Shown piece by piece: positions 1 through 64,000 of a stretch of 64,000 bases of DNA. Made by a program: the position numbers and the translations under genes. Source of the DNA: Cellulophaga sp. BC115SP (lineage in GTDB: Bacteria > Bacteroidota > Bacteroidia > Cytophagales > Spirosomataceae); the NCBI RefSeq assembly GCF_009905545.1, contig NZ_JAAALB010000003.1, forward strand, positions 186,001 to 250,000, in the 5' to 3' direction. Under the pieces are notes generated by a model that did no database searches, was not told the DNA's origin, and saw only the letters and a program-made list of their open reading frames with translations. Every line of letters begins with the position of its first letter. The first letter of the stretch is position 1.

Positions 1-591
1 ATTTCGGTAAATGACGTTGTCGTACATGGGATTCCTAATAATTACGAACTAAAGGACGGAGACATTATTTCGATTGATTGCGGAGTTTATAAGAATGGCT
101 TTCACGCAGACAGTGCATATACTTATGCAGTAGGCAATGTCAAAGAAGAAACGCTTCAACTCTTACGTGTCACTAAAGAGTCGCTATACTTAGGTATTTC
201 GCAAGCTGTAGCTGGCAAGAGAATTGGGGATATTGGATTTGCTATTCAGTCATATTGCGAGAAAGCAGGATTTACAGTTGTGCGAGAACTTGTTGGGCAT
301 GGTGTAGGTAAATCACTTCACGAAGGCCCAGAAGTAGCCAACTACGGAAGAAGAGGTGATGGCCCAAAACTAAAAGAAGGAATGGTAATTGCAATTGAAC
401 CAATGATTAATCTTGGAAAAAGAGCAATTCATCAAGAAAACGATTACTGGACTATCAGAACCCAAGATCGTAAACCTTCAGCACATTTTGAACACACAGT
501 TGCTGTTAGCAAAGATCAAGCAGGTATATTGACAACGTTTGAATACATCGAAGATGTTTTAAAAAGTAACGAATACTTAGCTGAAATCTAA
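1..591 (+). CDS. map: Methionine aminopeptidase type I (5' truncated)
   Basis: Removes the N-terminal methionine from nascent proteins in the cytoplasm. The reading frame is open from base 1, so the N-terminus lies outside the window; 196 residues are visible. All five metal ligands of the family can be seen: the two Asp in SIDCGVYKNGFHADSAY, the His in GHGVGKSLHEGP, the Glu in IEPMI and the Glu in AHFEHTVAV. It is the first of a same-strand run with infA, rpmJ and ribosomal genes, the usual place for map downstream of secY. The internal ATG at 280 is not the start, because conserved sequence continues upstream. Confidence 0.96.
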   Translation: MSVNDVVVHGIPNNYELKDGDIISIDCGVYKNGFHADSAYTYAVGNVKEETLQLLRVTKESLYLGISQAVAGKRIGDIGFAIQSYCEKAGFTVVRELVGHGVGKSLHEGPEVANYGRRGDGPKLKEGMVIAIEPMINLGKRAIHQENDYWTIRTQDRKPSAHFEHTVAVSKDQAGILTTFEYIEDVLKSNEYLAEI

Positions 592-674
592 AACTCTTTG
601 AAGGTAGTTGTTAATCGTTGACTCGTACAAATTCATTTATCACGCGAATTACGACTAACAAATAAAACAATTTT

Positions 675-893
675 ATGGCAAAACAATCATCCATTGAAGT
701 TGATGGTATTATCATTGAAGCACTTTCAAACGCTATGTTTAGAGTTGAACTTGAAAATACTCACCAAGTGATTGCCCATATTTCTGGTAAAATGAGAATG
801 AATTACATCAAAATTTTACCAGGAGATAAGGTGAAGCTAGAAATGTCACCTTACGACTTGTCAAAAGCAAGAATCGTGTACCGTTACAAATAA
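675..893 (+). CDS. infA: Translation initiation factor IF-1
   Basis: A single S1-like OB-fold protein of 72 residues, the standard IF-1 length. It binds the A site of the 30S subunit during initiation. The motifs [20 protein letters not shown] and [20 protein letters not shown] are the typical core. It sits 83 bases after map and 90 bases before rpmJ, the conserved map-infA-rpmJ order. Confidence 0.98.
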
Positions 894-983
894 AAAGACA
901 GTTGTTAGTTAGCTGGGCAGTTTGCAAAAGCTAATACTTTGGCACTGTCAGAATGAATTGATAACTTATAAGACAATACTACA

Positions 984-1100
984 ATGAAAGTTAAAGCGTC
1001 TATCAAAAAGCGTAGTGCTGAATGTAAAGTAATCCGTCGTAACGGTAAACTTTACGTTATTAACAAAAAAAATCCAAAGTTCAAACAAAGACAAGGGTAA
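984..1100 (+). CDS. rpmJ: Ribosomal protein L36
   Basis: A 38-residue basic protein starting [19 protein letters not shown] and ending FKQRQG, matching L36 of the large subunit. Of the usual zinc ligands, one Cys (SAEC) is visible; the Cys normally found near the KCK/CxxC positions and the final His are replaced, so this looks like the zinc-free form. Position between infA and rpsM is conserved. Confidence 0.96.
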
Positions 1101-1173
1101 TAGTATTTGAGGCAGTAGTTGCGAAATTACTTTCCTTAAATTCCCTAAAAAACTAAAAAAGCTTTAGAACAAT

Positions 1174-1551
1174 ATGGCTCGTATTGCAGGGGTTGATATT
1201 CCCGATAAAAAAAGAGGCGAAATCGCTTTGACCTATATCTTCGGTATCGGTCGTAGCACTGCTCAGAAAATTTTAGCTCAAGCTGGTATTTCTTTAGATA
1301 AGAAAGCTGGTGAGTGGAACGATGAGGAAGCTAGTGCCATCCGTAACATCATTGCAGCTGAATTCAAAACAGAAGGTCAACTTCGTTCTGAAATCCAGTT
1401 GAACATCAAACGTTTGATGGATATTGGTTGTTACCGTGGTCTTCGTCACCGTAAAGGTCTTCCTTTGCGTGGTCAAAGAACTAAAAATAACTCTCGTACT
1501 CGTAAGGGTAAACGTAAGACAGTTGCTAACAAGAAAAAAGCTACTAAGTAA
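1174..1551 (+). CDS. rpsM: Ribosomal protein S13
   Basis: 125 residues starting [20 protein letters not shown], with the S13 signatures [10 protein letters not shown] and [16 protein letters not shown] and a lysine-rich tail. It is a head protein of the 30S subunit that contacts the 50S subunit and the P-site tRNA. First gene of the alpha-operon part (rpsM-rpsK-rpsD-rpoA-rplQ). Confidence 0.98.
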
Positions 1552-1637
1552 TAATTAATATAATGTAGCAGGATGTACCCAAGATTCAATTTAGTTTGAA
1601 AAACTCGGTATAGCACATTATTAACCAAACTCTTAAA

Positions 1638-2033
1638 ATGGCACAAGCTAAAAGAAAAGATAAAGCAAAAAAGAGAGTTGTGATTGTAGAGGCATTAGGC
1701 CAAGTACACATCAAAGCTTCTTTTAACAATATCATTATCTCTATCACTAATAGCCAAGGACAAGTTATCTCTTGGGCTTCAGCTGGTAAAATGGGCTTCA
1801 AAGGCTCTAAGAAAAACACTCCATACGCTGCTCAAACAGCGGCTAGCAACTGTGCTGCTGTAGCTGTTGAAGCTGGTATGAAGAAAGCTGAAGTTTTTGT
1901 TAAAGGTCCTGGTGCTGGTCGTGAATCAGCTATCAGAACTGTAGCAAATGCTGGTATTGAAGTTCTTTCTATCAAAGATATTACTCCACTACCTCACAAC
2001 GGTTGTCGTCCTCCAAAACGTCGTAGAGTATAG
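1638..2033 (+). CDS. rpsK: Ribosomal protein S11
   Basis: 131 residues ending in the S11 signature [18 protein letters not shown]; a 30S platform protein near the mRNA exit. The N-terminus is a short lysine-rich stretch. It follows rpsM by 86 bases on the same strand, the conserved alpha-operon order. Confidence 0.98.
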
Positions 2034-2075
2034 TTTGAAGTCGTTACATTTTGTAACACTTTTATAAAAGCATTG

Positions 2076-2110
2076 CGAAGGGTAATTAGTAATTATTACC
2101 CTTCGTTTTC
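2076..2110 (+). terminator. Hairpin between rpsK and rpsD (attenuator-like)
   Basis: An 11-bp perfect stem (CGAAGGGTAAT at 2076-2086 with its complement at 2095-2105), an 8-base loop and a short T-rich tail (GTTTTC). It lies inside the alpha operon, so it could be a partial terminator, an RNA-processing site or a site for ribosomal-protein feedback. The weak T tract argues against full termination. Confidence 0.5.
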
Positions 2111-2176
2111 ATGTTTCCAATAACTTAATTACTTCATTGAGCAAAAGAGGCTCATTGACTCAATTTCTTAATAATA

Positions 2177-2782
2177 ATGGCAAGATACACAGGTCCAAAA
2201 TCAAAAATTGCTCGTCGTTTCGGTGAGCCAATCTTAGGTCCAAGCAAAGCGTTATCACGCAAAAACTACGGCCCAGGTCAACACGGAAAAGGAAAACGTG
2301 CTAAGCAATCAGAATATGCTTTGCAGTTGAAAGAAAAACAAAAAGTGAAATACACTTATGGTATTCTTGAAAAACAATTCGAAAATCTTTTCCATAAAGC
2401 TGCCGTAAGAGAAGGTATCAAAGGTGAAAACCTTTTGAAACTTTGTGAAGCACGTCTTGACAATACAGTTTACCGTTTAGGTATTGCTCCAACTCGTCGT
2501 GCTGCACGTCAGTTGGTTATCCACAAGCATATCCTTGTTGACGGAGAAATTGTTAACATCCCATCATATTCATTAAAGCCAGGACAATTAGTTGGTGTTC
2601 GTGAAAAATCGAAGTCATTAGAAGTTATCACTAACTCTCTTGCTGGAAGAGCAATTAAGCGTTTTAACTGGTTGGAGTGGGAAGCATCTACTTTGACAGG
2701 TAAATTCCTTTCTTACCCAGAGAGAAGTGACATTCCTGAAAACTTCAACGAGCAGGCAATCGTCGAGCTTTACTCGAAGTAA
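2177..2782 (+). CDS. rpsD: Ribosomal protein S4
   Basis: 201 residues starting [20 protein letters not shown], with the S4 RNA-binding domain ([20 protein letters not shown] ... [14 protein letters not shown]). It nucleates 30S assembly on 16S rRNA. The N-terminal region lacks the four zinc-binding Cys seen in some S4 proteins. In other bacteria S4 is the feedback regulator of this operon; nothing here proves that role. Confidence 0.98.
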
Positions 2783-3081
2783 TCGTAGCTTTAACAAAAC
2801 TATTTATCTACTTGTTTTGTTAGTTGTAAATACGAAAAACTTTGTTAGTTGTAAAATATCGAATATCAATTTACTTGGTATTCGATATTTTATAAAACGC
2901 AGTAGAGTAATTGCAGTTATAATTCTTGCTTTGAAAATTGTATTATAATAAAAAAAAACAATTTTGTCAAGATTTTTCTCAAAAAATACTCCACAAATTC
3001 CTAAAACTCACGAAGTTATTTAGTATATTACGCTCGGTTACTCTATTCTTATAAAATCTAAGATAAATTAAGCTACGAAAT
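2783..3081. other. Structured spacer between rpsD and rpoA
   Basis: About 300 bases without a convincing gene. It holds two direct copies of TTTGTTAGTTGTAAA (2816-2830 and 2841-2855, a 25-base period), followed by a perfect 14-bp inverted repeat (TAAAATATCGAATA at 2852-2865 with its complement at 2879-2892, 13-base loop). No clear T tract follows, so a regulatory hairpin or RNA-processing site is likelier than a terminator. Confidence 0.5.
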
Positions 3082-4071
3082 ATGTCAATATTAGCATTCC
3101 AAATGCCCGACAAAGTCGTTATGGAGAAAGCTGACGACTTTCACGGGTTATTTGAGTTTAAGCCTCTCGAAAAAGGCTATGGCGTTACAATCGGTAACGC
3201 ACTTCGTAGAATCTTGTTGTCTTCACTTGAAGGCTACGCTATTACTAGCGTGAAAGTAGGTGGAGTATTACACGAGTTCTCTGCTATTGAGGGTGTTATT
3301 GAGGATATGACTGAGATTATCTTGAACTTGAAAAAAGTTCGTTTTAAGAAAACTCAGGAAATTCTTGAAAACAAAATCAATGTAAGAGTAAAGGGCCAGA
3401 CTACGTTGACTGCTGGAGACATTAACAAATTTACAAACTATTTCGAAATCCTTAACCCAGATTTAGTAATCTGCAACTTGGATGAGTCGAAAGAGTTTGA
3501 AATGGAGATAATCGTTGAAAAAGGTCGTGGTTATGTTCCTGCTGACGAGCCTCGTAATGTAGAGCCTCCATTTGGTCATATTCCAATCGATGCTATCTAC
3601 ACTCCAATTAAAAACGTGAAGTTTAGTGTAGAAAACACACGTGTAGAACAAAAAACTGACTACGAAAAGTTAATCTTGGATATCGAAACTGATGGTTCGA
3701 TTCACCCAGAGGATGCTTTGAAAGGTGCAGCGTATATATTGATTCAGCATTTCATGTTGTTCTCTGACCAAACAATGACATTTGAAGCTATGAAGGCTGA
3801 AGATGAAAATGTAGTGGACGAAGAAATGCTTCACATGAGAAAACTGTTGAAGACACCATTGGCAGATCTTGATTTGTCAGTTCGTGCTTACAACTGTTTG
3901 AAATCAGCAGACGTTAGAACTTTAGGCGATTTAGTTAAATTGGAAATTTCTGATATGATGAAATTCCGCAACTTCGGTAAGAAGTCATTAACTGAATTGG
4001 AACAATTAGTAGAAGAAAAAGGTCTTCACTTCGGTATGGATGTAGCTCGCTACCGCTTGGATGAAGATTAA
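3082..4071 (+). CDS. rpoA: RNA polymerase alpha subunit
   Basis: 329 residues, the usual length. The N-terminal dimerisation domain (FEPLEKGYG-like region, [15 protein letters not shown]) is followed by a linker and the C-terminal DNA/activator-contact domain (about residues 255-329; [19 protein letters not shown] ... [18 protein letters not shown]). It follows rpsD by about 300 bases and precedes rplQ. Confidence 0.98.
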
Positions 4072-4081
4072 TAATAGGAAA

Positions 4082-4127
4082 TGCAAAGTTATACTTGGTA
4101 AGTCATTACACATTGTATAACTTTGCA
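4082..4127 (+). promoter_or_regulatory. Internal promoter inside an inverted repeat, upstream of rplQ
   Basis: A Bacteroidota-type promoter: CTTG with its TTG at 4095-4097, a 20-base spacer, and TAACTTTG at 4118-4125. The -7 box lies in the right arm of a perfect 13-bp inverted repeat (TGCAAAGTTATAC at 4082-4094, complement at 4115-4127), so a second TAACTTTG points the other way. It should drive rplQ independently of rpoA. The minus-strand box has no matching -33 element. Confidence 0.6.
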
Positions 4128-4217
4128 CTCCAATTTTAACCAGTAGTAATAGGTGGATGCCCCCAAGGTTATCTAACCGCAGCGAAACTCGATTTCGCTT
4201 TTAACTTACGAACAATA

Positions 4218-4736
4218 ATGAGACACGGAAAAAAATTCAACCACTTAGGCAGAACTGCCTCTCACAGAGCCGCTTTGTTATCAAACATGGCTTCTTCTTT
4301 GATTCTTCACAAAAGAATTCAAACTACTGTTGCAAAAGCTAAAGAATTAAGAAAGTATGTTGAGCCTTTGATCACAAAATCAAAGACTGACGATACTAAC
4401 AGCCGTCGTGTTGTATTCTCTTACTTGCAAAGCAAAGAAGCTGTTAAAGAACTTTTCGGTACAATCTCTGAGAAAGTTGCTAACCGCCCAGGTGGATACA
4501 CAAGAATTATCAAGTTAGGAAATCGTCTTGGTGACAACGCTGATATTTGTTTAATTGAGTTAGTTGACTTCAACGAAACTTTATTGGCTGCTGTTACTGA
4601 GAAATCTGCTAAGACTCGTCGTAGCCGTCGTTCGACTAAGAAAGCTGATGCACCTGCTGCAGAAGTTGTTGCTGAAACTCCAGCTGTTGAAGAAGCTCCT
4701 GAAGCTCCAGCTGCTGAAGAAAAATCAGAAGAATAG
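4218..4736 (+). CDS. rplQ: Ribosomal protein L17 with an acidic Ala/Glu-rich tail
   Basis: L17 core (about residues 1-120): [40 protein letters not shown] and [10 protein letters not shown] are typical. Residues from about 135 form a low-complexity extension, first basic ([11 protein letters not shown]), then rich in Ala, Pro and Glu. Total length is 172 residues against about 120-130 in most bacteria. Tails like this occur in other Bacteroidota L17 proteins, from memory. Ends the alpha operon. Confidence 0.97.
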
Positions 4737-4756
4737 TCATGATGTAGTCCTGACAT

Positions 4757-4792
4757 AAAAGCCTCAATCGTTTTTGATTGAGGCTTTTTTTT
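4757..4792 (+). terminator. Terminator of the ribosomal operon
   Basis: Stem AAAGCCTCAATC with its complement GATTGAGGCTTT, a short T-rich loop and eight T's downstream, directly after rplQ. Confidence 0.92.
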
Positions 4793-4938
4793 GCGCCCTC
4801 TGATGAGCAGTTCTACTCAAACTTTTAATAATTCTAAATTTCAATGGGAAAATGATAAATCTCATTTTTCAAATTTGAAATTGTCATGATATACAAGGAG
4901 TTGATTACAAAATCTCTTCATTTTTATTCATTTTCGCT

Positions 4939-4946
4939 TAACTTTG
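4939..4946 (+). promoter_or_regulatory. -7 promoter box of carA
   Basis: TAACTTTG matches the Bacteroidota -7 consensus TAnnTTTG, 27 bases before the ATG at 4974. No good TTG lies 19-21 bases upstream, so only the -7 half is supported. The in-frame TTG at 4944 overlaps this box and so is unlikely to be the start codon. Confidence 0.6.
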
Positions 4947-4973
4947 CATAATTTTTTAACCAAAGAGCAACCA

Positions 4974-6071
4974 ATGAAAGTAACACAAAGCCAACCAGCG
5001 ATTTTGTTGTTGGAAGACGGCACAGTTTTTAGAGGCAATGCCCTCGGAAAAATCGGGACTAGTGGCGGCGAAATCTGCTTCAATACGGGGATGACTGGGT
5101 ATCAAGAAATTTATACCGACCCTTCGTACTTTGGACAGGTAATTGTAAACACAACCTCTCACATAGGTAACTATGGTGTAGTCAATGAGCTTGAAGAAGA
5201 ATCAGCTTCAGTGAAGATTGCAGGGATGGTTTGTAATGAATTTTCGCCAATTCACTCACGCAAGACTGCTGATGGGTCATTGCAAGAGTATTTTGAAAAG
5301 GCGGGTATCGTAGGTATTTCGGGCATTGACACTCGTCAAATTGTGAGACATATCCGCGAAAAAGGTGTAATGAACTGTATCATTTCATCTGAAATTTTAG
5401 AGATTGAAGCGCTTAAAGCTGAACTAGCTAAAGTTCCTCCAATGGAAGGATTAGAGTTATCTTCTCAAGTATGTACGCAAGAGCCTTATTTCTTGGGCGA
5501 AGAAAACGCTGAGAAAAAAGTAGCAGTTCTTGACCTTGGCGTAAAGAAAAGTATTTTGTCTAACTTGACAGATAGAGGTTGTTATTTGAAAGTATTCCCT
5601 GCAAAAACTAGCTTTGCTGAAATGGAAGCATGGGCTCCAGATGGGTACTTTATCTCAAATGGTCCTGGTGATCCAGCGGTAATGCCTTATGCTGTAGCAA
5701 CAGTAAAAGAGATTGTAGAGAACGAAAAACCAACTTTTGGTATCTGTTTAGGACACCAAATTTTAGCGCAAGCATCTGGTTTGTCTACTTATAAAATGAA
5801 AAATGGACACCGTGGCTTAAACCACCCTGTAAAGAACTTGATTACAGGTTTGTCTGAAATTACTTCTCAAAACCACGGTTTTGCAGTTAAAATGGAAGAA
5901 TTAGAAGCTAATCCATCAGTTGAATTGACTCATATCAACCTTAATGATAAAACAGTTGAAGGTTTGCGTCGTGTTGATAAACCAGCATTTTCGGTACAAC
6001 ACCACCCTGAAGCTTCTCCTGGCCCACACGATTCAAGATACTTATTTGATTCTTTTGTGGAAATGTTATAA
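4974..6071 (+). CDS. carA: Carbamoyl-phosphate synthase small (glutaminase) subunit
   Basis: Releases ammonia from glutamine for carbamoyl phosphate synthesis (arginine and pyrimidine pathways). 365 residues: an N-terminal CPSase small-subunit domain (LEDGTVFRGNALG, FNTGMTGYQEIYTDPSY), then a class I glutamine amidotransferase with the nucleophile in FGICLGHQ (Cys about 258) and the His/Glu pair in HHPEASPGPHDSRY. The start at 4974 is chosen over the TTG at 4944, which lies in the promoter. The large subunit carB is not in this window. Confidence 0.97.
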   Translation: MKVTQSQPAILLLEDGTVFRGNALGKIGTSGGEICFNTGMTGYQEIYTDPSYFGQVIVNTTSHIGNYGVVNELEEESASVKIAGMVCNEFSPIHSRKTADGSLQEYFEKAGIVGISGIDTRQIVRHIREKGVMNCIISSEILEIEALKAELAKVPPMEGLELSSQVCTQEPYFLGEENAEKKVAVLDLGVKKSILSNLTDRGCYLKVFPAKTSFAEMEAWAPDGYFISNGPGDPAVMPYAVATVKEIVENEKPTFGICLGHQILAQASGLSTYKMKNGHRGLNHPVKNLITGLSEITSQNHGFAVKMEELEANPSVELTHINLNDKTVEGLRRVDKPAFSVQHHPEASPGPHDSRYLFDSFVEML

Positions 6072-6078
6072 AATTGCA

Positions 6079-6107
6079 AGCGGTTCGAATTTCGAACCGC
6101 TTTTTTT
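6079..6107 (+). terminator. carA terminator
   Basis: Ten-bp stem GCGGTTCGAA / TTCGAACCGC with a one-base loop, followed by seven T's, eight bases after the carA stop. Confidence 0.9.
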
Positions 6108-6169
6108 ATAAAGTAGCTGGAGTGATATTCAACATTCTGGCTATATCCTAGTTTATTCTTATCAAAGGC

Positions 6170-6177
6170 TAGTTTTG
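6170..6177 (+). promoter_or_regulatory. -7 promoter box of mnmD
   Basis: TAGTTTTG fits TAnnTTTG and lies 56 bases before the ATG at 6234. A -33 element is not clear. Confidence 0.45.
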
Positions 6178-6233
6178 TCAATCATTGAGTGAATGACAAA
6201 ATAATAGATACAAGTACATTCTATTTGCAAATT

Positions 6234-6887
6234 ATGATAGAGTTAATACTTACCAAAGATGGTTCACATACATTATATGACTCAGAGTTAGGAGTGTGGC
6301 ATCACTCTGTAAATGGAGCATTGCAGGAGTCAACAAGAATTTACATTGAATTAGGTTTGTGGGAAAAAGCTCAAGCAGGTAAAGAGATAAGAGTTTTCGA
6401 AATGGGCTTTGGAACAGGGTTAAATGTATTACTAACATTCATTGAGGCACAAAAACATGATTATCATGTTGATTATACCACTTTAGAGGCATTTCCCTTA
6501 TCAATCGAAAAGTATAGCGCTCTGAACTATGACTCATTATTGGGTTCGGATGTGTTACAACGATTACACCAGCTTTCGTGGAATCAGCAGCACGAGGTAA
6601 TGAAAAACTTTTCTTTGACGAAAATTCAAGATGATTTACTAAAATATCAGTTTACTCAAAAAGTAGATTTAGTGTATTTCGACGCTTATTCACCCAATAC
6701 ACAGCCTGAGTTGTGGACAGAAGAGGTTTTTCGAAAAATTTATGAAGCTATGAATGAAGGGGGAGTTTTGACGACTTATTGCTCAAAAACGGTCGTTAGA
6801 AAAGCATTGATAGCTGCTGGATTTATTGTAGAGAAACATCAAGGACCACGTGGCAAGAGAGAGGTCTTAAAAGCTATTAAAATATAA
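6234..6887 (+). CDS. mnmD: MnmD-type tRNA methyltransferase (mnm5s2U34)
   Basis: Stand-alone version of the MnmC methyltransferase domain, which adds the methyl group to 5-aminomethyl-2-thiouridine at tRNA wobble position 34. 217 residues; the SAM-binding loop is FEMGFGTGLNVLL and the catalytic region is VYFDAYSPNTQPELW followed by GGVLTTYCSKTVVRKAL. The FAD-dependent MnmC2 half of the E. coli enzyme is absent. The ATG at 6234 fits the family's N-terminus (MIELILTKDGSHTLYD) better than the upstream GTG at 6189. The stop codon lies inside a 34-bp palindrome. Confidence 0.88.
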   Translation: MIELILTKDGSHTLYDSELGVWHHSVNGALQESTRIYIELGLWEKAQAGKEIRVFEMGFGTGLNVLLTFIEAQKHDYHVDYTTLEAFPLSIEKYSALNYDSLLGSDVLQRLHQLSWNQQHEVMKNFSLTKIQDDLLKYQFTQKVDLVYFDAYSPNTQPELWTEEVFRKIYEAMNEGGVLTTYCSKTVVRKALIAAGFIVEKHQGPRGKREVLKAIKI

Positions 6888-6917
6888 GAGCGAGCTACCT
6901 AGGTAGCTCGCTCTTAT
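6884..6917. terminator. Perfect 34-bp palindrome between convergent genes
   Basis: Seventeen bases (ATAAGAGCGAGCTACCT) are followed directly by their exact reverse complement with no spacer. The repeat contains the mnmD stop codon and ends two bases before the stop codon of the facing gene. It probably works as a bidirectional terminator, but flanking T tracts are short. Confidence 0.75.
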
Positions 6918-6919
6918 GG

Positions 6920-8338
6920 TTATACTAATTGACAAGGAAAGCCAAATAAGCAGTTTTCTTTAATCATTTTTGCAACACTTTTAGGAACATAATCTTCCCA
7001 ACCACTTTCACCTGACTGAATCATTTTTAGAATGCTATCGGTGTGAATACTCAAAAGGTTTTTGTCGTAATTCAATACATCTTCAAATTTGTCATTGTCG
7101 AGCATATACTGAAACAATCCTCTAAGATGAGCAGGGGGACTAAATTCTCTAGAGGTAACCACATTTCCATCTGTGTCTGCCGTTGGATATAAATACAACT
7201 TTATTTTAGGACCAAAGAGCGTAGCGAAAGCCGCTAAAATACCTCCTGTTAGGTTTTGATAGTGTTTTTCTTCGAAAATATAGGCAAGGTTAGGCATACC
7301 CATAATCAATGCCATACGTTTCTGGGTGAATCTGTTTAGATATGAAATGAGCTTATAGTACTCATGAAAATTCGAAATCAATACGGTTTGTCCAAGCGAA
7401 CACAAAATATCTACACGGTCGAGGAAGTCTTTTTCATTAATTTCTTCATCACCACTTTGTAAGCTTCGTAAGGTAAGTTCTGATAACACAACTACCTTAT
7501 CATCATCAACATCAGGCTCATTTTCGAACTGCATTTGACCTTTTTTCAACATATCCACAAATACATTGGTTACAGGACGGAAACGTCCACGAACTGCCAA
7601 AATATGTTTTTTGTAGAATGCTTCTGAAGGGTTCATTACGTTGCCATCAGGCCCAAATAATGCAGCATTTGTAAAACCTTTCTTTACCAGATATAAAGAC
7701 ATCAAACGGTTATCAACATCAGCAAAGTCAGGACCCGCAAAACGAATCATATCAATCTCGATACGGTCGGTATGGAGGTCGTCCATCAACGACTGTAAAA
7801 GGATTTCAGGTTGCTCATGGTAAAAGAAACAACCATACACCAAATTGACTCCAATAACGCCTAATGCTTGTTGCTGAAGAATGTTGTCATTATCCTTCAT
7901 TCGAACGTGGATAATTACATCGTTGGGTTCAGAATCAGGACGAAGCTGAAAGCGTAGACCAATCCAGCCATGAGGGTCATTCGTTTTTTGATAGTTCAAG
8001 GCTGCCACTGTATCAGCAAAAGCAAAGAACATTTTTTCTGAAGCACTTTCTGTAAGACGAACATTGAGGAGTTTGTACTCACGATTGAGCATCTTCACCA
8101 AGCGCGGTTCACACACATATCTACCCGAAGCTTCTTCGCCATAAATTGCATCCGAAAATGCCATATCGTATGCCGAAATAGTTTTGGCAATCGTACCAGA
8201 GGCACCACCAGCTTTAAAAAAGTTGGCTGCCACATCTTGACCAGCTCCAATCTCAGCAAAAGAACCGTAAATGCGACGGTCTAAGTTGATACGTAGAGCC
8301 TTTTGTTTTGTGCCTAAATTTTTATCGTAAGTAATCAT
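6920..8338 (-). CDS. Conserved protein of unknown function (472 aa)
   Basis: I recognise the sequence as a conserved bacterial family but not its function. Relatives start with a motif like RRIYGSFAEIGAGQDVAANF followed by FKAGGASGTIAKTISAYDM, both present here. From memory, database entries carry inconsistent names (nicotinate-nucleotide adenylyltransferase, TonB-dependent receptor) that the sequence does not support: there is no signal peptide, no beta-barrel and no HxGH motif. It looks soluble and cytoplasmic. Monocistronic, convergent with mnmD; the upstream region has a near-consensus TATCTTTA box on the minus strand. Confidence 0.75.
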   Translation of the reverse strand: MITYDKNLGTKQKALRINLDRRIYGSFAEIGAGQDVAANFFKAGGASGTIAKTISAYDMAFSDAIYGEEASGRYVCEPRLVKMLNREYKLLNVRLTESASEKMFFAFADTVAALNYQKTNDPHGWIGLRFQLRPDSEPNDVIIHVRMKDNDNILQQQALGVIGVNLVYGCFFYHEQPEILLQSLMDDLHTDRIEIDMIRFAGPDFADVDNRLMSLYLVKKGFTNAALFGPDGNVMNPSEAFYKKHILAVRGRFRPVTNVFVDMLKKGQMQFENEPDVDDDKVVVLSELTLRSLQSGDEEINEKDFLDRVDILCSLGQTVLISNFHEYYKLISYLNRFTQKRMALIMGMPNLAYIFEEKHYQNLTGGILAAFATLFGPKIKLYLYPTADTDGNVVTSREFSPPAHLRGLFQYMLDNDKFEDVLNYDKNLLSIHTDSILKMIQSGESGWEDYVPKSVAKMIKENCLFGFPCQLV

Positions 8339-8558
8339 TAACAGTTGATAGTTTGCGGTGACTGGTTGTATAAAGATAACCTAAATTCTCTACTAATTTA
8401 TATAAATAACCCTAGTTTTAAACTATTTTCTTGAAAAGATACAATTTTAATTCAAAAAATCTTCAGAAAATCAAAACAGAATTAAAATCCAATTAGAAAT
8501 CAAAAAACTGGGTTAACATAGTGTAGGAATTGTCATATTTAAACAACATAACTCCTTC

Positions 8559-9407
8559 TTAATTAGTTTGTTGATGGTACAACGTGAGTCCTGCAATGGG
8601 TGTTTCGGCAATAATACCGACGGTACAATCCTTACTAGCAGCTACTTGGCGTAGAATATCCGAGTAGTAAAAGGCTACAGAGCCTGTAAAATGAATTTTA
8701 TATTGACTAACTTCTGGATATTTAAGTAGGTATTTCTCAAAGAAATCGGTAAATGCGTCGAACAATAAGCGATATACAAATGGGTGCTGGCGATTGTCGA
8801 ACAAAAACTTTGAAAACGAGGCAAAATAACGATTTGGAAAAGGCTTATGATAGGCATTATCCAGAATCTCCAAACGGTCTTTGGCGCCATATCTTTTCTC
8901 AAACTTGTCACGTAGGTCCATAGGCAGATCCTTGTGCAGATATGCGAGTACCAATTGTTTGCCCAGATGCCCACCGCTACCTTCATCGCCAAGCCAGAAG
9001 CCTAATGGAGGAACTTGATGTGCAATTTGCTCTCCATCATAAAAACATGAATTAGACCCCGTACCCAGAATACACACAATACCACTGTGATGCCCAGCTA
9101 AGGCTCTTGCTGCTCCCAACATATCGTTGTGAACATGAATGCTGTCACAATCAGGAAAAACAGTTTTGAAGGCGTCAATTAAGACCTGAGACTTTTCAAG
9201 ATTGGTAATACCAGTGCCGTAATAATAAATTTGTGTTATGGATTCTTGAACTTTAGGTAAAAGTTGAAGTTTTAGTTCCTCAGCAATAGAGGTGCTATCT
9301 TGATAATATGGATTGAATCCAATAGTTTTGACTTGCTGAATGCTGGCATCGGATGCCACAAGACGCCAATCTGTTTTGCTAGACCCACTGTCTGCGATTA
9401 GAATCAT
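8559..9407 (-). CDS. BadF/BadG-type ATPase, N-acetylglucosamine kinase-like
   Basis: 282-residue member of the actin-like ATPase superfamily. The N-terminal MILIADSGSSKTDWRL is the phosphate-1 loop; CILGTGSNSCFYDG and GFWLGDEGSGGHLGK are the phosphate-2 and sugar-side motifs of the GlcNAc kinase group. The likely role is phosphorylation of an amino sugar, perhaps recycled from peptidoglycan; the substrate is inferred. It stands alone, with a cytochrome-b5-like gene 78 bases upstream on the same strand. Confidence 0.82.
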   Translation of the reverse strand: MILIADSGSSKTDWRLVASDASIQQVKTIGFNPYYQDSTSIAEELKLQLLPKVQESITQIYYYGTGITNLEKSQVLIDAFKTVFPDCDSIHVHNDMLGAARALAGHHSGIVCILGTGSNSCFYDGEQIAHQVPPLGFWLGDEGSGGHLGKQLVLAYLHKDLPMDLRDKFEKRYGAKDRLEILDNAYHKPFPNRYFASFSKFLFDNRQHPFVYRLLFDAFTDFFEKYLLKYPEVSQYKIHFTGSVAFYYSDILRQVAASKDCTVGIIAETPIAGLTLYHQQTN

Positions 9408-9485
9408 AGTTTTTAGTTTATTTTGAAGTGAAAATCAACTTCCATACAACCTTTTCTAGTAAAAAATAGTCATAATAAATGCAGA

Positions 9486-9716
9486 CTAAGTAAGTTGACC
9501 AACTACAGTAAACTTCTCGAAGACGGCGTCATTGTGTGGAGCATCAGCCAGTTCAGAGGTTAGGTCTTGGCCAGCCCAATGCTCGTAGTGCTTACCATTT
9601 TTCCAAAGACGAGATTTGCCAACATCATAAATGACTCCTTTGTAGGCAATCCAAATTTCTTCACGGTCTTGGCCGTTGCGTAAAGCGAGTTGTGATTTGG
9701 TAAAGGTTGGTAGCAT
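9486..9716 (-). CDS. Small cytochrome b5-like heme/steroid-binding domain protein
   Basis: 76 residues: FTKSQLALRNGQDREEIWIA, YKGVIYDVGKSRLWKNGKHY and EHWAGQDLTSELADAPH follow the cytochrome b5-like fold of single-domain bacterial proteins. The classical HPGG heme motif is replaced by HYEHWAGQD, so heme binding is likely but not certain. The ATG at 9716 is preferred to the TTG 11 codons upstream, as the family begins near the LPTFTKSQL motif. No signal peptide. Confidence 0.78.
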   Translation of the reverse strand: MLPTFTKSQLALRNGQDREEIWIAYKGVIYDVGKSRLWKNGKHYEHWAGQDLTSELADAPHNDAVFEKFTVVGQLT

Positions 9717-9823
9717 AATACGGTAAATGTCGAAGAATTTTGGGTGCAAAAATTCATTATCTCTTTGTTGAATTCAACTAATTTTATCTATTTTTATCAA
9801 AAAAATTAAAAATTTTAATTGTT

Positions 9824-10288
9824 ATGAAAAAAATATTGACCCTATTGCCTTTAATTGTATTAATCTCTGGAGTACTTTTGGGTTGCAAAGGTACAGAGGC
9901 TGAACCTACTGTAGAAGCAAAATTAACACGTATTTGGACTGCAAAAGTTGTAAAAGAAGGTTCGGATATTGTTTATGATAAAACGGCTTCAAGTAATAAA
10001 ATCCCTGGTTATGCCAATTATAAACTAGACCTTACCAGCAAAACAGCTGCTAAATTAACGGAAAAAGACGGAGTGACATTTACAGGAACATGGTCTATTT
10101 CAACAGATAACACAACTTTGACTATTTCTGGCTTGACAAGCTCGTCGGGCGTTCCTACTGGTACAAATGGTACATTGACTTACAAAATCGTAGGTACACC
10201 AACTACCGCCGCTGTAACACTCGAAACTGCAACAGCCTATATTAAGGCAAGTAATACAATTGCAAATTATCAATTGACCAATCCTTAA
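9824..10288 (+). CDS. Lipoprotein, lipocalin-like
   Basis: 154 residues with a lipoprotein signal peptide: MKKILTLLPLIVLISGVLLG ending at Cys21. The mature part (TRIWTAKVVKEGSDIVYD, GVTFTGTWSISTDNTTLTIS) has the alternating pattern of lipocalin-like beta proteins common in Bacteroidota, and no catalytic motif. Probably anchored in the outer membrane; function unknown. Confidence 0.78.
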   Translation: MKKILTLLPLIVLISGVLLGCKGTEAEPTVEAKLTRIWTAKVVKEGSDIVYDKTASSNKIPGYANYKLDLTSKTAAKLTEKDGVTFTGTWSISTDNTTLTISGLTSSSGVPTGTNGTLTYKIVGTPTTAAVTLETATAYIKASNTIANYQLTNP

Positions 10289-10312
10289 ATCAAACTCAAT
10301 ACATATCATTGA

Positions 10313-10344
10313 GCCGTTCGACTAGTTTGAACGGCTTTTTTTTT
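10313..10344 (+). terminator. Terminator after the lipocalin-like lipoprotein
   Basis: Seven-bp stem GCCGTTC / GAACGGC with a nine-base loop and nine T's. Confidence 0.88.
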
Positions 10345-10358
10345 GATATAGTACAAAA

Positions 10359-10389
10359 TTGCTCGGCACTAAAAGACTGATTAACTTTG
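10359..10389 (+). promoter_or_regulatory. thiL promoter giving a near-leaderless mRNA
   Basis: TTG at 10359-10361, a 20-base spacer, then TAACTTTG at 10382-10389, a full match to the Bacteroidota consensus. The thiL ATG is at 10394, only four bases beyond the -7 box, so transcription should begin at or within a few bases of the start codon. Confidence 0.7.
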
Positions 10390-10393
10390 CAGT

Positions 10394-11419
10394 ATGGAAA
10401 CAAGAACTGAATTGAGTACAATTGGCGAATTCGGATTAATTAAAAGAATCGCCGAAAAATTTCCGATAGTGCAATCTGGCTCTATCAAAGGTATTGGAGA
10501 CGACGCCGCTGTAGTAGACACAGAGGGCAAAAAATTATTGATTTCAACGGACTTGTTGATGGAGGGTGTTCATTTTGACTTGGCTTACACTCCTTTGCGA
10601 CATTTGGGTTATAAGGCAGTAGCCGTAAATGTTTCGGATATTGCTGCCATGAATGGGATTCCTAATCAGATAACCGTAAGCTTGGGTTTGAGCAATCGTT
10701 TTTCAGTAGAAGCCATTGAAGAATTATATGAAGGAATCAAAATTGCTTGCGAAGAATACAATATCGATTTGATTGGCGGAGATACTTCTTCTTCAAGAGG
10801 CGGCTTGGCTATCTCTATTACTGTTCTTGGCACTGCTGATGAGCATCAAATCGTGTACCGTAATACTGCCCAAAAAGGGGATATTGTTTGTGTAACAGGT
10901 GACCTTGGCGCTGCTTTCATGGGTTTACAGGTATTGGAAAGAGAAAAGCAGGTTTTCATGGCAAATCCCGATATGCAACCAGAATTGAGCGATAAAGATT
11001 ATGTTGTAGAACGCCAACTGAAGCCTACTGCTCGTATGGATGTGATTCATGAATTGAGGGCTTTAGATGTAATTCCTACTGCAATGATTGATGTGTCGGA
11101 TGGTTTAGCTGCCGAGTTACTTCATATCTGTAAAAATTCTGGTATTGGAGGAGTGATTTTTGAAGATAAAATGCCAATCGATGACCAAACATACTTGACT
11201 GGCACAGAATTGAATTTCAGCCCAATGACAGCCGCCTTGAATGGGGGAGAAGACTACGAATTATTATTTACAGTAAGTCAAGAAGACTATCAGAAAATCG
11301 AGCAGGTAAGTGAAATCACGCCAATAGGTTATATCACCAACGAGGTAGAAGGTGCGCATATCATGATGAAATCAGGTAATTTGGTGAAATTGACTTCTCC
11401 TGGTTACGAACATTTCTAA
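10394..11419 (+). CDS. thiL: Thiamine-monophosphate kinase
   Basis: Phosphorylates thiamine monophosphate to thiamine diphosphate, the last step of the pathway. 341 residues. ATP/Mg motifs: IGDDAAVV near residue 36, STDLLMEGVHFDL, the LIGGDTSSS loop and GDLGAAFMGLQ; C-terminal IDVSDGLAAEL and LNGGEDYELLF are typical. Near-leaderless (see the promoter entry). A small membrane protein gene follows 41 bases downstream. Confidence 0.95.
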   Translation: METRTELSTIGEFGLIKRIAEKFPIVQSGSIKGIGDDAAVVDTEGKKLLISTDLLMEGVHFDLAYTPLRHLGYKAVAVNVSDIAAMNGIPNQITVSLGLSNRFSVEAIEELYEGIKIACEEYNIDLIGGDTSSSRGGLAISITVLGTADEHQIVYRNTAQKGDIVCVTGDLGAAFMGLQVLEREKQVFMANPDMQPELSDKDYVVERQLKPTARMDVIHELRALDVIPTAMIDVSDGLAAELLHICKNSGIGGVIFEDKMPIDDQTYLTGTELNFSPMTAALNGGEDYELLFTVSQEDYQKIEQVSEITPIGYITNEVEGAHIMMKSGNLVKLTSPGYEHF

Positions 11420-11460
11420 TAATTTCAACGGACCCTTTGAATAACCAATCATTCCTAGCC

Positions 11461-12066
11461 ATGTTATTGCAGATAAATGTTACTGAATTAGGTTCTTTCC
11501 TCAAATACGGAGTAACAGGTTTAAGTGCTATTGCATTTATTCTTTCCTACTTCTTGTTATTTAGGGAAAGTAGTCGCCCAAAACCCAGACCTGAAATTAT
11601 CAAGACAATTCGCTTGTTTATGTGGGTTACAGTTATACTTGGTGTGGTATCAGGAGTATCCTCTATCTTGAAACCCGATGCCGATGAGGATACAACCGTG
11701 GTGTCTAAGCCTAAAAAGACAAGTCCGAAGAAAACCGTTTCACATAATTCATTGACATCATCGAACGATGAATATACGGTAGAAATTTTTTATGAAAATC
11801 CTAAAAAGGCTTTAGCAGAAGATTTGGCGGATGTATTGAAAGATAAAACCTCCTACGAAGTGAAAGTGTCGGCATTGTCAACTACTAAAAAAAGCTCTCT
11901 CAAAATAACTAGTTGTCAGATTCGACATGAGTTACAGGAATCAAAAATTGCGGGAAAACTCAAAAGTATCGCTGAGAATGTTTTACAAGACGATGGTGTA
12001 GAATTTAAGCTGAAACAAATAACATCAAGTTCTCCTAATTATGTGAGTATGTTTGTTTGTAAGTAA
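11461..12066 (+). CDS. Membrane protein of unknown function
   Basis: 201 residues starting at ATG 11461 (an in-frame TTG at 11437 is less likely). Two predicted transmembrane segments near residues 15-35 and 50-70 are separated by a charged loop with Arg/Lys. A Lys/Ser-rich linker leads to a soluble domain of about 100 residues (EYTVEIFYENPKKALAEDLA ... EFKLKQITSSSPNYVSMFVC), which resembles sensor-like domains. I do not recognise the family. It may be cotranscribed with thiL. Confidence 0.7.
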   Translation: MLLQINVTELGSFLKYGVTGLSAIAFILSYFLLFRESSRPKPRPEIIKTIRLFMWVTVILGVVSGVSSILKPDADEDTTVVSKPKKTSPKKTVSHNSLTSSNDEYTVEIFYENPKKALAEDLADVLKDKTSYEVKVSALSTTKKSSLKITSCQIRHELQESKIAGKLKSIAENVLQDDGVEFKLKQITSSSPNYVSMFVCK

Positions 12067-12068
12067 AA

Positions 12069-12285
12069 ATAAACATGAGTCATCCCGAATTTTAAGATTA
12101 GGGTTATTCTCCAAATTTTCATCAAAAAAGCGGTCGAAAAATATTTTTCAACCGCTTTTTTGATGCTACTATACTAGATTTTATTCAGCTCAAGACGCAA
12201 TCATTGCGTCTCTACTACTAGAATACAAATTTTAACATAATCACTCATCCGCTCAATCACTCAATTAGAGATGACTCATGTTTAT
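12069..12285. repeat. MITE-like repeat, copy 1
   Basis: A 217-bp unit bounded by perfect 16-bp terminal inverted repeats (ATAAACATGAGTCATC at 12069-12084, complement at 12270-12285). Inside are a long hairpin (12120-12165; CATCAAAAAAGCGGT core) and a short one (AGACGCAATCATTGCGTCT at 12193-12211). Copies at 20947-21161 (reverse orientation) and 23577-23780 share the long hairpin and tail. It lies between convergent genes and could terminate both. Confidence 0.75.
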
Positions 12286-12302
12286 GGCAAATTATCTACT
12301 TT

Positions 12303-13016
12303 TTACAAATATTGCGTAAACAGTTTTTTCAAAGCAGATTCTTCTTGATACCCAATCGCACGCATTTTTTGTGTACCATCTTTGAAGATTAAAAACGTTG
12401 GAATTTCGTCAATATGATATTTTGTTAAAATAGCACGATTGGCATCAGCATCGACTTTTACGATTAATACCTTTCCTTTATATTCCTCGGAAAGCTTTTC
12501 TACGGCGGGCATCATTTTGATACAAGGTCCACACCATGGCGCAAAAAAATCTAAAATTACTACCGAATGCTGCGCCAATATTGCTTCTAGTTCTGCATCA
12601 GTGATAGCTTTTGCATCCTTGGTAGCACTGATACCTTCCACTGGTTTCATTTTGGTAGTCCATTTCAAATATCCACCTTGTAAGTCATATACTTGCGAAA
12701 AACCGCTTTTACGAAGCGCTTCTGTAGCAGCGGCACTTCGTCCTCCTGATAAACAATAGACAAAGACAGGTTTAGTTTTGTCGAGAGTTTTGATTTTTTC
12801 CTGAAAATCAGCTCCACGATAATCAATGTTGGTTGCTTTGGGTAAATGCCCCCCTCCATATTCGCCTGAAGTACGTACATCAATTAATTGAGCTCCAGTA
12901 GATTCAGAATATTTTTTTTCAAAATCCTCTACAGACAAAACTTGTGCATGGGAAAAACTATAAAATCCCAAATAAACGATTGAAAATAATATAATTTTAG
13001 AAATAATATTTTTCAT
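12303..13016 (-). CDS. Exported rhodanese-thioredoxin fusion protein
   Basis: 237 residues in three parts: a signal peptide (about 1-24, cleaved after SHA), a rhodanese domain (about 27-120; catalytic Cys88 in FVYCLSGGRSA) and a thioredoxin domain (about 140-237; WCGPC at 161-165, cis-Pro in IDEIPTFLIF). Likely a periplasmic thiol-disulfide or sulfur-transfer protein; the substrate is unknown. ATG 13016 gives a standard signal peptide; ATGs at 13028 and 13034 and a TTG at 13052 are alternatives. Divergent from eno. Confidence 0.88.
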   Translation of the reverse strand: MKNIISKIILFSIVYLGFYSFSHAQVLSVEDFEKKYSESTGAQLIDVRTSGEYGGGHLPKATNIDYRGADFQEKIKTLDKTKPVFVYCLSGGRSAAATEALRKSGFSQVYDLQGGYLKWTTKMKPVEGISATKDAKAITDAELEAILAQHSVVILDFFAPWCGPCIKMMPAVEKLSEEYKGKVLIVKVDADANRAILTKYHIDEIPTFLIFKDGTQKMRAIGYQEESALKKLFTQYL

Positions 13017-13047
13017 TTTTTTGTGCATTGACATTAATAGATTATGA

Positions 13048-14508
<1,461 letters not shown>

Positions 14509-14531
14509 TTGGAAAAACCATATTTACAAAA

Positions 14532-14566
14532 AGACTAGCAAAGCAATTTGCTGGTCTTTTTTTTTA
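14532..14566 (+). terminator. eno terminator
   Basis: Eleven-bp stem (AGACTAGCAAA with TTTGCTGGTCT, one G-U pair), four-base loop, and a run of ten T's. Confidence 0.9.
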
Positions 14567-14717
14567 CCTCAACAAAGTTAGCTCTATCGTCGACTTCTTA
14601 AGTTTTTAGGTCGTAGCCTGATAGTAGCCTGCCAACAAGCGTAATTTCTCTGATTCGGTTTACTGATAGCCAAATAAATATGATAATTTTACATGATTGA
14701 ATAATCTATATAATCCT

Positions 14718-15026
14718 ATGATACGTTTGTTGTTCACAAAATACCGATTTTACACATTAAGCTTTCTCGCTTTGACAGGGTGGATGCTAGTTTTTGACGA
14801 TAATGATATTTGGACACAGTTCAAAAGACGAGGAGAATTGGGTCGTTTGGAAGATGAAAAAATTTATTATCAAGAAAAACTCAAGGATGTTCAGCGTGAG
14901 CGTGAAGAGGTGTTGGGTAATCCAAAGTTGATAGAGAAATACGCTAGAGAAAAATATTTAATGAAAAAACCTAAAGAAGAAATATACATCTTAGTAGATG
15001 ATGAAAATCAGCCTGTTGAGAAGTAA
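14718..15026 (+). CDS. FtsB/DivIC-like septum formation initiator
   Basis: 102 residues with a short cytoplasmic end, one transmembrane segment (about residues 12-30), a coiled coil (RRGELGRLEDEKIYYQEKLK to about residue 80) and the family motif PKLIEKYAREKYLMKKPKEE. FtsB-like proteins link early and late divisome parts. ATG 14718 is preferred to the TTG at 14697. Located after eno, as in many Bacteroidota. Confidence 0.85.
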   Translation: MIRLLFTKYRFYTLSFLALTGWMLVFDDNDIWTQFKRRGELGRLEDEKIYYQEKLKDVQREREEVLGNPKLIEKYAREKYLMKKPKEEIYILVDDENQPVEK

Positions 15027-15092
15027 TATATCTCTGAAACAAAACTGAGTAGAATCACAACCCCTCAATATTATTACCCTTTTTTGAACTAT

Positions 15093-15626
15093 ATGATTAA
15101 AGTCCTGTTTGTTTGTACTGGAAATATTTGTCGTTCGCCGATTGCGGAGGAAACATTCAGACGTGCTGTAAAAAACAGAAATTTACAAAGAGTAATCCAA
15201 TGCGATTCAGCGGCTACGCATAGCTATCACATTGGCGAATTGCCTGATCATCGCACTCGTAAAAATGCTAGTAGTCATGACATCGAATTACTTCATCGTT
15301 GTCGTAAACTGACTGGAGAAGATTTCTCCGTATTTGATTATATCGTTGGTATGGATGACTACAACATGGACAACATCCAGTCTATCTCATACCGAGCTAC
15401 AGGGATGCATCAACCCGACGATATTTGCTTTATGTACCGTCGTTTCGATCCAGAGGTTGCTATTCCGAACAGAGATTTCCCAATAGATTCCTCTGAATAT
15501 AAAATTCCAGAAGTTCCAGATCCCTATTATGGGCAAAATGAAGATTTTGAAAATGTCTATCAAATTGTGAGTCGTTGTGCGGAGGAGTTTTTAGATTTTT
15601 TGGTTAGAACACATGGATTGCAATAA
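15093..15626 (+). CDS. Low-molecular-weight protein tyrosine phosphatase
   Basis: 177 residues. The P-loop CTGNICRSP (residues 8-16) holds the nucleophilic Cys and Arg, and DPYYG (Asp about 143) is the general acid. The segment before the acid loop (GMHQPDDICFMYRRFDPE to EVPDPYYG) is about 20 residues longer than in most members, giving a longer than usual protein. ATG 15093 puts the P-loop at the normal distance; the TTG at 15084 is less likely. Cytoplasmic; the substrate is unknown. Confidence 0.9.
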   Translation: MIKVLFVCTGNICRSPIAEETFRRAVKNRNLQRVIQCDSAATHSYHIGELPDHRTRKNASSHDIELLHRCRKLTGEDFSVFDYIVGMDDYNMDNIQSISYRATGMHQPDDICFMYRRFDPEVAIPNRDFPIDSSEYKIPEVPDPYYGQNEDFENVYQIVSRCAEEFLDFLVRTHGLQ

Positions 15627-15683
15627 GTTATTGGAATATAGAAAAATTGAGACGTTTCATGTAATGTCTAAAAACCGAAATTT

Positions 15684-16301
15684 ATGGTGAAGCAACTCTG
15701 TCTTTTATTCGTAGGTTTATGCCTTGCCACTCATACTCATGCACAAGCATGGAAGGATTCGGTGGAAGTTTTTCGTGAAAAATATAAAAAAGCGTTTCTA
15801 GAAGAAGCCAATAGTCCTCTCAAAGCAGATGATTTACAGTATCTCCAGTTTTACCAGCCCGACTCACTTTACCAAGTCGAAGGGCGTTTTTCCAAAATAA
15901 GTGATGGGACTATATTCAAGTTTCCTACTTCTAATGGAAAAATTAAGGAATACATCAAATATGGAGAAGTAAGTTTTGCTATTAACGGTAAAGCTTTAAA
16001 GCTGAATATCTACCGTAGTTTGGCCCTAATGCAAATACCAAAGTATCGAGATTACTTGTTTGTGCCTTTAAAAGATCAAACTTCTGGTAAGGAAACCTAT
16101 GGTGCTGGGCGGTACTTAGATGTAAGCATAAAGGATATTAAGGATGGAAAAATAGCGTTGGATTTCAATAAACTTTACAATCCTTATTGTGCTTTTAGTG
16201 AAGGATATAGCTGCCCGATTCCTCCTAAGGAAAATCATCTACCTATTCGAATAGAAGCAGGCGAAAAATTGTTTTTAAAAGAAAAGAGCAATAATCACTA
16301 A
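15684..16301 (+). CDS. Exported DUF1684-family protein
   Basis: 205 residues with a signal peptide (MVKQLCLLFVGLCLATHTHA). The family signature is clear: YGAGRYLDVS, ALDFNKLYNPYCAFSEGYSC and PIPPKENHLPIRIEAGEK. DUF1684 proteins are common in Bacteroidota and have no assigned function. It lies 57 bases after the phosphatase gene on the same strand. Confidence 0.82.
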   Translation: MVKQLCLLFVGLCLATHTHAQAWKDSVEVFREKYKKAFLEEANSPLKADDLQYLQFYQPDSLYQVEGRFSKISDGTIFKFPTSNGKIKEYIKYGEVSFAINGKALKLNIYRSLALMQIPKYRDYLFVPLKDQTSGKETYGAGRYLDVSIKDIKDGKIALDFNKLYNPYCAFSEGYSCPIPPKENHLPIRIEAGEKLFLKEKSNNH

Positions 16302-16450
16302 TTCCAGTGAGCAATGATAGGGTAGTTGAGTGTAAGTCGAAGACTATTTTCCCTAAAAAGGATTAACTTGCATAAAAATCCCTTTTGAAGGTCGTACTTC
16401 ACAAAGTTCGACTTGAATAAATAATAATAACCAATTAACCAAAAAATTAC

Positions 16451-17974
16451 GTGAACAAGAAGGTCGTATTAATGATTTTGGATGGCTGGGGTATCGGTAC
16501 TAAGCCAGAAGTATCGGCGATTGAAGCCGCTAAAACGCCATTCATGGATTCTTTATATACAAAGTATCCACATTCTAAATTGGAAGCCTCAGGTTTGGCT
16601 GTAGGTTTGCCAGCTGGTCAGATGGGTAACTCAGAGGTAGGTCACATGAACTTGGGTGCAGGTCGTGTAGTTTACCAAAACTTAGTAAGAATTAACAAAG
16701 CAGTTGACGAAGGTACATTGGCTCAAGAGCCAGTATTGGCAGAGGCTTTTGAATATGCAAAATCAAATGGTAAGAAAGTACACTTAATCGGTTTGGTGTC
16801 AAACGGTGGTGTTCATTCTCATATCAATCACCTAAAGGCGCTTTGTACTGCGGCTAACACAGCTGGAGTAGCAGAGACCTATATTCATGCTTTCACAGAC
16901 GGTCGTGATACTGACCCGAAATCGGGTATAGCTTTCTTGACTGAGTTGCAAGCGCATATTGCTACTACAGGTACAAAAATCGCATCGGTAACAGGACGTT
17001 ATTATGCAATGGACCGCGACAACCGTTGGGAGCGTGTGAAGTTGGCGTATGATGCCATGGTAAAAGGTACTGGTGAAAAAGTAGCGGCTTCTGGTTTAAT
17101 TGATGCTATTGCCGCTTCGTATGAGGCTGGTGTAACTGATGAGTTCATCAAGCCAATTATCATAGAAGAAAATGGTGCTCCTGTGGCAACTATTGCTGAA
17201 GGAGACGTGGTACTTTGTTTCAATTTCCGTACTGACCGTGGTCGTGAAATTACGCAAGCCCTAACGCAACGTGATTTCCCTGAGCAAGATATGCAAAAAC
17301 TATCTTTGTACTACTTGACAATGACAGAATACGATAAGTCATTTGAAGGTGTAAAAGTAGTGTTTGACGATAGCAATATTCCAATGACATTGGGTGAGGT
17401 ATTGCAAAATGCAGGCAAAAAGCAAATCCGTATGGCGGAGACAGAAAAGTATCCACACGTTACTTTCTTCTTCTCTGGCGGTCGCGAAGAGCCTTTCGTA
17501 GGACAAACTAATATCTTACGTGCTTCTCCAAAGGTAGCAACTTATGATTTAGCTCCTGAGATGTCTGCTCCTGAATTACGTGATGCTTTGATTCCTGAAT
17601 TGGAAAAAGAAGAGGTAGACTTCGTATGTTTGAACTTTGCGAACCCTGACATGGTAGGTCATACTGGCGTTTTCTCAGCAGTAGTTAAAGCTGTCGAAAC
17701 TGTAGATCAATGTGCTCAAGCGGTTGTAGAAGCTGGTTTGAAACATGGTTACTCTTTTATCATTATTGCTGACCACGGTAACGCAGACTTCATGATTAAC
17801 GAAGATGGTTCGCCAAACACAGCGCACTCAACTAACTTGGTGCCATGTATTTTGGTAGATAACGAATACAGCAATCCAATCAAAGATGGTAAATTGGGCG
17901 ATATTGCTCCAACCATTTTGGAGTTGATTGGCGTAGCTCAACCAAAAGAAATGACAGGAGTAAGCTTGTTGTAA
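16451..17974 (+). CDS. gpmI: 2,3-bisphosphoglycerate-independent phosphoglycerate mutase
   Basis: Interconverts 3- and 2-phosphoglycerate, one step before enolase. 507 residues with a GTG start (GTGAACAAGAAGG). The catalytic Ser lies in GNSEVGHMNLGAGR (about residue 62); metal sites are in LMILDGWG, ADHGNADFM and NTAHSTNLVP. HAFTDGRDTDP and GRYYAMDRDNRWERV belong to the phosphotransferase domain. With eno and fba in the window, three lower-glycolysis genes are near each other but in separate units. Confidence 0.97.
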   Translation: MNKKVVLMILDGWGIGTKPEVSAIEAAKTPFMDSLYTKYPHSKLEASGLAVGLPAGQMGNSEVGHMNLGAGRVVYQNLVRINKAVDEGTLAQEPVLAEAFEYAKSNGKKVHLIGLVSNGGVHSHINHLKALCTAANTAGVAETYIHAFTDGRDTDPKSGIAFLTELQAHIATTGTKIASVTGRYYAMDRDNRWERVKLAYDAMVKGTGEKVAASGLIDAIAASYEAGVTDEFIKPIIIEENGAPVATIAEGDVVLCFNFRTDRGREITQALTQRDFPEQDMQKLSLYYLTMTEYDKSFEGVKVVFDDSNIPMTLGEVLQNAGKKQIRMAETEKYPHVTFFFSGGREEPFVGQTNILRASPKVATYDLAPEMSAPELRDALIPELEKEEVDFVCLNFANPDMVGHTGVFSAVVKAVETVDQCAQAVVEAGLKHGYSFIIIADHGNADFMINEDGSPNTAHSTNLVPCILVDNEYSNPIKDGKLGDIAPTILELIGVAQPKEMTGVSLL

Positions 17975-17993
17975 TTTCTTGAAAATATATTGT

Positions 17994-18030
17994 CAAATCC
18001 CCGTGTAGATAAGATTTACACGGGGATTTG
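17994..18030. terminator. Bidirectional terminator after gpmI
   Basis: Perfect 14-bp stem (CAAATCCCCGTGTA and its complement) with a nine-base loop, between the convergent gpmI and acyltransferase genes. Confidence 0.85.
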
Positions 18031-18045
18031 TTGTTTATGGGAAAT

Positions 18046-19218
18046 CTATATCCTTATAAATATCTTCTTTTTATACATCCAATTTAGAATCAGCCAATAA
18101 ATCAGTAACATCAATCCTCCATGGATTAAGGTCTGGTATGAATCCCCTAAAATACTGGCGTAATTTTCACCAAGATGAATCTTCAGTGATTTTGAGATAT
18201 AAACACCTAAGGCATCAGCAATACAATAGGCTGCTATAGAGTTCATTCCAATAACCTTTAAGAAATAGGCATCTGTAGATTGCTTCATATCGATGACCCA
18301 ATAAAAAAATGCCAATAGCAAAAAACACCAACCACCACTAAAAACTACCCAAGTAGGTGTCCAGATTCTTTTGACATTTGGACATACTCCCAAAGCATCT
18401 AATACTAATCCCAAGATTATACCCGATATTCCCAAGATTAAAAAACGCTTCAACTTTTCTTGAGATGAGCTACTCGACAGAAAGATATTACCAGCCAATA
18501 AACCCAATATCATCGTTCCTAATGTAGGAATAAAGCTTAAGGTCGCATAACCACCTCCATTAAATAAGAATGGTTTTTCTCTTGGAAAAAGATTGAGAAA
18601 CCAACGGTCAAAAGCCCATGCCAAATTGGTATTCTTATTCCAATGGGCAGCAAAACCTGATAGGTTATATTCCCAATCTTTCGTAACACCCGCATCGGTA
18701 TAATTGAAGTTGGCGTCAGGTAAGGGATAGAGCGCAAACGCTAACCAATATCCTATCAGAATAGTAATGAGGGCTATTATTTGTACTTTTTGTGAACGAA
18801 AAGCAAGTATAAATAAAAAGGTGTATCCCAAGCCAATTTGACTAAGAGTATCTTCAAAGGTGAAATACGTTTGTGTTTTGTATTGGGAACGTAAAAAGAT
18901 ACCAAGAGCAATTAAGATGAGTGAGCGTTTGATAGTATGCCAAAGCGCTTGACTAAAAGAGCCTCCTTTACTGAGTCGGTTTGCTACAGAATATGGCAAT
19001 ACCACACCAACAAGAAAGGAAAATGAAGGCTGGATCAAATCATGTAAAGCACAACCAACCCATTCGACATGGTCTTGGTGATGTCCCAGAAAAGCCCAGA
19101 AAGAGCTACTAGGAAGTGCTTTTGAAACGTCGCCGAAATGTAGTACTTCGGCCATCATGAGTAGCATGACAAATCCACGGTAGATGTCCGCGGAGGCAAG
19201 TCGATTTTGAGATGTCAT
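18046..19218 (-). CDS. Multi-pass membrane acyltransferase-like protein (DUF5009/HGSNAT type)
   Basis: 390 residues, about ten hydrophobic segments. The N-terminal [20 protein letters not shown] is the start motif of the heparan-alpha-glucosaminide N-acetyltransferase-like family, and the His-containing [20 protein letters not shown] is another family element. The likely role is transmembrane acetyl transfer to a sugar or envelope polymer; the substrate is unknown. Monocistronic. Confidence 0.8.
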
Positions 19219-19408
19219 TTGTTTAGGGATTATCTCTCAATATACCTAAATGCCAAGATATTTCTGATAGGTAATATGCTGAATCGTTAGTGCAAATACG
19301 AAGAAATTTTATTGGTGCCAAATCTTTTATGGTTGTAATAATTCAGACAAAGAATTATTACCTGAGAAGAAGGAACGACATAAAAGGCTTTTGTGTTAAT
19401 TTTGTATC

Positions 19409-19945
19409 ATGAAAAACATTCTAGCTAGTTTATTTTTAATGCTTTCTGTAATAGCTTGTAATCAGCAAGTAGAGCAAAGCAGTCTTAAATATTTTGACTT
19501 AAAAGGTACTTTCGAATCGCAAATCAAAGAGCTTTCACAACGCAAACCTGCTGTTCAAAAATCAGTAAAGGTAGGCGCTACTGCCGATACACAAACAAAG
19601 GTGATTCAGGATTGGGAGAAAGAATTAGACTTTTTTATTCAAGCAGATTTAAACAAGCCTGCTTTTGTGAATAGTTATCAAGTTACCCAAAATGACTCCT
19701 TGGTGACCTATACGCTCAAGCCTACTGAAACACAATTGGTAAAGGAAATAAAGTTGATTCTGATAAATGGAGAGCTTCGACAAGTATATGCTTTGTTGTC
19801 GGATGAAAATTATTTGTACAAAACCCGAAAGGAAATTAAAGCAGATTTTGAGCAAAATCAATTGAAACATTATGAAATAGATGGATTTCAACAATTAGTT
19901 TTTGGTGAGAAGAAAGCTTACCAAATCAAAGCAACTATTCAGTAA
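19409..19945 (+). CDS. Lipoprotein of unknown function
   Basis: 178 residues with a lipobox (MLSVIACNQQ, Cys17). The mature part is charged and shows no known motif. It lies 24 bases upstream of a SGNH-like gene and probably forms an operon with it, suggesting a joint envelope function. Confidence 0.75.
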   Translation: MKNILASLFLMLSVIACNQQVEQSSLKYFDLKGTFESQIKELSQRKPAVQKSVKVGATADTQTKVIQDWEKELDFFIQADLNKPAFVNSYQVTQNDSLVTYTLKPTETQLVKEIKLILINGELRQVYALLSDENYLYKTRKEIKADFEQNQLKHYEIDGFQQLVFGEKKAYQIKATIQ

Positions 19946-19969
19946 AATCCAATCTTCAATTTTTCTAGT

Positions 19970-20929
19970 ATGTTACAAAAGTTTTGGCTTAAGCTAGCTT
20001 TGATTATCACCGTTCCATTACTGGCACTAAGTCTAATGGCTTATATGGTCGATTCGGGATTACGAAAATCAGACCATACTGTATTAGCCGATTGGAATGC
20101 GCTTTTCAATGCCAAAATCAATGCTGATTTGTTGGTATTGGGTTCTTCACGAGCAGCTTTTCATATTTCTCCTTATATTCTGGATACTACTTTACATCTC
20201 AATTCTTATAATTTGGGTATGTCTGCATGGCGATTCGATATGCAATGGACACGTTTTAAATTATATTTAGAACATAATAAAGCCCCCAAATACATTGTGC
20301 ATAATGTGGATTTGTATGGTTTTGCTAAACGTAAAAATCTAGTAGATTATCAACAGTTTTTACCCTATCTCAACGAGCCACTTTTACTCAATAACCTAAC
20401 AGGTATAAAAGGAGAGTTTAATGGTTTTCAGAAATACATGCCTATGTATAAGTATGCCAACGATTGGGACTTAGCTTGGGAAGGTTTTAAGTGTTATACA
20501 GGCTCTAAAAATGTAGCACATACCAACAAATACAAAGGCTTCCAAGGAAATGATATTCCTTGGGATAATCAGTTTGAGAAGTTTAAGAAAAAATATCCTA
20601 AGGGCATCAATTATATCATCGAAAAGGATGTAAAAGCAAGTTTTGAAGAATACCTACAGTTTTGTCAGAAGAAGAGGATAAAAGTTATTCTGGTATATGC
20701 CCCAGAATACTATGAGGTACAGCCTTTTTACAAAAACAAAAAAGCATTCAATGCACTTTGTCAAAATGCTGTCAATAAATACGGTTGTGTTTTCTTAGAT
20801 TACACCAACGATTCATTATGTTTCGAGAAAAAATGGTTTTATAATTCTCAACATCTCAATAAAAAAGGAGCTGAGGTTTTTTCTGCAAAGCTAGCAGAAG
20901 ATTTGAGGGAGATAGGAGTGGGAAGATAA
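19970..20929 (+). CDS. SGNH/GDSL-like membrane-anchored protein
   Basis: 319 residues with one N-terminal transmembrane segment (about 6-26). LLVLGSSRAAFHISP resembles SGNH block I (the Ser nucleophile or a degenerate form) and NSQHLNKKGAEVFSAKL resembles block V, with Asn and His where Asp-x-x-His is expected. Proteins of this type occur in O-acetylation and exopolysaccharide loci; activity is inferred. Cotranscription with the upstream lipoprotein is likely. Confidence 0.65.
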   Translation: MLQKFWLKLALIITVPLLALSLMAYMVDSGLRKSDHTVLADWNALFNAKINADLLVLGSSRAAFHISPYILDTTLHLNSYNLGMSAWRFDMQWTRFKLYLEHNKAPKYIVHNVDLYGFAKRKNLVDYQQFLPYLNEPLLLNNLTGIKGEFNGFQKYMPMYKYANDWDLAWEGFKCYTGSKNVAHTNKYKGFQGNDIPWDNQFEKFKKKYPKGINYIIEKDVKASFEEYLQFCQKKRIKVILVYAPEYYEVQPFYKNKKAFNALCQNAVNKYGCVFLDYTNDSLCFEKKWFYNSQHLNKKGAEVFSAKLAEDLREIGVGR

Positions 20930-20946
20930 AGCGCAATCTGAATAAG

Positions 20947-21161
20947 CATAAATTATCTCAGATTTAGTGAGTTGCGATTGAGGGCATGAGTGATTTTTAT
21001 AAAATATGTATTCTAGTAGTAGAGGTAACACTTTACCTCTGAAACGGAGTCAGAGATAACATAGTGCTATTAAAAAAGCGGTTGAAAAACAATTTTCAAC
21101 CGCTTTTTTAATGAAGTTTACAGAATCATCTTGGTTTCAAAATTCGGGATGACTCATATTT
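20947..21161. repeat. MITE-like repeat, copy 2 (inverted)
   Basis: Same family as 12069-12285 but in reverse orientation: it ends in AATTCGGGATGACTCAT (21141-21157), the reverse complement of the left end of copy 1. The central hairpin is at 21069-21112 (ATTAAAAAAGCGGTTGAAAA stem). A short hairpin (AGAGGTAACACTTTACCTCT) and the CACTCAT-type tail also align. Its left end (near 20947) is degenerate. It sits between the SGNH-like gene and the facing rsmB-like gene. Confidence 0.65.
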
Positions 21162-21173
21162 TTTGGGATATTA

Positions 21174-22406
21174 CTATTTTCTCTGCAAACAAGCCATATA
21201 AAAACCATCGTATCCATCCTCAGCAGGAGAAGTACGACGTTCTTCTAATAATTCCCATTGTTCGCCTTGTTCTGCTAAGAAACGACGTACATGGTCTTCA
21301 CTTTCAGAAGGTAATAAACTACATGTAGCAAAAACCATTTTTCCACCCTTTTTCAACATAGACGAATATTGCGTCAAGATAGTATATTGAATCGTGCGGA
21401 GGTTTTCGATAAATTCTGGAGTGAGTTTCCATTTAGCATCTGGGTTACGACGAATCACACCTAAGCCCGAACATGGAACATCTAGCAACAAACGGTCTGC
21501 ACTTTCTTGTAAACGCTTGATTGTTTTAGGCTCAATCAAACGTGTTTCAAGATTCATGGCTCCAGCACGACGGGCACGTTTTTGTAGTTCTTGAAGTTTA
21601 CGCTCTTCTACATCCATCGCAATAATACGCCCTTTGTTTTCCATTAAAGCTGCGATATGCAAGGTTTTACCACCTGCTCCAGCGCATGCGTCAATCACAC
21701 GCATACCAGCTTTTACGTCCAACATAGGAGCTACCAATTGTGAGGCAGCATCTTGTACTTCAAAAAAACCATCCTTAAACATAGATGTTTTGAATACACT
21801 TGGGCGACCTTCAAGGATAAGTCCATCGGGTAATTCATTGTTGTAATCTGCATTAATATCCTCATCACCTAACAAATCTGCTACATGTTCACGATTTGAC
21901 TTAAGAGAATTAACACGTAAAATAACAGGCGCTTGCTGATTTAGTGCGTGAATCTCTTTATTCCATTTCTCAGTGCCTAGTTCTGCTTCACCAAGGGCAT
22001 CTAACCAATCTGGAACAGATTCGATTATTTTACGAATATTTTTTGCTTCTTCGTAGCGACTAAAAATACGGTTAGTATTTACTTTCGAAAACTCAACCCA
22101 ATCAGGTAATCTGAAGAGTGCCTCATCAGAATTAGCATGTTTGGCTTTGAGCAATTGCCAAGCCCCAAATGCTTGCCAGAAGTGATATTTATTTAGTGAT
22201 TCTGGTGCTTCAATCACAAAATGGAGCATACGCCACCAGCGAACGATTTCGTAAGTGTTTTCGGCAATGAACCCACGGTCACGGCTTCCCCATTTACGGT
22301 TTGATTTTAGTACATATTCTATAGCACGGTCTGCTTGACGTTTATTCAAAAAGATTTCTTGTAAAGTCCCAACAACGGCATCTGCCAAAGGGCGATGTAT
22401 TCTCAT
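21174..22406 (-). CDS. RsmB/NOP-family RNA (cytosine-5) methyltransferase
   Basis: 410 residues. N-terminal NusB-like/RNA-binding region (LADAVVGTLQEIFLNKRQAD), then a SAM-dependent domain with the family motifs FEVQDAASQLVAPMLD, VIDACAGAGGKTLHIAAL, LLLDVPCSGLGVIRRNPDAK (first catalytic Cys) and KMVFATCSLLPSESEDHV (second catalytic Cys). It probably methylates 16S rRNA like RsmB; the exact site is not known. Monocistronic. Confidence 0.9.
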   Translation of the reverse strand: MRIHRPLADAVVGTLQEIFLNKRQADRAIEYVLKSNRKWGSRDRGFIAENTYEIVRWWRMLHFVIEAPESLNKYHFWQAFGAWQLLKAKHANSDEALFRLPDWVEFSKVNTNRIFSRYEEAKNIRKIIESVPDWLDALGEAELGTEKWNKEIHALNQQAPVILRVNSLKSNREHVADLLGDEDINADYNNELPDGLILEGRPSVFKTSMFKDGFFEVQDAASQLVAPMLDVKAGMRVIDACAGAGGKTLHIAALMENKGRIIAMDVEERKLQELQKRARRAGAMNLETRLIEPKTIKRLQESADRLLLDVPCSGLGVIRRNPDAKWKLTPEFIENLRTIQYTILTQYSSMLKKGGKMVFATCSLLPSESEDHVRRFLAEQGEQWELLEERRTSPAEDGYDGFYMACLQRK

Positions 22407-22551
22407 GTGATTGTATTTTTGTATGAAACCACAAAGTTCCGAATTTTTTAGGAGTTTGGAAAGGATAAAGAATCATAGAGTGTATATTTCATTCATTATC
22501 AATTCTCAAGAAAACCTTACGTTTTGATTCTATAATCACAAATCTTCCTGC

Positions 22552-22559
22552 TACCTTTG
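22552..22559 (+). promoter_or_regulatory. -7 box upstream of the MTHFR-like gene
   Basis: TACCTTTG matches TAnnTTTG. A TTTG at 22523-22526 is 25 bases upstream, longer than usual. The leader would be about 70 bases. Confidence 0.5.
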
Positions 22560-22633
22560 TAGCCCGATTCGCTAAATGCTTATCCCTTACCACGTAATCC
22601 TGTTAACCGATTACACAATCTCGTAAAAAATTT

Positions 22634-23566
22634 ATGTTTTTAGATAAAATCAAATCAAAAGAGTCTGGTATCTTATTGTATGGAATTACGCCTCCCAAAG
22701 CGCAGGTTGGTCCAGAAAAAGTAGTAGAAATTGCTGAAAAAACGTTAGCTCGATTACATAATCTTGATATTGATGCCTTGGTGGTATACGATGTACAAGA
22801 TGAGTCGGCTCGTACAAGCGAAGAGCGCCCATTTCCATTTATTAGTGCTCATGACCCTTTTGAGTTTGCCAAAAATCATTTATCCTCTCTACAAGTACCC
22901 AAAATCATTTATCGTCCAGCAGGAAAATTTACCAAAGAAGAATTAAATGTTTGGTTGAGTGATGTCGTAGCTCATGGTTTTTCACCTGTGTTTGTAGGAG
23001 TGCCTTCTCCAGATTTTGTACCTGTTACCAGTTTACCAGAAGCTTATAGTGTTTGGAGACAATATCAAGACCAATCGGTCATTGGTGCCGTAACGATTCC
23101 TGAACGTCATGCGGTATTGAAGGATGAAGACCAACGTATTTTAGATAAAGTATCGTCGGGTGTAAGCTATTTTGTATCACAATGTGTATTTAATGTAGAT
23201 TATGCCAAAGCGATGTTAGATGCTTTAGTTCAAGCGTGTCAAGTAAAAAAACAAGAGATTCCAACAATTATATTTACATTGACTGCTTGTGGCTCGGTAA
23301 AAACACTCCATTTTATGGAATGGCTCGGCATACATATTCCAGAGGAACTCAAAGAAGAATTTAAGACTTCAGAAAATATATTAAATAGATCAGTAGAAGT
23401 ATGTATTACGATTGCTGAAGAACTCATTAAATACGGTGTTCAGCTAGGAGTACCAGTAGGTTTTAATATTGAAAGTGTAGCAATTCGTAAAGAAGAAATC
23501 GAAGCATCAATTGCTATGGTAAACCAAATAGGAGAGATGCTAAAAGCGGAAGGTTTACGTAAATAA
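22634..23566 (+). CDS. Methylenetetrahydrofolate reductase-like protein
   Basis: 310 residues, TIM-barrel pattern of the MTHFR family (LLYGITPPKAQVGPEKVVEI, LDIDALVVYDVQDESART, VIGAVTIPERHAVLKDEDQR, FVSQCVFNVDYAKAML). It is closer to the divergent, mycobacterial-type MTHFR than to E. coli MetF, judging from memory. It may reduce methylenetetrahydrofolate for methionine synthesis, but the reaction is inferred. The facing cysM gene gives a sulfur amino acid context without being in the same operon. Confidence 0.7.
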   Translation: MFLDKIKSKESGILLYGITPPKAQVGPEKVVEIAEKTLARLHNLDIDALVVYDVQDESARTSEERPFPFISAHDPFEFAKNHLSSLQVPKIIYRPAGKFTKEELNVWLSDVVAHGFSPVFVGVPSPDFVPVTSLPEAYSVWRQYQDQSVIGAVTIPERHAVLKDEDQRILDKVSSGVSYFVSQCVFNVDYAKAMLDALVQACQVKKQEIPTIIFTLTACGSVKTLHFMEWLGIHIPEELKEEFKTSENILNRSVEVCITIAEELIKYGVQLGVPVGFNIESVAIRKEEIEASIAMVNQIGEMLKAEGLRK

Positions 23567-23576
23567 TAGTTGATGC

Positions 23577-23780
23577 CAACAGTAGAGACGTAATATTTTA
23601 CGTCTCAAGCCAAGTCAGATCAAAAAAAGCGGTCGAAAAACAATTTCCGACCGCTTTTTTGATGAAATAGTAAGAAAATTTTAATACCAAAATCTATGAT
23701 GCTATATCTTTAGACGCATTGCTTTGCATCTCTATAGATAACATAGTCACTAATTCACTCAACCACTCAATTAAATTCGG
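23577..23780. repeat. MITE-like repeat, copy 3
   Basis: Shares the long hairpin (23618-23664; GATCAAAAAAAGCGGTCG stem) and the right tail (CACTCAATTAAATTCGGG) with copy 1, in the same orientation. It also has a GAGACGTAAT..ATTACGTCTC-type hairpin on its left (23585-23606) and a degenerate one (AGACGCATTGCTTTGCATCT) on its right. Clear terminal inverted repeats are absent. As with the other copies, it lies between convergent genes. Confidence 0.6.
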
Positions 23781-23783
23781 GTT

Positions 23784-24668
23784 TTACGCACCAAAAAGGT
23801 CACTCGACAAATATCTGTCGCCACGGTCGCAGATAATACATACAATTACGCCTGATTCAAGTTCTTGTGCCAAGCGTACTGCTGCTGAAGCTGCGCCACC
23901 GCTACTCATTCCTCCAAAAACACCTTCCACTTTTGCTAAAGTATTGGCCATCGCACGAGCTTCATCTTCTGAAATATCCATCACACGGTCTACACGACTT
24001 GGGTCATAAATTTTAGGGAGATACTCTTCAGGCCAACGACGTATGCCTGGGATTTTTGAGCCTTCTGTAGGTTGACAGCCCACAATTTGGATAGCAGGAT
24101 TTACTTCCTTCAAAAATTTAGAAGTACCCATAATCGTACCAGTCGTCCCCATTGAGCTTACAAAGTGCGTTACAGTTTGGTTGGTATCACGCCAGATTTC
24201 AGGACCAGTACTGTGATAATGCGCCATGTAATTGTCTGGGTTGGCAAATTGATTCAACATCAAAAAGCCTCCTTTAGCTACCTGTGCTTCTGCATAGTCG
24301 CGAGAACCTTCGATACCCTCTGATGCTGATGTAAGTGTGACTTTCGCCCCAAATGCTTCCATCGTCAATACTCGCTCACGAGTAGAGTTTTCGGGCATTA
24401 CCAACTCTATATCAATGTCAAAAAGACGAGCAATCATTGCTAGTGCAATACCAGTGTTACCAGAAGTAGCTTCGATGAGTTTAATACCCGGTGTGATTTC
24501 CCCTCTTTCCAAAGCACCTTTAATCATACCATAAGCCGCACGGTCTTTAACAGATCCTCCGGGATTGTTTCCTTCTAATTTTCCTAAGATTTTTACATTA
24601 GGATTAGGATTAATACGGTTCAGTTCAACCAGCGGGGTGTTTCCCACCAAATCCAAAAGTGTTGCCAT
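23784..24668 (-). CDS. cysM: Cysteine synthase B (O-acetylserine sulfhydrylase)
   Basis: PLP enzyme making cysteine from O-acetylserine and sulfide (or thiosulfate). 294 residues. The PLP Lys is in NNPGGSVKDRAAYGMIKGAL; SGNTGIALAM and SSMGTTGTIMGTS bind the cofactor phosphate and substrate; GIRRWPEEYLP and the short C-terminus fit CysM rather than CysK. cysE lies 160 bases upstream on the same strand, so the two likely form one unit. Confidence 0.92.
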   Translation of the reverse strand: MATLLDLVGNTPLVELNRINPNPNVKILGKLEGNNPGGSVKDRAAYGMIKGALERGEITPGIKLIEATSGNTGIALAMIARLFDIDIELVMPENSTRERVLTMEAFGAKVTLTSASEGIEGSRDYAEAQVAKGGFLMLNQFANPDNYMAHYHSTGPEIWRDTNQTVTHFVSSMGTTGTIMGTSKFLKEVNPAIQIVGCQPTEGSKIPGIRRWPEEYLPKIYDPSRVDRVMDISEDEARAMANTLAKVEGVFGGMSSGGAASAAVRLAQELESGVIVCIICDRGDRYLSSDLFGA

Positions 24669-24828
24669 AATTTGTATTTTATATGAGCCAATTGCTAGGT
24701 GATTCTAATATGCTAGGATAAGCAAAACTATTAGAGTAGCAATTTGAATAGTTTCTAAGTACTTGACAGAAAGGTTATTTTAAAAGACAAGAAGAGTTTC
24801 TGTATGTCTACAGCTCGTAGCCTAATGC

Positions 24829-25629
24829 TTAATTCAATATCTTTACTTGTTCTTGATGGTAAATTTTTGTTTGTGGAGGTACGCTTCTGGTGAGCCATAC
24901 ATTACCCCCAATAATCGAATGAGCACCTACGACTGTTTCACCACCTAAGATAGTCGCTCCCGAATAAATCACAACATGGTCTTCGATTGTCGGATGGCGT
25001 TTGAGCGATGCCATTTCTTTACTGACAGACAGTGCTCCTAAAGTGACGCCTTGATACAATTTGACGTGTTTTCCGATAGTTGTTGTTTCGCCAACCACCA
25101 CACCAGTGCCATGATCTATCATAAAATATTCGTCGATATCAGCGCCAGGGTGAATGTCAATCCCTGTTTTAGAATGCGCATACTCTGTTAAAATACGAGG
25201 AAGCATAGGTACATTCATTTCGTAAAGTGCATGCGCCAAACGATAAAAAGCAATTGCATAAAAGCCTGGATAAGCTCTAATTACTTCGTATTCACTTTGA
25301 GCGGCTGGATCACCTAGCAAAGTAGCCTGAATATCTGTTAGCAGAACCCGATAAATTTCTGGAAGATTTTGAATGTAGTTAGACGCCAAAATACGAGCAT
25401 CTTCATCAAGATGCTTTTGCATAGAGCGCAATAAACGTGTAAGTCGTAGCTCAATTTGGTCAAAAGCTTCTTGAAGTTCATCCAAACAACCATAATGTCT
25501 TTGGGTTTGCTCTGGGAAAAGCGTGAGCATTATATCGGTAAACAACTCTTTGACCGCCGACGTAGAAGGGAAGGTATTGGATTTAGTATGTTTTTGGCTT
25601 AATGCCTCTAAAAAGTCTTTTGGTAACAT
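24829..25629 (-). CDS. cysE: Serine O-acetyltransferase
   Basis: Makes O-acetylserine, the substrate of the next gene, cysM. 266 residues: N-terminal helical region, then the left-handed beta-helix with hexapeptide repeats; catalytic His in DIHPGADIDEYFMIDHGTGV and KRHPTIEDHVVIYSGATILG. The long N-terminus resembles the EpsC form. The first visible -7-like box on the minus strand is TAATTTTG at 25680-25687, without a clear -33. Confidence 0.92.
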   Translation of the reverse strand: MLPKDFLEALSQKHTKSNTFPSTSAVKELFTDIMLTLFPEQTQRHYGCLDELQEAFDQIELRLTRLLRSMQKHLDEDARILASNYIQNLPEIYRVLLTDIQATLLGDPAAQSEYEVIRAYPGFYAIAFYRLAHALYEMNVPMLPRILTEYAHSKTGIDIHPGADIDEYFMIDHGTGVVVGETTTIGKHVKLYQGVTLGALSVSKEMASLKRHPTIEDHVVIYSGATILGGETVVGAHSIIGGNVWLTRSVPPQTKIYHQEQVKILN

Positions 25630-26159
25630 GTAAGCTGAACGTTTGGTAAACGTCTATTAATCATTGAGAAATTATGAGACAAAATTAGGTAATTGCACCT
25701 AGACTAACGAATATCCTACTAATAAACTTGGTTATTGCTTTACAGCCTTAGGACATTCTAAGAATAAATCCATTAGATGGAATAGTAAAATGTGTCAGGT
25801 CATTCAAATATCAATGTTATTTTAACGATAATAATGCCAAATAGATTCGTATTTTTGTGAAATAATCTCAAGAAGATAAGTTCCTAAATCTTCGATTGAC
25901 AAATAAACGCTTGTTATAAAAAGCTTCCTGATAATTGGCTAGTATAGAATGAGTTTGTTGTTGAAATACAGCTAGTTACTGGGGTGAAAATCATTTTTAG
26001 AAACGCTCCAATAGCTATATGTTCAAATTAGCTACTTTATTGTTGTTGCCAAATTATATTTTGTGTTTTTGTCAAAAAGCAAGGAAAAATTATTAATTTT
26101 GACTACTATCTGATTGAAAAATTAGGTATGGTACGTTTTTAACAAGAAAAAATTTCACT
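25630..26159. other. Divergent intergenic region cysE / fba
   Basis: 530 bases without a convincing gene. It contains the cysE -7 box on the minus strand (25680-25687) and, on the plus strand, the fba promoter (26068-26101). The stretch between is AT-rich with short weak hairpins only; no riboswitch or small RNA is recognised. Confidence 0.6.
26068..26101 (+). promoter_or_regulatory. fba promoter
   Basis: TTTG at 26068-26071, a 22-base spacer and TAATTTTG at 26094-26101, giving a leader of about 50 bases before the ATG at 26160. Confidence 0.6.
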
Positions 26160-27242
26160 ATGTCAAGTTTAGCTACTCAAAAAGGTGTATTGCATGGAGA
26201 TGCAGTGCAAGAACTCTTCGAAGTTGCCAAAAAACATCAATTTGCATTACCAGCTGTTAACGTAACAGGTACAGACACTGTTAATGGTGTATTAGAAGCT
26301 GCAAAAGCTGTTAATTCTCCTGTAATCATCCAGTTCTCAAACGGTGGTGCTCAGTTCTATGCTGGTAAATCTTTACCAAATGGCAAACAAGAAGCATCTA
26401 TTGCTGGTGCAATCTCTGGAGCTCATCACGTACACCAATTGGCCGAAGCGTATGGCGTGCAAGTAATCTTACACACAGACCACTGTGCAAAAAAATTGTT
26501 GCCTTGGTTAGACGGTCTTTTGGATGCAGGTGAAAAATTCTATGCACAATATGGTAAGCCACTTTTCTCTTCACACATGATTGACCTTTCTGAAGAGCCT
26601 TTGCACGAAAACATCGAAATCTGTGCAAAATATCTTGAAAGAATGGCTAAGTTAGGTATGACTCTTGAAATTGAGTTGGGCGTAACTGGTGGCGAAGAAG
26701 ATGGCGTTGACAACTCAGACGTTGATTCATCTAAATTATATACTCAACCTTCTGAAGTAGCTTATGCTTACGAAGAATTGAGCAAAATTTCTCACCGTTT
26801 CACTATTGCTGCTGCATTTGGTAACGTACATGGTGTATATAAGCCAGGTAACGTGAAATTATCTCCAGTAATCTTACACAACTCTCAAGAGTTTATCAAA
26901 GAGAAATACGGTTTGGAAGCTGAGAAGCCAATCAACTTTGTATTCCACGGTGGTTCTGGTTCTTCTCGTGAAGAAATCCGTGAAGCAATCTCTTACGGTG
27001 CTATCAAAATGAATATCGATACAGACTTGCAATGGGCATTCTGGGAAGGTATCTTGAACTTCTACAAAGAGAAAGAAGGATACTTGCAAGGACAAATTGG
27101 TAACCCAACAGGTGAAGATTCTCCAAACAAGAAATACTATGACCCACGTGTATGGTTGCGTAAAGGAGAAGAAACTTTCGTTAGCCGCTTGAAATTGGCA
27201 TTCGAAGATCTTAACTCTGTAGATGTTAACAAGTACTTGTAG
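26160..27242 (+). CDS. fba: Class II fructose-bisphosphate aldolase
   Basis: Cleaves fructose 1,6-bisphosphate (reversible). 360 residues, the long class IIA length. The Zn-binding His are in VILHTDHCAKK and NVHGVYKPGN, the third in INFVFHGGSGSSREE; metal-binding Glu in LEIELGVTGGEEDGVD. MNIDTDLQWAFWEGI is typical of the family. Single gene with its own promoter and terminator. Confidence 0.97.
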   Translation: MSSLATQKGVLHGDAVQELFEVAKKHQFALPAVNVTGTDTVNGVLEAAKAVNSPVIIQFSNGGAQFYAGKSLPNGKQEASIAGAISGAHHVHQLAEAYGVQVILHTDHCAKKLLPWLDGLLDAGEKFYAQYGKPLFSSHMIDLSEEPLHENIEICAKYLERMAKLGMTLEIELGVTGGEEDGVDNSDVDSSKLYTQPSEVAYAYEELSKISHRFTIAAAFGNVHGVYKPGNVKLSPVILHNSQEFIKEKYGLEAEKPINFVFHGGSGSSREEIREAISYGAIKMNIDTDLQWAFWEGILNFYKEKEGYLQGQIGNPTGEDSPNKKYYDPRVWLRKGEETFVSRLKLAFEDLNSVDVNKYL

Positions 27243-27265
27243 TCATACAATATAACATAAGTTCG

Positions 27266-27305
27266 AAGCCGTTCAATAGGATTTATTGAACGGCTTTTGT
27301 TTTAT
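27266..27305 (+). terminator. fba terminator
   Basis: Perfect 13-bp stem (AAGCCGTTCAATA and its complement), five-base loop, T-rich tail. Confidence 0.9.
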
Positions 27306-27368
27306 CAATTAATGCAATCAATTTTGTTACCTACTAAACATACCGAAATACTATAGAAATTAAGAATT

Positions 27369-28130
27369 ATGACCATTTTAATCGTAGAGGATGAAGCTAT
27401 TGTAGGAATGGACCTCGCTGCTAGACTTGAAGCCGAAGGATATGATGTACTAGAGGTAGCTGATAACGGAAAAGACGCATTAGCTTTATTTAAAGCCAAT
27501 GAAGTGGATTTGGTTTTACTCGATATTCAATTAAAAGGTAGTTGGGATGGCATTGTTACGGCACAACATTTGAAACAAATTAAGTTAGTTCCCTTTATCT
27601 ATTTGTCGGGCCAGACAGATGATGAAACCCTAGAGAGAGCCAAAGAAACCTCTCCCTCTGCTTATTTGACAAAACCCATTAGCAATGTCGCTTTGCGAAT
27701 TTCAATAGATTTAGCTATTCATAATTTTGCTAAAGCAAAAGATGAGACTTCAAATGTGAAGGCTTTGAATATAGTCACGAAAGAGCCTAATGCGACACGT
27801 GAGTCGATTTTACAAATCGATAATTTCATCTTTATCAAACAAAGCTATCAGTTTAATAAAGTCAAACTGAGTGAAATTTTGTACCTAGAATCAGACAACA
27901 ACTATGTACATATTATTACAAGTTCAAAGAAATACACCTTACGTTTGACTTTAAATGGTGTTTTAGAACGTATAAATTTCGACAAACTAGTTCGCACGCA
28001 TCGCTCGTTTGCTATCAATATCGATCAAATAGAGTCTTTTAACGACCATGAAATCATCATGGGAAAACACACGATTCCTTTAGGTCGAAATTATAAAGAC
28101 GACTTTATGCGTTATTTTGATTTTCTCTAA
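27369..28130 (+). CDS. LytTR-type response regulator
   Basis: 253 residues: a receiver domain (1-120; acidic pocket in IVEDEAIVGMD, phosphoacceptor Asp in LVLLDIQLKG near residue 55, Lys in YLTKPIS) and a LytTR DNA-binding domain (about 160-253; VKLSEILYLESDNNYVHI, LDKLVRTHRSFAIN-like). The partner sensor kinase is not adjacent. The gene stops two bases before the stop of the facing dehydrogenase gene. Confidence 0.9.
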   Translation: MTILIVEDEAIVGMDLAARLEAEGYDVLEVADNGKDALALFKANEVDLVLLDIQLKGSWDGIVTAQHLKQIKLVPFIYLSGQTDDETLERAKETSPSAYLTKPISNVALRISIDLAIHNFAKAKDETSNVKALNIVTKEPNATRESILQIDNFIFIKQSYQFNKVKLSEILYLESDNNYVHIITSSKKYTLRLTLNGVLERINFDKLVRTHRSFAINIDQIESFNDHEIIMGKHTIPLGRNYKDDFMRYFDFL

Positions 28131-28132
28131 AA

Positions 28133-28717
28133 CTATTTTTTCTTCTCGACTAGCGATGCAGTCACTTCGTTGAGCACTCGGATTTTTTCCTGAAAATCTC
28201 CTTGTATTGATTTTCGTATTTCACGAAGATTATCTAGCAAGTTTTGAATATTATCAGGGATAATGTCATCCAAAAACTCTCGAATACGCTTGGCCATGGT
28301 TGGAGATTTTCCATTAGTAGAAATAGCAATTTTTAAATCCCCTTTTTGAACAATAGAGCCAAGGTAGAAATCACACAAATGCGGGGTATCAGCCACATTA
28401 CATAAGATTCTTCTTTGTTTTGTGATAGCTTTTATATCAGCGTGTAATTGTGGATTGTCGGTTGCTAGAATTACCAAATCCTTGTCGTCTAGGTCTTGTT
28501 CTTGAAATTCTCTTTCAATAATTTGAACCTGTTCAAAATTGTGGATATACTCCCTCAAGCTATCCAATATCATAGGCGCCACAACGGTGATGCGGGCTTC
28601 GGGGCTATTTTGTAACATAGCCGAAATCTTTTCAAGGCCAACATTGCCGCCGCCAACCAACAGTACGTCGAGCGTATTAAGTTTTAAGAAAATAGGAAAT
28701 AAGTCGTTTTGTGCCAT
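28133..28717 (-). CDS. Precorrin-2 dehydrogenase / siroheme synthase N-domain
   Basis: 194 residues matching the NAD-dependent dehydrogenase-ferrochelatase part of CysG/Met8: FPIFLKLNTLDVLLVGGGNV (Rossmann start), VILATDNPQLHADI, CNVADTPHLCDFYLGSIV and IAISTNGKSPTMAKRIREFL. It converts precorrin-2 to sirohydrochlorin and siroheme, the cofactor of sulfite and nitrite reductases; the methyltransferase half of CysG is missing. Fits the cysteine genes nearby in function. Confidence 0.88.
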   Translation of the reverse strand: MAQNDLFPIFLKLNTLDVLLVGGGNVGLEKISAMLQNSPEARITVVAPMILDSLREYIHNFEQVQIIEREFQEQDLDDKDLVILATDNPQLHADIKAITKQRRILCNVADTPHLCDFYLGSIVQKGDLKIAISTNGKSPTMAKRIREFLDDIIPDNIQNLLDNLREIRKSIQGDFQEKIRVLNEVTASLVEKKK

Positions 28718-28780
28718 AATTTTGGAGTGATTGTCTCTTGGTAAGACGAAGTTCTATAAAAATGTTTGAAATCTGTCTGA

Positions 28781-28820
28781 AAACAAACAAAAAACCTCGT
28801 CGGGAAGCCCAACAAGGTTT
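28781..28820 (-). terminator. Terminator of the acyl-CoA ligase gene
   Basis: Read on the minus strand, a 13-bp stem (AAACCTTGTTGGG with CCCGACGAGGTTT, G-U pairs) with a three-base loop, followed by T-rich sequence. On the plus strand the same positions would be C-A mismatches, so it is directional. Confidence 0.8.
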
Positions 28821-28859
28821 ACGTAATCAAGCATTTATATAAAACATTTTTGAACCAAT

Positions 28860-30518
28860 TTAGGTCAAAATCGTATCAACCGTTGCACGAATAGCTTTTT
28901 TATCGATTTTCCCTACAGAGGTTTTTGGAATCATTGTCGTAAAATTAATGGCGTCAGGAATCGTCCAAGGAGTTATTTTACCTGCCTCAACAAATTGCTT
29001 CATGTGTGATTTGAGCTCTTCTTTACTGAGACTTTTTCCTTCTTTTAGAACAATGAGCGCATAAGGTCTTTCACCCCATTTTTCGTCTGGGATACCTACC
29101 ACGGCTACTTCTTGAACAGCCTCAAGCGTACCAATCATATTTTCTAAATCTATAGAACTTACCCATTCTCCACCAGACTTAATCACATCCTTGATGCGAT
29201 CACTGATTTTGAGTGAATAATTTTCATTAAGAGAAGCCACATCACCTGTATGCAACCAACCATCTCGCCAGAGCTCCTCAGATTTTTCAGCATCTTTATA
29301 ATATCCTTGCGTCAGCCACGGCGTTCGTACCGTAATCTCTCCAATATCTTCACCATTGGATTCTATAATTTGCCCCTCTGAGTCTATAAGTCTTAAATCA
29401 ACTAGTACAGAAGGAGTGCCAGTACGGGTACGTGCCTCTACTTGAAAATCTAAATCTGGGTTCATTTTATCTACAGCGTTCAGATAAACAGTAGACAAAA
29501 TTGGACAGGTTTCTGACATTCCATATCCTGTAATAACATCTACACCCCGTTGTAGTGCTGCTTTTGCTAGCGCTTTTGGTAGAGCAGAGCCTCCAATCAC
29601 AACTTTCCATTTAGATAAGTCAATTTGTTGGGTGGCTGGGTGCGACACAAACATTTGTAAGATGGTAGGTACGCAATGCGAAAAAGTAGGTTGCTCTTTC
29701 ACAAAGCATTTTAAGACAACCTCTGGTTCAAATTTCCCAATATATACTTGTTTGGCTCCAGCCATAGTTGCAACATAAGGAAAGCCCCATGCATGCACAT
29801 GAAACATAGGCGTCAAAGGCATATAAACATCGGAGCTATTGAATCTGCACGTGCCATCTACTGTTCCAAAGGTAAAACACAAAGCAAGCGTATGCAATAC
29901 AAGTTGGCGATGCGTAAAAAATACGCCTTTAGGATTGCCCGTTGTGCCAGTGGTATAAAATGTAGTTGCTACAGCATTTTCATCGAAATCTTGAAATTGA
30001 AAATCAGTAGATGCCTGCAATAGTAAGGTCTCATATTCACCCAAAATAGTCAATTTGTCACTCTGTGGCATCATTTGACCATCAGTACATACAATCACCC
30101 CCTTTACTGTTGTAAGCTCAGAAGCTAAAGATTCTAACAAAGGTAAAAAGTCAAGATGACAAATAATAAGAGCATCTTCAGCATGATTAATAGTATACAA
30201 TATTTGGGCGGCAGACAATCGCCAGTTGATAGTATGTAGTACATTTCCTGTCATCGGAATGCCAAAAAAACACTCCAAATATCGGTGTGAGTCATAGTCC
30301 AAAACAGCTACAGTTGTAGCACCATCCATTCCTGCCGAAGAAAGTACATTTGCTAGTTGCGCTACCCGTTGGTTGAGTGTGATATAATTATATCGAGCGA
30401 GGTCACGATATACTATTTCTCGATTAGGTTCAAGCTTTGTAGAGTAAGCCAAAATACTTTTGATCAACAACGGATAGTCAAATGCCTGAGAAGCAACTGG
30501 AAGTTTCTTAATTTTCAT
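28860..30518 (-). CDS. Fatty-acid-CoA ligase (AMP-forming)
   Basis: 552 residues of the ANL superfamily. The P-loop TTFYTTGTTGNPKGV (about residue 190), GYGMSETCPILS, WLHTGDVASLNENYSLKISD and the C-terminal Lys in PKTSVGKIDKKAIR are all present. It activates medium- or long-chain fatty acids as CoA thioesters; chain length is not predictable. Upstream on the minus strand is TATCTTTG (30587-30594). Confidence 0.9.
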   Translation of the reverse strand: MKIKKLPVASQAFDYPLLIKSILAYSTKLEPNREIVYRDLARYNYITLNQRVAQLANVLSSAGMDGATTVAVLDYDSHRYLECFFGIPMTGNVLHTINWRLSAAQILYTINHAEDALIICHLDFLPLLESLASELTTVKGVIVCTDGQMMPQSDKLTILGEYETLLLQASTDFQFQDFDENAVATTFYTTGTTGNPKGVFFTHRQLVLHTLALCFTFGTVDGTCRFNSSDVYMPLTPMFHVHAWGFPYVATMAGAKQVYIGKFEPEVVLKCFVKEQPTFSHCVPTILQMFVSHPATQQIDLSKWKVVIGGSALPKALAKAALQRGVDVITGYGMSETCPILSTVYLNAVDKMNPDLDFQVEARTRTGTPSVLVDLRLIDSEGQIIESNGEDIGEITVRTPWLTQGYYKDAEKSEELWRDGWLHTGDVASLNENYSLKISDRIKDVIKSGGEWVSSIDLENMIGTLEAVQEVAVVGIPDEKWGERPYALIVLKEGKSLSKEELKSHMKQFVEAGKITPWTIPDAINFTTMIPKTSVGKIDKKAIRATVDTILT

Positions 30519-31189
30519 AATTTCATAGAATTAAGCATTTTTACTTAAAATATTTATAAAAAATATAAAATGGTTAATGTTTATTTCAAAGATACAAAAC
30601 TATTTGAATTAACAGCTACAAAAAAAATGAATCCTTAGAAGAATAAATTAGCTACGCAGAATTAAGTAATAGTAGAAATAAGCAAGAATGATATGAATCA
30701 TTTTTGCCTTTGAAAAGGAGCTTATCGAAAAATTAAACTATTAAATGTTGATTATTTCTTATATGTTTGTCGAAAATTCGATATATTTCGAAAACCAATC
30801 TATTGCATCGCGCCTAAGAGCTAAGTAAAAATCAAAAAAAAGAAGCCGATTATTATTTCAATAAAATCTTAAATATTTCATAATCAACTTAAAAGCATTG
30901 TGTAAAGGGTTGGGATACTTTTTTTATGCAGTCAGTAGATAATTGAGTAGCGCTAAACAGTTGAGAAAATATGAAGGGAAACTTCTTGAAAAAGAAGAAA
31001 ATAGCCATTATACCGTTTAAAAAGTTTACCTTTTTTTCTATGGTATATCATCACCCATCCCTTAAATTTACTTAGTGTTTAACTATTTAATTGCAACTTT
31101 GTGAAGATTCAAACACTACTCATTTGAATTCGATTTGCATGCAATGAGTAATCTTAACCTAATATCGTTTCTTAAATACTTGTTAACTT
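30519..31189. other. Intergenic region with divergent promoters
   Basis: 671 bases without a supported gene. Contains the TATCTTTG -7 box of the acyl-CoA ligase gene (minus strand, 30587-30594), an AT-rich centre with an imperfect inverted repeat around 30770-30800 (CGAAAATTCGATATATTTCG), and near 31094-31101 CAACTTTG, one base off the -7 consensus, upstream of the secreted protein gene. Confidence 0.5.
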
Positions 31190-33586
31190 ATGAGCACCCT
31201 TACTCGCAACAGTTTTTTAGCTTTAGCATTATTAGTGGTAGGTTCTGTGACCTCATGGGCTAAGCCATTGACAGAAGGCGGAGTCTTGTCCAATAAGAAG
31301 CCAAAAGCATTGGTGGAAGCAGCGCCTGTTGCTCCTTATGCAACTTACAAGGTACTCAAATGTGGGTACGAGCTTAGTCCAAGTGATGAAGGTCTTTATG
31401 TAGGCTTAATTGCGGAGAACTGTAACTCAGGAACCGTTCACTGGTATAATAGTTCAAATAACTCGGAAATTGGTACAGGTGCATACCTTGAAAATCGTAT
31501 TACCTCCAATACTAGTTATTATGCTAAGTGTGAAGAGAGTTCTGTGTACAGCTTACCTTCAGCAGCAGTAAATATTCCTTATGCTAAAATTCCTCCTAGA
31601 CCACAAGTGTATTCTGTTAATACAGGAAGTTTTTCTTATTACGAGACATGTCAAGGCCAAGCTAAGGAACCAGTTCGTTTAGCATCTACCATAACTGACC
31701 CTAGCTTTGATTATATCTGGGATAGAAATGGTGCTAATGGGGTTACTTCTGCTAATACTCAAGGTCAGGGCACACCACAGATAGAAATAGACTTGGGTGG
31801 GACTTATAATGTAAAGGCAATTTCTCGTAATTGCCCTACACCTGCTGGTGTTCAATATTCTAGTAACTACGTTACTGTTTTATTTATTGAGATTCAAAAA
31901 CAACCAGTTATTACGGGGGACTCATTGTTTTGCCAAGGTAAAGTGGTTTCTCTGAAGTCGGATAGCGCAACTCACGTTGCTTACTATAAATGGTATGTAA
32001 ACGGTGTCTATCAAGACTCACTAGGTAACAAAAGCTCAATTAAGTTCAATAAGACTGCAAAAATTCAAGTACAAACGATCGAAAATCGTCAGGCTTGTTA
32101 CTCAAAATTGTCGAACCCAATCAGCTTGAAAGCACTTAATGTTCCTGCTAAGCCAACAATTACTCCATCTAAAAAGAATGCAGGAATTTGTAATGGTGAT
32201 ACATTAACATTGACTTCTAGCTTAGGTTATAAATACAAATGGAATACAGGTGCAACAACAGCTAGCTTGAAAGGTATCAATGCCGTAGGTAAATATGCAG
32301 TTCAAGTAATAGACACAAGTGGTTGCGTGTCGCCGACGTCAGATACTACGATTGTAAAAGTTTATGCTATTCCTGCAAAACCTACAATTTCGTCTGATGG
32401 ACCATTAGCGTTTTGTGATGGTTTTAGTGTTAATTTAACATCATCAACTCAAAGTAAATACGCTTGGAGTTCTGGAGAAATAACTAAGTCTATCAAAGTA
32501 ACTAAGGCTGGCTCTTACACAGTAGCTGTTCGCGATACTAACAATTGCTTGTCTCCAACTTCTGACGCAATTCGTGTAACAGTGTACGCTTTGCCTGCTA
32601 AACCAACAATTGCGGTTAAAGGTGATGGATTGGTAAAAGTTTGTGCTGATAGAAGTATCGTATTAGAGTCGTCGGTATTAGCTTCAGGAGAAACAACAAG
32701 ATTTAGATGGACAACGAATGATACCACCCGCTCAGTAACAGTAAAAGTAACTACTAAAGCCGCTGTTAGAGTTGTTGATCCAAGAGGTTGTGTATCTCCA
32801 TTATCAGATACTATAGCAGTTACAGTATTACCACTTCCTGCCGCTCCAGTAGTTACAGCCGAAGGTGCAATTACTTTCTGTTCAAGAGATGTTACAGATT
32901 ACACAAAAGAAAATAGTGTAAGATTGACAGCTTCTAGTTCGAACGACGTTACATGGAATACAGGTTTGGTAAGTAAAGTTCTAGACGCAGTAAAACTATC
33001 AGGACAATATTCTGCAACAGCTAAAGATGCAAACGGTTGTGTTTCTGCTCGCTCAAATGTTATTACAGTTACAGTTAAAGAAAGCCCTAGTGCTTCTGCT
33101 GCAAGCATCGTAAAAGATGGTGCATTTACATTGAAAGCTACTAACTTCCCAGATGGTACAGATTATCAATGGAAATACGGCTCAGAAGTGTTAACATTTG
33201 TAGAGGAAAGCATCAAAGCTAACCGTTATGGTGACTATTCAGCTCGTAGAAAAGTGGTTTACTCAGTACCTGCTCCATTAAATACTTTAGTTTGTTATAC
33301 AGATTATTCTAAGGCTTATACCTTCAAAGAAGAGCCAGAGTTGAAAGGTTTAGCAATCTATCCAAACCCAAGTAATGGTCTAGTTACAGTAGAAACGTTA
33401 GAAAACTACAACAAAGTAAGTTTCTCAATCTACGACATGATTGGTCGTTTGATTTATACAGGCTCAATTCCAACTATTACAGGTAAAGTGGTAGTAGACT
33501 TGAGAAACCAACCAGAAGGACCTTATTTGTTCCGTTTCCAAGCAGATGGCTTTGAATTAACAAAACGTCTTGTTGTAAACAGATAA
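31190..33586 (+). CDS. Large secreted Ig-like repeat protein with type IX sorting domain
   Basis: 798 residues. Signal peptide (about 1-24, cleaved after SWA). At least four repeats of about 80-90 residues lie between residues 320 and 630, each with PAKPTI- or PAAPVV-type starts, a Cys near the middle (ICNGDTLTLTSS, FCDGFSVNLTSS, VCADRSIVLESS) and a GCVSP/NCLSP motif at the end. The C-terminus (718-798; YPNPSNGLVTVETL, FSIYDMIGRLIYTG, GPYLFRFQADGFELTKRLVV) is a type A T9SS sorting domain. Probably a cell-surface or matrix adhesin. Confidence 0.85.
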   Translation: MSTLTRNSFLALALLVVGSVTSWAKPLTEGGVLSNKKPKALVEAAPVAPYATYKVLKCGYELSPSDEGLYVGLIAENCNSGTVHWYNSSNNSEIGTGAYLENRITSNTSYYAKCEESSVYSLPSAAVNIPYAKIPPRPQVYSVNTGSFSYYETCQGQAKEPVRLASTITDPSFDYIWDRNGANGVTSANTQGQGTPQIEIDLGGTYNVKAISRNCPTPAGVQYSSNYVTVLFIEIQKQPVITGDSLFCQGKVVSLKSDSATHVAYYKWYVNGVYQDSLGNKSSIKFNKTAKIQVQTIENRQACYSKLSNPISLKALNVPAKPTITPSKKNAGICNGDTLTLTSSLGYKYKWNTGATTASLKGINAVGKYAVQVIDTSGCVSPTSDTTIVKVYAIPAKPTISSDGPLAFCDGFSVNLTSSTQSKYAWSSGEITKSIKVTKAGSYTVAVRDTNNCLSPTSDAIRVTVYALPAKPTIAVKGDGLVKVCADRSIVLESSVLASGETTRFRWTTNDTTRSVTVKVTTKAAVRVVDPRGCVSPLSDTIAVTVLPLPAAPVVTAEGAITFCSRDVTDYTKENSVRLTASSSNDVTWNTGLVSKVLDAVKLSGQYSATAKDANGCVSARSNVITVTVKESPSASAASIVKDGAFTLKATNFPDGTDYQWKYGSEVLTFVEESIKANRYGDYSARRKVVYSVPAPLNTLVCYTDYSKAYTFKEEPELKGLAIYPNPSNGLVTVETLENYNKVSFSIYDMIGRLIYTGSIPTITGKVVVDLRNQPEGPYLFRFQADGFELTKRLVVNR

Positions 33587-33600
33587 TCAAAATATTTCCA

Positions 33601-33644
33601 GAAAAGCCCCGTCATTTGATATAATGATGGGGCTTTTCTTTTTA
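33601..33644 (+). terminator. Terminator of the T9SS protein gene
   Basis: Sixteen-bp stem (GAAAAGCCCCGTCATT and complement, one G-U pair), six-base loop, T-rich tail. Confidence 0.9.
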
Positions 33645-33672
33645 TAGAAACCTTCATTAATCAACAAACCGT

Positions 33673-34707
33673 ATGAGAAAGATATTCCTAACTTTTCTAT
33701 TACTTTCCTTTTTGCATCTATCATCAAAGGCACAATGGTTGCGCCAGAATATCAATACAACAGCAAGCTTTAGAACTGTACACGTTGTATCTGATAAAAA
33801 CGTATGGGTCAGTGGGAGTAAAGGCACTGTGTTGAGAACTATTGATGGTGGGCAAAATTGGCAAGTAATTAATGTGCCTAACACGGAGAAATTAGACTTT
33901 AGAGACATTTATGCCTTTAATGAAAGAGAGGCAATTATTGTAAGTGCAGGAGAAGCCTCAGAAGGTGCCGCGAAAATTTATCGTACTGAGGATGCTGGAC
34001 AAACTTGGAATTTAGTTTTCCAAACAGAAGAAAAGGGTGTGTTCTTTGATGGAATAGACTTTTGGGATAAAAAAACAGGATTAGTATTCTCCGATCCTAT
34101 TGATGGACATTGGTATTTACTCAAAACAATTGATGCAGGGAAAACTTGGCAAAAATTAACCACAATAGATTTGCCAGCCAATAAAGGTACAGAGGCAGCA
34201 TTTGCAGCTTCAGGTACCAGTATGGTTACAGTAGGAAAAAAACAAGCTTATATCTGTACTGGCGGAGCTGAGATTGCAAGAGTATTTAGAACATTAAACC
34301 AAGGAAAAACATGGGAAGCGATTGATACTCCTGTACCTGCAGGTAAAGCATCAGGTCTATTCGGAATGAGATTTTGGGATAACACACACGGTGTGGCCGT
34401 AGGCGGTGACTATTTGGAAGTTGAAAAAGACTTGCCCAATGTATTGGTTACTGCTGATGCAGGCAAAACTTGGCAGGTGGAAGCTAATACCAATCCTGCT
34501 GGATTGAAGGAGGGAGTCGCTATTTTTCAAAAGAAAATCCTTATTGCTGTTGGACCTTCAGGCACAAGCTATTCGAAAGACTTTGGGAAAAGTTGGATTA
34601 TGATTGATAAAACTCCATTTCATGCTATCAGTATTGTTGGAAATAGCGTGTGGGCAGTAGGAGGAAAAGGAATGATTGCACGCTTGAATACAGATTTTTT
34701 AAAGTAG
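33673..34707 (+). CDS. Exported YCF48/BNR-like beta-propeller protein
   Basis: 344 residues with a signal peptide (to about SKA|QW at 20). Repeated motifs of the type TIDGGQNWQV, TEDAGQTWNLV, TIDAGKTWQKL and TADAGKTWQVE mark the blades of a sialidase/YCF48-like propeller. In plants and cyanobacteria YCF48 helps assemble photosystem II; here a different partner is implied. Lies directly downstream of the large T9SS protein gene. Confidence 0.8.
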   Translation: MRKIFLTFLLLSFLHLSSKAQWLRQNINTTASFRTVHVVSDKNVWVSGSKGTVLRTIDGGQNWQVINVPNTEKLDFRDIYAFNEREAIIVSAGEASEGAAKIYRTEDAGQTWNLVFQTEEKGVFFDGIDFWDKKTGLVFSDPIDGHWYLLKTIDAGKTWQKLTTIDLPANKGTEAAFAASGTSMVTVGKKQAYICTGGAEIARVFRTLNQGKTWEAIDTPVPAGKASGLFGMRFWDNTHGVAVGGDYLEVEKDLPNVLVTADAGKTWQVEANTNPAGLKEGVAIFQKKILIAVGPSGTSYSKDFGKSWIMIDKTPFHAISIVGNSVWAVGGKGMIARLNTDFLK

Positions 34708-34809
34708 ATAAGTAAAATCAGGGTACTTAATAATAAAGGGACAAAGTATAAAGCTTCGTATTTGATCAATATGAGCTCTACTACTTTGTTCCTTTATCAT
34801 TATCAGTTA

Positions 34810-35727
34810 TCACTTACCTTTTACAGAAATCATCAATACTCCTATTAAGACTATTATCGTGCCGCCTATTTGCCAAATACTAATGGGTTCATCAAGAAAT
34901 ACATTTGCCATGATAATCGTGGCAACAGGGCCAATACTCCCAATAATAGAAGCATTTCCTGAGCCTATTTTCTTAATGCCATCCGAAATCATAAACGATG
35001 GAATCACAGTAGTGAACAAAGCCATCACAAAAGAAAGTAAATAAGCTTCTTTTGGATAGGAGAACAAACTTGCATGATTCGTTAAAAAGAAATGTCCCAT
35101 CACAATCACTGTTGAAATCAACATGGCATAACATGTAAATCGTAAAGAGCCTATTTTAGGAATCATTTCGCCACTGCCAATTAAGTATAAAGCATAAGTA
35201 AAGGCACTCAGAAACACTAAAAATGAACCTAATAATAGATCCTTCTGCATCCCAATTTTGAGATCGGGAATAAAGGAAAAAAATACGCCTAGATATGTCA
35301 CAACAAGTGCCAAATATTGAATTCTAGTGATTTTCTTTTTCAAGAAAATGGCTGAAACAATTACTACAATTGTTGGATATAAAAACAGAATTAATCTCTC
35401 AACACTAGCTGTTACATAATTTAGCCCCCAAAAATCGAACAGAGCCGCCAAATAATACCCAACAATACCAATCAAAACCATTGTTATCCACTCTTTGCTA
35501 CTGAGCGTTGACTTTGTAGTATCTTTTATGTTTTTGAACACTAGAATGCCTACATAAAATGGCGCTGAAAAAAGCATTCTAAGTGCAAGTAGCGAAATAG
35601 TATCTACGTGATAGTGTAGATAGTTATATCGTACCAATACGGCTTTGCCAGCAAAAGCTACTGCACCTACAAAGACAAGAATAACTCCTGCGAAATAACT
35701 AGACTTGTGGGTTGATTTTGTTTTCAT
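34810..35727 (-). CDS. EamA/DMT-family transporter
   Basis: 305 residues, ten predicted transmembrane segments in two five-helix halves, each with the EamA pattern (GAVAFAGKAVLVRY, LNYVTASVERLILFLYPTIV; FMISDGIKKIGSGNASIIGS, IGPVATIIMANVFLDEPIS). Probably exports or imports a small metabolite; substrate unknown. The frame is open to a TTG at 35802, but the ATG at 35727 gives a normal N-terminus. Confidence 0.88.
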   Translation of the reverse strand: MKTKSTHKSSYFAGVILVFVGAVAFAGKAVLVRYNYLHYHVDTISLLALRMLFSAPFYVGILVFKNIKDTTKSTLSSKEWITMVLIGIVGYYLAALFDFWGLNYVTASVERLILFLYPTIVVIVSAIFLKKKITRIQYLALVVTYLGVFFSFIPDLKIGMQKDLLLGSFLVFLSAFTYALYLIGSGEMIPKIGSLRFTCYAMLISTVIVMGHFFLTNHASLFSYPKEAYLLSFVMALFTTVIPSFMISDGIKKIGSGNASIIGSIGPVATIIMANVFLDEPISIWQIGGTIIVLIGVLMISVKGK

Positions 35728-35797
35728 CGAGTTTGAGGGCTTTGTGCGATAAGAGATTTGGTTAATTATGGAAGAAAGACTCCTACGCTTATCGCAA

Positions 35798-35835
35798 AAC
35801 AAAAAAGAGCCTTCCTTATGCAGAAAGACTCTTTT
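35798..35835 (-). terminator. der terminator
   Basis: On the minus strand a 13-bp stem (AAAAGAGTCTTTC with GGAAGGCTCTTTT, several G-U pairs), seven-base loop and a T-rich tail. It lies downstream of der. Confidence 0.75.
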
Positions 35836-35965
35836 GAGTAGTACCTTTTACCCATGACAAACCTTCCTACAACAGAAAACTGTTGAGCCAGAGTGTCGAG
35901 ATAATAGTACGATTGATATTCATATTTATTAAAGGAGCAATCATTTTTAGCTGATTGGCAATTCC

Positions 35966-37288
35966 TTATTTTTTTCTAAAGAATAATTGAATTGGTACAC
36001 CAGTGAAGTCAAAGTGCTCACGCATTTTGTTTTCTAAGTAGCGTTCATAACTTTCTCTGATATATTGAGGTAAGTTACAAAATAATACAAAAGATGGTGC
36101 TTTTGTTGGTAATTGGGTCAAATATTTAATTTTGATATACTTACCTTTCCATGCTGGAGGAGGATAGTTTTCAATTACCTGTAGCATTACTTCATTCAAC
36201 TTAGAAGTAGGAATACGTTTTGTTTTATTTTCGTAAACCTCCAATACCTTTTCAACTGCTTGGAAAATACGTATTTTATCCTTTACCGAAGTAAAAATCA
36301 TTGGCATATAGTTGAGCGGAGCCATACGTTGACGGATTGCATCCTCAAGGCGTTTTGAGGTCATTGAATCCTTTTCAACCAAATCCCACTTGTTGATCAT
36401 CAACACAATTCCTTTTTTTGCACGGTGTGCCATCGAAATAATGTTCATATCTTGTGCCTGCAAACCAGTAAGAGGGTCGATAGTAGTCGCATCAATAACC
36501 ACAACGGCAACATCACACTCTTCCATTGCTTTCAATGAACGAAGAATCGAATAGTATTCTAAGTTATCATCGATTTTTGCCTTGCGACGAATACCTGCAG
36601 TATCTGTAATGATAAACTCTTTTCCATACAAAGTATAGTGATTATCAATGGCATCGCGCGTTGTTCCTGCGATATCAGTTACAATACTTCTTTGTTTACC
36701 TAATAGAGCATTCAAGAAAGAAGATTTTCCTACGTTTGGTTTTCCTACAATAGCAATTTTAGGAATGTCTTGGTGAGGATTTTCAATACCTTCTTCTGGA
36801 AAATGACTTACAATCCCATCAAGCAAGTCACCTGTACCCGAACCGTTTTCTGCCGAAATAGCAAATGGCTCACTTAAACCTAATTCATAAAATTCAGAAG
36901 CCATTAGACCTTTTTCGAAGGTATCAGCTTTGTTGGCTGCAACATATACAGGCTTTTTTGAACGACGTAGTACATTAGCAAAGTCTTTGTCTAAGTCGGT
37001 AATACCTGTGTGACAATCTACTACAAATAATAACACATCTGCTTCTTCGATAGCTAATTCTACTTGTTCACGAATTGCCCCTTCGAATGTGTCTTCTGAC
37101 CCGTGCACGTATCCACCTGTATCAATAACGGTAAAGTATTTACCTGTCCACTCGCCAAAACCATAGTGACGGTCACGAGTAACACCAGATACGTTGTCCA
37201 TAATCGCCTTCTTTTGTTCGATAAGGCGGTTGAATAATGTAGATTTACCCACGTTTGGGCGACCTACAATCGCTAAAATGTTTGACAT
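35966..37288 (-). CDS. der: Ribosome assembly GTPase Der (EngA)
   Basis: 440 residues with two tandem GTPase domains: G1 motifs GRPNVGKSTLFN (about residue 8) and GKPNVGKSSFLN (about residue 181), DTGG and DTAGI G3 motifs, ANKAD and NKWD G4 motifs, and a C-terminal KH-like domain. Needed for 50S assembly. It lies downstream of era, both on the minus strand but about 180 bases apart. Confidence 0.97.
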   Translation of the reverse strand: MSNILAIVGRPNVGKSTLFNRLIEQKKAIMDNVSGVTRDRHYGFGEWTGKYFTVIDTGGYVHGSEDTFEGAIREQVELAIEEADVLLFVVDCHTGITDLDKDFANVLRRSKKPVYVAANKADTFEKGLMASEFYELGLSEPFAISAENGSGTGDLLDGIVSHFPEEGIENPHQDIPKIAIVGKPNVGKSSFLNALLGKQRSIVTDIAGTTRDAIDNHYTLYGKEFIITDTAGIRRKAKIDDNLEYYSILRSLKAMEECDVAVVVIDATTIDPLTGLQAQDMNIISMAHRAKKGIVLMINKWDLVEKDSMTSKRLEDAIRQRMAPLNYMPMIFTSVKDKIRIFQAVEKVLEVYENKTKRIPTSKLNEVMLQVIENYPPPAWKGKYIKIKYLTQLPTKAPSFVLFCNLPQYIRESYERYLENKMREHFDFTGVPIQLFFRKK

Positions 37289-37471
37289 TGATTTGTTTGT
37301 TTGAGCTGTTTCTCCAATTCATCCTGTCGAGCTTGTCATCGCAAGAAGGTGATTAGAAATGGAGCACCTCTGGTTAAAGATAAACTATGACACAAGTGCC
37401 AATAAAGTCCTACTAGGCTTAGCTTAATGCTTCAAGAGCTAATAGGAGAGTAGCACGACTGCTTTTACTCA

Positions 37472-38377
37472 TTAATCTTGGCTATAACCAAACTGCTTGA
37501 GCTTTTGTGCTTTCGAACGCCACTCTGGTTCGACTTTCACAAATTGTTCTAAGAACACTTTTTTTCCAAAGAATTTCTCTAGTTCCTCACGAGCTTGAAT
37601 ACCTACTTTTTTGATAGATTCTCCTTTGTGACCAATAATAATGGCACGTTGGGTGACACGCTCGACGTAGATTTCTGATGAAATTCTGATGATATTATCT
37701 TCCTCTTTAAATGCCGTAATAGCTACTTCACAAGAGTAGGGGATTTCTTTTTTGTAGTTTTTGAAAATTTTCTCACGAATAATTTCCGAAGCAAAGAAGC
37801 GTTCAGGCTTATCTGTTAGCTCATCCTTTTCAAAATAAGGAGGATGATTAGGGAGACTATTGACAATAGTGTCGAAAATAGAGCCGATATTCTTTTGCCC
37901 AAGTGCTGAGATTGGAATAATTGCTTGCGTAGGGAAACGTTCACGCCAGTGAGCGATTTTTTCTTGCACTTGTTCTTCTGTAGCTAAATCAATTTTATTG
38001 ATCAACAAAAGCACAGGAACATGATTGATGCGTGCTAATTTGTTGATTACATCATCTTCGTCATATTTTTCGAAAATATCCGTAACAAACAAAATAATGT
38101 CTGCATCTTCTAAAGAGCTATGCACAAAACTCATCATGGATTTGTGAAGCTCATATTTAGGCAAAATAATGCCTGGAGTGTCAGAATAAACTAATTGAAA
38201 ATCTACACCATTGTGTTGCCCATTCAAAATCCCCATAATACGATGGCGAGTAGTTTGAGCTTTGGAAGTGATGATAGATAGACGCTCACCTACCAAAACA
38301 TTCATTAAGGTAGATTTTCCTACGTTGGGTTTGCCAATAATACTGACAAAGCCAGCTTTGTGATTGATTTGTTCCAT
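37472..38377 (-). CDS. era: Ribosome assembly GTPase Era
   Basis: 301 residues. G1 GKPNVGKSTLMN, G3 DTPGI, G4 NKID; the C-terminal KH domain has IGHKGESIKKVGIQAREELE. Binds the 3' end of 16S rRNA during 30S assembly. Start ATG 38377. Its upstream region runs into the tRNA/element junction at 38603. Confidence 0.97.
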   Translation of the reverse strand: MEQINHKAGFVSIIGKPNVGKSTLMNVLVGERLSIITSKAQTTRHRIMGILNGQHNGVDFQLVYSDTPGIILPKYELHKSMMSFVHSSLEDADIILFVTDIFEKYDEDDVINKLARINHVPVLLLINKIDLATEEQVQEKIAHWRERFPTQAIIPISALGQKNIGSIFDTIVNSLPNHPPYFEKDELTDKPERFFASEIIREKIFKNYKKEIPYSCEVAITAFKEEDNIIRISSEIYVERVTQRAIIIGHKGESIKKVGIQAREELEKFFGKKVFLEQFVKVEPEWRSKAQKLKQFGYSQD

Positions 38378-38602
38378 GAACTAGTCCACGATTACCCTTG
38401 CCATGTTAATGGAGTCCCGTACAAGATGAGAAAACTCTATCTAGGATTTAGGATGGCTTTGCCACCGTTTTCTAAATTCTCTAAAGATGAGTGTTTTGAT
38501 GATGCTCGGGAGTTACCGTATCGGGCGATACAGCTCCCTATGGAATGACAACGATAAATTATTAAAAAATAAAAAGACGAGCTTTTTCAGCTCGTCTTTG
38601 CC
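38378..38602. other. Chromosomal flank left of the element
   Basis: Between era and attL. It holds an imperfect hairpin (GGGAG...GTATC gggc GATAC...CTCCC, 38511-38541) and, next to attL, the original tRNA terminator (38563-38599). No coding sequence is supported; a few frames open across it look random. Confidence 0.55.
38563..38599 (-). terminator. Stranded original terminator of tRNA-fMet
   Basis: On the minus strand: an 11-bp perfect stem (AAAGACGAGCT at 38589-38599 in complement, arms 38573-38583 and 38589-38599), five-base loop and T-rich tail. It lies just beyond the displaced tRNA 3' end at 38603-38621, as the tRNA terminator should before insertion. Confidence 0.75.
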
Positions 38603-38621
38603 TTGTAGCAGGAGCAGGACT
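38603..38621. repeat. attL core
   Basis: TTGTAGCAGGAGCAGGACT, identical to 48255-48273. It is a copy of the tRNA-fMet T-arm/acceptor 3' end; only this fragment of the tRNA is present here, so it is the displaced original 3' end. Confidence 0.88.
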
Positions 38622-38857
38622 AAAAAGCCCTTAACTGCTACTTATACGAGTTTTATATATAATCAGCGTAATTTACTGATTTTGAATATTTTAAAGCCTT
38701 TATTGTAAAGTAATTTTATTAAGATAGACTACAATACATTAACTTACATTAAGTATAACCGTCCCCGAAACCGTCCCCGACAAATTGTTTCGTCCTGCAA
38801 AGTTAGTAAATTAGTGATACATTTTAATACAGTGTTCAATTTTAATATTATTTACCT
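38622..38857. other. attL arm region
   Basis: Non-coding. Contains an inverted repeat (AATCAG..CTGATT, 38661-38681) and the repeat GTCCCCGAAACCGTCCCCGA (38761-38780), which is two GTCCCCGA octamers and reappears at the other end of the element. A minus-strand TAACTTTG box lies at 38798-38805 without a -33 element. Confidence 0.6.
38761..38780 (+). repeat. Candidate integrase arm site, left
   Basis: GTCCCCGAAACCGTCCCCGA, identical in sequence and orientation to 48183-48202. Two octamers GTCCCCGA separated by four bases. Position near each att core suggests arm-type sites for the integrase or excisionase. Confidence 0.6.
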
Positions 38858-40183
38858 ATGGCTAGTATGACTTTTGTTTTACGTGAACCTTCTTCCAAAA
38901 CACCTCAACCAATTAACGCACTACTCCGATGGGATGGACAACGCCTAAAATTTTCTACAGGCTTAAAAGTGAACCCTAAGCACTGGAACTTTGAGAAATA
39001 CAGGGTTAAAAATGTGCTTGACGCTGTAGAAAAGGACGCTATCAATGAATTACTATCAAATCTTGAAAAAGAAGGGGATAGAGTTATTACTAAGCTAAAA
39101 GCCGAACAGGTGCTAATTGATTCGGCTTATCTAAAACAACACTTTGAAAACTTCCTAAATCCTCCTCAAATAGAGGAGGAGGCAACACCACAACAAAAGT
39201 TTTTTTCTTTCATTACCCAATTTGTGGAGGATAGTAATACAGGACGTAGAAAGAATCACAACGACGGAAAACTATCTATTCGCTCAATTCAACGATACAA
39301 AACAGTAGAAACAAGATTACGGGAATTTTCAGAGGTGTATGATAGAGTAATTTGCTTTAATACTATTGATGAGGTGTTTTACAGTGATTTTGTGGAATGG
39401 TTGCAAAAGTCTAAATCTTACTCTAAAAATAACATTGGTAAGTACATTACAACCCTTAAAAGTATCATGAATTATGCTTTAGAAAAGGGACAAATTGAAA
39501 AATTAGAGTACAGGACGAATAAGTTTAAAGCCATGTCGGAGGATTCTGATAATGTTTATTTGACCGAAAAGGAGTTACAAAAGATTTATGATTTGGATTT
39601 GTCAGGAAATGAGCGTTTAGGGCGTGTTAGGGATTTATTTATAGTTGGTGCGTTTACAGGGCTTAGATTTTCAGATTTGACCAATATAAACAAGAACGAT
39701 ATAAAAACCGATGATGAGGGAGACCAGTTTATAGAATTGGAGCAACAAAAGACTGAAGACCCCGTAACAGTACCAGTATTGCCAATGGTCAAAACCATTT
39801 TTGAAAAGTATAATTATTCACTACCAAGTATTAGTAATCAAAAAATGAATGATTATATCAAAGAGGTATGTCAATTGGCTAGTATTGAAGAAAAGGTAAC
39901 TAAACGGATAACAAAGGGCGGTTTGCGTGTAGTTGAGTATTTAGAAAAATGGGAAATGATTACAACCCACACGGCTAGAAGGTCTTTTGCTACCAATGCG
40001 TATTTGAAAGGAGTAGATACCCTTAGCATAATGGCAGTAACAGGACACAAAACCGAAAAGTCATTTATGAAGTATATTAAAATTACTCATAGGGAAAAGG
40101 CTAAACGCTTTAAATTAGCATGGTTAAAGTCTTCAGAGAGTGGATATACTCGTTTTGGTAATGTTATTAACCTGACAGCCTAA
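38858..40183 (+). CDS. Tyrosine integrase of the element
   Basis: 441 residues, Bacteroidota integrase architecture: an arm-binding N-terminus (about 1-90; RWDGQRLKFSTGLKVNPKHW), a SAM-like core-binding domain (about 110-215) and the catalytic domain. Catalytic residues visible: Arg in FTGLRFSDL (about 269), HxxR in HTARRSFATN (His371), GHKT (His397) and Tyr406 in MKYIKI. Reads away from attL, the usual place for an integrase acting at a tRNA 3' end. Confidence 0.95.
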   Translation: MASMTFVLREPSSKTPQPINALLRWDGQRLKFSTGLKVNPKHWNFEKYRVKNVLDAVEKDAINELLSNLEKEGDRVITKLKAEQVLIDSAYLKQHFENFLNPPQIEEEATPQQKFFSFITQFVEDSNTGRRKNHNDGKLSIRSIQRYKTVETRLREFSEVYDRVICFNTIDEVFYSDFVEWLQKSKSYSKNNIGKYITTLKSIMNYALEKGQIEKLEYRTNKFKAMSEDSDNVYLTEKELQKIYDLDLSGNERLGRVRDLFIVGAFTGLRFSDLTNINKNDIKTDDEGDQFIELEQQKTEDPVTVPVLPMVKTIFEKYNYSLPSISNQKMNDYIKEVCQLASIEEKVTKRITKGGLRVVEYLEKWEMITTHTARRSFATNAYLKGVDTLSIMAVTGHKTEKSFMKYIKITHREKAKRFKLAWLKSSESGYTRFGNVINLTA

Positions 40184-40207
40184 AATGGGCTTTTAAATAC
40201 TCTAAAA

Positions 40208-41026
40208 ATGAATATTCAAGAAATAGATTTAGATAAGTATTTCAATGCGGTACAGGAAATTAGTAATAATATTCTTGTTGTTCTACCTCAAAAAGAAAAA
40301 GAAGCCGAAAGAGTGAGTTTAGTATTATATAGCCTACAAAAAAGACGAATAATAAGAGGGGATAGTAATATTAGTAAGTGGGAAATAAGATTCAAGGAAC
40401 GATTAAAAGAAGTAGAAAGAACTATTGAAGTATTAGAAAAAGAATCAGACAGATATTTAGGTCTTTTTAGGTTTGGAATAAAGTATCTTTTATTGAATAG
40501 TTATGATATTGAAATGATACAGCATTGTAGAAAAGTATCTTTTGATTTTGAAAAAGACCGCTATTTGAATCAGTTAAAAACTAATCTTTTACCTACTAAA
40601 GTATTCATTGAAAGTACATTAGACAAGTTGAATTATACTTATATGCTATTTTATCAAAATGGCGAAATTATACAAATTAATGAGCCAAAGGATAACGTAA
40701 TTTATAACTTTTCTAATGATTTGGGCGTGTATGATTTTATTATGTACTTAAAAAATGAATTGATTGAGCAAAATAATGTACTTGATATTGATAGTACGAA
40801 ATGGAATTTGCCCAAACGGCTTCAGTTACTTGAAAGAATAGGTTTCTTTGAATTAGAAGAAGTAAAAAATATTACAAGTAATAGACGTAAAGGAGAGTTA
40901 ATAAATCAGATTTTAGGCATTTCAGACGATAATACGAGAAAGTACATTGATACCCTGAGAGTATGGAATAAAGCAAGCGAAAAAAATAAAGAGGAAATAG
41001 AATTTTTTCTAAAAAAGCTAAGGTAG
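40208..41026 (+). CDS. Element protein of unknown function
   Basis: 272 residues, 24 bases after the integrase. Mostly alpha-helical by eye, with coiled-coil-like KERLKEVERTIEVLEKESDR (residues 60-85). The C-terminal part (RLQLLERIGFFELEEVKN, INQILGISDDNTRKYIDTLR) resembles a C-terminal region seen in many hypothetical proteins of Bacteroidota mobile elements, including RteC-like ones. No catalytic motif is recognised. Confidence 0.7.
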   Translation: MNIQEIDLDKYFNAVQEISNNILVVLPQKEKEAERVSLVLYSLQKRRIIRGDSNISKWEIRFKERLKEVERTIEVLEKESDRYLGLFRFGIKYLLLNSYDIEMIQHCRKVSFDFEKDRYLNQLKTNLLPTKVFIESTLDKLNYTYMLFYQNGEIIQINEPKDNVIYNFSNDLGVYDFIMYLKNELIEQNNVLDIDSTKWNLPKRLQLLERIGFFELEEVKNITSNRRKGELINQILGISDDNTRKYIDTLRVWNKASEKNKEEIEFFLKKLR

Positions 41027-41047
41027 TTTAACGCTATTAAACCTGCT

Positions 41048-41099
41048 AAAAAACTTTGTGGTAATTTTTGGGTTACCCCAAAGTGTAGTAAAGTTTTTT
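41048..41099 (+). promoter_or_regulatory. Nested inverted repeats between element genes
   Basis: AAAAAACTTT (41048-41057) is the exact complement of AAAGTTTTTT (41090-41099), and inside it CTTTGTGGTAA can pair with TTACCCCAAAG. The two pairings exclude each other in part, as in attenuators. It comes just before a terminator hairpin. Confidence 0.4.
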
Positions 41100-41114
41100 A
41101 ATCTGTCATATTTG

Positions 41115-41151
41115 AGCCGTAAACGAAAAACAACGTTTTACGGCTTTTTTT
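41115..41151 (+). terminator. Terminator after the integrase operon
   Basis: Stem AGCCGTAAACG / CGTTTTACGGCT (one bulged base), eight-base loop, seven T's. Confidence 0.82.
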
Positions 41152-41178
41152 ATATACAAACCACTAAAAAAACAGTTT

Positions 41179-41496
41179 ATGCAAACCACTAACATTTTGC
41201 AAGTAGAGCAAACAAATGAGCAAAGTCTTTTATCAAAGATTGATGATTTAATTAAAGCTCGCTTGTCTAATTTTCTCAGTAATCCAATTTCTTCAAATGT
41301 GGAGGAGGATGTTTATTTAACACGCGAACAGGTAGCCAAATTATTACAAGTAAGTGAGGTTACAATTTGGCAATGGTCAAAGCCCGACAAAGGTATTTTA
41401 AAGCCTTATCGTATAGGTTGTAAAGTAAGGTTCAAACGTTCGGAGGTTCTACAATCCCCAAAGGCTTTTAACATCGGAAAGGAGGTAAAGCCATGA
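41179..41496 (+). CDS. Excisionase-like helix-turn-helix protein
   Basis: 105 residues. Residues 50-100 form a MerR/excisionase-type wing HTH (VYLTREQVAKLLQVSEVTIW, ILKPYRIGCKVRFKRSEV). The N-terminal 45 residues are Gln/Asn-rich with no clear fold. Likely the recombination directionality factor or a regulator of the element. Overlaps the next gene by four bases (ATGA). Confidence 0.8.
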   Translation: MQTTNILQVEQTNEQSLLSKIDDLIKARLSNFLSNPISSNVEEDVYLTREQVAKLLQVSEVTIWQWSKPDKGILKPYRIGCKVRFKRSEVLQSPKAFNIGKEVKP

Positions 41497-41939
41497 GTAA
41501 GCCATTAAGCAAAAGACAGTTTGAACAATTCAGTAAGCTATTGTTAAAACAAGAAAGCTGTATTAGGGATATATTGGACGCCTTCAGTACTTTGCACCAT
41601 ATTGTAATGCAAACCACTACAAAGCATTACAACAAGGATATACAAGGCAAATTGCGTGATACTCAACAAAAATACGTAGTGGAGGTATATCGAAAATTAC
41701 AATCTTTCCCACTACAACACATTAACGAAAAATTGGTGCAACATCCTGATTATTACCATATTCAGGGCGCAATTTGTGTTAGTATGTTTTATGTAATGAT
41801 AGCTATGGATAGCAAATCATTAAAAGATGACAAATCACTTTTTAAACACCTATTTGAGTGTAAGGATTGTTGTGTATTACTCTGTGAAAGTGCTTTAGGA
41901 ACAATCTTGGAGCTAAAACAAAAAAACGGCATAGAATAA
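41493..41939 (+). CDS. Element protein of unknown function
   Basis: 148 residues, mostly helical, no recognised motif; several Cys and His (e.g. LFECKDCCVLLC). Translationally coupled to the excisionase-like gene by a 4-base overlap. Its end overlaps a minus-strand terminator (41920-41953), so an antisense RNA from that region could pair with this mRNA. Confidence 0.7.
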   Translation: MSKPLSKRQFEQFSKLLLKQESCIRDILDAFSTLHHIVMQTTTKHYNKDIQGKLRDTQQKYVVEVYRKLQSFPLQHINEKLVQHPDYYHIQGAICVSMFYVMIAMDSKSLKDDKSLFKHLFECKDCCVLLCESALGTILELKQKNGIE

Positions 41940-41953
41940 CATTCTACACCGTT
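41920..41953 (-). terminator. Terminator of the candidate antisense RNA
   Basis: On the minus strand AACGG..TAGAAT / ATTCTA..CCGTT with a short internal loop, followed by seven T's. On the plus strand the hairpin is followed by TTCTAAATT, with no T tract, so it points left. Confidence 0.7.
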
Positions 41954-41990
41954 CTAAATTCTTTGTGTTCAATTTTAATTAATAAAATTG
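41920..41990 (-). ncRNA. Candidate antisense RNA (~70 nt) in the leader of the Rep-like gene
   Basis: Predicted from its own promoter (minus strand: TTTG at 42026-42023, 19-base spacer, TATCTTTG at 42003-41996) and its own terminator (41953-41920). The transcript would start about 41990 and consist of a first hairpin (CAATTTT/AAAATTG, 41990-41970) and the terminator hairpin. It is complementary to the end of the 148-residue gene and to the leader of the Rep-like mRNA if that mRNA is read from upstream. Expression is not shown. Confidence 0.55.
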
Positions 41991-41995
41991 TACTG

Positions 41996-42026
41996 CAAAG
42001 ATAGTTTAAATCCAGTCTAAAGCAAA
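41996..42026 (-). promoter_or_regulatory. Minus-strand consensus promoter upstream of the Rep-like gene
   Basis: Full Bacteroidota consensus: TTTG, 19-base spacer, TATCTTTG. It fires left, away from the Rep-like ATG at 42036, and has only a terminator downstream. Confidence 0.65.
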
Positions 42027-42035
42027 TCCCCCAAC

Positions 42036-43490
42036 ATGATAGATTTTATCAGTACCGAAGCCCCTAGCGGTTGCGCTTTGGTGTGGTTGGATTGTGCCGA
42101 ATTGATAGATAACGGTTTTCGTTTGCTTGTGGGTCGTGGTACGGGTGAGGTAATAAATGAGCCGTCAAAAGCTGAATTTAACGGCTTAACCTTTAGGCTT
42201 ATACCCTCATCGCTGGACACCTCAAAATATCGGTGTTTACTAAGTGGCTCAATCCATAAATACAGAAACAGCGGAGGAAATAACCATGATAGATTTACAT
42301 TGTCTGAAGTCTTCAGGGTGTTAAATGAATTGTCTGTAAAGTTTGGAATAGACCTAAATAGTACGGTCTTGCATGGTGTCGAGTTTGGCGTAAATCTTCG
42401 TTTGCCTTATCCTCCATCTAAGTTAATTAAATCGGTAGTGGTGCATCGGAATACACCGTATGAAGCCATTAACAAGAAAAGACGTATAGGCGTGGTTTGC
42501 GTTAGGGCAAAGTATGAAATCAAGATTTATGATAAAGGCTATGTAAGTGGCTTATCTAAAGAGAATATTCTAAGGATTGAATACAAGGTGTTTAAAATGC
42601 AACAGTTGGAAGGAATGGGTATTTCGAGGTTGTCAGACCTTTGCGACCCTAATAAAGTAGCTCCTTTGCTTGGTTTGTTATTGGGTGTTTTGGACAATAC
42701 CGTTTTTGTTCCCACTGATACAGATTTAAGCGTATTAACCGAAAGAGAGAAGACTAATTTTTATGCGATGAGTAATGCGTTTGTTTGGCAAAACTTCAGC
42801 AAAGCAAAACTTTATAACTCAAAGTCTTCATTGGATAGAATCTTGAAAAAGTGCAATGCTTTTGATTATCAAAATGATTTAAAAATTAGAGTTTTGGAAG
42901 AATGGGAAAAGCTCATGGATGTGTCCCAAAAAGCAGAAAAAAGCGTAACATTTTTACCAAGTTTTCAAGATAAAGAAGCACTTGGAAATGTGACTTTTGT
43001 ACCGCTTGAATATAGTGTACAAAAGTCGCAAAAACAGTTTTTAGAAACCTGTTCACCTTTTATGCCAAATGTTTTTAAAGAGGTGTCGGGTTCAAGATGT
43101 TGCATAACGTGCGGAAAAGATATTTCCATGAATAAAACAAACAGTGTGTTTTGCTCGGAAAAATACAATCCTTTTGCAAAACGGTGCAGAAACAAAGACA
43201 GCAATAAACGTAGAACTTTTAAAAGAAAAATCATGAATGCAGTGAATAAAAACAAATGGCTTCAGATTACATACAAAAACCCCGATACTTCAGAAATATA
43301 CACGGATATTCTACACGGTTCGGAGGTGGCTGTAAATCGTGGGTATCTCAACACGATTATAAAAATTGAGGTTTTGCATGATAACCCAACTTTGTACAAT
43401 GAACCTAATAATCCACATCCTGAAGTGATTACGGGCGAAAGTGCAAAAAAGCTACTCGAACAGTTAACAAAAGAGAATCAAAACGACTAA
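42036..43490 (+). CDS. Rep-like (phage replication initiator-type) protein with zinc-ribbon tail
   Basis: 484 residues. The N-terminal part (1-250) has a pattern like phage replication-initiation factors (filamentous phage gpII/RstA type): CLLSGSIHKYRNSGG, HGVEFGVNLRLPYP (about 113), KIYDKG (163-168) and LRIEYKVFKM (about 179). From memory, similar proteins next to an integrase occur across Bacteroidota and are unnamed. The C-terminus has Cys pairs (CCITCGKD about 355, FCSEKYNP, RCRN about 383) that may bind zinc. Rolling-circle or nicking activity is an inference; the catalytic Tyr is not identified. Confidence 0.6.
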   Translation: MIDFISTEAPSGCALVWLDCAELIDNGFRLLVGRGTGEVINEPSKAEFNGLTFRLIPSSLDTSKYRCLLSGSIHKYRNSGGNNHDRFTLSEVFRVLNELSVKFGIDLNSTVLHGVEFGVNLRLPYPPSKLIKSVVVHRNTPYEAINKKRRIGVVCVRAKYEIKIYDKGYVSGLSKENILRIEYKVFKMQQLEGMGISRLSDLCDPNKVAPLLGLLLGVLDNTVFVPTDTDLSVLTEREKTNFYAMSNAFVWQNFSKAKLYNSKSSLDRILKKCNAFDYQNDLKIRVLEEWEKLMDVSQKAEKSVTFLPSFQDKEALGNVTFVPLEYSVQKSQKQFLETCSPFMPNVFKEVSGSRCCITCGKDISMNKTNSVFCSEKYNPFAKRCRNKDSNKRRTFKRKIMNAVNKNKWLQITYKNPDTSEIYTDILHGSEVAVNRGYLNTIIKIEVLHDNPTLYNEPNNPHPEVITGESAKKLLEQLTKENQND

Positions 43491-43906
43491 AAAACATAGG
43501 TTTTTTGTGTTTTCGTGAGTTGCTGTATCAAAATCGTTCAATATCGGTTAGTTTGTTGGTTTTTAGATAGTTGAGTGTGTTTTTTAAAGCAAAATTAAAG
43601 CAAAATACAGGCTATTGGCTAAACGTATCAACAAACTACTAAAGCCCTTATAAAACGGTGTTTTTGCCTCAAATATTCAGTGAAAAACGTCCATTTTAAG
43701 GGCTGTTTTGGAGCTGAAAAGGGCGATTTTACTAGATTATTGGGCTAAATGAACCAAAAAGCAGTAGCAGGGGTGTACAGTTGTACCATACCAAAAAATA
43801 TCAACAAAATACGATTGGTTGCGTACCTCCACTAGCGACACCCCAATTTTTCAAAAACTTTAAATCGAATTGAAATTTGTTTTAATCATTCCACAATTGC
43901 GACAAT
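43491..43906. other. Structured non-coding region, possible origin
   Basis: 416 bases without a supported gene. Holds an imperfect long hairpin (43643-43704; AGCCCTTATAAAACGG with a diverged complement, arms ~24 bases) and further copies of the AAGGGC motif downstream (43729-43735). A small GTAC-type hairpin (GTGTACAGTTGTACCA) lies near 43770. A location just after the Rep-like gene fits a single-strand or double-strand origin, but this is not proved. Confidence 0.45.
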
Positions 43907-44191
43907 ATGGGAACTTTTCAGAATACAGATAAGCAAAAGCAGGCTTACAGATACTTTGTGATGGGACTTACAGCCCGTGAAATAGCCAAACTTACAGAAC
44001 TGTCCAACCGAACTATTGAGCGTTATATCTCTTTGGGCGATTGGAAGCGACCAACAGACACCCGAAGCCTAGAGGTAAAAGTATTGGAGTTGGTACAATC
44101 TGGAAAAAGCTATTCAGAGGCTTCAAAAATACTAGGAGTAAGTAAAACTACCATTTACAACTATTTGAAGCGACAGAGAGTAAAAGAATAG
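43907..44191 (+). CDS. Small protein with two helix-turn-helix motifs
   Basis: 94 residues. One HTH near the N-terminus (GLTAREIAKLTELSNRTIER, residues 19-40) and one in the C-terminal half (KSYSEASKILGVSKTTIYNY, residues 65-88). The second matches the Hin/resolvase or small-terminase type. May regulate the element or act in excision. Neighbours are non-coding DNA upstream and a small HTH-like protein downstream. Confidence 0.78.
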   Translation: MGTFQNTDKQKQAYRYFVMGLTAREIAKLTELSNRTIERYISLGDWKRPTDTRSLEVKVLELVQSGKSYSEASKILGVSKTTIYNYLKRQRVKE

Positions 44192-44249
44192 CAAAAAATG
44201 AGGTATTGGGGTTGTGTTTGTTACTTGACTTTATAAAAAATACAAAACA

Positions 44250-44438
44250 ATGAAGAAAAAAGACGTAAAAGCTCGGTTGAGGGCAAAATATAAAGATATG
44301 CGTGAGGACTTCAAGAAATGGCATAATGACGGGTACAAGGCTAGTGTAGTAATCCAGAAAGTTGCAGATAAATATTACATGGCAGAAGCCACCGTGGAAG
44401 ATATTGTTTACAAAACTGGCAAATACAGAGACCAATAA
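44250..44438 (+). CDS. Small helix-turn-helix-like protein
   Basis: 62 residues; basic N-terminus (MKKKDVKARLRAKYKDMRED) and VADKYYMAEATVEDIVYK as a possible HTH. Same strand as the double-HTH gene, 58 bases later, and followed by a terminator. Function unknown. Confidence 0.55.
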   Translation: MKKKDVKARLRAKYKDMREDFKKWHNDGYKASVVIQKVADKYYMAEATVEDIVYKTGKYRDQ

Positions 44439-44446
44439 CACACTGA

Positions 44447-44490
44447 AGCCCTACAAATACCTCAAAATTGGCGTTTGTAGGGCTTTTTTA
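44447..44490 (+). terminator. Terminator between element modules
   Basis: Perfect 11-bp stem (AGCCCTACAAA and complement), 16-base loop, T tract. It overlaps the stop codon (44488-44490) of the minus-strand gene beyond it. Confidence 0.85.
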
Positions 44491-44667
44491 TGATTGTTTG
44501 CCTTGACTTTGCTCAAAAGTTTCTAAATCCTTTAGAATCAATTGCCTGACATAATTTGAAAAATCAGTAAAAAGAAAGTCGGTTCTTTTCTCTACACGCT
44601 CCATTAATGGAACTGGCATAATTACGCCTACTCGTTTTGTTGCAATCTTACTCTTTTTTTCTTCCAT
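44488..44667 (-). CDS. Small ribbon-helix-helix-like protein, candidate repressor
   Basis: 59 residues read from the minus strand (ATG at 44665-44667), the only minus-strand protein gene I find in the element. A lysine-rich start is followed by KRVGVIMPVPLMERVEKRTD (strand, then helix A) and FTDFSNYVRQLILKDLETFE (helix B), the pattern of Arc/MetJ/CopG proteins. It has a TACATTTG -7 box at 44700-44693 and a leader of about 20 bases. CopG-type proteins commonly repress replication genes of plasmids and phages; this role is inferred. Confidence 0.6.
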   Translation of the reverse strand: MEEKKSKIATKRVGVIMPVPLMERVEKRTDFLFTDFSNYVRQLILKDLETFEQSQGKQS

Positions 44668-44692
44668 TACATTACAAGTTTTATCTAATAGG

Positions 44693-44700
44693 CAAATGTA
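44693..44700 (-). promoter_or_regulatory. -7 box of the RHH-like gene
   Basis: On the minus strand TACATTTG (+ strand CAAATGTA), consensus TAnnTTTG. The -33 element is weak. Confidence 0.5.
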
Positions 44701-44726
44701 AATACTTTTTCATATTCTGACACTAT

Positions 44727-44747
44727 TATATGTGTTTTATACATATA
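44727..44747. promoter_or_regulatory. Candidate operator in the divergent control region
   Basis: Inverted repeat TATATGT GTTTTAT ACATATA (7-bp arms, 7-base spacer) between the RHH-like gene and the replication operon, a fitting size for a dimer of RHH proteins. Confidence 0.45.
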
Positions 44748-44781
44748 TAATTTATATTCAATGTAAATTATTTGTATTTGG

Positions 44782-44815
44782 TTTGTGTTTTGTATGTGTT
44801 TTGTTTGTATGTTTG
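44782..44815 (+). promoter_or_regulatory. Promoter of the replication operon
   Basis: TTTG at 44782-44785, 22-base spacer and TATGTTTG at 44808-44815; the first ATG of the operon is at 44840. The region is very T/G-rich with repeated TGTTTTG-like units, so the -33 choice is uncertain. Confidence 0.5.
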
Positions 44816-44839
44816 TGAAGGTAATATATTTTTTCCATT

Positions 44840-45043
44840 ATGAAGGCAACAAAAAAAGAAATTCAACGCCTAGCGAAATCATTAAAGGAGGATTTTAAAA
44901 GAGGCGTGTATTATGGTAGTTATTCTGAGCGATTAGAAAAGATAGTGCTTGGTTTTGATAACGTTACCCGTTCGGACGATGGCTTTATAGGGGTTCATGT
45001 ACGAGGGGGACGGTGTTTAGATTTGTGGTTTGATGTTTTGTAA
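44840..45043 (+). CDS. Small element protein of unknown function
   Basis: 67 residues, first gene of the putative replication operon. Lysine-rich helix (KATKKEIQRLAKSLKEDFKR), then VHVRGGRCLDLWFDVL. No recognised motif. Ends 21 bases before the initiator gene. Confidence 0.6.
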   Translation: MKATKKEIQRLAKSLKEDFKRGVYYGSYSERLEKIVLGFDNVTRSDDGFIGVHVRGGRCLDLWFDVL

Positions 45044-45064
45044 GTTATTAAAATACAGTTTGTT

Positions 45065-46030
45065 ATGATAAATGTACATGGTGTATTATTGGAGGAGTTG
45101 AATGATTCAGAATTGTATTTATTGCTCCATATTGCCAAACGATTGTCTATAAATAGTACCTGTTTCCCCAAAAACGAAACACTTTGCCATGATACCAAAT
45201 GGAGTTTGAAGACCGTCCAGAAAGTAAAGCGTTCTTTGATTGAAAAGGGCTTTATTTCGGTAACTCCAAGGCAAAACGAGTTTGGCGCTCACCTGTCAAA
45301 TATGTACAGAGTCGAAACCGATTTGATAGGCGTTTTTGTGAGCGTTCGAGGCATGGGCGATGCCTCCGAAATGGGTTATTTAGACACGGAGGGGGTGAGT
45401 AAAAATTACTCAGGGGGGGTAAGTAAAGTTTACTCAGGGGGGATAGGTAAAAGTTACTCAGGGGGGGTGAGTAAAGTTTACTCAGGGGGGATAGGTAAAA
45501 GTTACTCAGGGGGGGTGAGTAAAAATTACTCACTAGAAGTATTGACCAGTTTAAGTATTGACCAGTTTAAGGATAATAATAGTGTTGAAAAAAAATTTGA
45601 AAGTGAAAAATCAAGTTTTGAACCTTCTTTGCCTCCTCTGGTCGACGCTAAGAAAAAAGAAAAAAGTTGCGCCAAAAAAGAAAGTCTTGTGTTTGTGTTT
45701 CCCGATGGTTTTTCGGACGAAAGTAAACAGCTATTCATGGAGTTTGTGGAAATGCGTAAAAAGCTAAAGAAACCCATCAAAACCCAATTGGCTGTAGATA
45801 TGCAGTTAGAGGCTTTGAGGCAATGTACAAGCGATGAGGTTAGAATCAATACGATAAAGGCAAGTTTAAAAAATGAGTGGCAAGGGCTATTTCCTGATAG
45901 ATACGAGCCTACACCCCCGAAGCCTCCGAACCCTGAAGCCAAAGAGGGACGAATAAGCCAAATAAGCAATGCCGTTGATGAGGCGACACAAAGAAACCTA
46001 GAACGATTGAAACAAATTGGATTAGCATGA
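45065..46030 (+). CDS. Replication initiator with iterons inside its coding sequence
   Basis: 321 residues. Residues 1-90 form a winged-helix domain of the replication-initiator kind (LLEELNDSELYLLLHIAKRL, LKTVQKVKRSLIEKGFISVT). Residues about 109-156 are six tandem 8-residue repeats (GVSKxYSG / GIGKSYSG). The C-terminal third (MEFVEMRKKLKKPIKTQLAV ... IKASLKNEWQGLFPDRYEP) resembles the DnaD/phage-replication C-terminal region. Layout (DNA-binding domain, iteron-coded linker, partner-binding end) matches lambda O. Overlaps the next gene by 4 bases. Confidence 0.75.
   Translation: MINVHGVLLEELNDSELYLLLHIAKRLSINSTCFPKNETLCHDTKWSLKTVQKVKRSLIEKGFISVTPRQNEFGAHLSNMYRVETDLIGVFVSVRGMGDASEMGYLDTEGVSKNYSGGVSKVYSGGIGKSYSGGVSKVYSGGIGKSYSGGVSKNYSLEVLTSLSIDQFKDNNSVEKKFESEKSSFEPSLPPLVDAKKKEKSCAKKESLVFVFPDGFSDESKQLFMEFVEMRKKLKKPIKTQLAVDMQLEALRQCTSDEVRINTIKASLKNEWQGLFPDRYEPTPPKPPNPEAKEGRISQISNAVDEATQRNLERLKQIGLA
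45389..45532 (+). repeat. Six 24-bp iterons (candidate replication origin)
   Basis: Six head-to-tail 24-bp units at 45389, 45413, 45437, 45461, 45485 and 45509. Each has a run of five to seven G's, then an imperfect palindrome such as GAGTAAAAATTACTC, GAGTAAAGTTTACTC or AGGTAAAAGTTACTC, then A. Units 3 and 5 are identical; units 1 and 6 share 22 bases. The frame is kept because 24 is a multiple of 3. Likely binding sites of the N-terminal winged helix. Confidence 0.8.
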
Positions 46031-46824
46031 TAGCAATAACCACAACCCACCGACCAAAAGCAAACATAGGTATCCTAGAACCCGAAGAACCTATAAAAGC
46101 CTTGACCCCATCCGAAAACGAAGTTAGGAGCGCTATGATACAAAGCGAAACTAACAAGCGATTGGGGGATATGTCAGCCCCCGAACTGTTAGCCCTGACA
46201 GCCCAAGTAATCAAAACGGCATACACACGCCTAGGATTAAAGCAGAATAGTTTGGATATGGACGATTTGCAACAAGTCATATTTTTTGATTTAAGAGGCT
46301 TTTTACACCTAAATAGCAATGAAGTACTATTTGCGCTAAAAAGTGGCTTAAATGGCGACTATTCGGGCGAAAACGGGGTATTTTTTAATAGTTCCAACTT
46401 TGTACAATGGATAAAGAAGTATATAAGTGGAAAAAGGAGGGAAGTTACAAGAAAATTAATTTTGCTGAAGGAGCGAACAGAACACGCCCCAACGCCTCCT
46501 CTTTCGGATGAGGAACTAAAAAAGAAATTGATAGAGGTAACTAATCAATATGCTGATATGATAGAGGAGAACCCAAAGTTTAAGTTTATCGCCCCTGTCT
46601 GGATGCTTTTTGAAGACTTGGAACGCCTAGGAGTTTGTAGTATTTCTAATGAGCAAAAACGGGCAATTTATGACCATGTGGCAGGATTGCCACAAAATAA
46701 GAGCTTATCACCTGACAGCCTAAAGAAACAAGCAAGAACCATAGCGTATTACAGAATATGTAAAGAGTTAGTAGAAACAAAGACAAGATTATTAAACCAA
46801 GGAATCACACTTAAACCAATTTAG
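46027..46824 (+). CDS. Element protein, candidate helicase-loading partner of the initiator
   Basis: 265 residues, no Walker motif. MSAPELLALTAQVIKTAYTR, DMDDLQQVIFFDLRGFL and FFNSSNFVQWIKKYISGKRR recall a group of Bacteroidota phage replication accessory proteins that I know only by look. Coupled to the initiator by a 4-base ATGA overlap, the same order as lambda O and P. The helicase-loading role is inferred from order only. Confidence 0.6.
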   Translation: MIAITTTHRPKANIGILEPEEPIKALTPSENEVRSAMIQSETNKRLGDMSAPELLALTAQVIKTAYTRLGLKQNSLDMDDLQQVIFFDLRGFLHLNSNEVLFALKSGLNGDYSGENGVFFNSSNFVQWIKKYISGKRREVTRKLILLKERTEHAPTPPLSDEELKKKLIEVTNQYADMIEENPKFKFIAPVWMLFEDLERLGVCSISNEQKRAIYDHVAGLPQNKSLSPDSLKKQARTIAYYRICKELVETKTRLLNQGITLKPI

Positions 46825-46828
46825 AATC

Positions 46829-47083
46829 ATGGTAACATTTACAGACAAAAGTATTATCGTGGAAATGCCTAGCAATAACCCTTTTGAGGATTATGTTAGT
46901 CTTTTGTGGGCATTATTTGAAGTGTCCAGTCAAGTAATTAGAAGCGCTGAGAACTACGGTAATATTGATTCATTTTACCCAATAGAATACTTTGTAAAAA
47001 GCCTCACTACACTAGATGGCAAACAATGTTGTAAAATGGATGAACTCATGAAGCAAGTATTTTTAAACCAAAAGCAATCCTAG
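46829..47083 (+). CDS. Small element protein, paralog A
   Basis: 84 residues; MVTFTDKSIIVEMPSNNPFE and a middle YPIEYFVKSL. Shares its start pattern and several positions (SIxVxxxSxxPFxDxxSL) with the next gene (47108-47350), so the pair looks like a tandem duplication. Function unknown. Four bases after the helicase-loader candidate. Confidence 0.65.
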   Translation: MVTFTDKSIIVEMPSNNPFEDYVSLLWALFEVSSQVIRSAENYGNIDSFYPIEYFVKSLTTLDGKQCCKMDELMKQVFLNQKQS

Positions 47084-47107
47084 TTTAAACCTCCACACTC
47101 TAAATAC

Positions 47108-47350
47108 ATGGTACAAATTACTAAAGATAGTATTGTAATTACTATCAAGTCCAAACATCCATTTAAAGACTGGTTAAGCCTAAAACAGTCTTTTGTTTAT
47201 GCCAATATGTTTATAATGAATAGTAGTGATTTGCGCCCCTGTGATTATGACCTATATCCATTTAATCACATTCAAAACCTACTAAATGACCTTGATTCTA
47301 CAATGACCCAAGATGAGGCGATACAGGCTATTTTATTACAAGAACAATAA
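47108..47350 (+). CDS. Small element protein, paralog B
   Basis: 80 residues; MVQITKDSIVITIKSKHPFK, then DYDLYPFNHIQNLLNDLD and a C-terminus with TQDEAIQAILLQEQ where paralog A has KMDELMKQVFLNQKQ. Related to 46829-47083 by eye, without a known function. Confidence 0.65.
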   Translation: MVQITKDSIVITIKSKHPFKDWLSLKQSFVYANMFIMNSSDLRPCDYDLYPFNHIQNLLNDLDSTMTQDEAIQAILLQEQ

Positions 47351-47363
47351 ACCATTTACAAGT

Positions 47364-47621
47364 ATGATGTTTAGAAATCACAAATATGAAATATTGTCAA
47401 AAATAATAAAACCCAGAACACTAATTAGAATTGATTCTCAACCTTTGGTAAAAGGTAAAGTGGAGCTTGTATTCTTTATGGGTATTCGGATACTAAAGAT
47501 TGTTGATTGGTCTTTGTACCCCAATAATAGTAGACACCGTGACATTTTTTTATTTGGTATTCGTATTTTAAGAAAGAATGTATTTCCCCCGTCTGGTATG
47601 TATGCTATTAGACCAAAGTAA
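47364..47621 (+). CDS. Small element protein of unknown function
   Basis: 85 residues starting at ATG 47364. Contains two copies of a GIRIL(K/R) motif (FFMGIRILKIVDW and FLFGIRILRKNVF) 20-25 residues apart, an internal duplication. Very basic. Last gene of the operon; followed by a terminator hairpin. The frame also extends upstream into paralog B, which I take as chance. Confidence 0.5.
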   Translation: MMFRNHKYEILSKIIKPRTLIRIDSQPLVKGKVELVFFMGIRILKIVDWSLYPNNSRHRDIFLFGIRILRKNVFPPSGMYAIRPK

Positions 47622-47654
47622 ATTAACATCCTTGATTATGAAATAGAAGCTATT

Positions 47655-47687
47655 AAAAGCCCTAAACTATCATGTTTGGGGCTTTTG
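47655..47687 (+). terminator. Terminator of the replication operon
   Basis: Stem AAAAGCCCTAAAC / GTTTGGGGCTTTT (one G-U pair), six-base loop, T-rich tail. Confidence 0.82.
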
Positions 47688-48202
47688 CTTTGTATATAGA
47701 TATGTGATATAGTGGAGGCTTCAGGGTGCTTGTTTAAATAGTGTTTAAATACCGTTTAATATTGCGATTTATTTAAACAAATTGTCATCAAATGTTTTAA
47801 GTATTTCCTCCTCCTCATCTTTGGTGTGAGCTATGTATCAATAACTCGAAGACAATAAAAAAGCAACCCTTTGGAGGTTGCTTTTACCACTATTTAAAGG
47901 ATGATTAGGCTTTACCCTTCAAATACGATGCAAAATACATATTAGGACTAAAAAAACAAAGGACGGCTTTTAGTACCGTCCTTTGAGGTGGCGTTCAGAA
48001 TACCTCACACCATTGCTAATAGATTAACCTTAGCCGCTATAAAGTTACATGAAAATTCAGTATGGTAAAATAGAAATGATTAGGAGGTGTTAAAGGTTAT
48101 CAACCTGAAGGGTAATTTTTGGTAGTTAAAACAGAGGAGGCATAATTTTTTTTTACGATTTTTTGAGAAAAAAATAGAAATAGTCCCCGAAACCGTCCCC
48201 GA
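47688..48202. other. Non-coding right end of the element
   Basis: No gene supported. Contains two direct GTTTAAATA boxes (47732-47740, 47743-47751) and one inverted (47770-47778), two further terminator-like hairpins (AAAAGCAACC stem at 47857-47885; AAAGGACGG stem at 47958-47984) and, near attR, the GTCCCCGA repeat (48183-48202). Confidence 0.6.
48183..48202 (+). repeat. Candidate integrase arm site, right
   Basis: Second copy of GTCCCCGAAACCGTCCCCGA, identical to 38761-38780, about 55 bases from the attR core. Confidence 0.6.
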
Positions 48203-48250
48203 ACAAAAAAGAAAAAGGGTAACTATCTGATAATCTGATAGTTACCCTTT
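48203..48250 (-). terminator. Element-borne terminator of tRNA-fMet
   Basis: On the minus strand a perfect 14-bp stem (AAAGGGTAACTATC and complement), nine-base loop and a TTTCTTTTTTGTT tail, eight bases from the tRNA 3' end. It belongs to the element, because it lies inside the att repeats. Confidence 0.8.
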
Positions 48251-48257
48251 CGAGTTG

Positions 48258-48330
<73 letters not shown>

Positions 48331-48502
48331 GTGTTGTTGTGTTTGTTACTGGGTTGCAAAATTAGGGAGTTGAAACATGAAATGCAAACTATTGAGAAAG
48401 AAATTTTTAAAATTTTTAAAAATAATTTGTAATGACTTGTATTTCAATGTTTTGGAAATGTAAAAATTTTCAAGAAAAATGGTGTGTGTATCTCTATATT
48501 TC

Positions 48503-48555
48503 ATAAAAGTCAAAAAAAGTAGGCTTCCTTGAAAACCTACTTTTTTGACTTTTAT
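48503..48555. terminator. Terminator after the ABC ATPase gene
   Basis: About 20-bp stem (ATAAAAGTCAAAAAAAGTAG with a near-perfect complement), twelve-base loop. Lies 38 bases downstream of the ABC gene stop. Confidence 0.8.
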
Positions 48556-48592
48556 ATAAATGTGTATCATGAAAATGAGCAAAAATCAGTTT

Positions 48593-49303
48593 TTAGAACA
48601 TCCCTTTTGCCTTGCGTACATCTGGGTTTATCTTGTCACTTTCTACTAAGCCATCTCTCAAACGCAAAATTCGGTGCGCGTATTGAGCAATATCATCTTC
48701 GTGAGTTACCATTACAATCGTATTGCCTTTTGAGTGTAATTGGTCAAACAAGTCCATGATTTCGTAAGAGGTTTTACTATCAAGGTTACCTGTTGGCTCA
48801 TCGGCGAGTAGGATAGAAGGGTCGTTGACCAAGGCTCTGGCGATAGCCACACGCTGGCGCTGACCGCCTGAAAGCTCATTAGGCTTGTGACCTGCACGGT
48901 TTTCTAAACCAACCCCTTTGAGAGCGAGCATCGCTTTTTCTATACGGTCGGCTTTGGAATAGCCTGCGTAAATCAATGGTAAAGCTACATTTTCAAGCGA
49001 GGACTGACGTGGCAATAGGTTAAAGGTTTGAAATACGAAACCAATTTCCTTGTTACGAACTGTTGCCAAAGCATCATCGCTCATTTTACTCACATCTTGT
49101 TCATTCAAAATATATTGTCCCGAAGTAGGTGTGTCCAAACAGCCAACAATGTTCATCAAGGTAGATTTGCCCGAACCTGAAGGTCCCATAAATGCTACAT
49201 ATTCACCTTTGTTGACAGAAATAGAAATCGATTTGAGTGCGTCGATTACCTCTTCGCCCATGATATAGCGCTTTGAAATATTGGTAGTTTCAATAATTTT
49301 CAT
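48593..49303 (-). CDS. ABC transporter ATPase, LolD/MacB type
   Basis: 236 residues. Walker [14 protein letters not shown]-loop FQTFNLLP, signature [15 protein letters not shown], Walker [13 protein letters not shown] and H-loop VMVTHEDD. Belongs to the group coupled to MacB/FtsX-like permeases for lipoprotein, antibiotic or peptide extrusion; the permease is not adjacent in this window. The ATG at 49303 fits the family start ([13 protein letters not shown]); a TTG 14 codons upstream is unlikely. Confidence 0.92.
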
Positions 49304-49392
49304 GAATGTTTGAATGGTTAAAGTGAAAGTAAACTTCCTATGCAATGGGCAAAAGGAGACTTGAGCTTTTTTCCTAAAACAAACATACTTAT

Positions 49393-51837
49393 TTATTGAA
49401 AACCTGCACTTTGTTTTTCGATAAGAGCGATTTTAGCTTGATATTGAGGCAGAAAACGCTGATAATCGGTAGGGAAGCGTTTTTGAAGATCTATCAAAGC
49501 ATCTTTGGCATAAGGTTCCATTCCAATAGTAAGACATTGCAATATATACATTTGCCAAATGGCAGGATTATCTTTTCTCCATTTCAAGGCATTGTTTAGA
49601 ATACGATGCGCTTCTTCTGGTTTTTTATTTTTGTTATAAAAAGTACTCACTTTTTCCAAGACCTTTTCATTGAGAGGATGCTGATAGATGGCTAATTGAG
49701 CTGCTTTTGCATCTACAATATTTTCGGAAAAATTATCGCTGGTACTCTCTTTTTTAACCAATGTATTTAACAAGACTTGGTAATATTGCGCTTTGTTAGA
49801 ACTGGTATCTGAGCTTGCCCAAGCTTGTAATTGTTCAAAAGTAAGTTGCTTATCCCCCTTATAAAATTGTTGTAAAGCATGGGCAAATTCTAAGTCTTCT
49901 GAATATTGGTCATTTTCGGCTTTTTGAGCGAAGTCACGTAAATGAATCACAGCGCCAAGATTTTTCTGGAATAAAGCCGCATTGTAAATCCAAGCAAAAG
50001 TAGATACATCCAAGGCTTTTTGTTGGTTTGCTGAAACCTGGACTACTTCAGCTTGAGCTTGCGTACTTAGCTTAAGAGCAAGTGCGTTGGCCTGATAGCT
50101 TGGATAATCAATTGCTTTGAGCTGTTGCGTATATTCTTTTTGAGTAGCTAGTTTGCCATTTTTTGCCCAAAATGCTACCAAATTACTAGCAGTAATAGGG
50201 GAATTGTTAGAAAATTCCTGAGCTTTTTCTAAATAAATCAAACTGGAATCTAGTTGTTTTGCTCTGTTATAGAGATACGCTAAGTTTGTAAGAATTTCAG
50301 TGTTTTGAGGAAATTGCTTACTTGCTTCTTTAAGGGTAAACATAGCGTCAAAAAAGCGATCACGATCAGAGAAAGAACGTGCCAGCCCTTCGTAAGCATA
50401 CGGAGATGGATTTTTGGCTAAAGCTCTTTTAAAATAGATAGCAGCTGTTTCATTATCGTTTTGTAAGAGTGCTAAGCTAGCCAAAGCATAGTTGGTTTTA
50501 TGGTTGCGAAATTCGGCTCCTATGGCTTGTTTATAGGCCACCTCAGCAAAACGATAGTCTTGATTTGCTACCTGATGGTCACCCAATGAATTATAATACG
50601 ATGCTATTGCCTGATTGAGTGTGTAGAAGGATTTCATCGAAAATAATGCCACCAAAATAATTAATGCCATGATACGAAATACATAGATAGGCAGACTTAG
50701 AGGCTTGTATAGTACCTTCGAAACAGGCAATCCTTGTTGGAAAAGTCCATAAAAATTGGATAGTACATACAATAAGAATAATAGGCCCATCACTAGATTA
50801 GAATAAGTGATAATATCCTCCCAAACTTCAATCATTGGGTCATTGGCAGTGGCGAAAGCATAAAAAATCCCAGATGTACTCAAAATTGCTAAACCAATAT
50901 ATATCAAGGCTGTAGCAAACTCATGATTGAGGACTTTGGCGGCTAAAATCATACGGTCTGTGATACTCCAAATCCCTAATACCGTGGATAATCCAAATAG
51001 CAAAAATGGATTGAGATAAAGCATATCCCAATCGATTACTTTGTTGTTGTGTAGGAAAATCAACAGTACATTGATCCAGTAAATCAGTGTAAGTACTACA
51101 AAATTGAGTAAATTTTGAGAGCCTTGAGCACGAGTACTGATAAAAACAAACCATTTAGGTACTTCATAAGCAATCCCAAATACAAAAAGAGCGCCTAAGA
51201 TAAAAACTTGAGGAATGAGTTGAGTAGAAAAATGGGTAATTGCACTTAAGTAAGAAGATGTCTTGATTATAGCACCTCCAACAATTAACCAATAGACTAA
51301 AAAAGTCAGAAACCTTATTGCAGTAGAGGCATCGCGTTTGAAGGCATGGAAAAAGTAACTCAAGCCTACAAAACCAATAATTATACCGAATCCTACCCAA
51401 TTTCCTGTACGATTGAGAAACAAATCCCATTGCAAGGTCATAAGCAAAAAGACACTTATACCTGTAAAGATGAGATACCAAGTACGAGAAATAAAGGTAA
51501 TGCCAGTATAAATGAGCGAAAGTGCGACAATAGCTAAAATAGTAAAAATCCAAGAAGCTTCGATGTTGATACGCATCGTTGAAGCCAGAAATTGTTCACG
51601 AATAATATATGCTTTGCTTGGAATATGTAACATTCCATCAGCACTTTGGGCAGGGTCGAGACTGATAGTAATGTCGTCGAGTTCGCTTAGAATATCCCAA
51701 TGAATGACATTTTCTAGATAATTGACATAGTAATAGGCCAAACCAACCAAGCTAGTCAGTAGAAGAGCGAGTGCAGAGAGAAAAAGCCACTGAGTATTTT
51801 TTTGCCAATGTTTCCAAAAAGCGAAAGAATGATTCAT
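49393..51837 (-). CDS. Large membrane protein with TPR-like C-terminal domain
   Basis: 814 residues starting at ATG 51837. About ten to twelve transmembrane segments in residues 1-440 (e.g. [20 protein letters not shown]), then a soluble region of tetratricopeptide-like helical repeats ([40 protein letters not shown]). No catalytic motif recognised. May organise envelope complexes. The in-frame TTG at 51900 is less likely as a start. Confidence 0.8.
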
Positions 51838-52124
51838 GAATTTGAGGGAATAAGATGATGCTAAACCACTACTGGTCGAATTAGTAGCGCAATAATACAA
51901 CGAATTCTTTAGAACGTATACCTGAAAAATTGAGCTATTTAGTCAAATTCAATAAACGAGTAAGTTGAATTTGAATTGTTAGTTGAATTTTTTTTAGGAA
52001 AATTTCGAAAAAAAATCTCATTTCGAAAAGATGAAAATTTGCCTTAATTTTTTTTGTCAAATTCTGAAAAAAACGAATTATCTAAAACAAATAGATTTTT
52101 TTTGGAACATTGAAAAGGAAAAAT
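51838..52124. other. AT-rich gap upstream of the atpD region
   Basis: About 290 bases, very AT-rich (runs of T and A around 51985-52110). No gene or strong promoter is recognised; the minus-strand promoter of the TPR membrane protein should lie here. Confidence 0.5.
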
Positions 52125-52271
52125 ATGGCAAAAGCAAGAGTGTGCTGTAGAAAAAGCAGGATGGCAATAAGAGCCAAACTAAATAAGATTCAACAAAACC
52201 TATACCTTTTCAGCAAAAAAACTGGTAAAAATCCAAAAACAACAATTGGTTATCTGAGATTTACAGAGTAA
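52125..52271 (+). CDS. Possible small basic protein before atpD
   Basis: 48 codons from ATG 52125: MAKARVCCRKSRMAIRAK..., very basic, with a purine-rich stretch (GAAAAGGAAAAAT) before the ATG. Its end overlaps the atpD promoter (stop at 52269-52271, the first bases of the -7 box), which weakens it. No family recognised; it may be random. Confidence 0.35.
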   Translation: MAKARVCCRKSRMAIRAKLNKIQQNLYLFSKKTGKNPKTTIGYLRFTE

Positions 52272-52276
52272 TTTTG
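52246..52276 (+). promoter_or_regulatory. atpD promoter
   Basis: TTG at 52246-52248, 20-base spacer and TAATTTTG at 52269-52276, full consensus; the leader to the ATG at 52351 is about 70 bases. Confidence 0.65.
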
Positions 52277-52314
52277 CGCTCCGAAACGGTATAGCAAATT
52301 CACACTTTGCTTAA

Positions 52315-53868
<1,554 letters not shown>

Positions 53869-53880
53869 TTTGGAAATTTG

Positions 53881-53916
53881 AAAATGTGTCAGTTTGAGCA
53901 GAATTGACACATTTTT
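53881..53916 (+). terminator. Hairpin between atpD and atpC
   Basis: Eleven-bp stem (AAAATGTGTCA / TGACACATTTT), 13-base loop and a short T tract. It may cause partial termination and set the beta:epsilon ratio. Confidence 0.6.
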
Positions 53917-53970
53917 GATTTGAATTCTTTTCAAATTTTCAGGTTCTCAAATTTTCAAATTCTTATAGAA

Positions 53971-54201
53971 ATGAACTTACAAATTATTACTCCGGATAAG
54001 ACGGTTTTCTCTGGTGAAGTATCAGTGGTAACCTTGCCTGGAACTAATGGTTCTTTCCAAATTTTGAAAGACCACGCCCCAATCGTTTCTACGTTGGGTA
54101 AAGGCACTTTGATGGCTGATAAGCAAGAATTTACAATCGACGGCGGAGTGGTTGAAGTAGTTAACAACAAAGTGCTAGTTTTGGCCGAAGCTGTTTTGTA
54201 A
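53971..54201 (+). CDS. atpC: ATP synthase F1 epsilon subunit (short form)
   Basis: 76 residues containing the N-terminal beta-sandwich (MNLQIITPDKTVFSGEVSVV, PGTNGSFQILKDHAPIVSTL, FTIDGGVVEVVNNKVLVLAE). The C-terminal helical hairpin present in E. coli epsilon is missing, typical of Bacteroidota. The ATG at 53971 is chosen; the frame extends upstream to a spurious start in the AT-rich spacer. Confidence 0.92.
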   Translation: MNLQIITPDKTVFSGEVSVVTLPGTNGSFQILKDHAPIVSTLGKGTLMADKQEFTIDGGVVEVVNNKVLVLAEAVL

Positions 54202-54223
54202 TTTGCTTTACAATGCCTTCTTC

Positions 54224-54260
54224 AAAAGCGATACAGTCTGACTGTGTCGCTTTTTGTTTT
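54224..54260 (+). terminator. atpC terminator
   Basis: Thirteen-bp stem (AAAAGCGATACAG / CTGTGTCGCTTTT, one G-U pair), five-base loop, T tract. Confidence 0.88.
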
Positions 54261-54686
54261 TTATATGTTTCTACAGTTATTTATTTCTTCCCAAATCTAA
54301 ACTCCCTTTTTCTTCGTAGATATTTTCAGAACACTTCAGATAAGTAAAAAAAGTTAGCTGTTATTAGTGTATTAGTTATTTTAGAATGCTTGCATAATTA
54401 TCTGAAGAATACTACCAAAATATGCCGCAGATATACTGTTAATTTAATCTTTTTTGCCGTATGGAAGTAACCAATCCATGAATAAATGATTACTATATCT
54501 CAAGCTTTTAGTCAATTTTTATCTGGAGTCTTAGCGTGTTGTTGTTGTTTTGAGGCTTTTACTCCTGTTAAGAAAACCATTCTTAGTTCTTAAAATTTGA
54601 ATCCTTTATTGTAAAAATATTGGTGATGCTCCTTTGCATTCACCCTGATACTTTATTGTCCTTATTTACTAACCTTATTTTGTTTT
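54261..54686. other. Intergenic region before the Cfa cluster
   Basis: About 430 bases, no gene supported. Has a 10-bp inverted repeat with a wide gap (CTTCAGATAA 54334-54343 and TTATCTGAAG 54398-54407) and a hairpin (GGTGATGC..GCATTCACC) near 54622-54645. No full-consensus promoter for the cluster was found. Confidence 0.5.
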
Positions 54687-55718
54687 ATGTGGTATAATTC
54701 ATTGCTCGAAAAAGATTTATTGCCCGATTTTTTAATTCGTTATGGCATTCGACAATTGGTCGAACAGCGTTTGAAAGATGAAAATAAAGGCGAAACAGAA
54801 TTGCAACATCAACATTTTCTGAATCTCCTTGAGGAGCTTCGTAACTCGCCTATTGCTATCAATACAGCAGAAGCAAACGAACAGCACTATGAAGTGCCAA
54901 CCCAATTCTATCAGTATTGCTTAGGGAAGCATCTCAAATATTCTTGTGGTTATTGGAAAGAAGGGGTAACCGATTTGGATACTTCCGAAGCTGACATGCT
55001 CGAACTGACTTGTCAGCGTGCCGAATTAGCCAATGGACAGGATGTGCTCGAATTGGGATGTGGATGGGGCTCACTGTCATTGTATATGGCTGCTAAATAT
55101 CCTGCAAGCCGTTTTACAGTAGTATCAAATTCCAAAACACAGAAGGCTCATATCGACGAACAAGCGCGTCAAAGAGGCATTGTAAACCTTCAAGTAGTTA
55201 CTTCAGACATCAATGTGTTTGATACTCATAAGGAACATTATGACCGTGTAGTATCTGTCGAAATGTTTGAACACATGCGTAACTACAGACTTTTACTACA
55301 GAAAATATCGTCATTCTTGAAGCCCTCAGGAAAACTCTTTGTCCACATTTTTACGCATAAAGAATATGCCTATAAGTTTGAAGTAATTGACGAGTCCGAC
55401 TGGATGAGTAAATACTTCTTCACAGGAGGTATTATGCCAAGCGACCATTTGTTATTTTACTTCAATGACCATCTTTCGGTAGATAAGCATTGGCATGTGA
55501 ATGGTACGCATTATGGCAAAACATCAGAAGCATGGCTACAAAAAATGGATGCTCATAAAGCACAAATTATGCCTTTGTTTGAGCAAACCTATGGGAAAGA
55601 CCAAGCGGTGAAATGGTGGGTATATTGGCGTTTATTTTATTTGGCTTGTGCCGAATTGTTTGCCTACAACGGCGGTAATGAGTGGATGATTAGTCATTAT
55701 TTATTCAAGAAAAACTAG
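54687..55718 (+). CDS. Cfa-related SAM-dependent methyltransferase
   Basis: 343 residues. SAM loop VLELGCGWGSLSLYMA, then VVSNSKTQKAHIDEQA, VVSVEMFEHMRNYRLLL and FVHIFTHKEYAYKFE. Related to cyclopropane fatty acid synthases but in the branch that includes plant N-methyltransferase-like and other lipid/small-molecule methyltransferases. First gene of a four-gene cluster (54687-59040). The natural substrate is unknown. Confidence 0.82.
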   Translation: MWYNSLLEKDLLPDFLIRYGIRQLVEQRLKDENKGETELQHQHFLNLLEELRNSPIAINTAEANEQHYEVPTQFYQYCLGKHLKYSCGYWKEGVTDLDTSEADMLELTCQRAELANGQDVLELGCGWGSLSLYMAAKYPASRFTVVSNSKTQKAHIDEQARQRGIVNLQVVTSDINVFDTHKEHYDRVVSVEMFEHMRNYRLLLQKISSFLKPSGKLFVHIFTHKEYAYKFEVIDESDWMSKYFFTGGIMPSDHLLFYFNDHLSVDKHWHVNGTHYGKTSEAWLQKMDAHKAQIMPLFEQTYGKDQAVKWWVYWRLFYLACAELFAYNGGNEWMISHYLFKKN

Positions 55719-56984
55719 ATGGAAAAAATAGCAATCATAGGAACTGGCATTGCTGGGATGGGATGCGGTCATTTTCTCCATCAGGATTATGATATTTCTC
55801 TTTTTGAACAAAATAACTATATCGGCGGGCATACCAATACCGTGACCGTCGATGAGGAAGGTACTCCTGTACATATCGACACAGGATTTATGGTCTTTAA
55901 CTTTCAGACCTATCCAAATTTGTGTAAACTTTTTGATGAAATAAAAGCTCCTATCAAAAAGACAGATATGTCTTTTAGTGTGCAACACGTACCTTCTCAG
56001 CTAGAGTATTGTGGCTCAGGACTAAATGGCTTGTTTGCGCAGAGAAAACAGATTTTTTCGTTGAAACACTGGAAAATGCTTTTGCAAATCGGTCGTTTCA
56101 ATGAACAATCTATCAAGATTTTGGACGACCCCAAATACCAGAACCATACCCTAGGTGAATATATCCGTGAATTTGGTTTTGGCGAGGATATGCTCTGGAA
56201 ATACCTTGTGCCTATGAGCTCGGCGGTGTGGTCGACACCTATGGAATTGATGCTCGATTTCCCTGCTGTTTCCCTGATTCGATTCTTTTATAATCATGGT
56301 TTTTTGGGACTCAACACGCAACATCAGTGGTACACGCTCGATGGCGGAAGCCGTATGTATCGAGATATTTTGATAAAACCTTTTCAAGAAAAAATACAGA
56401 TAGGTCGTGCTGCGGTAAGTGTCAAAAAAGAAGCAAATGGCGTGAGCGTGTTGCTTAGTGATGGCACAACTGAGCTTTTTGATAAAGTCATCATTGCCAC
56501 TCATGGCGACCAAGCGTTGGGCTTGCTCGAAGAGCCCTCTGTTTTACAAGATAAATTGTTATCCAAGTTTAAGTACCAGAAAAATATTGCAACGCTACAT
56601 ACCGACGAGTCTATTATGCCTCAAAATCGCTTGACTTGGAGTAGTTGGAATTATCGGATTGAGTCAACCGAAAAAGGTTTGCAGCCTTCAATTATTTATT
56701 GGATGAATCAGTTGCAGGGCGTTTCTAAGAAGAAAAACTACTTTGTTTCGATTAACGCTCAGCCCAATATCAATCCTTCCAAGATATTGAAAGTGATAGA
56801 ATATGAGCACCCATTGTTTGATGTTCCAGCTATGCAAGCACAGCAACAATTGCATTTGCTGAATACCGAAGGAGGTATTTATTTCTGTGGAAGTTATTTC
56901 AAATATGGCTTCCATGAAGATGCTTTTACTTCTGCGGTGAACTTATGTAGAACGCTTACGGGCAAAAATATTTATGGCTCATGA
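55719..56984 (+). CDS. FAD-dependent amine-oxidase-like oxidoreductase
   Basis: 421 residues. N-terminal dinucleotide fold IAIIGTGIAGMGCGHFL and FEQNNYIGGHTNTVTVDEEG; C-terminal GIYFCGSYFKYGFHEDAFTS. Similar proteins are clustered with DUF1365 and Cfa in Proteobacteria and may desaturate a fatty acyl chain. Starts right after the methyltransferase stop, so the two are likely coupled. Confidence 0.85.
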   Translation: MEKIAIIGTGIAGMGCGHFLHQDYDISLFEQNNYIGGHTNTVTVDEEGTPVHIDTGFMVFNFQTYPNLCKLFDEIKAPIKKTDMSFSVQHVPSQLEYCGSGLNGLFAQRKQIFSLKHWKMLLQIGRFNEQSIKILDDPKYQNHTLGEYIREFGFGEDMLWKYLVPMSSAVWSTPMELMLDFPAVSLIRFFYNHGFLGLNTQHQWYTLDGGSRMYRDILIKPFQEKIQIGRAAVSVKKEANGVSVLLSDGTTELFDKVIIATHGDQALGLLEEPSVLQDKLLSKFKYQKNIATLHTDESIMPQNRLTWSSWNYRIESTEKGLQPSIIYWMNQLQGVSKKKNYFVSINAQPNINPSKILKVIEYEHPLFDVPAMQAQQQLHLLNTEGGIYFCGSYFKYGFHEDAFTSAVNLCRTLTGKNIYGS

Positions 56985-57775
56985 AATCCTGTATCTATGA
57001 ATGTAAGGTAATGCACCAGCGAAGTGAGCCCATCAAACATGGATTCACGTATAAGCTGTTTATGTTTTACCTTGATTTAGATGAACTTGATATCATTCCA
57101 AAACATGTGAAATGGATTAGTCGAAATCGTTGGAATGTATTTAGTTTTTTTGATAAAAATCATTTGCAGTACCCAAAAGAAAAGCCTGAAACTAATAAAG
57201 ATGTCAAGGAGCAAATCTTGACGTACTTGCATGCCCAAGGAATAGATTTGAAAGGTGGAAAAATCATGCTTTTGACCCACCTTACTACATGGGGATATCA
57301 GTTCAATCCTGTATCATTTTATTACTGTTTTGATGAAAAAAAACACCCTGTATGTGTAGTTGCGGAGGTGAGTAATACATTCAGAGAAATGAAGCCCTAT
57401 TTGATTCAGTCTTTTCTGGAAAAGGAAGAACGCTTCGAGCATCGAGAAATCAAGCATTTTTATGTGTCGCCTTTCATTGATATGGACGCCGAATTTGACT
57501 TCAAACTTCGTATACCCAATGAGTCGTTGCATATCAAGATAGATGATTTTAAAGCAGATCGATCCTTTTTCAAAAGTACGCTTTGGGGTAAAAAGAAGCC
57601 ACTAACCAATGCCAATGTCGCTTGGTATGCGATTCGATTTCCGATGATTACCCTTCGTATTATGTGGCTCATTCATTGGAATGCTTTTGTATTGTGGCTG
57701 AAACGGCTTCCGTTTTATGCCAAAAAATCGCATCCAGAGCTTCAAAGAGACATATATAGACCCCTTTCTCACTAA
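56981..57775 (+). CDS. DUF1365-family protein
   Basis: 264 residues; YECKVMHQRSEPIKHGFTYK, NPVSFYYCFDE, VAEVSNTFREMKPYLIQSFL and KHFYVSPFIDMDAEFDFKLR are DUF1365 signatures. Overlaps the FAD enzyme by four bases. In other bacteria this family sits between the amine oxidase and Cfa genes; its function is not established. Confidence 0.88.
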   Translation: MKSCIYECKVMHQRSEPIKHGFTYKLFMFYLDLDELDIIPKHVKWISRNRWNVFSFFDKNHLQYPKEKPETNKDVKEQILTYLHAQGIDLKGGKIMLLTHLTTWGYQFNPVSFYYCFDEKKHPVCVVAEVSNTFREMKPYLIQSFLEKEERFEHREIKHFYVSPFIDMDAEFDFKLRIPNESLHIKIDDFKADRSFFKSTLWGKKKPLTNANVAWYAIRFPMITLRIMWLIHWNAFVLWLKRLPFYAKKSHPELQRDIYRPLSH

Positions 57776-57795
57776 CCATAAATCCTTATTTTGTT

Positions 57796-59040
57796 ATGAC
57801 AACAACTTTGAAAAATACACAGCGTACCAAACCTAGTTTTTATCAAAAAGCGATTTTGGATGTTTTGCAAAAAATGACCTTGGGTAAATTACAAGTGACA
57901 TTACCAAGTGGAGAAGTGTTATTTTTTGGAAACACGCAGGTCTTTCCAACAGCTAAAATTGAGATTAAAGACGAACGATTTTTTAAGCATATCATGCTTT
58001 ACGGAGATATTGGTTTTGGCGAAGCCTACGTAATGGGTTTTTGGGATACCAATAATATTACGCAGGTAATTCGTTGGTTTTTGGATAACCTCGAAAATGT
58101 CCCTGTTATTTCTGGTAATAAAACCCAAAACTGGCTTTTGAACCTACTCAAGTTGAGTAATAAAATCTATCATTTAGGGCGTGCGAATAGCTTGGATGGT
58201 TCTAGAAAGAATATATCCGAACATTATGATTTGAATAATGATTTTTTTGCGCTGTTTCTTGACCCTTCTATGACGTATTCGAGTGCTTATTTTAAAGAAA
58301 AAGGCTTGTCATTAGAAGAGGCTCAACTCGAAAAGTATGAACGTTTGTGCCGTCAGTTGCATCTCAAATCTACCGACCATGTACTCGAAATTGGAAGTGG
58401 TTGGGGCGCTAATGCTATCTACATGGCCAAAAATTATGGTTGTAGAGTTACTTCTGTAACTATCTCGGAAGAGCAACATAAGCTGGCGACTGAGCGAGTA
58501 AAAGCCGAGGGCTTGAGCGATAGAGTCGAGATTTTGTTGAAAGATTACCGCCTGATTACAGGAAAATTCGACAAGATTGTTTCCATCGAAATGCTAGAAG
58601 CAGTTGGGCATGAATTTTTGCCAGTCTATTTTGCTAAATGCAACGAACTCCTCAAAAAAGATGGTATTCTGGCTTTTCAAGTAATCACCAGTCCAGATTC
58701 TCGCTATAGTTCTTTAAGAAAAGGCGTGGATTGGATTCAGAAATATATATTCCCTGGTTCGTTGTTGCCTTCGGTAGGAGCTATTAATCAGGCTATCAAC
58801 AAAACTAGTGATTTTACTATGGTCAACCTCAAAGATATGGGTTTGGATTATGCCTATACTTTGAAATTGTGGTATGACCAGTTTCATCAAAATATTCAAC
58901 AAGTCAAGGCGCTAGGCTTTGATGATACGTTTATTCGTAAGTGGAGTTATTATCTGAATTATTGCGAGGCTGCCTTTGCCAGCCGTAATATTCATGTAAT
59001 GCAATTGACCTATACACGACCGAATAATACCACTCGATAA
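57796..59040 (+). CDS. cfa: Cyclopropane-fatty-acyl-phospholipid synthase
   Basis: 414 residues of the Cfa family: NISEHYDLNNDFFALFLDPS, MTYSSAYFKEKGLSLEEAQL, HVLEIGSGWGANAIYMAKNY, KIVSIEMLEAVGHEFLPVYF and SLRKGVDWIQKYIFPGSLLP. It methylates double bonds of membrane lipids from SAM. Last gene of the cluster, 20 bases after DUF1365. Confidence 0.92.
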   Translation: MTTTLKNTQRTKPSFYQKAILDVLQKMTLGKLQVTLPSGEVLFFGNTQVFPTAKIEIKDERFFKHIMLYGDIGFGEAYVMGFWDTNNITQVIRWFLDNLENVPVISGNKTQNWLLNLLKLSNKIYHLGRANSLDGSRKNISEHYDLNNDFFALFLDPSMTYSSAYFKEKGLSLEEAQLEKYERLCRQLHLKSTDHVLEIGSGWGANAIYMAKNYGCRVTSVTISEEQHKLATERVKAEGLSDRVEILLKDYRLITGKFDKIVSIEMLEAVGHEFLPVYFAKCNELLKKDGILAFQVITSPDSRYSSLRKGVDWIQKYIFPGSLLPSVGAINQAINKTSDFTMVNLKDMGLDYAYTLKLWYDQFHQNIQQVKALGFDDTFIRKWSYYLNYCEAAFASRNIHVMQLTYTRPNNTTR

Positions 59041-59225
59041 GTTTTTCGTACCTATATCGTTAACTCTCAAAACAAGCCTGTATTTTTGGCGAAGTATTCT
59101 TTGGGTAGAAGTAATTGACAGCGTTTTAATATGAAGTCACTTACTTTTACTCAAAGATTTTTTGCTGTTATCCTATCATAAAACAGGAATATGTATAAGA
59201 TAGAAATACCTGTGTTTTGAGAAAA

Positions 59226-60254
59226 ATGAAATTTCCCTTCTATTGCTTTTTGTTATTACTAACATTTGTTTGGGCTTGTAACTCTTCGGAGCCTCCCAAG
59301 CAAATCACGCCAGCTTTTTATTATTGGAAAACCGTTTTTAAGTTGTCCAATGATGAAGCGCAAATCCTTACAGATAATCATATTCAAAAGTTATATGTCA
59401 AGTATTTTGATGTGGATTTGGATGAGCGTACCGCAAAGCCAACTTTCAAAGCCGTATTGATACCCAAGCAAAAAGTACCTCAAGGAATGAGTGTTGTACC
59501 CGTGGTATATCTGACCAATCAAACCTTGAAATGGCTTGAACCGCGTTATTTGGAAGATTTTGCTGAAAAAATAGTAGATAAAATAGAGGTTATTCATCAG
59601 GGTTGGATAGGCGAATCTGTCGGGAATAATGAAATTCAAATAGATTGCGACTGGACTTTATCTACCAAGAAAAAATATTTTACTCTATTAACGATTCTTC
59701 GTAAGAAGTATCCTCATATCAGCGTTACGATTAGGTTGCATCAAGTTAAATTTTCAGAAAAAACAGGCGTACCTCCTGTCGAACGAGGTATGTTGATGTG
59801 CTATAATATGGCAGATTGGAAAAATGAAAAAACGGCAAATTCAATTTTTACGCCCGACGTCCTAAGCCAATATATCGGCGAATTGTCTGAATATCCTTTG
59901 CCTTTGGATTTGGTAATGCCTGCCTTTCATTGGACTGTAGGGTATCGAAATCATCAATTTCAGTATTTTTTGAATGCCGTCAGTTCCAAGGATTTTAGTA
60001 GTATATCTTTATTTGAACAAGATAAAAATCGGTTTATCGCACAGCGAGATACCACTTTATGGGGTATAGGAATTCGAAAAGGAGATGTCTTCCGAACCGA
60101 AGAAGTGGCTTATGATGACCTCTCAAAAGGTTGTCGATTGATAAAGAAGAAAATATCAAATCAAAAACTTACATTTGCCTTATATCATTTGGATTCCGAA
60201 AGTCTCAAAACTTATACACATGAACAAATTAAAGAACTATATCAACCTGAGTAA
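59226..60254 (+). CDS. Lipoprotein of unknown function
   Basis: 342 residues; lipobox FVWACNSS (Cys18). The mature protein looks like a TIM-barrel-type or glycoside-hydrolase-like fold by pattern (VVPVVYLTNQTLKWLEPRYL, IQIDCDWTLSTKKKY, MLMCYNMADWKNE). The IDCDW motif recalls DUF3142 proteins, from memory. Its last 35 bases overlap the next gene. ATG 59226; a TTG nine bases upstream is possible. Confidence 0.68.
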   Translation: MKFPFYCFLLLLTFVWACNSSEPPKQITPAFYYWKTVFKLSNDEAQILTDNHIQKLYVKYFDVDLDERTAKPTFKAVLIPKQKVPQGMSVVPVVYLTNQTLKWLEPRYLEDFAEKIVDKIEVIHQGWIGESVGNNEIQIDCDWTLSTKKKYFTLLTILRKKYPHISVTIRLHQVKFSEKTGVPPVERGMLMCYNMADWKNEKTANSIFTPDVLSQYIGELSEYPLPLDLVMPAFHWTVGYRNHQFQYFLNAVSSKDFSSISLFEQDKNRFIAQRDTTLWGIGIRKGDVFRTEEVAYDDLSKGCRLIKKKISNQKLTFALYHLDSESLKTYTHEQIKELYQPE

Positions 60255-62595
60255 AAAGTCTGTTGCCTCGCTTGTAATTTTTACCATTTTAGCTTGTGGT
60301 CCTGGCATGGTAGATTACGATGAATTTATGGGTTTTTTCATGCCTGAATCTGCTACCGTAAAGAGAGGTGATTTAAAATATGCGTATTCGTCTCAGTTTT
60401 TTTATAATGATTATGACGATTATAACGTCGGCAATGAAGATACTATTGACCACGAAAAACCGCTCAATATCTCAGCTTGGAGCAAATATGTAGGAGGGAA
60501 GGTATCGAAAAAACAAATTGAACAGTCTCTTTACGGAACGTCTTCAGCATTGCAAGATTGGTTGGCAAGTCATCAAAAAGCTGAGGCTGCCGATTATATT
60601 ACATTTGTACGTGGCATTGACCAAGCGTATAAGCGTGAAACGGTTGATTATTTTACAGAAACTAAAGTAGATACGGTTGCTTTAGTCGAGTTATTTACAA
60701 ATGCCAAAGTCGCATTGCCCCAATTGAAAGATGAGTTTGTGAAAGAACGATACGCTTTCCAAACAATCAAGTTGGCAATGATGAACGACCAACCGCAAGA
60801 GGCCTTGCAAGTATATGATGCAGCGATAAAACCTTTGAAGAAAAAGACCTATATCTCCGACTGGGCCTTATCTCGCAAGGCTGGCGCACTCATTGCTTTG
60901 GGCGATTCGGTACAGGCGTATTACGATTTTGCTCAAGTATTTGACCGTTGTCCAAGTCGTCGCCATGCGGCAGACTTAAGTATTCGCTCAAGAGGAATAG
61001 GATTTCAGGAAGGGGCTGTTGCCTTGTGTAAAAATAGCCATGAAAAAGCAGCTGTATATGCTTTCGCAGCAATCAAACCTAGTGAAGAAGGGTTGAAGTT
61101 TTTGGAAAAAATGGTTGATTTAGACCCAACACATCCTTTGATAGAGCTCGTGATGTCACGAGAAATCAACAAGAATGAAGCGCTTTACTACAAGCAAGTA
61201 GACTATTGGATGGGCGAACCTGATGCTAATAAAGAAAAAGAAAATCACGATAAGGCTATTCCATATTGGCAAAAACTAAAAGATTTTGCCACAGCTTGTT
61301 CTACTAATCCACAAGTTCCTAAGACGGGTTTTTGGTTGGGAGCCTTATCTTATTTGGAATATATAGAAAAGAATTTTGATAAGTCTGCTGAATATTTGGC
61401 TGAAGCAAAATTAGTGGTTAAGCCAAATACTGGTTTGAGTAAGCAATTGGAAATCCAAGAATTGTTGTTGCTAAGTAATAAATCACCTAAAATTACCCCA
61501 GAATTAGAAGACGAAATTACACCAGTATTGGCATCATTTGGCAAGCCGAAAGATTTTCGCATGAGCAATGCTTTAGCAGAAGCTTCAAAGCAATTGATAG
61601 CACGTTATTATGGTCGTTTGCCACACGAGAAGGAAGAAAAACAAGGCTGGTTGGCTAGTTGTATGAATAAGAAAAGCGAACCCGAAAAGGTTACGATTCC
61701 TTATCCCAAAGCCAAGGCATATTTGTTGGCTGCATTGACCAGCTACCAAACAAATTCTGGTAATGAGTATGGAGGATATATGTCGCAAACCGATATGTAT
61801 GCCATCGAAGACACCACCGAATCCAAAACCATTGAACAAGTAATTGCCTATTTTCAAGAGTCAAAAAAATCAGCTTATGATTCTTTGCTTCAATCGATGA
61901 CAGGTTTTAGTCAAGATCATTTGTATGTATTGTTGGGTCGCCGTGCCTTGTCGGAGCATGATTATGCTAAAGCAACTAAGGCATTTGAAAAAGTAGCACC
62001 AGAGGTATGGCGTCAGGAGCCTTGGAAGAGCTATTTCAACGAAGATCCTTTCTTTATGACTACGACTAATAAAGAAAAACGTAGTACTTACACTCCAGTA
62101 GCTTTTGCACAAAAAATGCAAGAGTTGGCTAGTCGTTTGTCAGATAATCCTAACGATTTTGAGGCGGCTTATTTATTGGGTTGTGGAGCGTACAGTATGT
62201 CGTATCAAGGTAACTCGTGGGTGCTATTACGTCGCGAATGGAGTACAGGCGAAGTTAATGGATATGTGCAGAAAGATTATGAGACCGATTATTATTTGGC
62301 AACTAAAGCAAAAAGTTATTTTGAAACAGCCTTAAAAAGCCCTGATGCTGAGCTTGCAGCTAAGGCAGCATTCGGTGCTGCTAAATGTGAAAATGCAGCC
62401 TTCTTTGTCCATGCCAATAGCCAGTCTGGTGAAGAAGATTACACCGTATTTGAGGCCAGAATTGCTAAAGATAAGGCTCGTGATTACGAACACTATTTTA
62501 CCCTTTTAAAAGAAAAATATAAGAATACTAAGTTCCAGAAGTCCTTAATTCGTGAGTGCTCAGATTATAGCACTTTTGTGAAAGTCAAGAAGTAA
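60220..62595 (+). CDS. Large TPR-like lipoprotein of unknown function
   Basis: 791 residues; a lipobox (TILACGPG, Cys at about 26) and a long helical solenoid with Ala-rich repeats (e.g. QALQVYDAAIKPLKKKTY, ALSRKAGALIALGDSVQAYY). Overlaps the upstream lipoprotein by 35 bases, so the pair is likely coupled. Overlap and shared localisation suggest a joint envelope role. Confidence 0.75.
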   Translation: MNKLKNYINLSKKSVASLVIFTILACGPGMVDYDEFMGFFMPESATVKRGDLKYAYSSQFFYNDYDDYNVGNEDTIDHEKPLNISAWSKYVGGKVSKKQIEQSLYGTSSALQDWLASHQKAEAADYITFVRGIDQAYKRETVDYFTETKVDTVALVELFTNAKVALPQLKDEFVKERYAFQTIKLAMMNDQPQEALQVYDAAIKPLKKKTYISDWALSRKAGALIALGDSVQAYYDFAQVFDRCPSRRHAADLSIRSRGIGFQEGAVALCKNSHEKAAVYAFAAIKPSEEGLKFLEKMVDLDPTHPLIELVMSREINKNEALYYKQVDYWMGEPDANKEKENHDKAIPYWQKLKDFATACSTNPQVPKTGFWLGALSYLEYIEKNFDKSAEYLAEAKLVVKPNTGLSKQLEIQELLLLSNKSPKITPELEDEITPVLASFGKPKDFRMSNALAEASKQLIARYYGRLPHEKEEKQGWLASCMNKKSEPEKVTIPYPKAKAYLLAALTSYQTNSGNEYGGYMSQTDMYAIEDTTESKTIEQVIAYFQESKKSAYDSLLQSMTGFSQDHLYVLLGRRALSEHDYAKATKAFEKVAPEVWRQEPWKSYFNEDPFFMTTTNKEKRSTYTPVAFAQKMQELASRLSDNPNDFEAAYLLGCGAYSMSYQGNSWVLLRREWSTGEVNGYVQKDYETDYYLATKAKSYFETALKSPDAELAAKAAFGAAKCENAAFFVHANSQSGEEDYTVFEARIAKDKARDYEHYFTLLKEKYKNTKFQKSLIRECSDYSTFVKVKK

Positions 62596-62698
62596 TAGTT
62601 CTTTAAACGTCGGCTAGTCAAAGAGATAGAATACCTATTCAGTTTGATAAGCAGGCTCTTTTTTGTATTTTTACCGTCAAGAATTAACACAAAAAACA

Positions 62699-63235
62699 AT
62701 GAAAAAAATATTTCTCTTCGTAGTACTGGTATTTTCTTTAACTAGTTGTCAAAAGACTGTTTATTTAACAGGAAGCTTGATGCACACCTTACAAGAAAAC
62801 GAACTGGATTTAGCTAAAATACAATTCTACAATGATAATCCATTAGTTCTGGAGAGAGAGGTGCCTTCTTCTAACGCCAATATCAAATCTGGTAAGGTAT
62901 TCTTCAAAAATGGGCGATATATCAATCGCATATCTTTGGATAAAAATACACCAGGGATGGTTCAGCGCGAAGAAAATGGTTCTTTGTTAATTACATTCGA
63001 ACAAACTTCTGATGGAGAAAACTGGTTGCGTTTTGGGGCTGTTCCTGGAGAAAAAGGTGAATATTTTTATCAGTTGATTGACCAGAAGGGAAGTCCAAGT
63101 TTTTCAAGAATTGATTACGAAGGAAACATGTATTTAGTGATATTTCCAACTCGTGTAAGATTACTTCTTTCTAAGAGTGTATTAACTAATTTGAAAGTGA
63201 AAGAAAGACACATGAAAGGTGTCCGTGTAAAATAA
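62699..63235 (+). CDS. Lipoprotein of unknown function
   Basis: 178 residues; lipobox VFSLTSCQK (Cys17). The mature part (MHTLQENELDLAKIQFYNDN, VFFKNGRYINRISLDKNTPG, LITFEQTSDGENWLRFGAVP) has no recognised motif. The ATG at 62699 is the fitting start; a TTG 12 codons upstream is less likely. Confidence 0.75.
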   Translation: MKKIFLFVVLVFSLTSCQKTVYLTGSLMHTLQENELDLAKIQFYNDNPLVLEREVPSSNANIKSGKVFFKNGRYINRISLDKNTPGMVQREENGSLLITFEQTSDGENWLRFGAVPGEKGEYFYQLIDQKGSPSFSRIDYEGNMYLVIFPTRVRLLLSKSVLTNLKVKERHMKGVRVK

Positions 63236-63253
63236 ATTGTGATTTCAGTTCAC

Positions 63254-63289
63254 AAAAAAAGAGGCTTCGAAAGAGCCTCTTTTTTTTTA
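63254..63289 (+). terminator. Terminator after the last complete gene
   Basis: Stem AAAAAAAGAGGCT / AGCCTCTTTTTTT, seven-base loop, T tract. Confidence 0.9.
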
Positions 63290-63431
63290 TCCATTGAAAT
63301 AGAGCACTTAACCATTGAAAGACTCAGTAATGTAAAATATAGTATTTTTTTGATTTTCAGGAGGTAAGTGGCGTGAAATTTGATTCAAATAAGGTATCCG
63401 CCGTAAACCAACTAATCATTTATAAACTTGT

Positions 63432-64000
63432 ATGAAATATACATTTTGGCTCAATTTATGCGTTTTGACAAGCGCTGTGATTAATCTATCTTTTGTTGCT
63501 CCATTACCATATCATCCCAAAAATAAAGTGAAGCAACTGGTCTATGACAAAGAAGTTGTATTTCTCTTAAAATCTCACGATGATAATAACGTCCCTAAGT
63601 CATCATTACGAGGTAGAGCTGTAGGTCTTTCTAATGAACTTATTAACCTTAAGACTATTCTGGAAAATGACCAAGTAAAGTTTACTTGGACTGCCGAAAC
63701 CAACGAAGTAAAGCGATATATCCTTCAATCAAGCTCTGATTTGGAATCTTATGTAGATATTGCTGAAATTAAGGGAGGGAAAAATAATGAATTACTTACT
63801 TATACACATGAGATTCACTCACAGGAAGCTGCTAAGTTTTATCGTATTCTTGCCGTAAAATCAGATAAAAATATCCAAGTATATGCCCCTATGGCTATCT
63901 ATCGTCCTGATTTTAAAGGCGTAACAATTCATAGTGACGAGCAATCAGATATGATTAGAGTAAAACAAGATGATGTTGATACAGCCGAAATTTTAGTAAG
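63432..64000 (+). CDS. Secreted protein, 3' truncated by the window
   Basis: 189 codons visible, open at the window end. Signal peptide MKYTFWLNLCVLTSAVINLS with cleavage near residue 23. The domain from about residue 75 (VKFTWTAETNEVKRYILQSS ... SQEAAKFYRILAVKSDKN) resembles a fibronectin-III-like or Ig-like domain of T9SS-secreted proteins. A C-terminal sorting domain cannot be judged. Confidence 0.72.
   Translation, partial: MKYTFWLNLCVLTSAVINLSFVAPLPYHPKNKVKQLVYDKEVVFLLKSHDDNNVPKSSLRGRAVGLSNELINLKTILENDQVKFTWTAETNEVKRYILQSSSDLESYVDIAEIKGGKNNELLTYTHEIHSQEAAKFYRILAVKSDKNIQVYAPMAIYRPDFKGVTIHSDEQSDMIRVKQDDVDTAEILV

Follow-up and report, generated by a model that had tools for sequence, protein, structure and literature searches.

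A candidate replication origin with the lambda O layout inside the initiator gene of a Bacteroidota integrative element

The O replication protein of phage lambda carries a winged helix at its N-terminus. The origin of lambdoid phages is described as lying in the middle of the O gene, where iterons are combined with an AT-rich tract; Stx phages with two extra iterons have 13 more residues in O, and the G-tracks of the lambda iterons are contacted by the protein (PMC7466680). In phage SPP1, similarly, gene 38 contains the oriL origin, whose repeats are bound by gp38 (PMC6316719). The iterons of PLE RepA are described as non-coding (PMC7145576). Here we describe an array of palindromic repeats inside an O-like initiator gene carried by an integrative element, in a 64 kb stretch of Bacteroidota DNA that was analysed as a whole and is referred to below as the window. 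Judging from sequence comparison, the array most likely serves as an in-gene origin with the lambda O layout, at which the initiator binds and theta replication of the excised element starts. The features of the locus are collected in Table 1.

Table 1. Features of the integrative element and of its replication module (window coordinates).
Feature	Position	Strand	Basis or remark
Integrative element, 9,652 bp	38603..48254	.	First base of attL to base before attR
attL, copy of tRNA-Met 3' end	38603..38621	.	19-bp direct repeat
Tyrosine integrase, 441 aa	38858..40183	+	Phage_int_SAM_5, Phage_integrase, Arm-DNA-bind_5
HTH_17 excisionase-like protein, 105 aa	41179..41496	+	Pfam; PHROG 66 excisionase
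484-aa backbone protein ("rep484", working name)	42036..43490	+	In 28/149 genomes, own included
94-aa HTH protein	43907..44191		Terminase_5 above Pfam cut-off; terminase small-subunit PHROGs
Terminator-like hairpin and T-run, left of module	44446..44485	+	Inverted repeat; T-tail read by eye
59-aa protein, divergent to module	44488..44667	-	Ribbon-helix-helix-like by eye; no Pfam match
67-aa ORF, first of replication module	44840..45043	+	No family match
O-like replication initiator, 321 aa	45065..46030	+	HTH_36 2.5e-11, DnaD_N 2.6e-7; PHROG 678
Winged-helix domain, residues 6-83, presumed iteron-binding	45080..45313	+	AF2 secondary structure; PDB fold match
Six 24-bp iterons	45389..45532	+	Unit starts 45389, 45413, 45437, 45461, 45485, 45509
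Two exact 16-bp repeats AAGTATTGACCAGTTT	45537..45568	+	Two different reading frames
AT-richest 60 bp of initiator gene, presumed unwinding region	45550..45609	.	78% AT
C-terminal three-helix domain, residues 218-269, common to gpO-type proteins	45716..45871	+	AF2; PHROG 18589; weak tblastn
265-aa protein, helicase-loader position of O-type modules	46027..46824	+	Directly after O-like gene
Terminator-like hairpin after module	47654..47687	+	Terminator scan
attR, at 3' end of tRNA-Met (48257-48330, minus strand)	48255..48273	.	19-bp direct repeat

The initiator matches PHROG 678 (replication initiation O-like; 1.1e-18), its residues 19-289 aligning with positions 77-296 of the 346 in the profile, and residues 205-287 match PHROG 18589. 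The Pfam family PF04492 (Phage_rep_O), which lambda O matches at 5.7e-36, is not matched by this protein. The AF2 model, based on a three-sequence alignment, is poor overall (mean pLDDT 43.6), with moderate confidence for the winged helix (10-residue means of 61-81 over residues 11-70, lower beyond). The best PDB fold match of the winged helix is the DnaD N-terminal domain 2v79 (E 4.4e-4). That DnaD domain has been reported not to bind DNA (PMC7145576); a DnaD-type fold alone is no proof of DNA binding. Residues 85-216, including the peptide encoded by the repeats, have pLDDT values below 50, as expected of a disordered linker, and in tblastn the C-terminal part is weakly similar to gpO-type proteins annotated in Klebsiella, Gifsy and Rac phages. 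The matches to HTH_36, DnaD_N, PHROG 678 and 2v79, together with the AF2 model, support the first-pass annotation in placing the array within a winged-helix replication gene.

TRF detected a 24-bp period with 5.9 copies at 45391-45532 (score 193) and a 48-bp period with a score of 240, and no tandem array scoring above 70 elsewhere in the whole 64 kb window. The repeats are in frame with the open reading frame 45065-46030 (+) and encode EGVSKNYS GGVSKVYS GGIGKSYS GGVSKVYS GGIGKSYS GGVSKNYS, so the six tandem 24-bp units with their 8-residue repeat, recognised in the first-pass annotation, are borne out. The palindrome and G run ascribed there to each unit stood in part. The core GTAA-N3-TTAC is present in all six units, of which it is the sole invariant part, but only units 1, 4 and 6 have the 6+6 palindrome GAGTAA-N3-TTACTC without a mismatch: in unit 2 the left arm departs from it by a single base (AAGTAA), and units 3 and 5 have a degenerate left arm (AGGTAA). 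Similarly, five Gs precede unit 1 but no G run follows unit 6. Nor are G runs beside palindromes as unusual as had been proposed, since the iterons of SGI1 are described as containing G5 (PMC7433901) and G-tracks are likewise described for lambda (PMC7466680). Exact GAGTAAANNTTACTC matches are confined to the array in the whole 7.08 Mb genome. Within the 48-bp super-period, units 3 and 5 have the degenerate left arm and unit 4 the full palindrome, and strong and weak sites may alternate along the array. As for a G-quadruplex, its loops of 17-18 nt would be long.

Such an array could also be a repeat at the level of the protein, or a product of slippage, and nothing else: a Gly-Ser-rich flexible linker extended by tandem duplication, in DNA without a binding function. 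We consider this unlikely, even though the six copies share one frame with a unit length that is a multiple of 3, the 48-bp super-period indicates a recent duplication, and the very low model confidence of the linker points to disorder. Because all six copies lie in one frame and look recently duplicated, the window alone cannot separate selection on DNA from selection on protein, and the case for a DNA-level function rests on relatives. The array itself nevertheless exceeds what the encoded peptide requires, both in palindromy and in its use of GGG. Paired palindromic positions number 33 of 42. Re-encoding this peptide with host codon usage gives 16.8 +/- 2.5, and 33 was reached by none of 20000 such re-encodings and by none of 20000 with the codon usage of the element. 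GGG accounts for 11 of the 13 glycine codons in the array, against 7.9% of the 802 host glycine codons counted in the window. These joint figures overstate the significance because the units duplicate one another; the single-unit palindrome probabilities, which are fairer, are 0.005, 0.017, 0.14, 0.001, 0.15 and 0.004 for units 1 to 6 (range 0.001 to 0.15).

Single-sequence searches for relatives of the initiator gave no result in phages at 1e-5, in IMG/VR or in the GTDB contigs; they returned one genome among 198 besides its own and one marginal match among 395 genomes of the class. An alignment query (A1) recovered the closest relative found, on the IMG/VR viral contig L078, with 43% identity over residues 1-119 and a DnaB-like helicase gene (PHROG 19) nearby. 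The two genes share an EVLT / AAGTATTRACC segment and repeats made of a palindrome and G6. The linker of L078 contains three repeats GGTCGY-AAAC-GCGACC, the third lacking the first G, at a spacing of 23 and 22 bp with G6 runs between them; it thus differs from the window in its arms (GGTCGC/GCGACC), in having three copies and in using two frames. Copies 1 and 3 encode VVNAT, whereas copy 2, in the other frame, encodes RSQTRP. The repeat is therefore kept as DNA across a change of frame, which argues against a linker under protein-level selection only. Since both letters and peptide have changed between the two genes, what is kept is the position and form of the repeat, namely a palindrome with an A-rich core followed by G6. 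The two genes illustrate how a DNA-binding domain and its presumed repeats, locked in one gene, can diverge in sequence in step, with position and palindromic form retained and no constraint on the reading frame. A second relative, L002, from a genome of the same family (G008), has imperfect 15-bp linker repeats in one frame only and lies next to a gene for a DnaC-like loader (PHROG). The G008 stretch matches Pseudarcicella hirudinis NZ_FOXH01000005, which is placed in the family Flectobacillaceae, order Cytophagales, at NCBI. The first-pass annotation had suggested that homologues might keep the repeat at the DNA level while the protein changes, and this is what L078 displays; homologues without DNA repeats, or repeats conserved as protein only, did not turn up in these two nearest relatives, both of which have linker repeats, kept as DNA in L078.

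We surveyed O-like genes for repeated 15-mers in gene nt 241-560, using 100 dinucleotide shuffles per gene, with a script that recovers the four annotated iterons of lambda. From 25 genes, L106, L108, L109 and L110 were dropped as near-identical to L105 and L107, leaving 21 distinct ones. In 17 of these 21 the linker repeats exceeded at least 99 of the 100 shuffles, and no shuffle reached the array of the window. The copies occur in more than one frame in 12 of the 17 array-bearing genes, a further point against a repeat that serves the peptide alone. Three genes (L058, L064, L067) had been picked after in-gene repeats were seen in them, other loci of that family search being left out; when they are omitted, 14 of 18 genes beat at least 99 of 100 shuffles, 11 of these with more than one frame. 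The repeats of PMBT5 and Ld25A are A-rich and of low complexity, and a convincing array is absent from four of the 21 genes (L103, L104, L105 and L107). Eight further phage records, chosen by protein similarity only, gave repeats beating at least 99 of 100 shuffles in seven cases and copies in more than one frame in six; one of the records (bajarodcaudo virus 4) spans two annotated ORFs. Among 34 further family hits the same threshold was passed by six (L055, L057, L065, L139, L143, L154), which break down into 3 of 15 shorter PHROG 678 hits, 0 of 9 hits that are MarR-type by eye and served as negative control, and 3 of 10 others. In-gene repeats are thus common in full-length or longer O-like genes, of which the window is one member, and are not universal among PHROG 678 hits.

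Several of the arrays in O-like genes have one shared form in different letters. The palindrome reads TGAGTAA-AAA-TTACTCA in the window, TCCCTC-AAAAC-GAGGGA in lambda, ATCCCCGAAAACGGGGAT in Gifsy-2, TGGACAAAAATGTCCA in L067, GGTCGCAAACGCGACC in L078 and TGTCTCCAAATTAGAGACA in mEpX1, and a comparable palindrome is absent from two of the eight arrays compared (FNU4 and L002). The set of O-like genes, which includes the window, L078, L067, lambda, Gifsy-2, Klebsiella 6, Cruim01, Thermus Cumys and others, offers a test bed for co-evolution of winged helix and iterons.

The position of the array within the gene also follows lambda, its nt 325-468 overlapping the annotated lambda iterons at gene nt 349-433. 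The AT-richest 60 bp begin at nt 486, after an array that ends at nt 468; in lambda they begin at nt 436, after a last iteron that ends at nt 433. In some O-like genes, for example L078, L058, Gifsy-2 and L102, the AT-richest 60 bp are located elsewhere. The two AAGTATTGACCAGTTT copies that adjoin the array lie in different frames because their spacing is 16, which again speaks against a repeat maintained for its peptide. AT-rich-region repeats are described as sites that plasmid initiators can bind in single-stranded form (PMC4081077), and this analogy suggests a role of the 16-bp repeats as a single-strand binding site for the initiator. The sequence AAGTATTAACC is found to the right of the linker repeats in both L078 and L002. 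The motif AAGTATTRA follows the iterons on their right side, in two frames, in 7 of the 21 genes surveyed against 0.5 expected, a count that none of 300 shuffles reaches; the data in which it had first been noticed also served to test it, and three of the seven carriers are close relatives. Its sites lie at 45537-45568 of the window, at 3374-3399 of L078 and at gene nt 428-500 of L002. It is absent from eight further phage O-like regions and from the 34 further family hits, the latter being a weak test on a hand-picked set with many MarR-like and other HTH proteins. AAGTATTRA is therefore best regarded as a lead for near relatives only.

An array downstream of a start codon could, in principle, block transcription. 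The repeats might then be an operator through which the O-like protein represses or attenuates its own gene, with replication depending on the 484-aa protein, a conserved backbone gene of sibling elements in which an O-like gene was not recognised. The 45380-45600 region folds more stably than shuffles, both as RNA (z -3.1) and as DNA (z -4.4). The array lies 324 nt inside the gene, however, rather than at a promoter, and its position and AT-rich neighbour fit origins rather than operators. We regard an operator as highly improbable and return to an in-gene origin.

The initiator gene belongs to an element that is bounded on either side by the 19-bp direct repeat TTGTAGCAGGAGCAGGACT. When its two flanks are joined, they match without a break (query 1-600 of 600 at 91%) in G001 and G003, two of the four other genomes of the genus, which therefore have an empty site there. 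Close to either end of the element (38761-38780 and 48183-48202) lies a single copy of the 20-mer GTCCCCGAAACCGTCCCCGA, as expected of integrase arm-type sites. The 484-aa protein matches no named Pfam family above cut-off and has no relative in IMG/VR; its single-sequence AF2 model is useless (pLDDT 32.7). It has conserved Cys residues and by eye resembles rolling-circle Rep or relaxase proteins, a likeness that none of the tools applied supported, so that a role in replication or mobilisation would be a guess. The 94-aa HTH protein matches generic HTH families more strongly than terminase ones.

Upstream of the replication module, the hairpin at the left was not among the results of the terminator scan, and a protein very similar to the divergent 59-aa one is found in the sibling element L094. 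Four imperfect 11-bp TTTGTATTTTG repeats lie in the divergent intergenic region (44771-44816) and are a possible operator. Downstream of the initiator gene, the 265-aa protein matches no loader family in Pfam or PHROGs. Its one relative besides itself in 149 genomes (L093, 29% identity) again follows an O-like gene with in-gene repeats, in a prophage-like stretch with an integrase and a phage-type methyltransferase.

Sibling elements in related genomes share the integrase, the 484-aa protein, the excisionase-like gene and small HTH genes, though not always the whole set, and att repeats were seen at a tRNA gene in two siblings (tRNA-Met in L097, tRNA-Arg in L094). An O-like gene was not recognised in six sibling stretches (L094-L099) by phmmer at 1e-3, in ORF lists or in a PHROGs scan of five unassigned ORFs; the phmmer negative is weak, since L093 does have an O-like gene that phmmer failed to detect. 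Most simply, a tRNA-integrated element would have received a phage replication module made of an initiator with embedded origin and a partner. Two siblings have repeats of other kinds: tandem near-identical units of about 214 bp in L097 (6098-7898), with repeated 100-aa ORFs (MGTWSFLASV...), and, beside the relative of the 484-aa gene in L099 (3153-6825), many short ORFs with SSPRLWG- or HPHACGE-like peptides, which presumably is how a translated CRISPR array looks.

No clear virion gene was found among the ten element proteins scanned against Pfam and PHROGs. The element had been described at first as free of phage genes, which holds at most for virion genes, because a similar pair of initiator and partner occurs in L093 and a relative of the initiator in L078; initiator and partner look like a phage-type replication module. 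PICI-type phage satellites have an integrase, their own replication module and no virion genes, are induced and packaged by a helper phage, and may carry a small terminase subunit. The element has an integrase and replication genes, and its 94-aa HTH protein has terminase-type matches; were this protein indeed a small subunit of terminase, a resemblance to phage satellites would be closer.

A module that behaves like cargo, as suggested by siblings that share the backbone but in which an O-like gene was not recognised, and that has a terminator-like hairpin on either side, could serve against phages. Rather than, or besides, replicating the element, a chromosomal copy of a phage-type origin with its initiator might act as a decoy that titrates or poisons initiation by related infecting phages and so excludes them. 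There is precedent, as ectopic copies of the lambda origin are described to arrest lambda (PMC4488673), and rep-lambda phages to be excluded by plasmids with part of ori-lambda plus oop (PMC3349717). We nevertheless find a decoy very unlikely. It would not need the full initiator gene, and no PADLOC match was obtained among ten element proteins. No phage with the same iterons was found either: the 36 + 9 exact-pattern stretches of IMG/VR comprise scattered single sites and one array, none of them a tandem coding array in context, and the exact iteron pattern gave a single foreign site among 291 genomes of the order, own included. The one array among the matches, in L014, is non-coding and on an unrelated contig. 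It consists of four GAGTAAATATTACTC palindromes at 12860-13030, downstream of an integrase gene; its half-sites are the same as those of the window, probably by convergence. A bolder version of this idea, which we likewise think quite unlikely, has a non-virion integrative element taking up an in-gene origin from a phage as cargo and turning it on phages with the same iterons, or profiting at their expense (origin decoy or initiator hijack); the G6 spacers would then be a distinct structural part of the origin, one that outlasts the turnover of the palindromes.

The reading that we prefer is that of an origin embedded in the gene of its own initiator. We infer that, after excision, the O-like protein would bind the palindromic 24-bp repeats through its N-terminal winged helix, each palindrome probably by a dimer. 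The resulting complex would open the AT-rich stretch with its AAGTATTGACC repeats just right of the array; the C-terminal domain and the 265-aa protein in the loader position would then recruit the host replicative helicase, and the excised circle would be replicated. The peptide encoded by the repeats may be a tolerated disordered linker between the two domains. Against an in-gene origin stand the single frame of the L002 repeats, the lack of arrays in part of the family, the absence of a PF04492 match, the poor AF2 model, and the 265-aa neighbour without recognisable loader domain, whereas the neighbour of L002 has one. The first-pass proposal of an iteron origin inside the initiator's own gene, in the layout of lambda O, is nonetheless well supported by comparison, through the O-like family, the iteron position, the frames and the AT-rich flank.

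The layout itself is already known. In the literature accessed, which covers few subscription journals and is weak evidence of absence, no iteron origin inside a gene turned up for an integrative element of Bacteroidota. Through this locus, in-gene origins of the lambda type probably extend to Bacteroidota, here on an element whose scanned proteins include no clear virion protein.

With lambda O and ori-lambda (NC_001416; PHROG 277, also 678) the locus shares an initiator with an N-terminal winged helix, palindromic in-gene iterons with an A-rich core in the part of the gene that codes for the linker, an AT-rich tract immediately to the right and a second replication gene directly downstream. 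It differs in an unrelated iteron sequence, a 24-bp spacing, six copies in one frame with G runs between them, the missing PF04492 match, a downstream gene without loader family match, and an element in which no clear virion gene was found. The O proteins of mEpX1 and Gifsy-2 likewise match PHROG 678 and 18589 over both protein ends, and their genes carry repeats (4 and 7 copies) in the corresponding region, but belong to phage replication modules with annotated DnaC-type loaders. SPP1 gene 38 with oriL, likened to the window by description and not by sequence, also has origin repeats inside the initiator gene together with an AT-rich DUE, but in a lytic Bacillus phage (PMC6316719). The rep-oriV of SGI1, as described, is an iteron replicon with G5 repeats that an integrative element uses after excision, but its iterons lie downstream of rep, not inside, and its initiator is of another family (PMC7433901). 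By its host group, its element without a clear virion gene among the proteins scanned, and the G6 spacers that it shares with L078, the locus is a good example rather than a surprise: a new instance of a known design.
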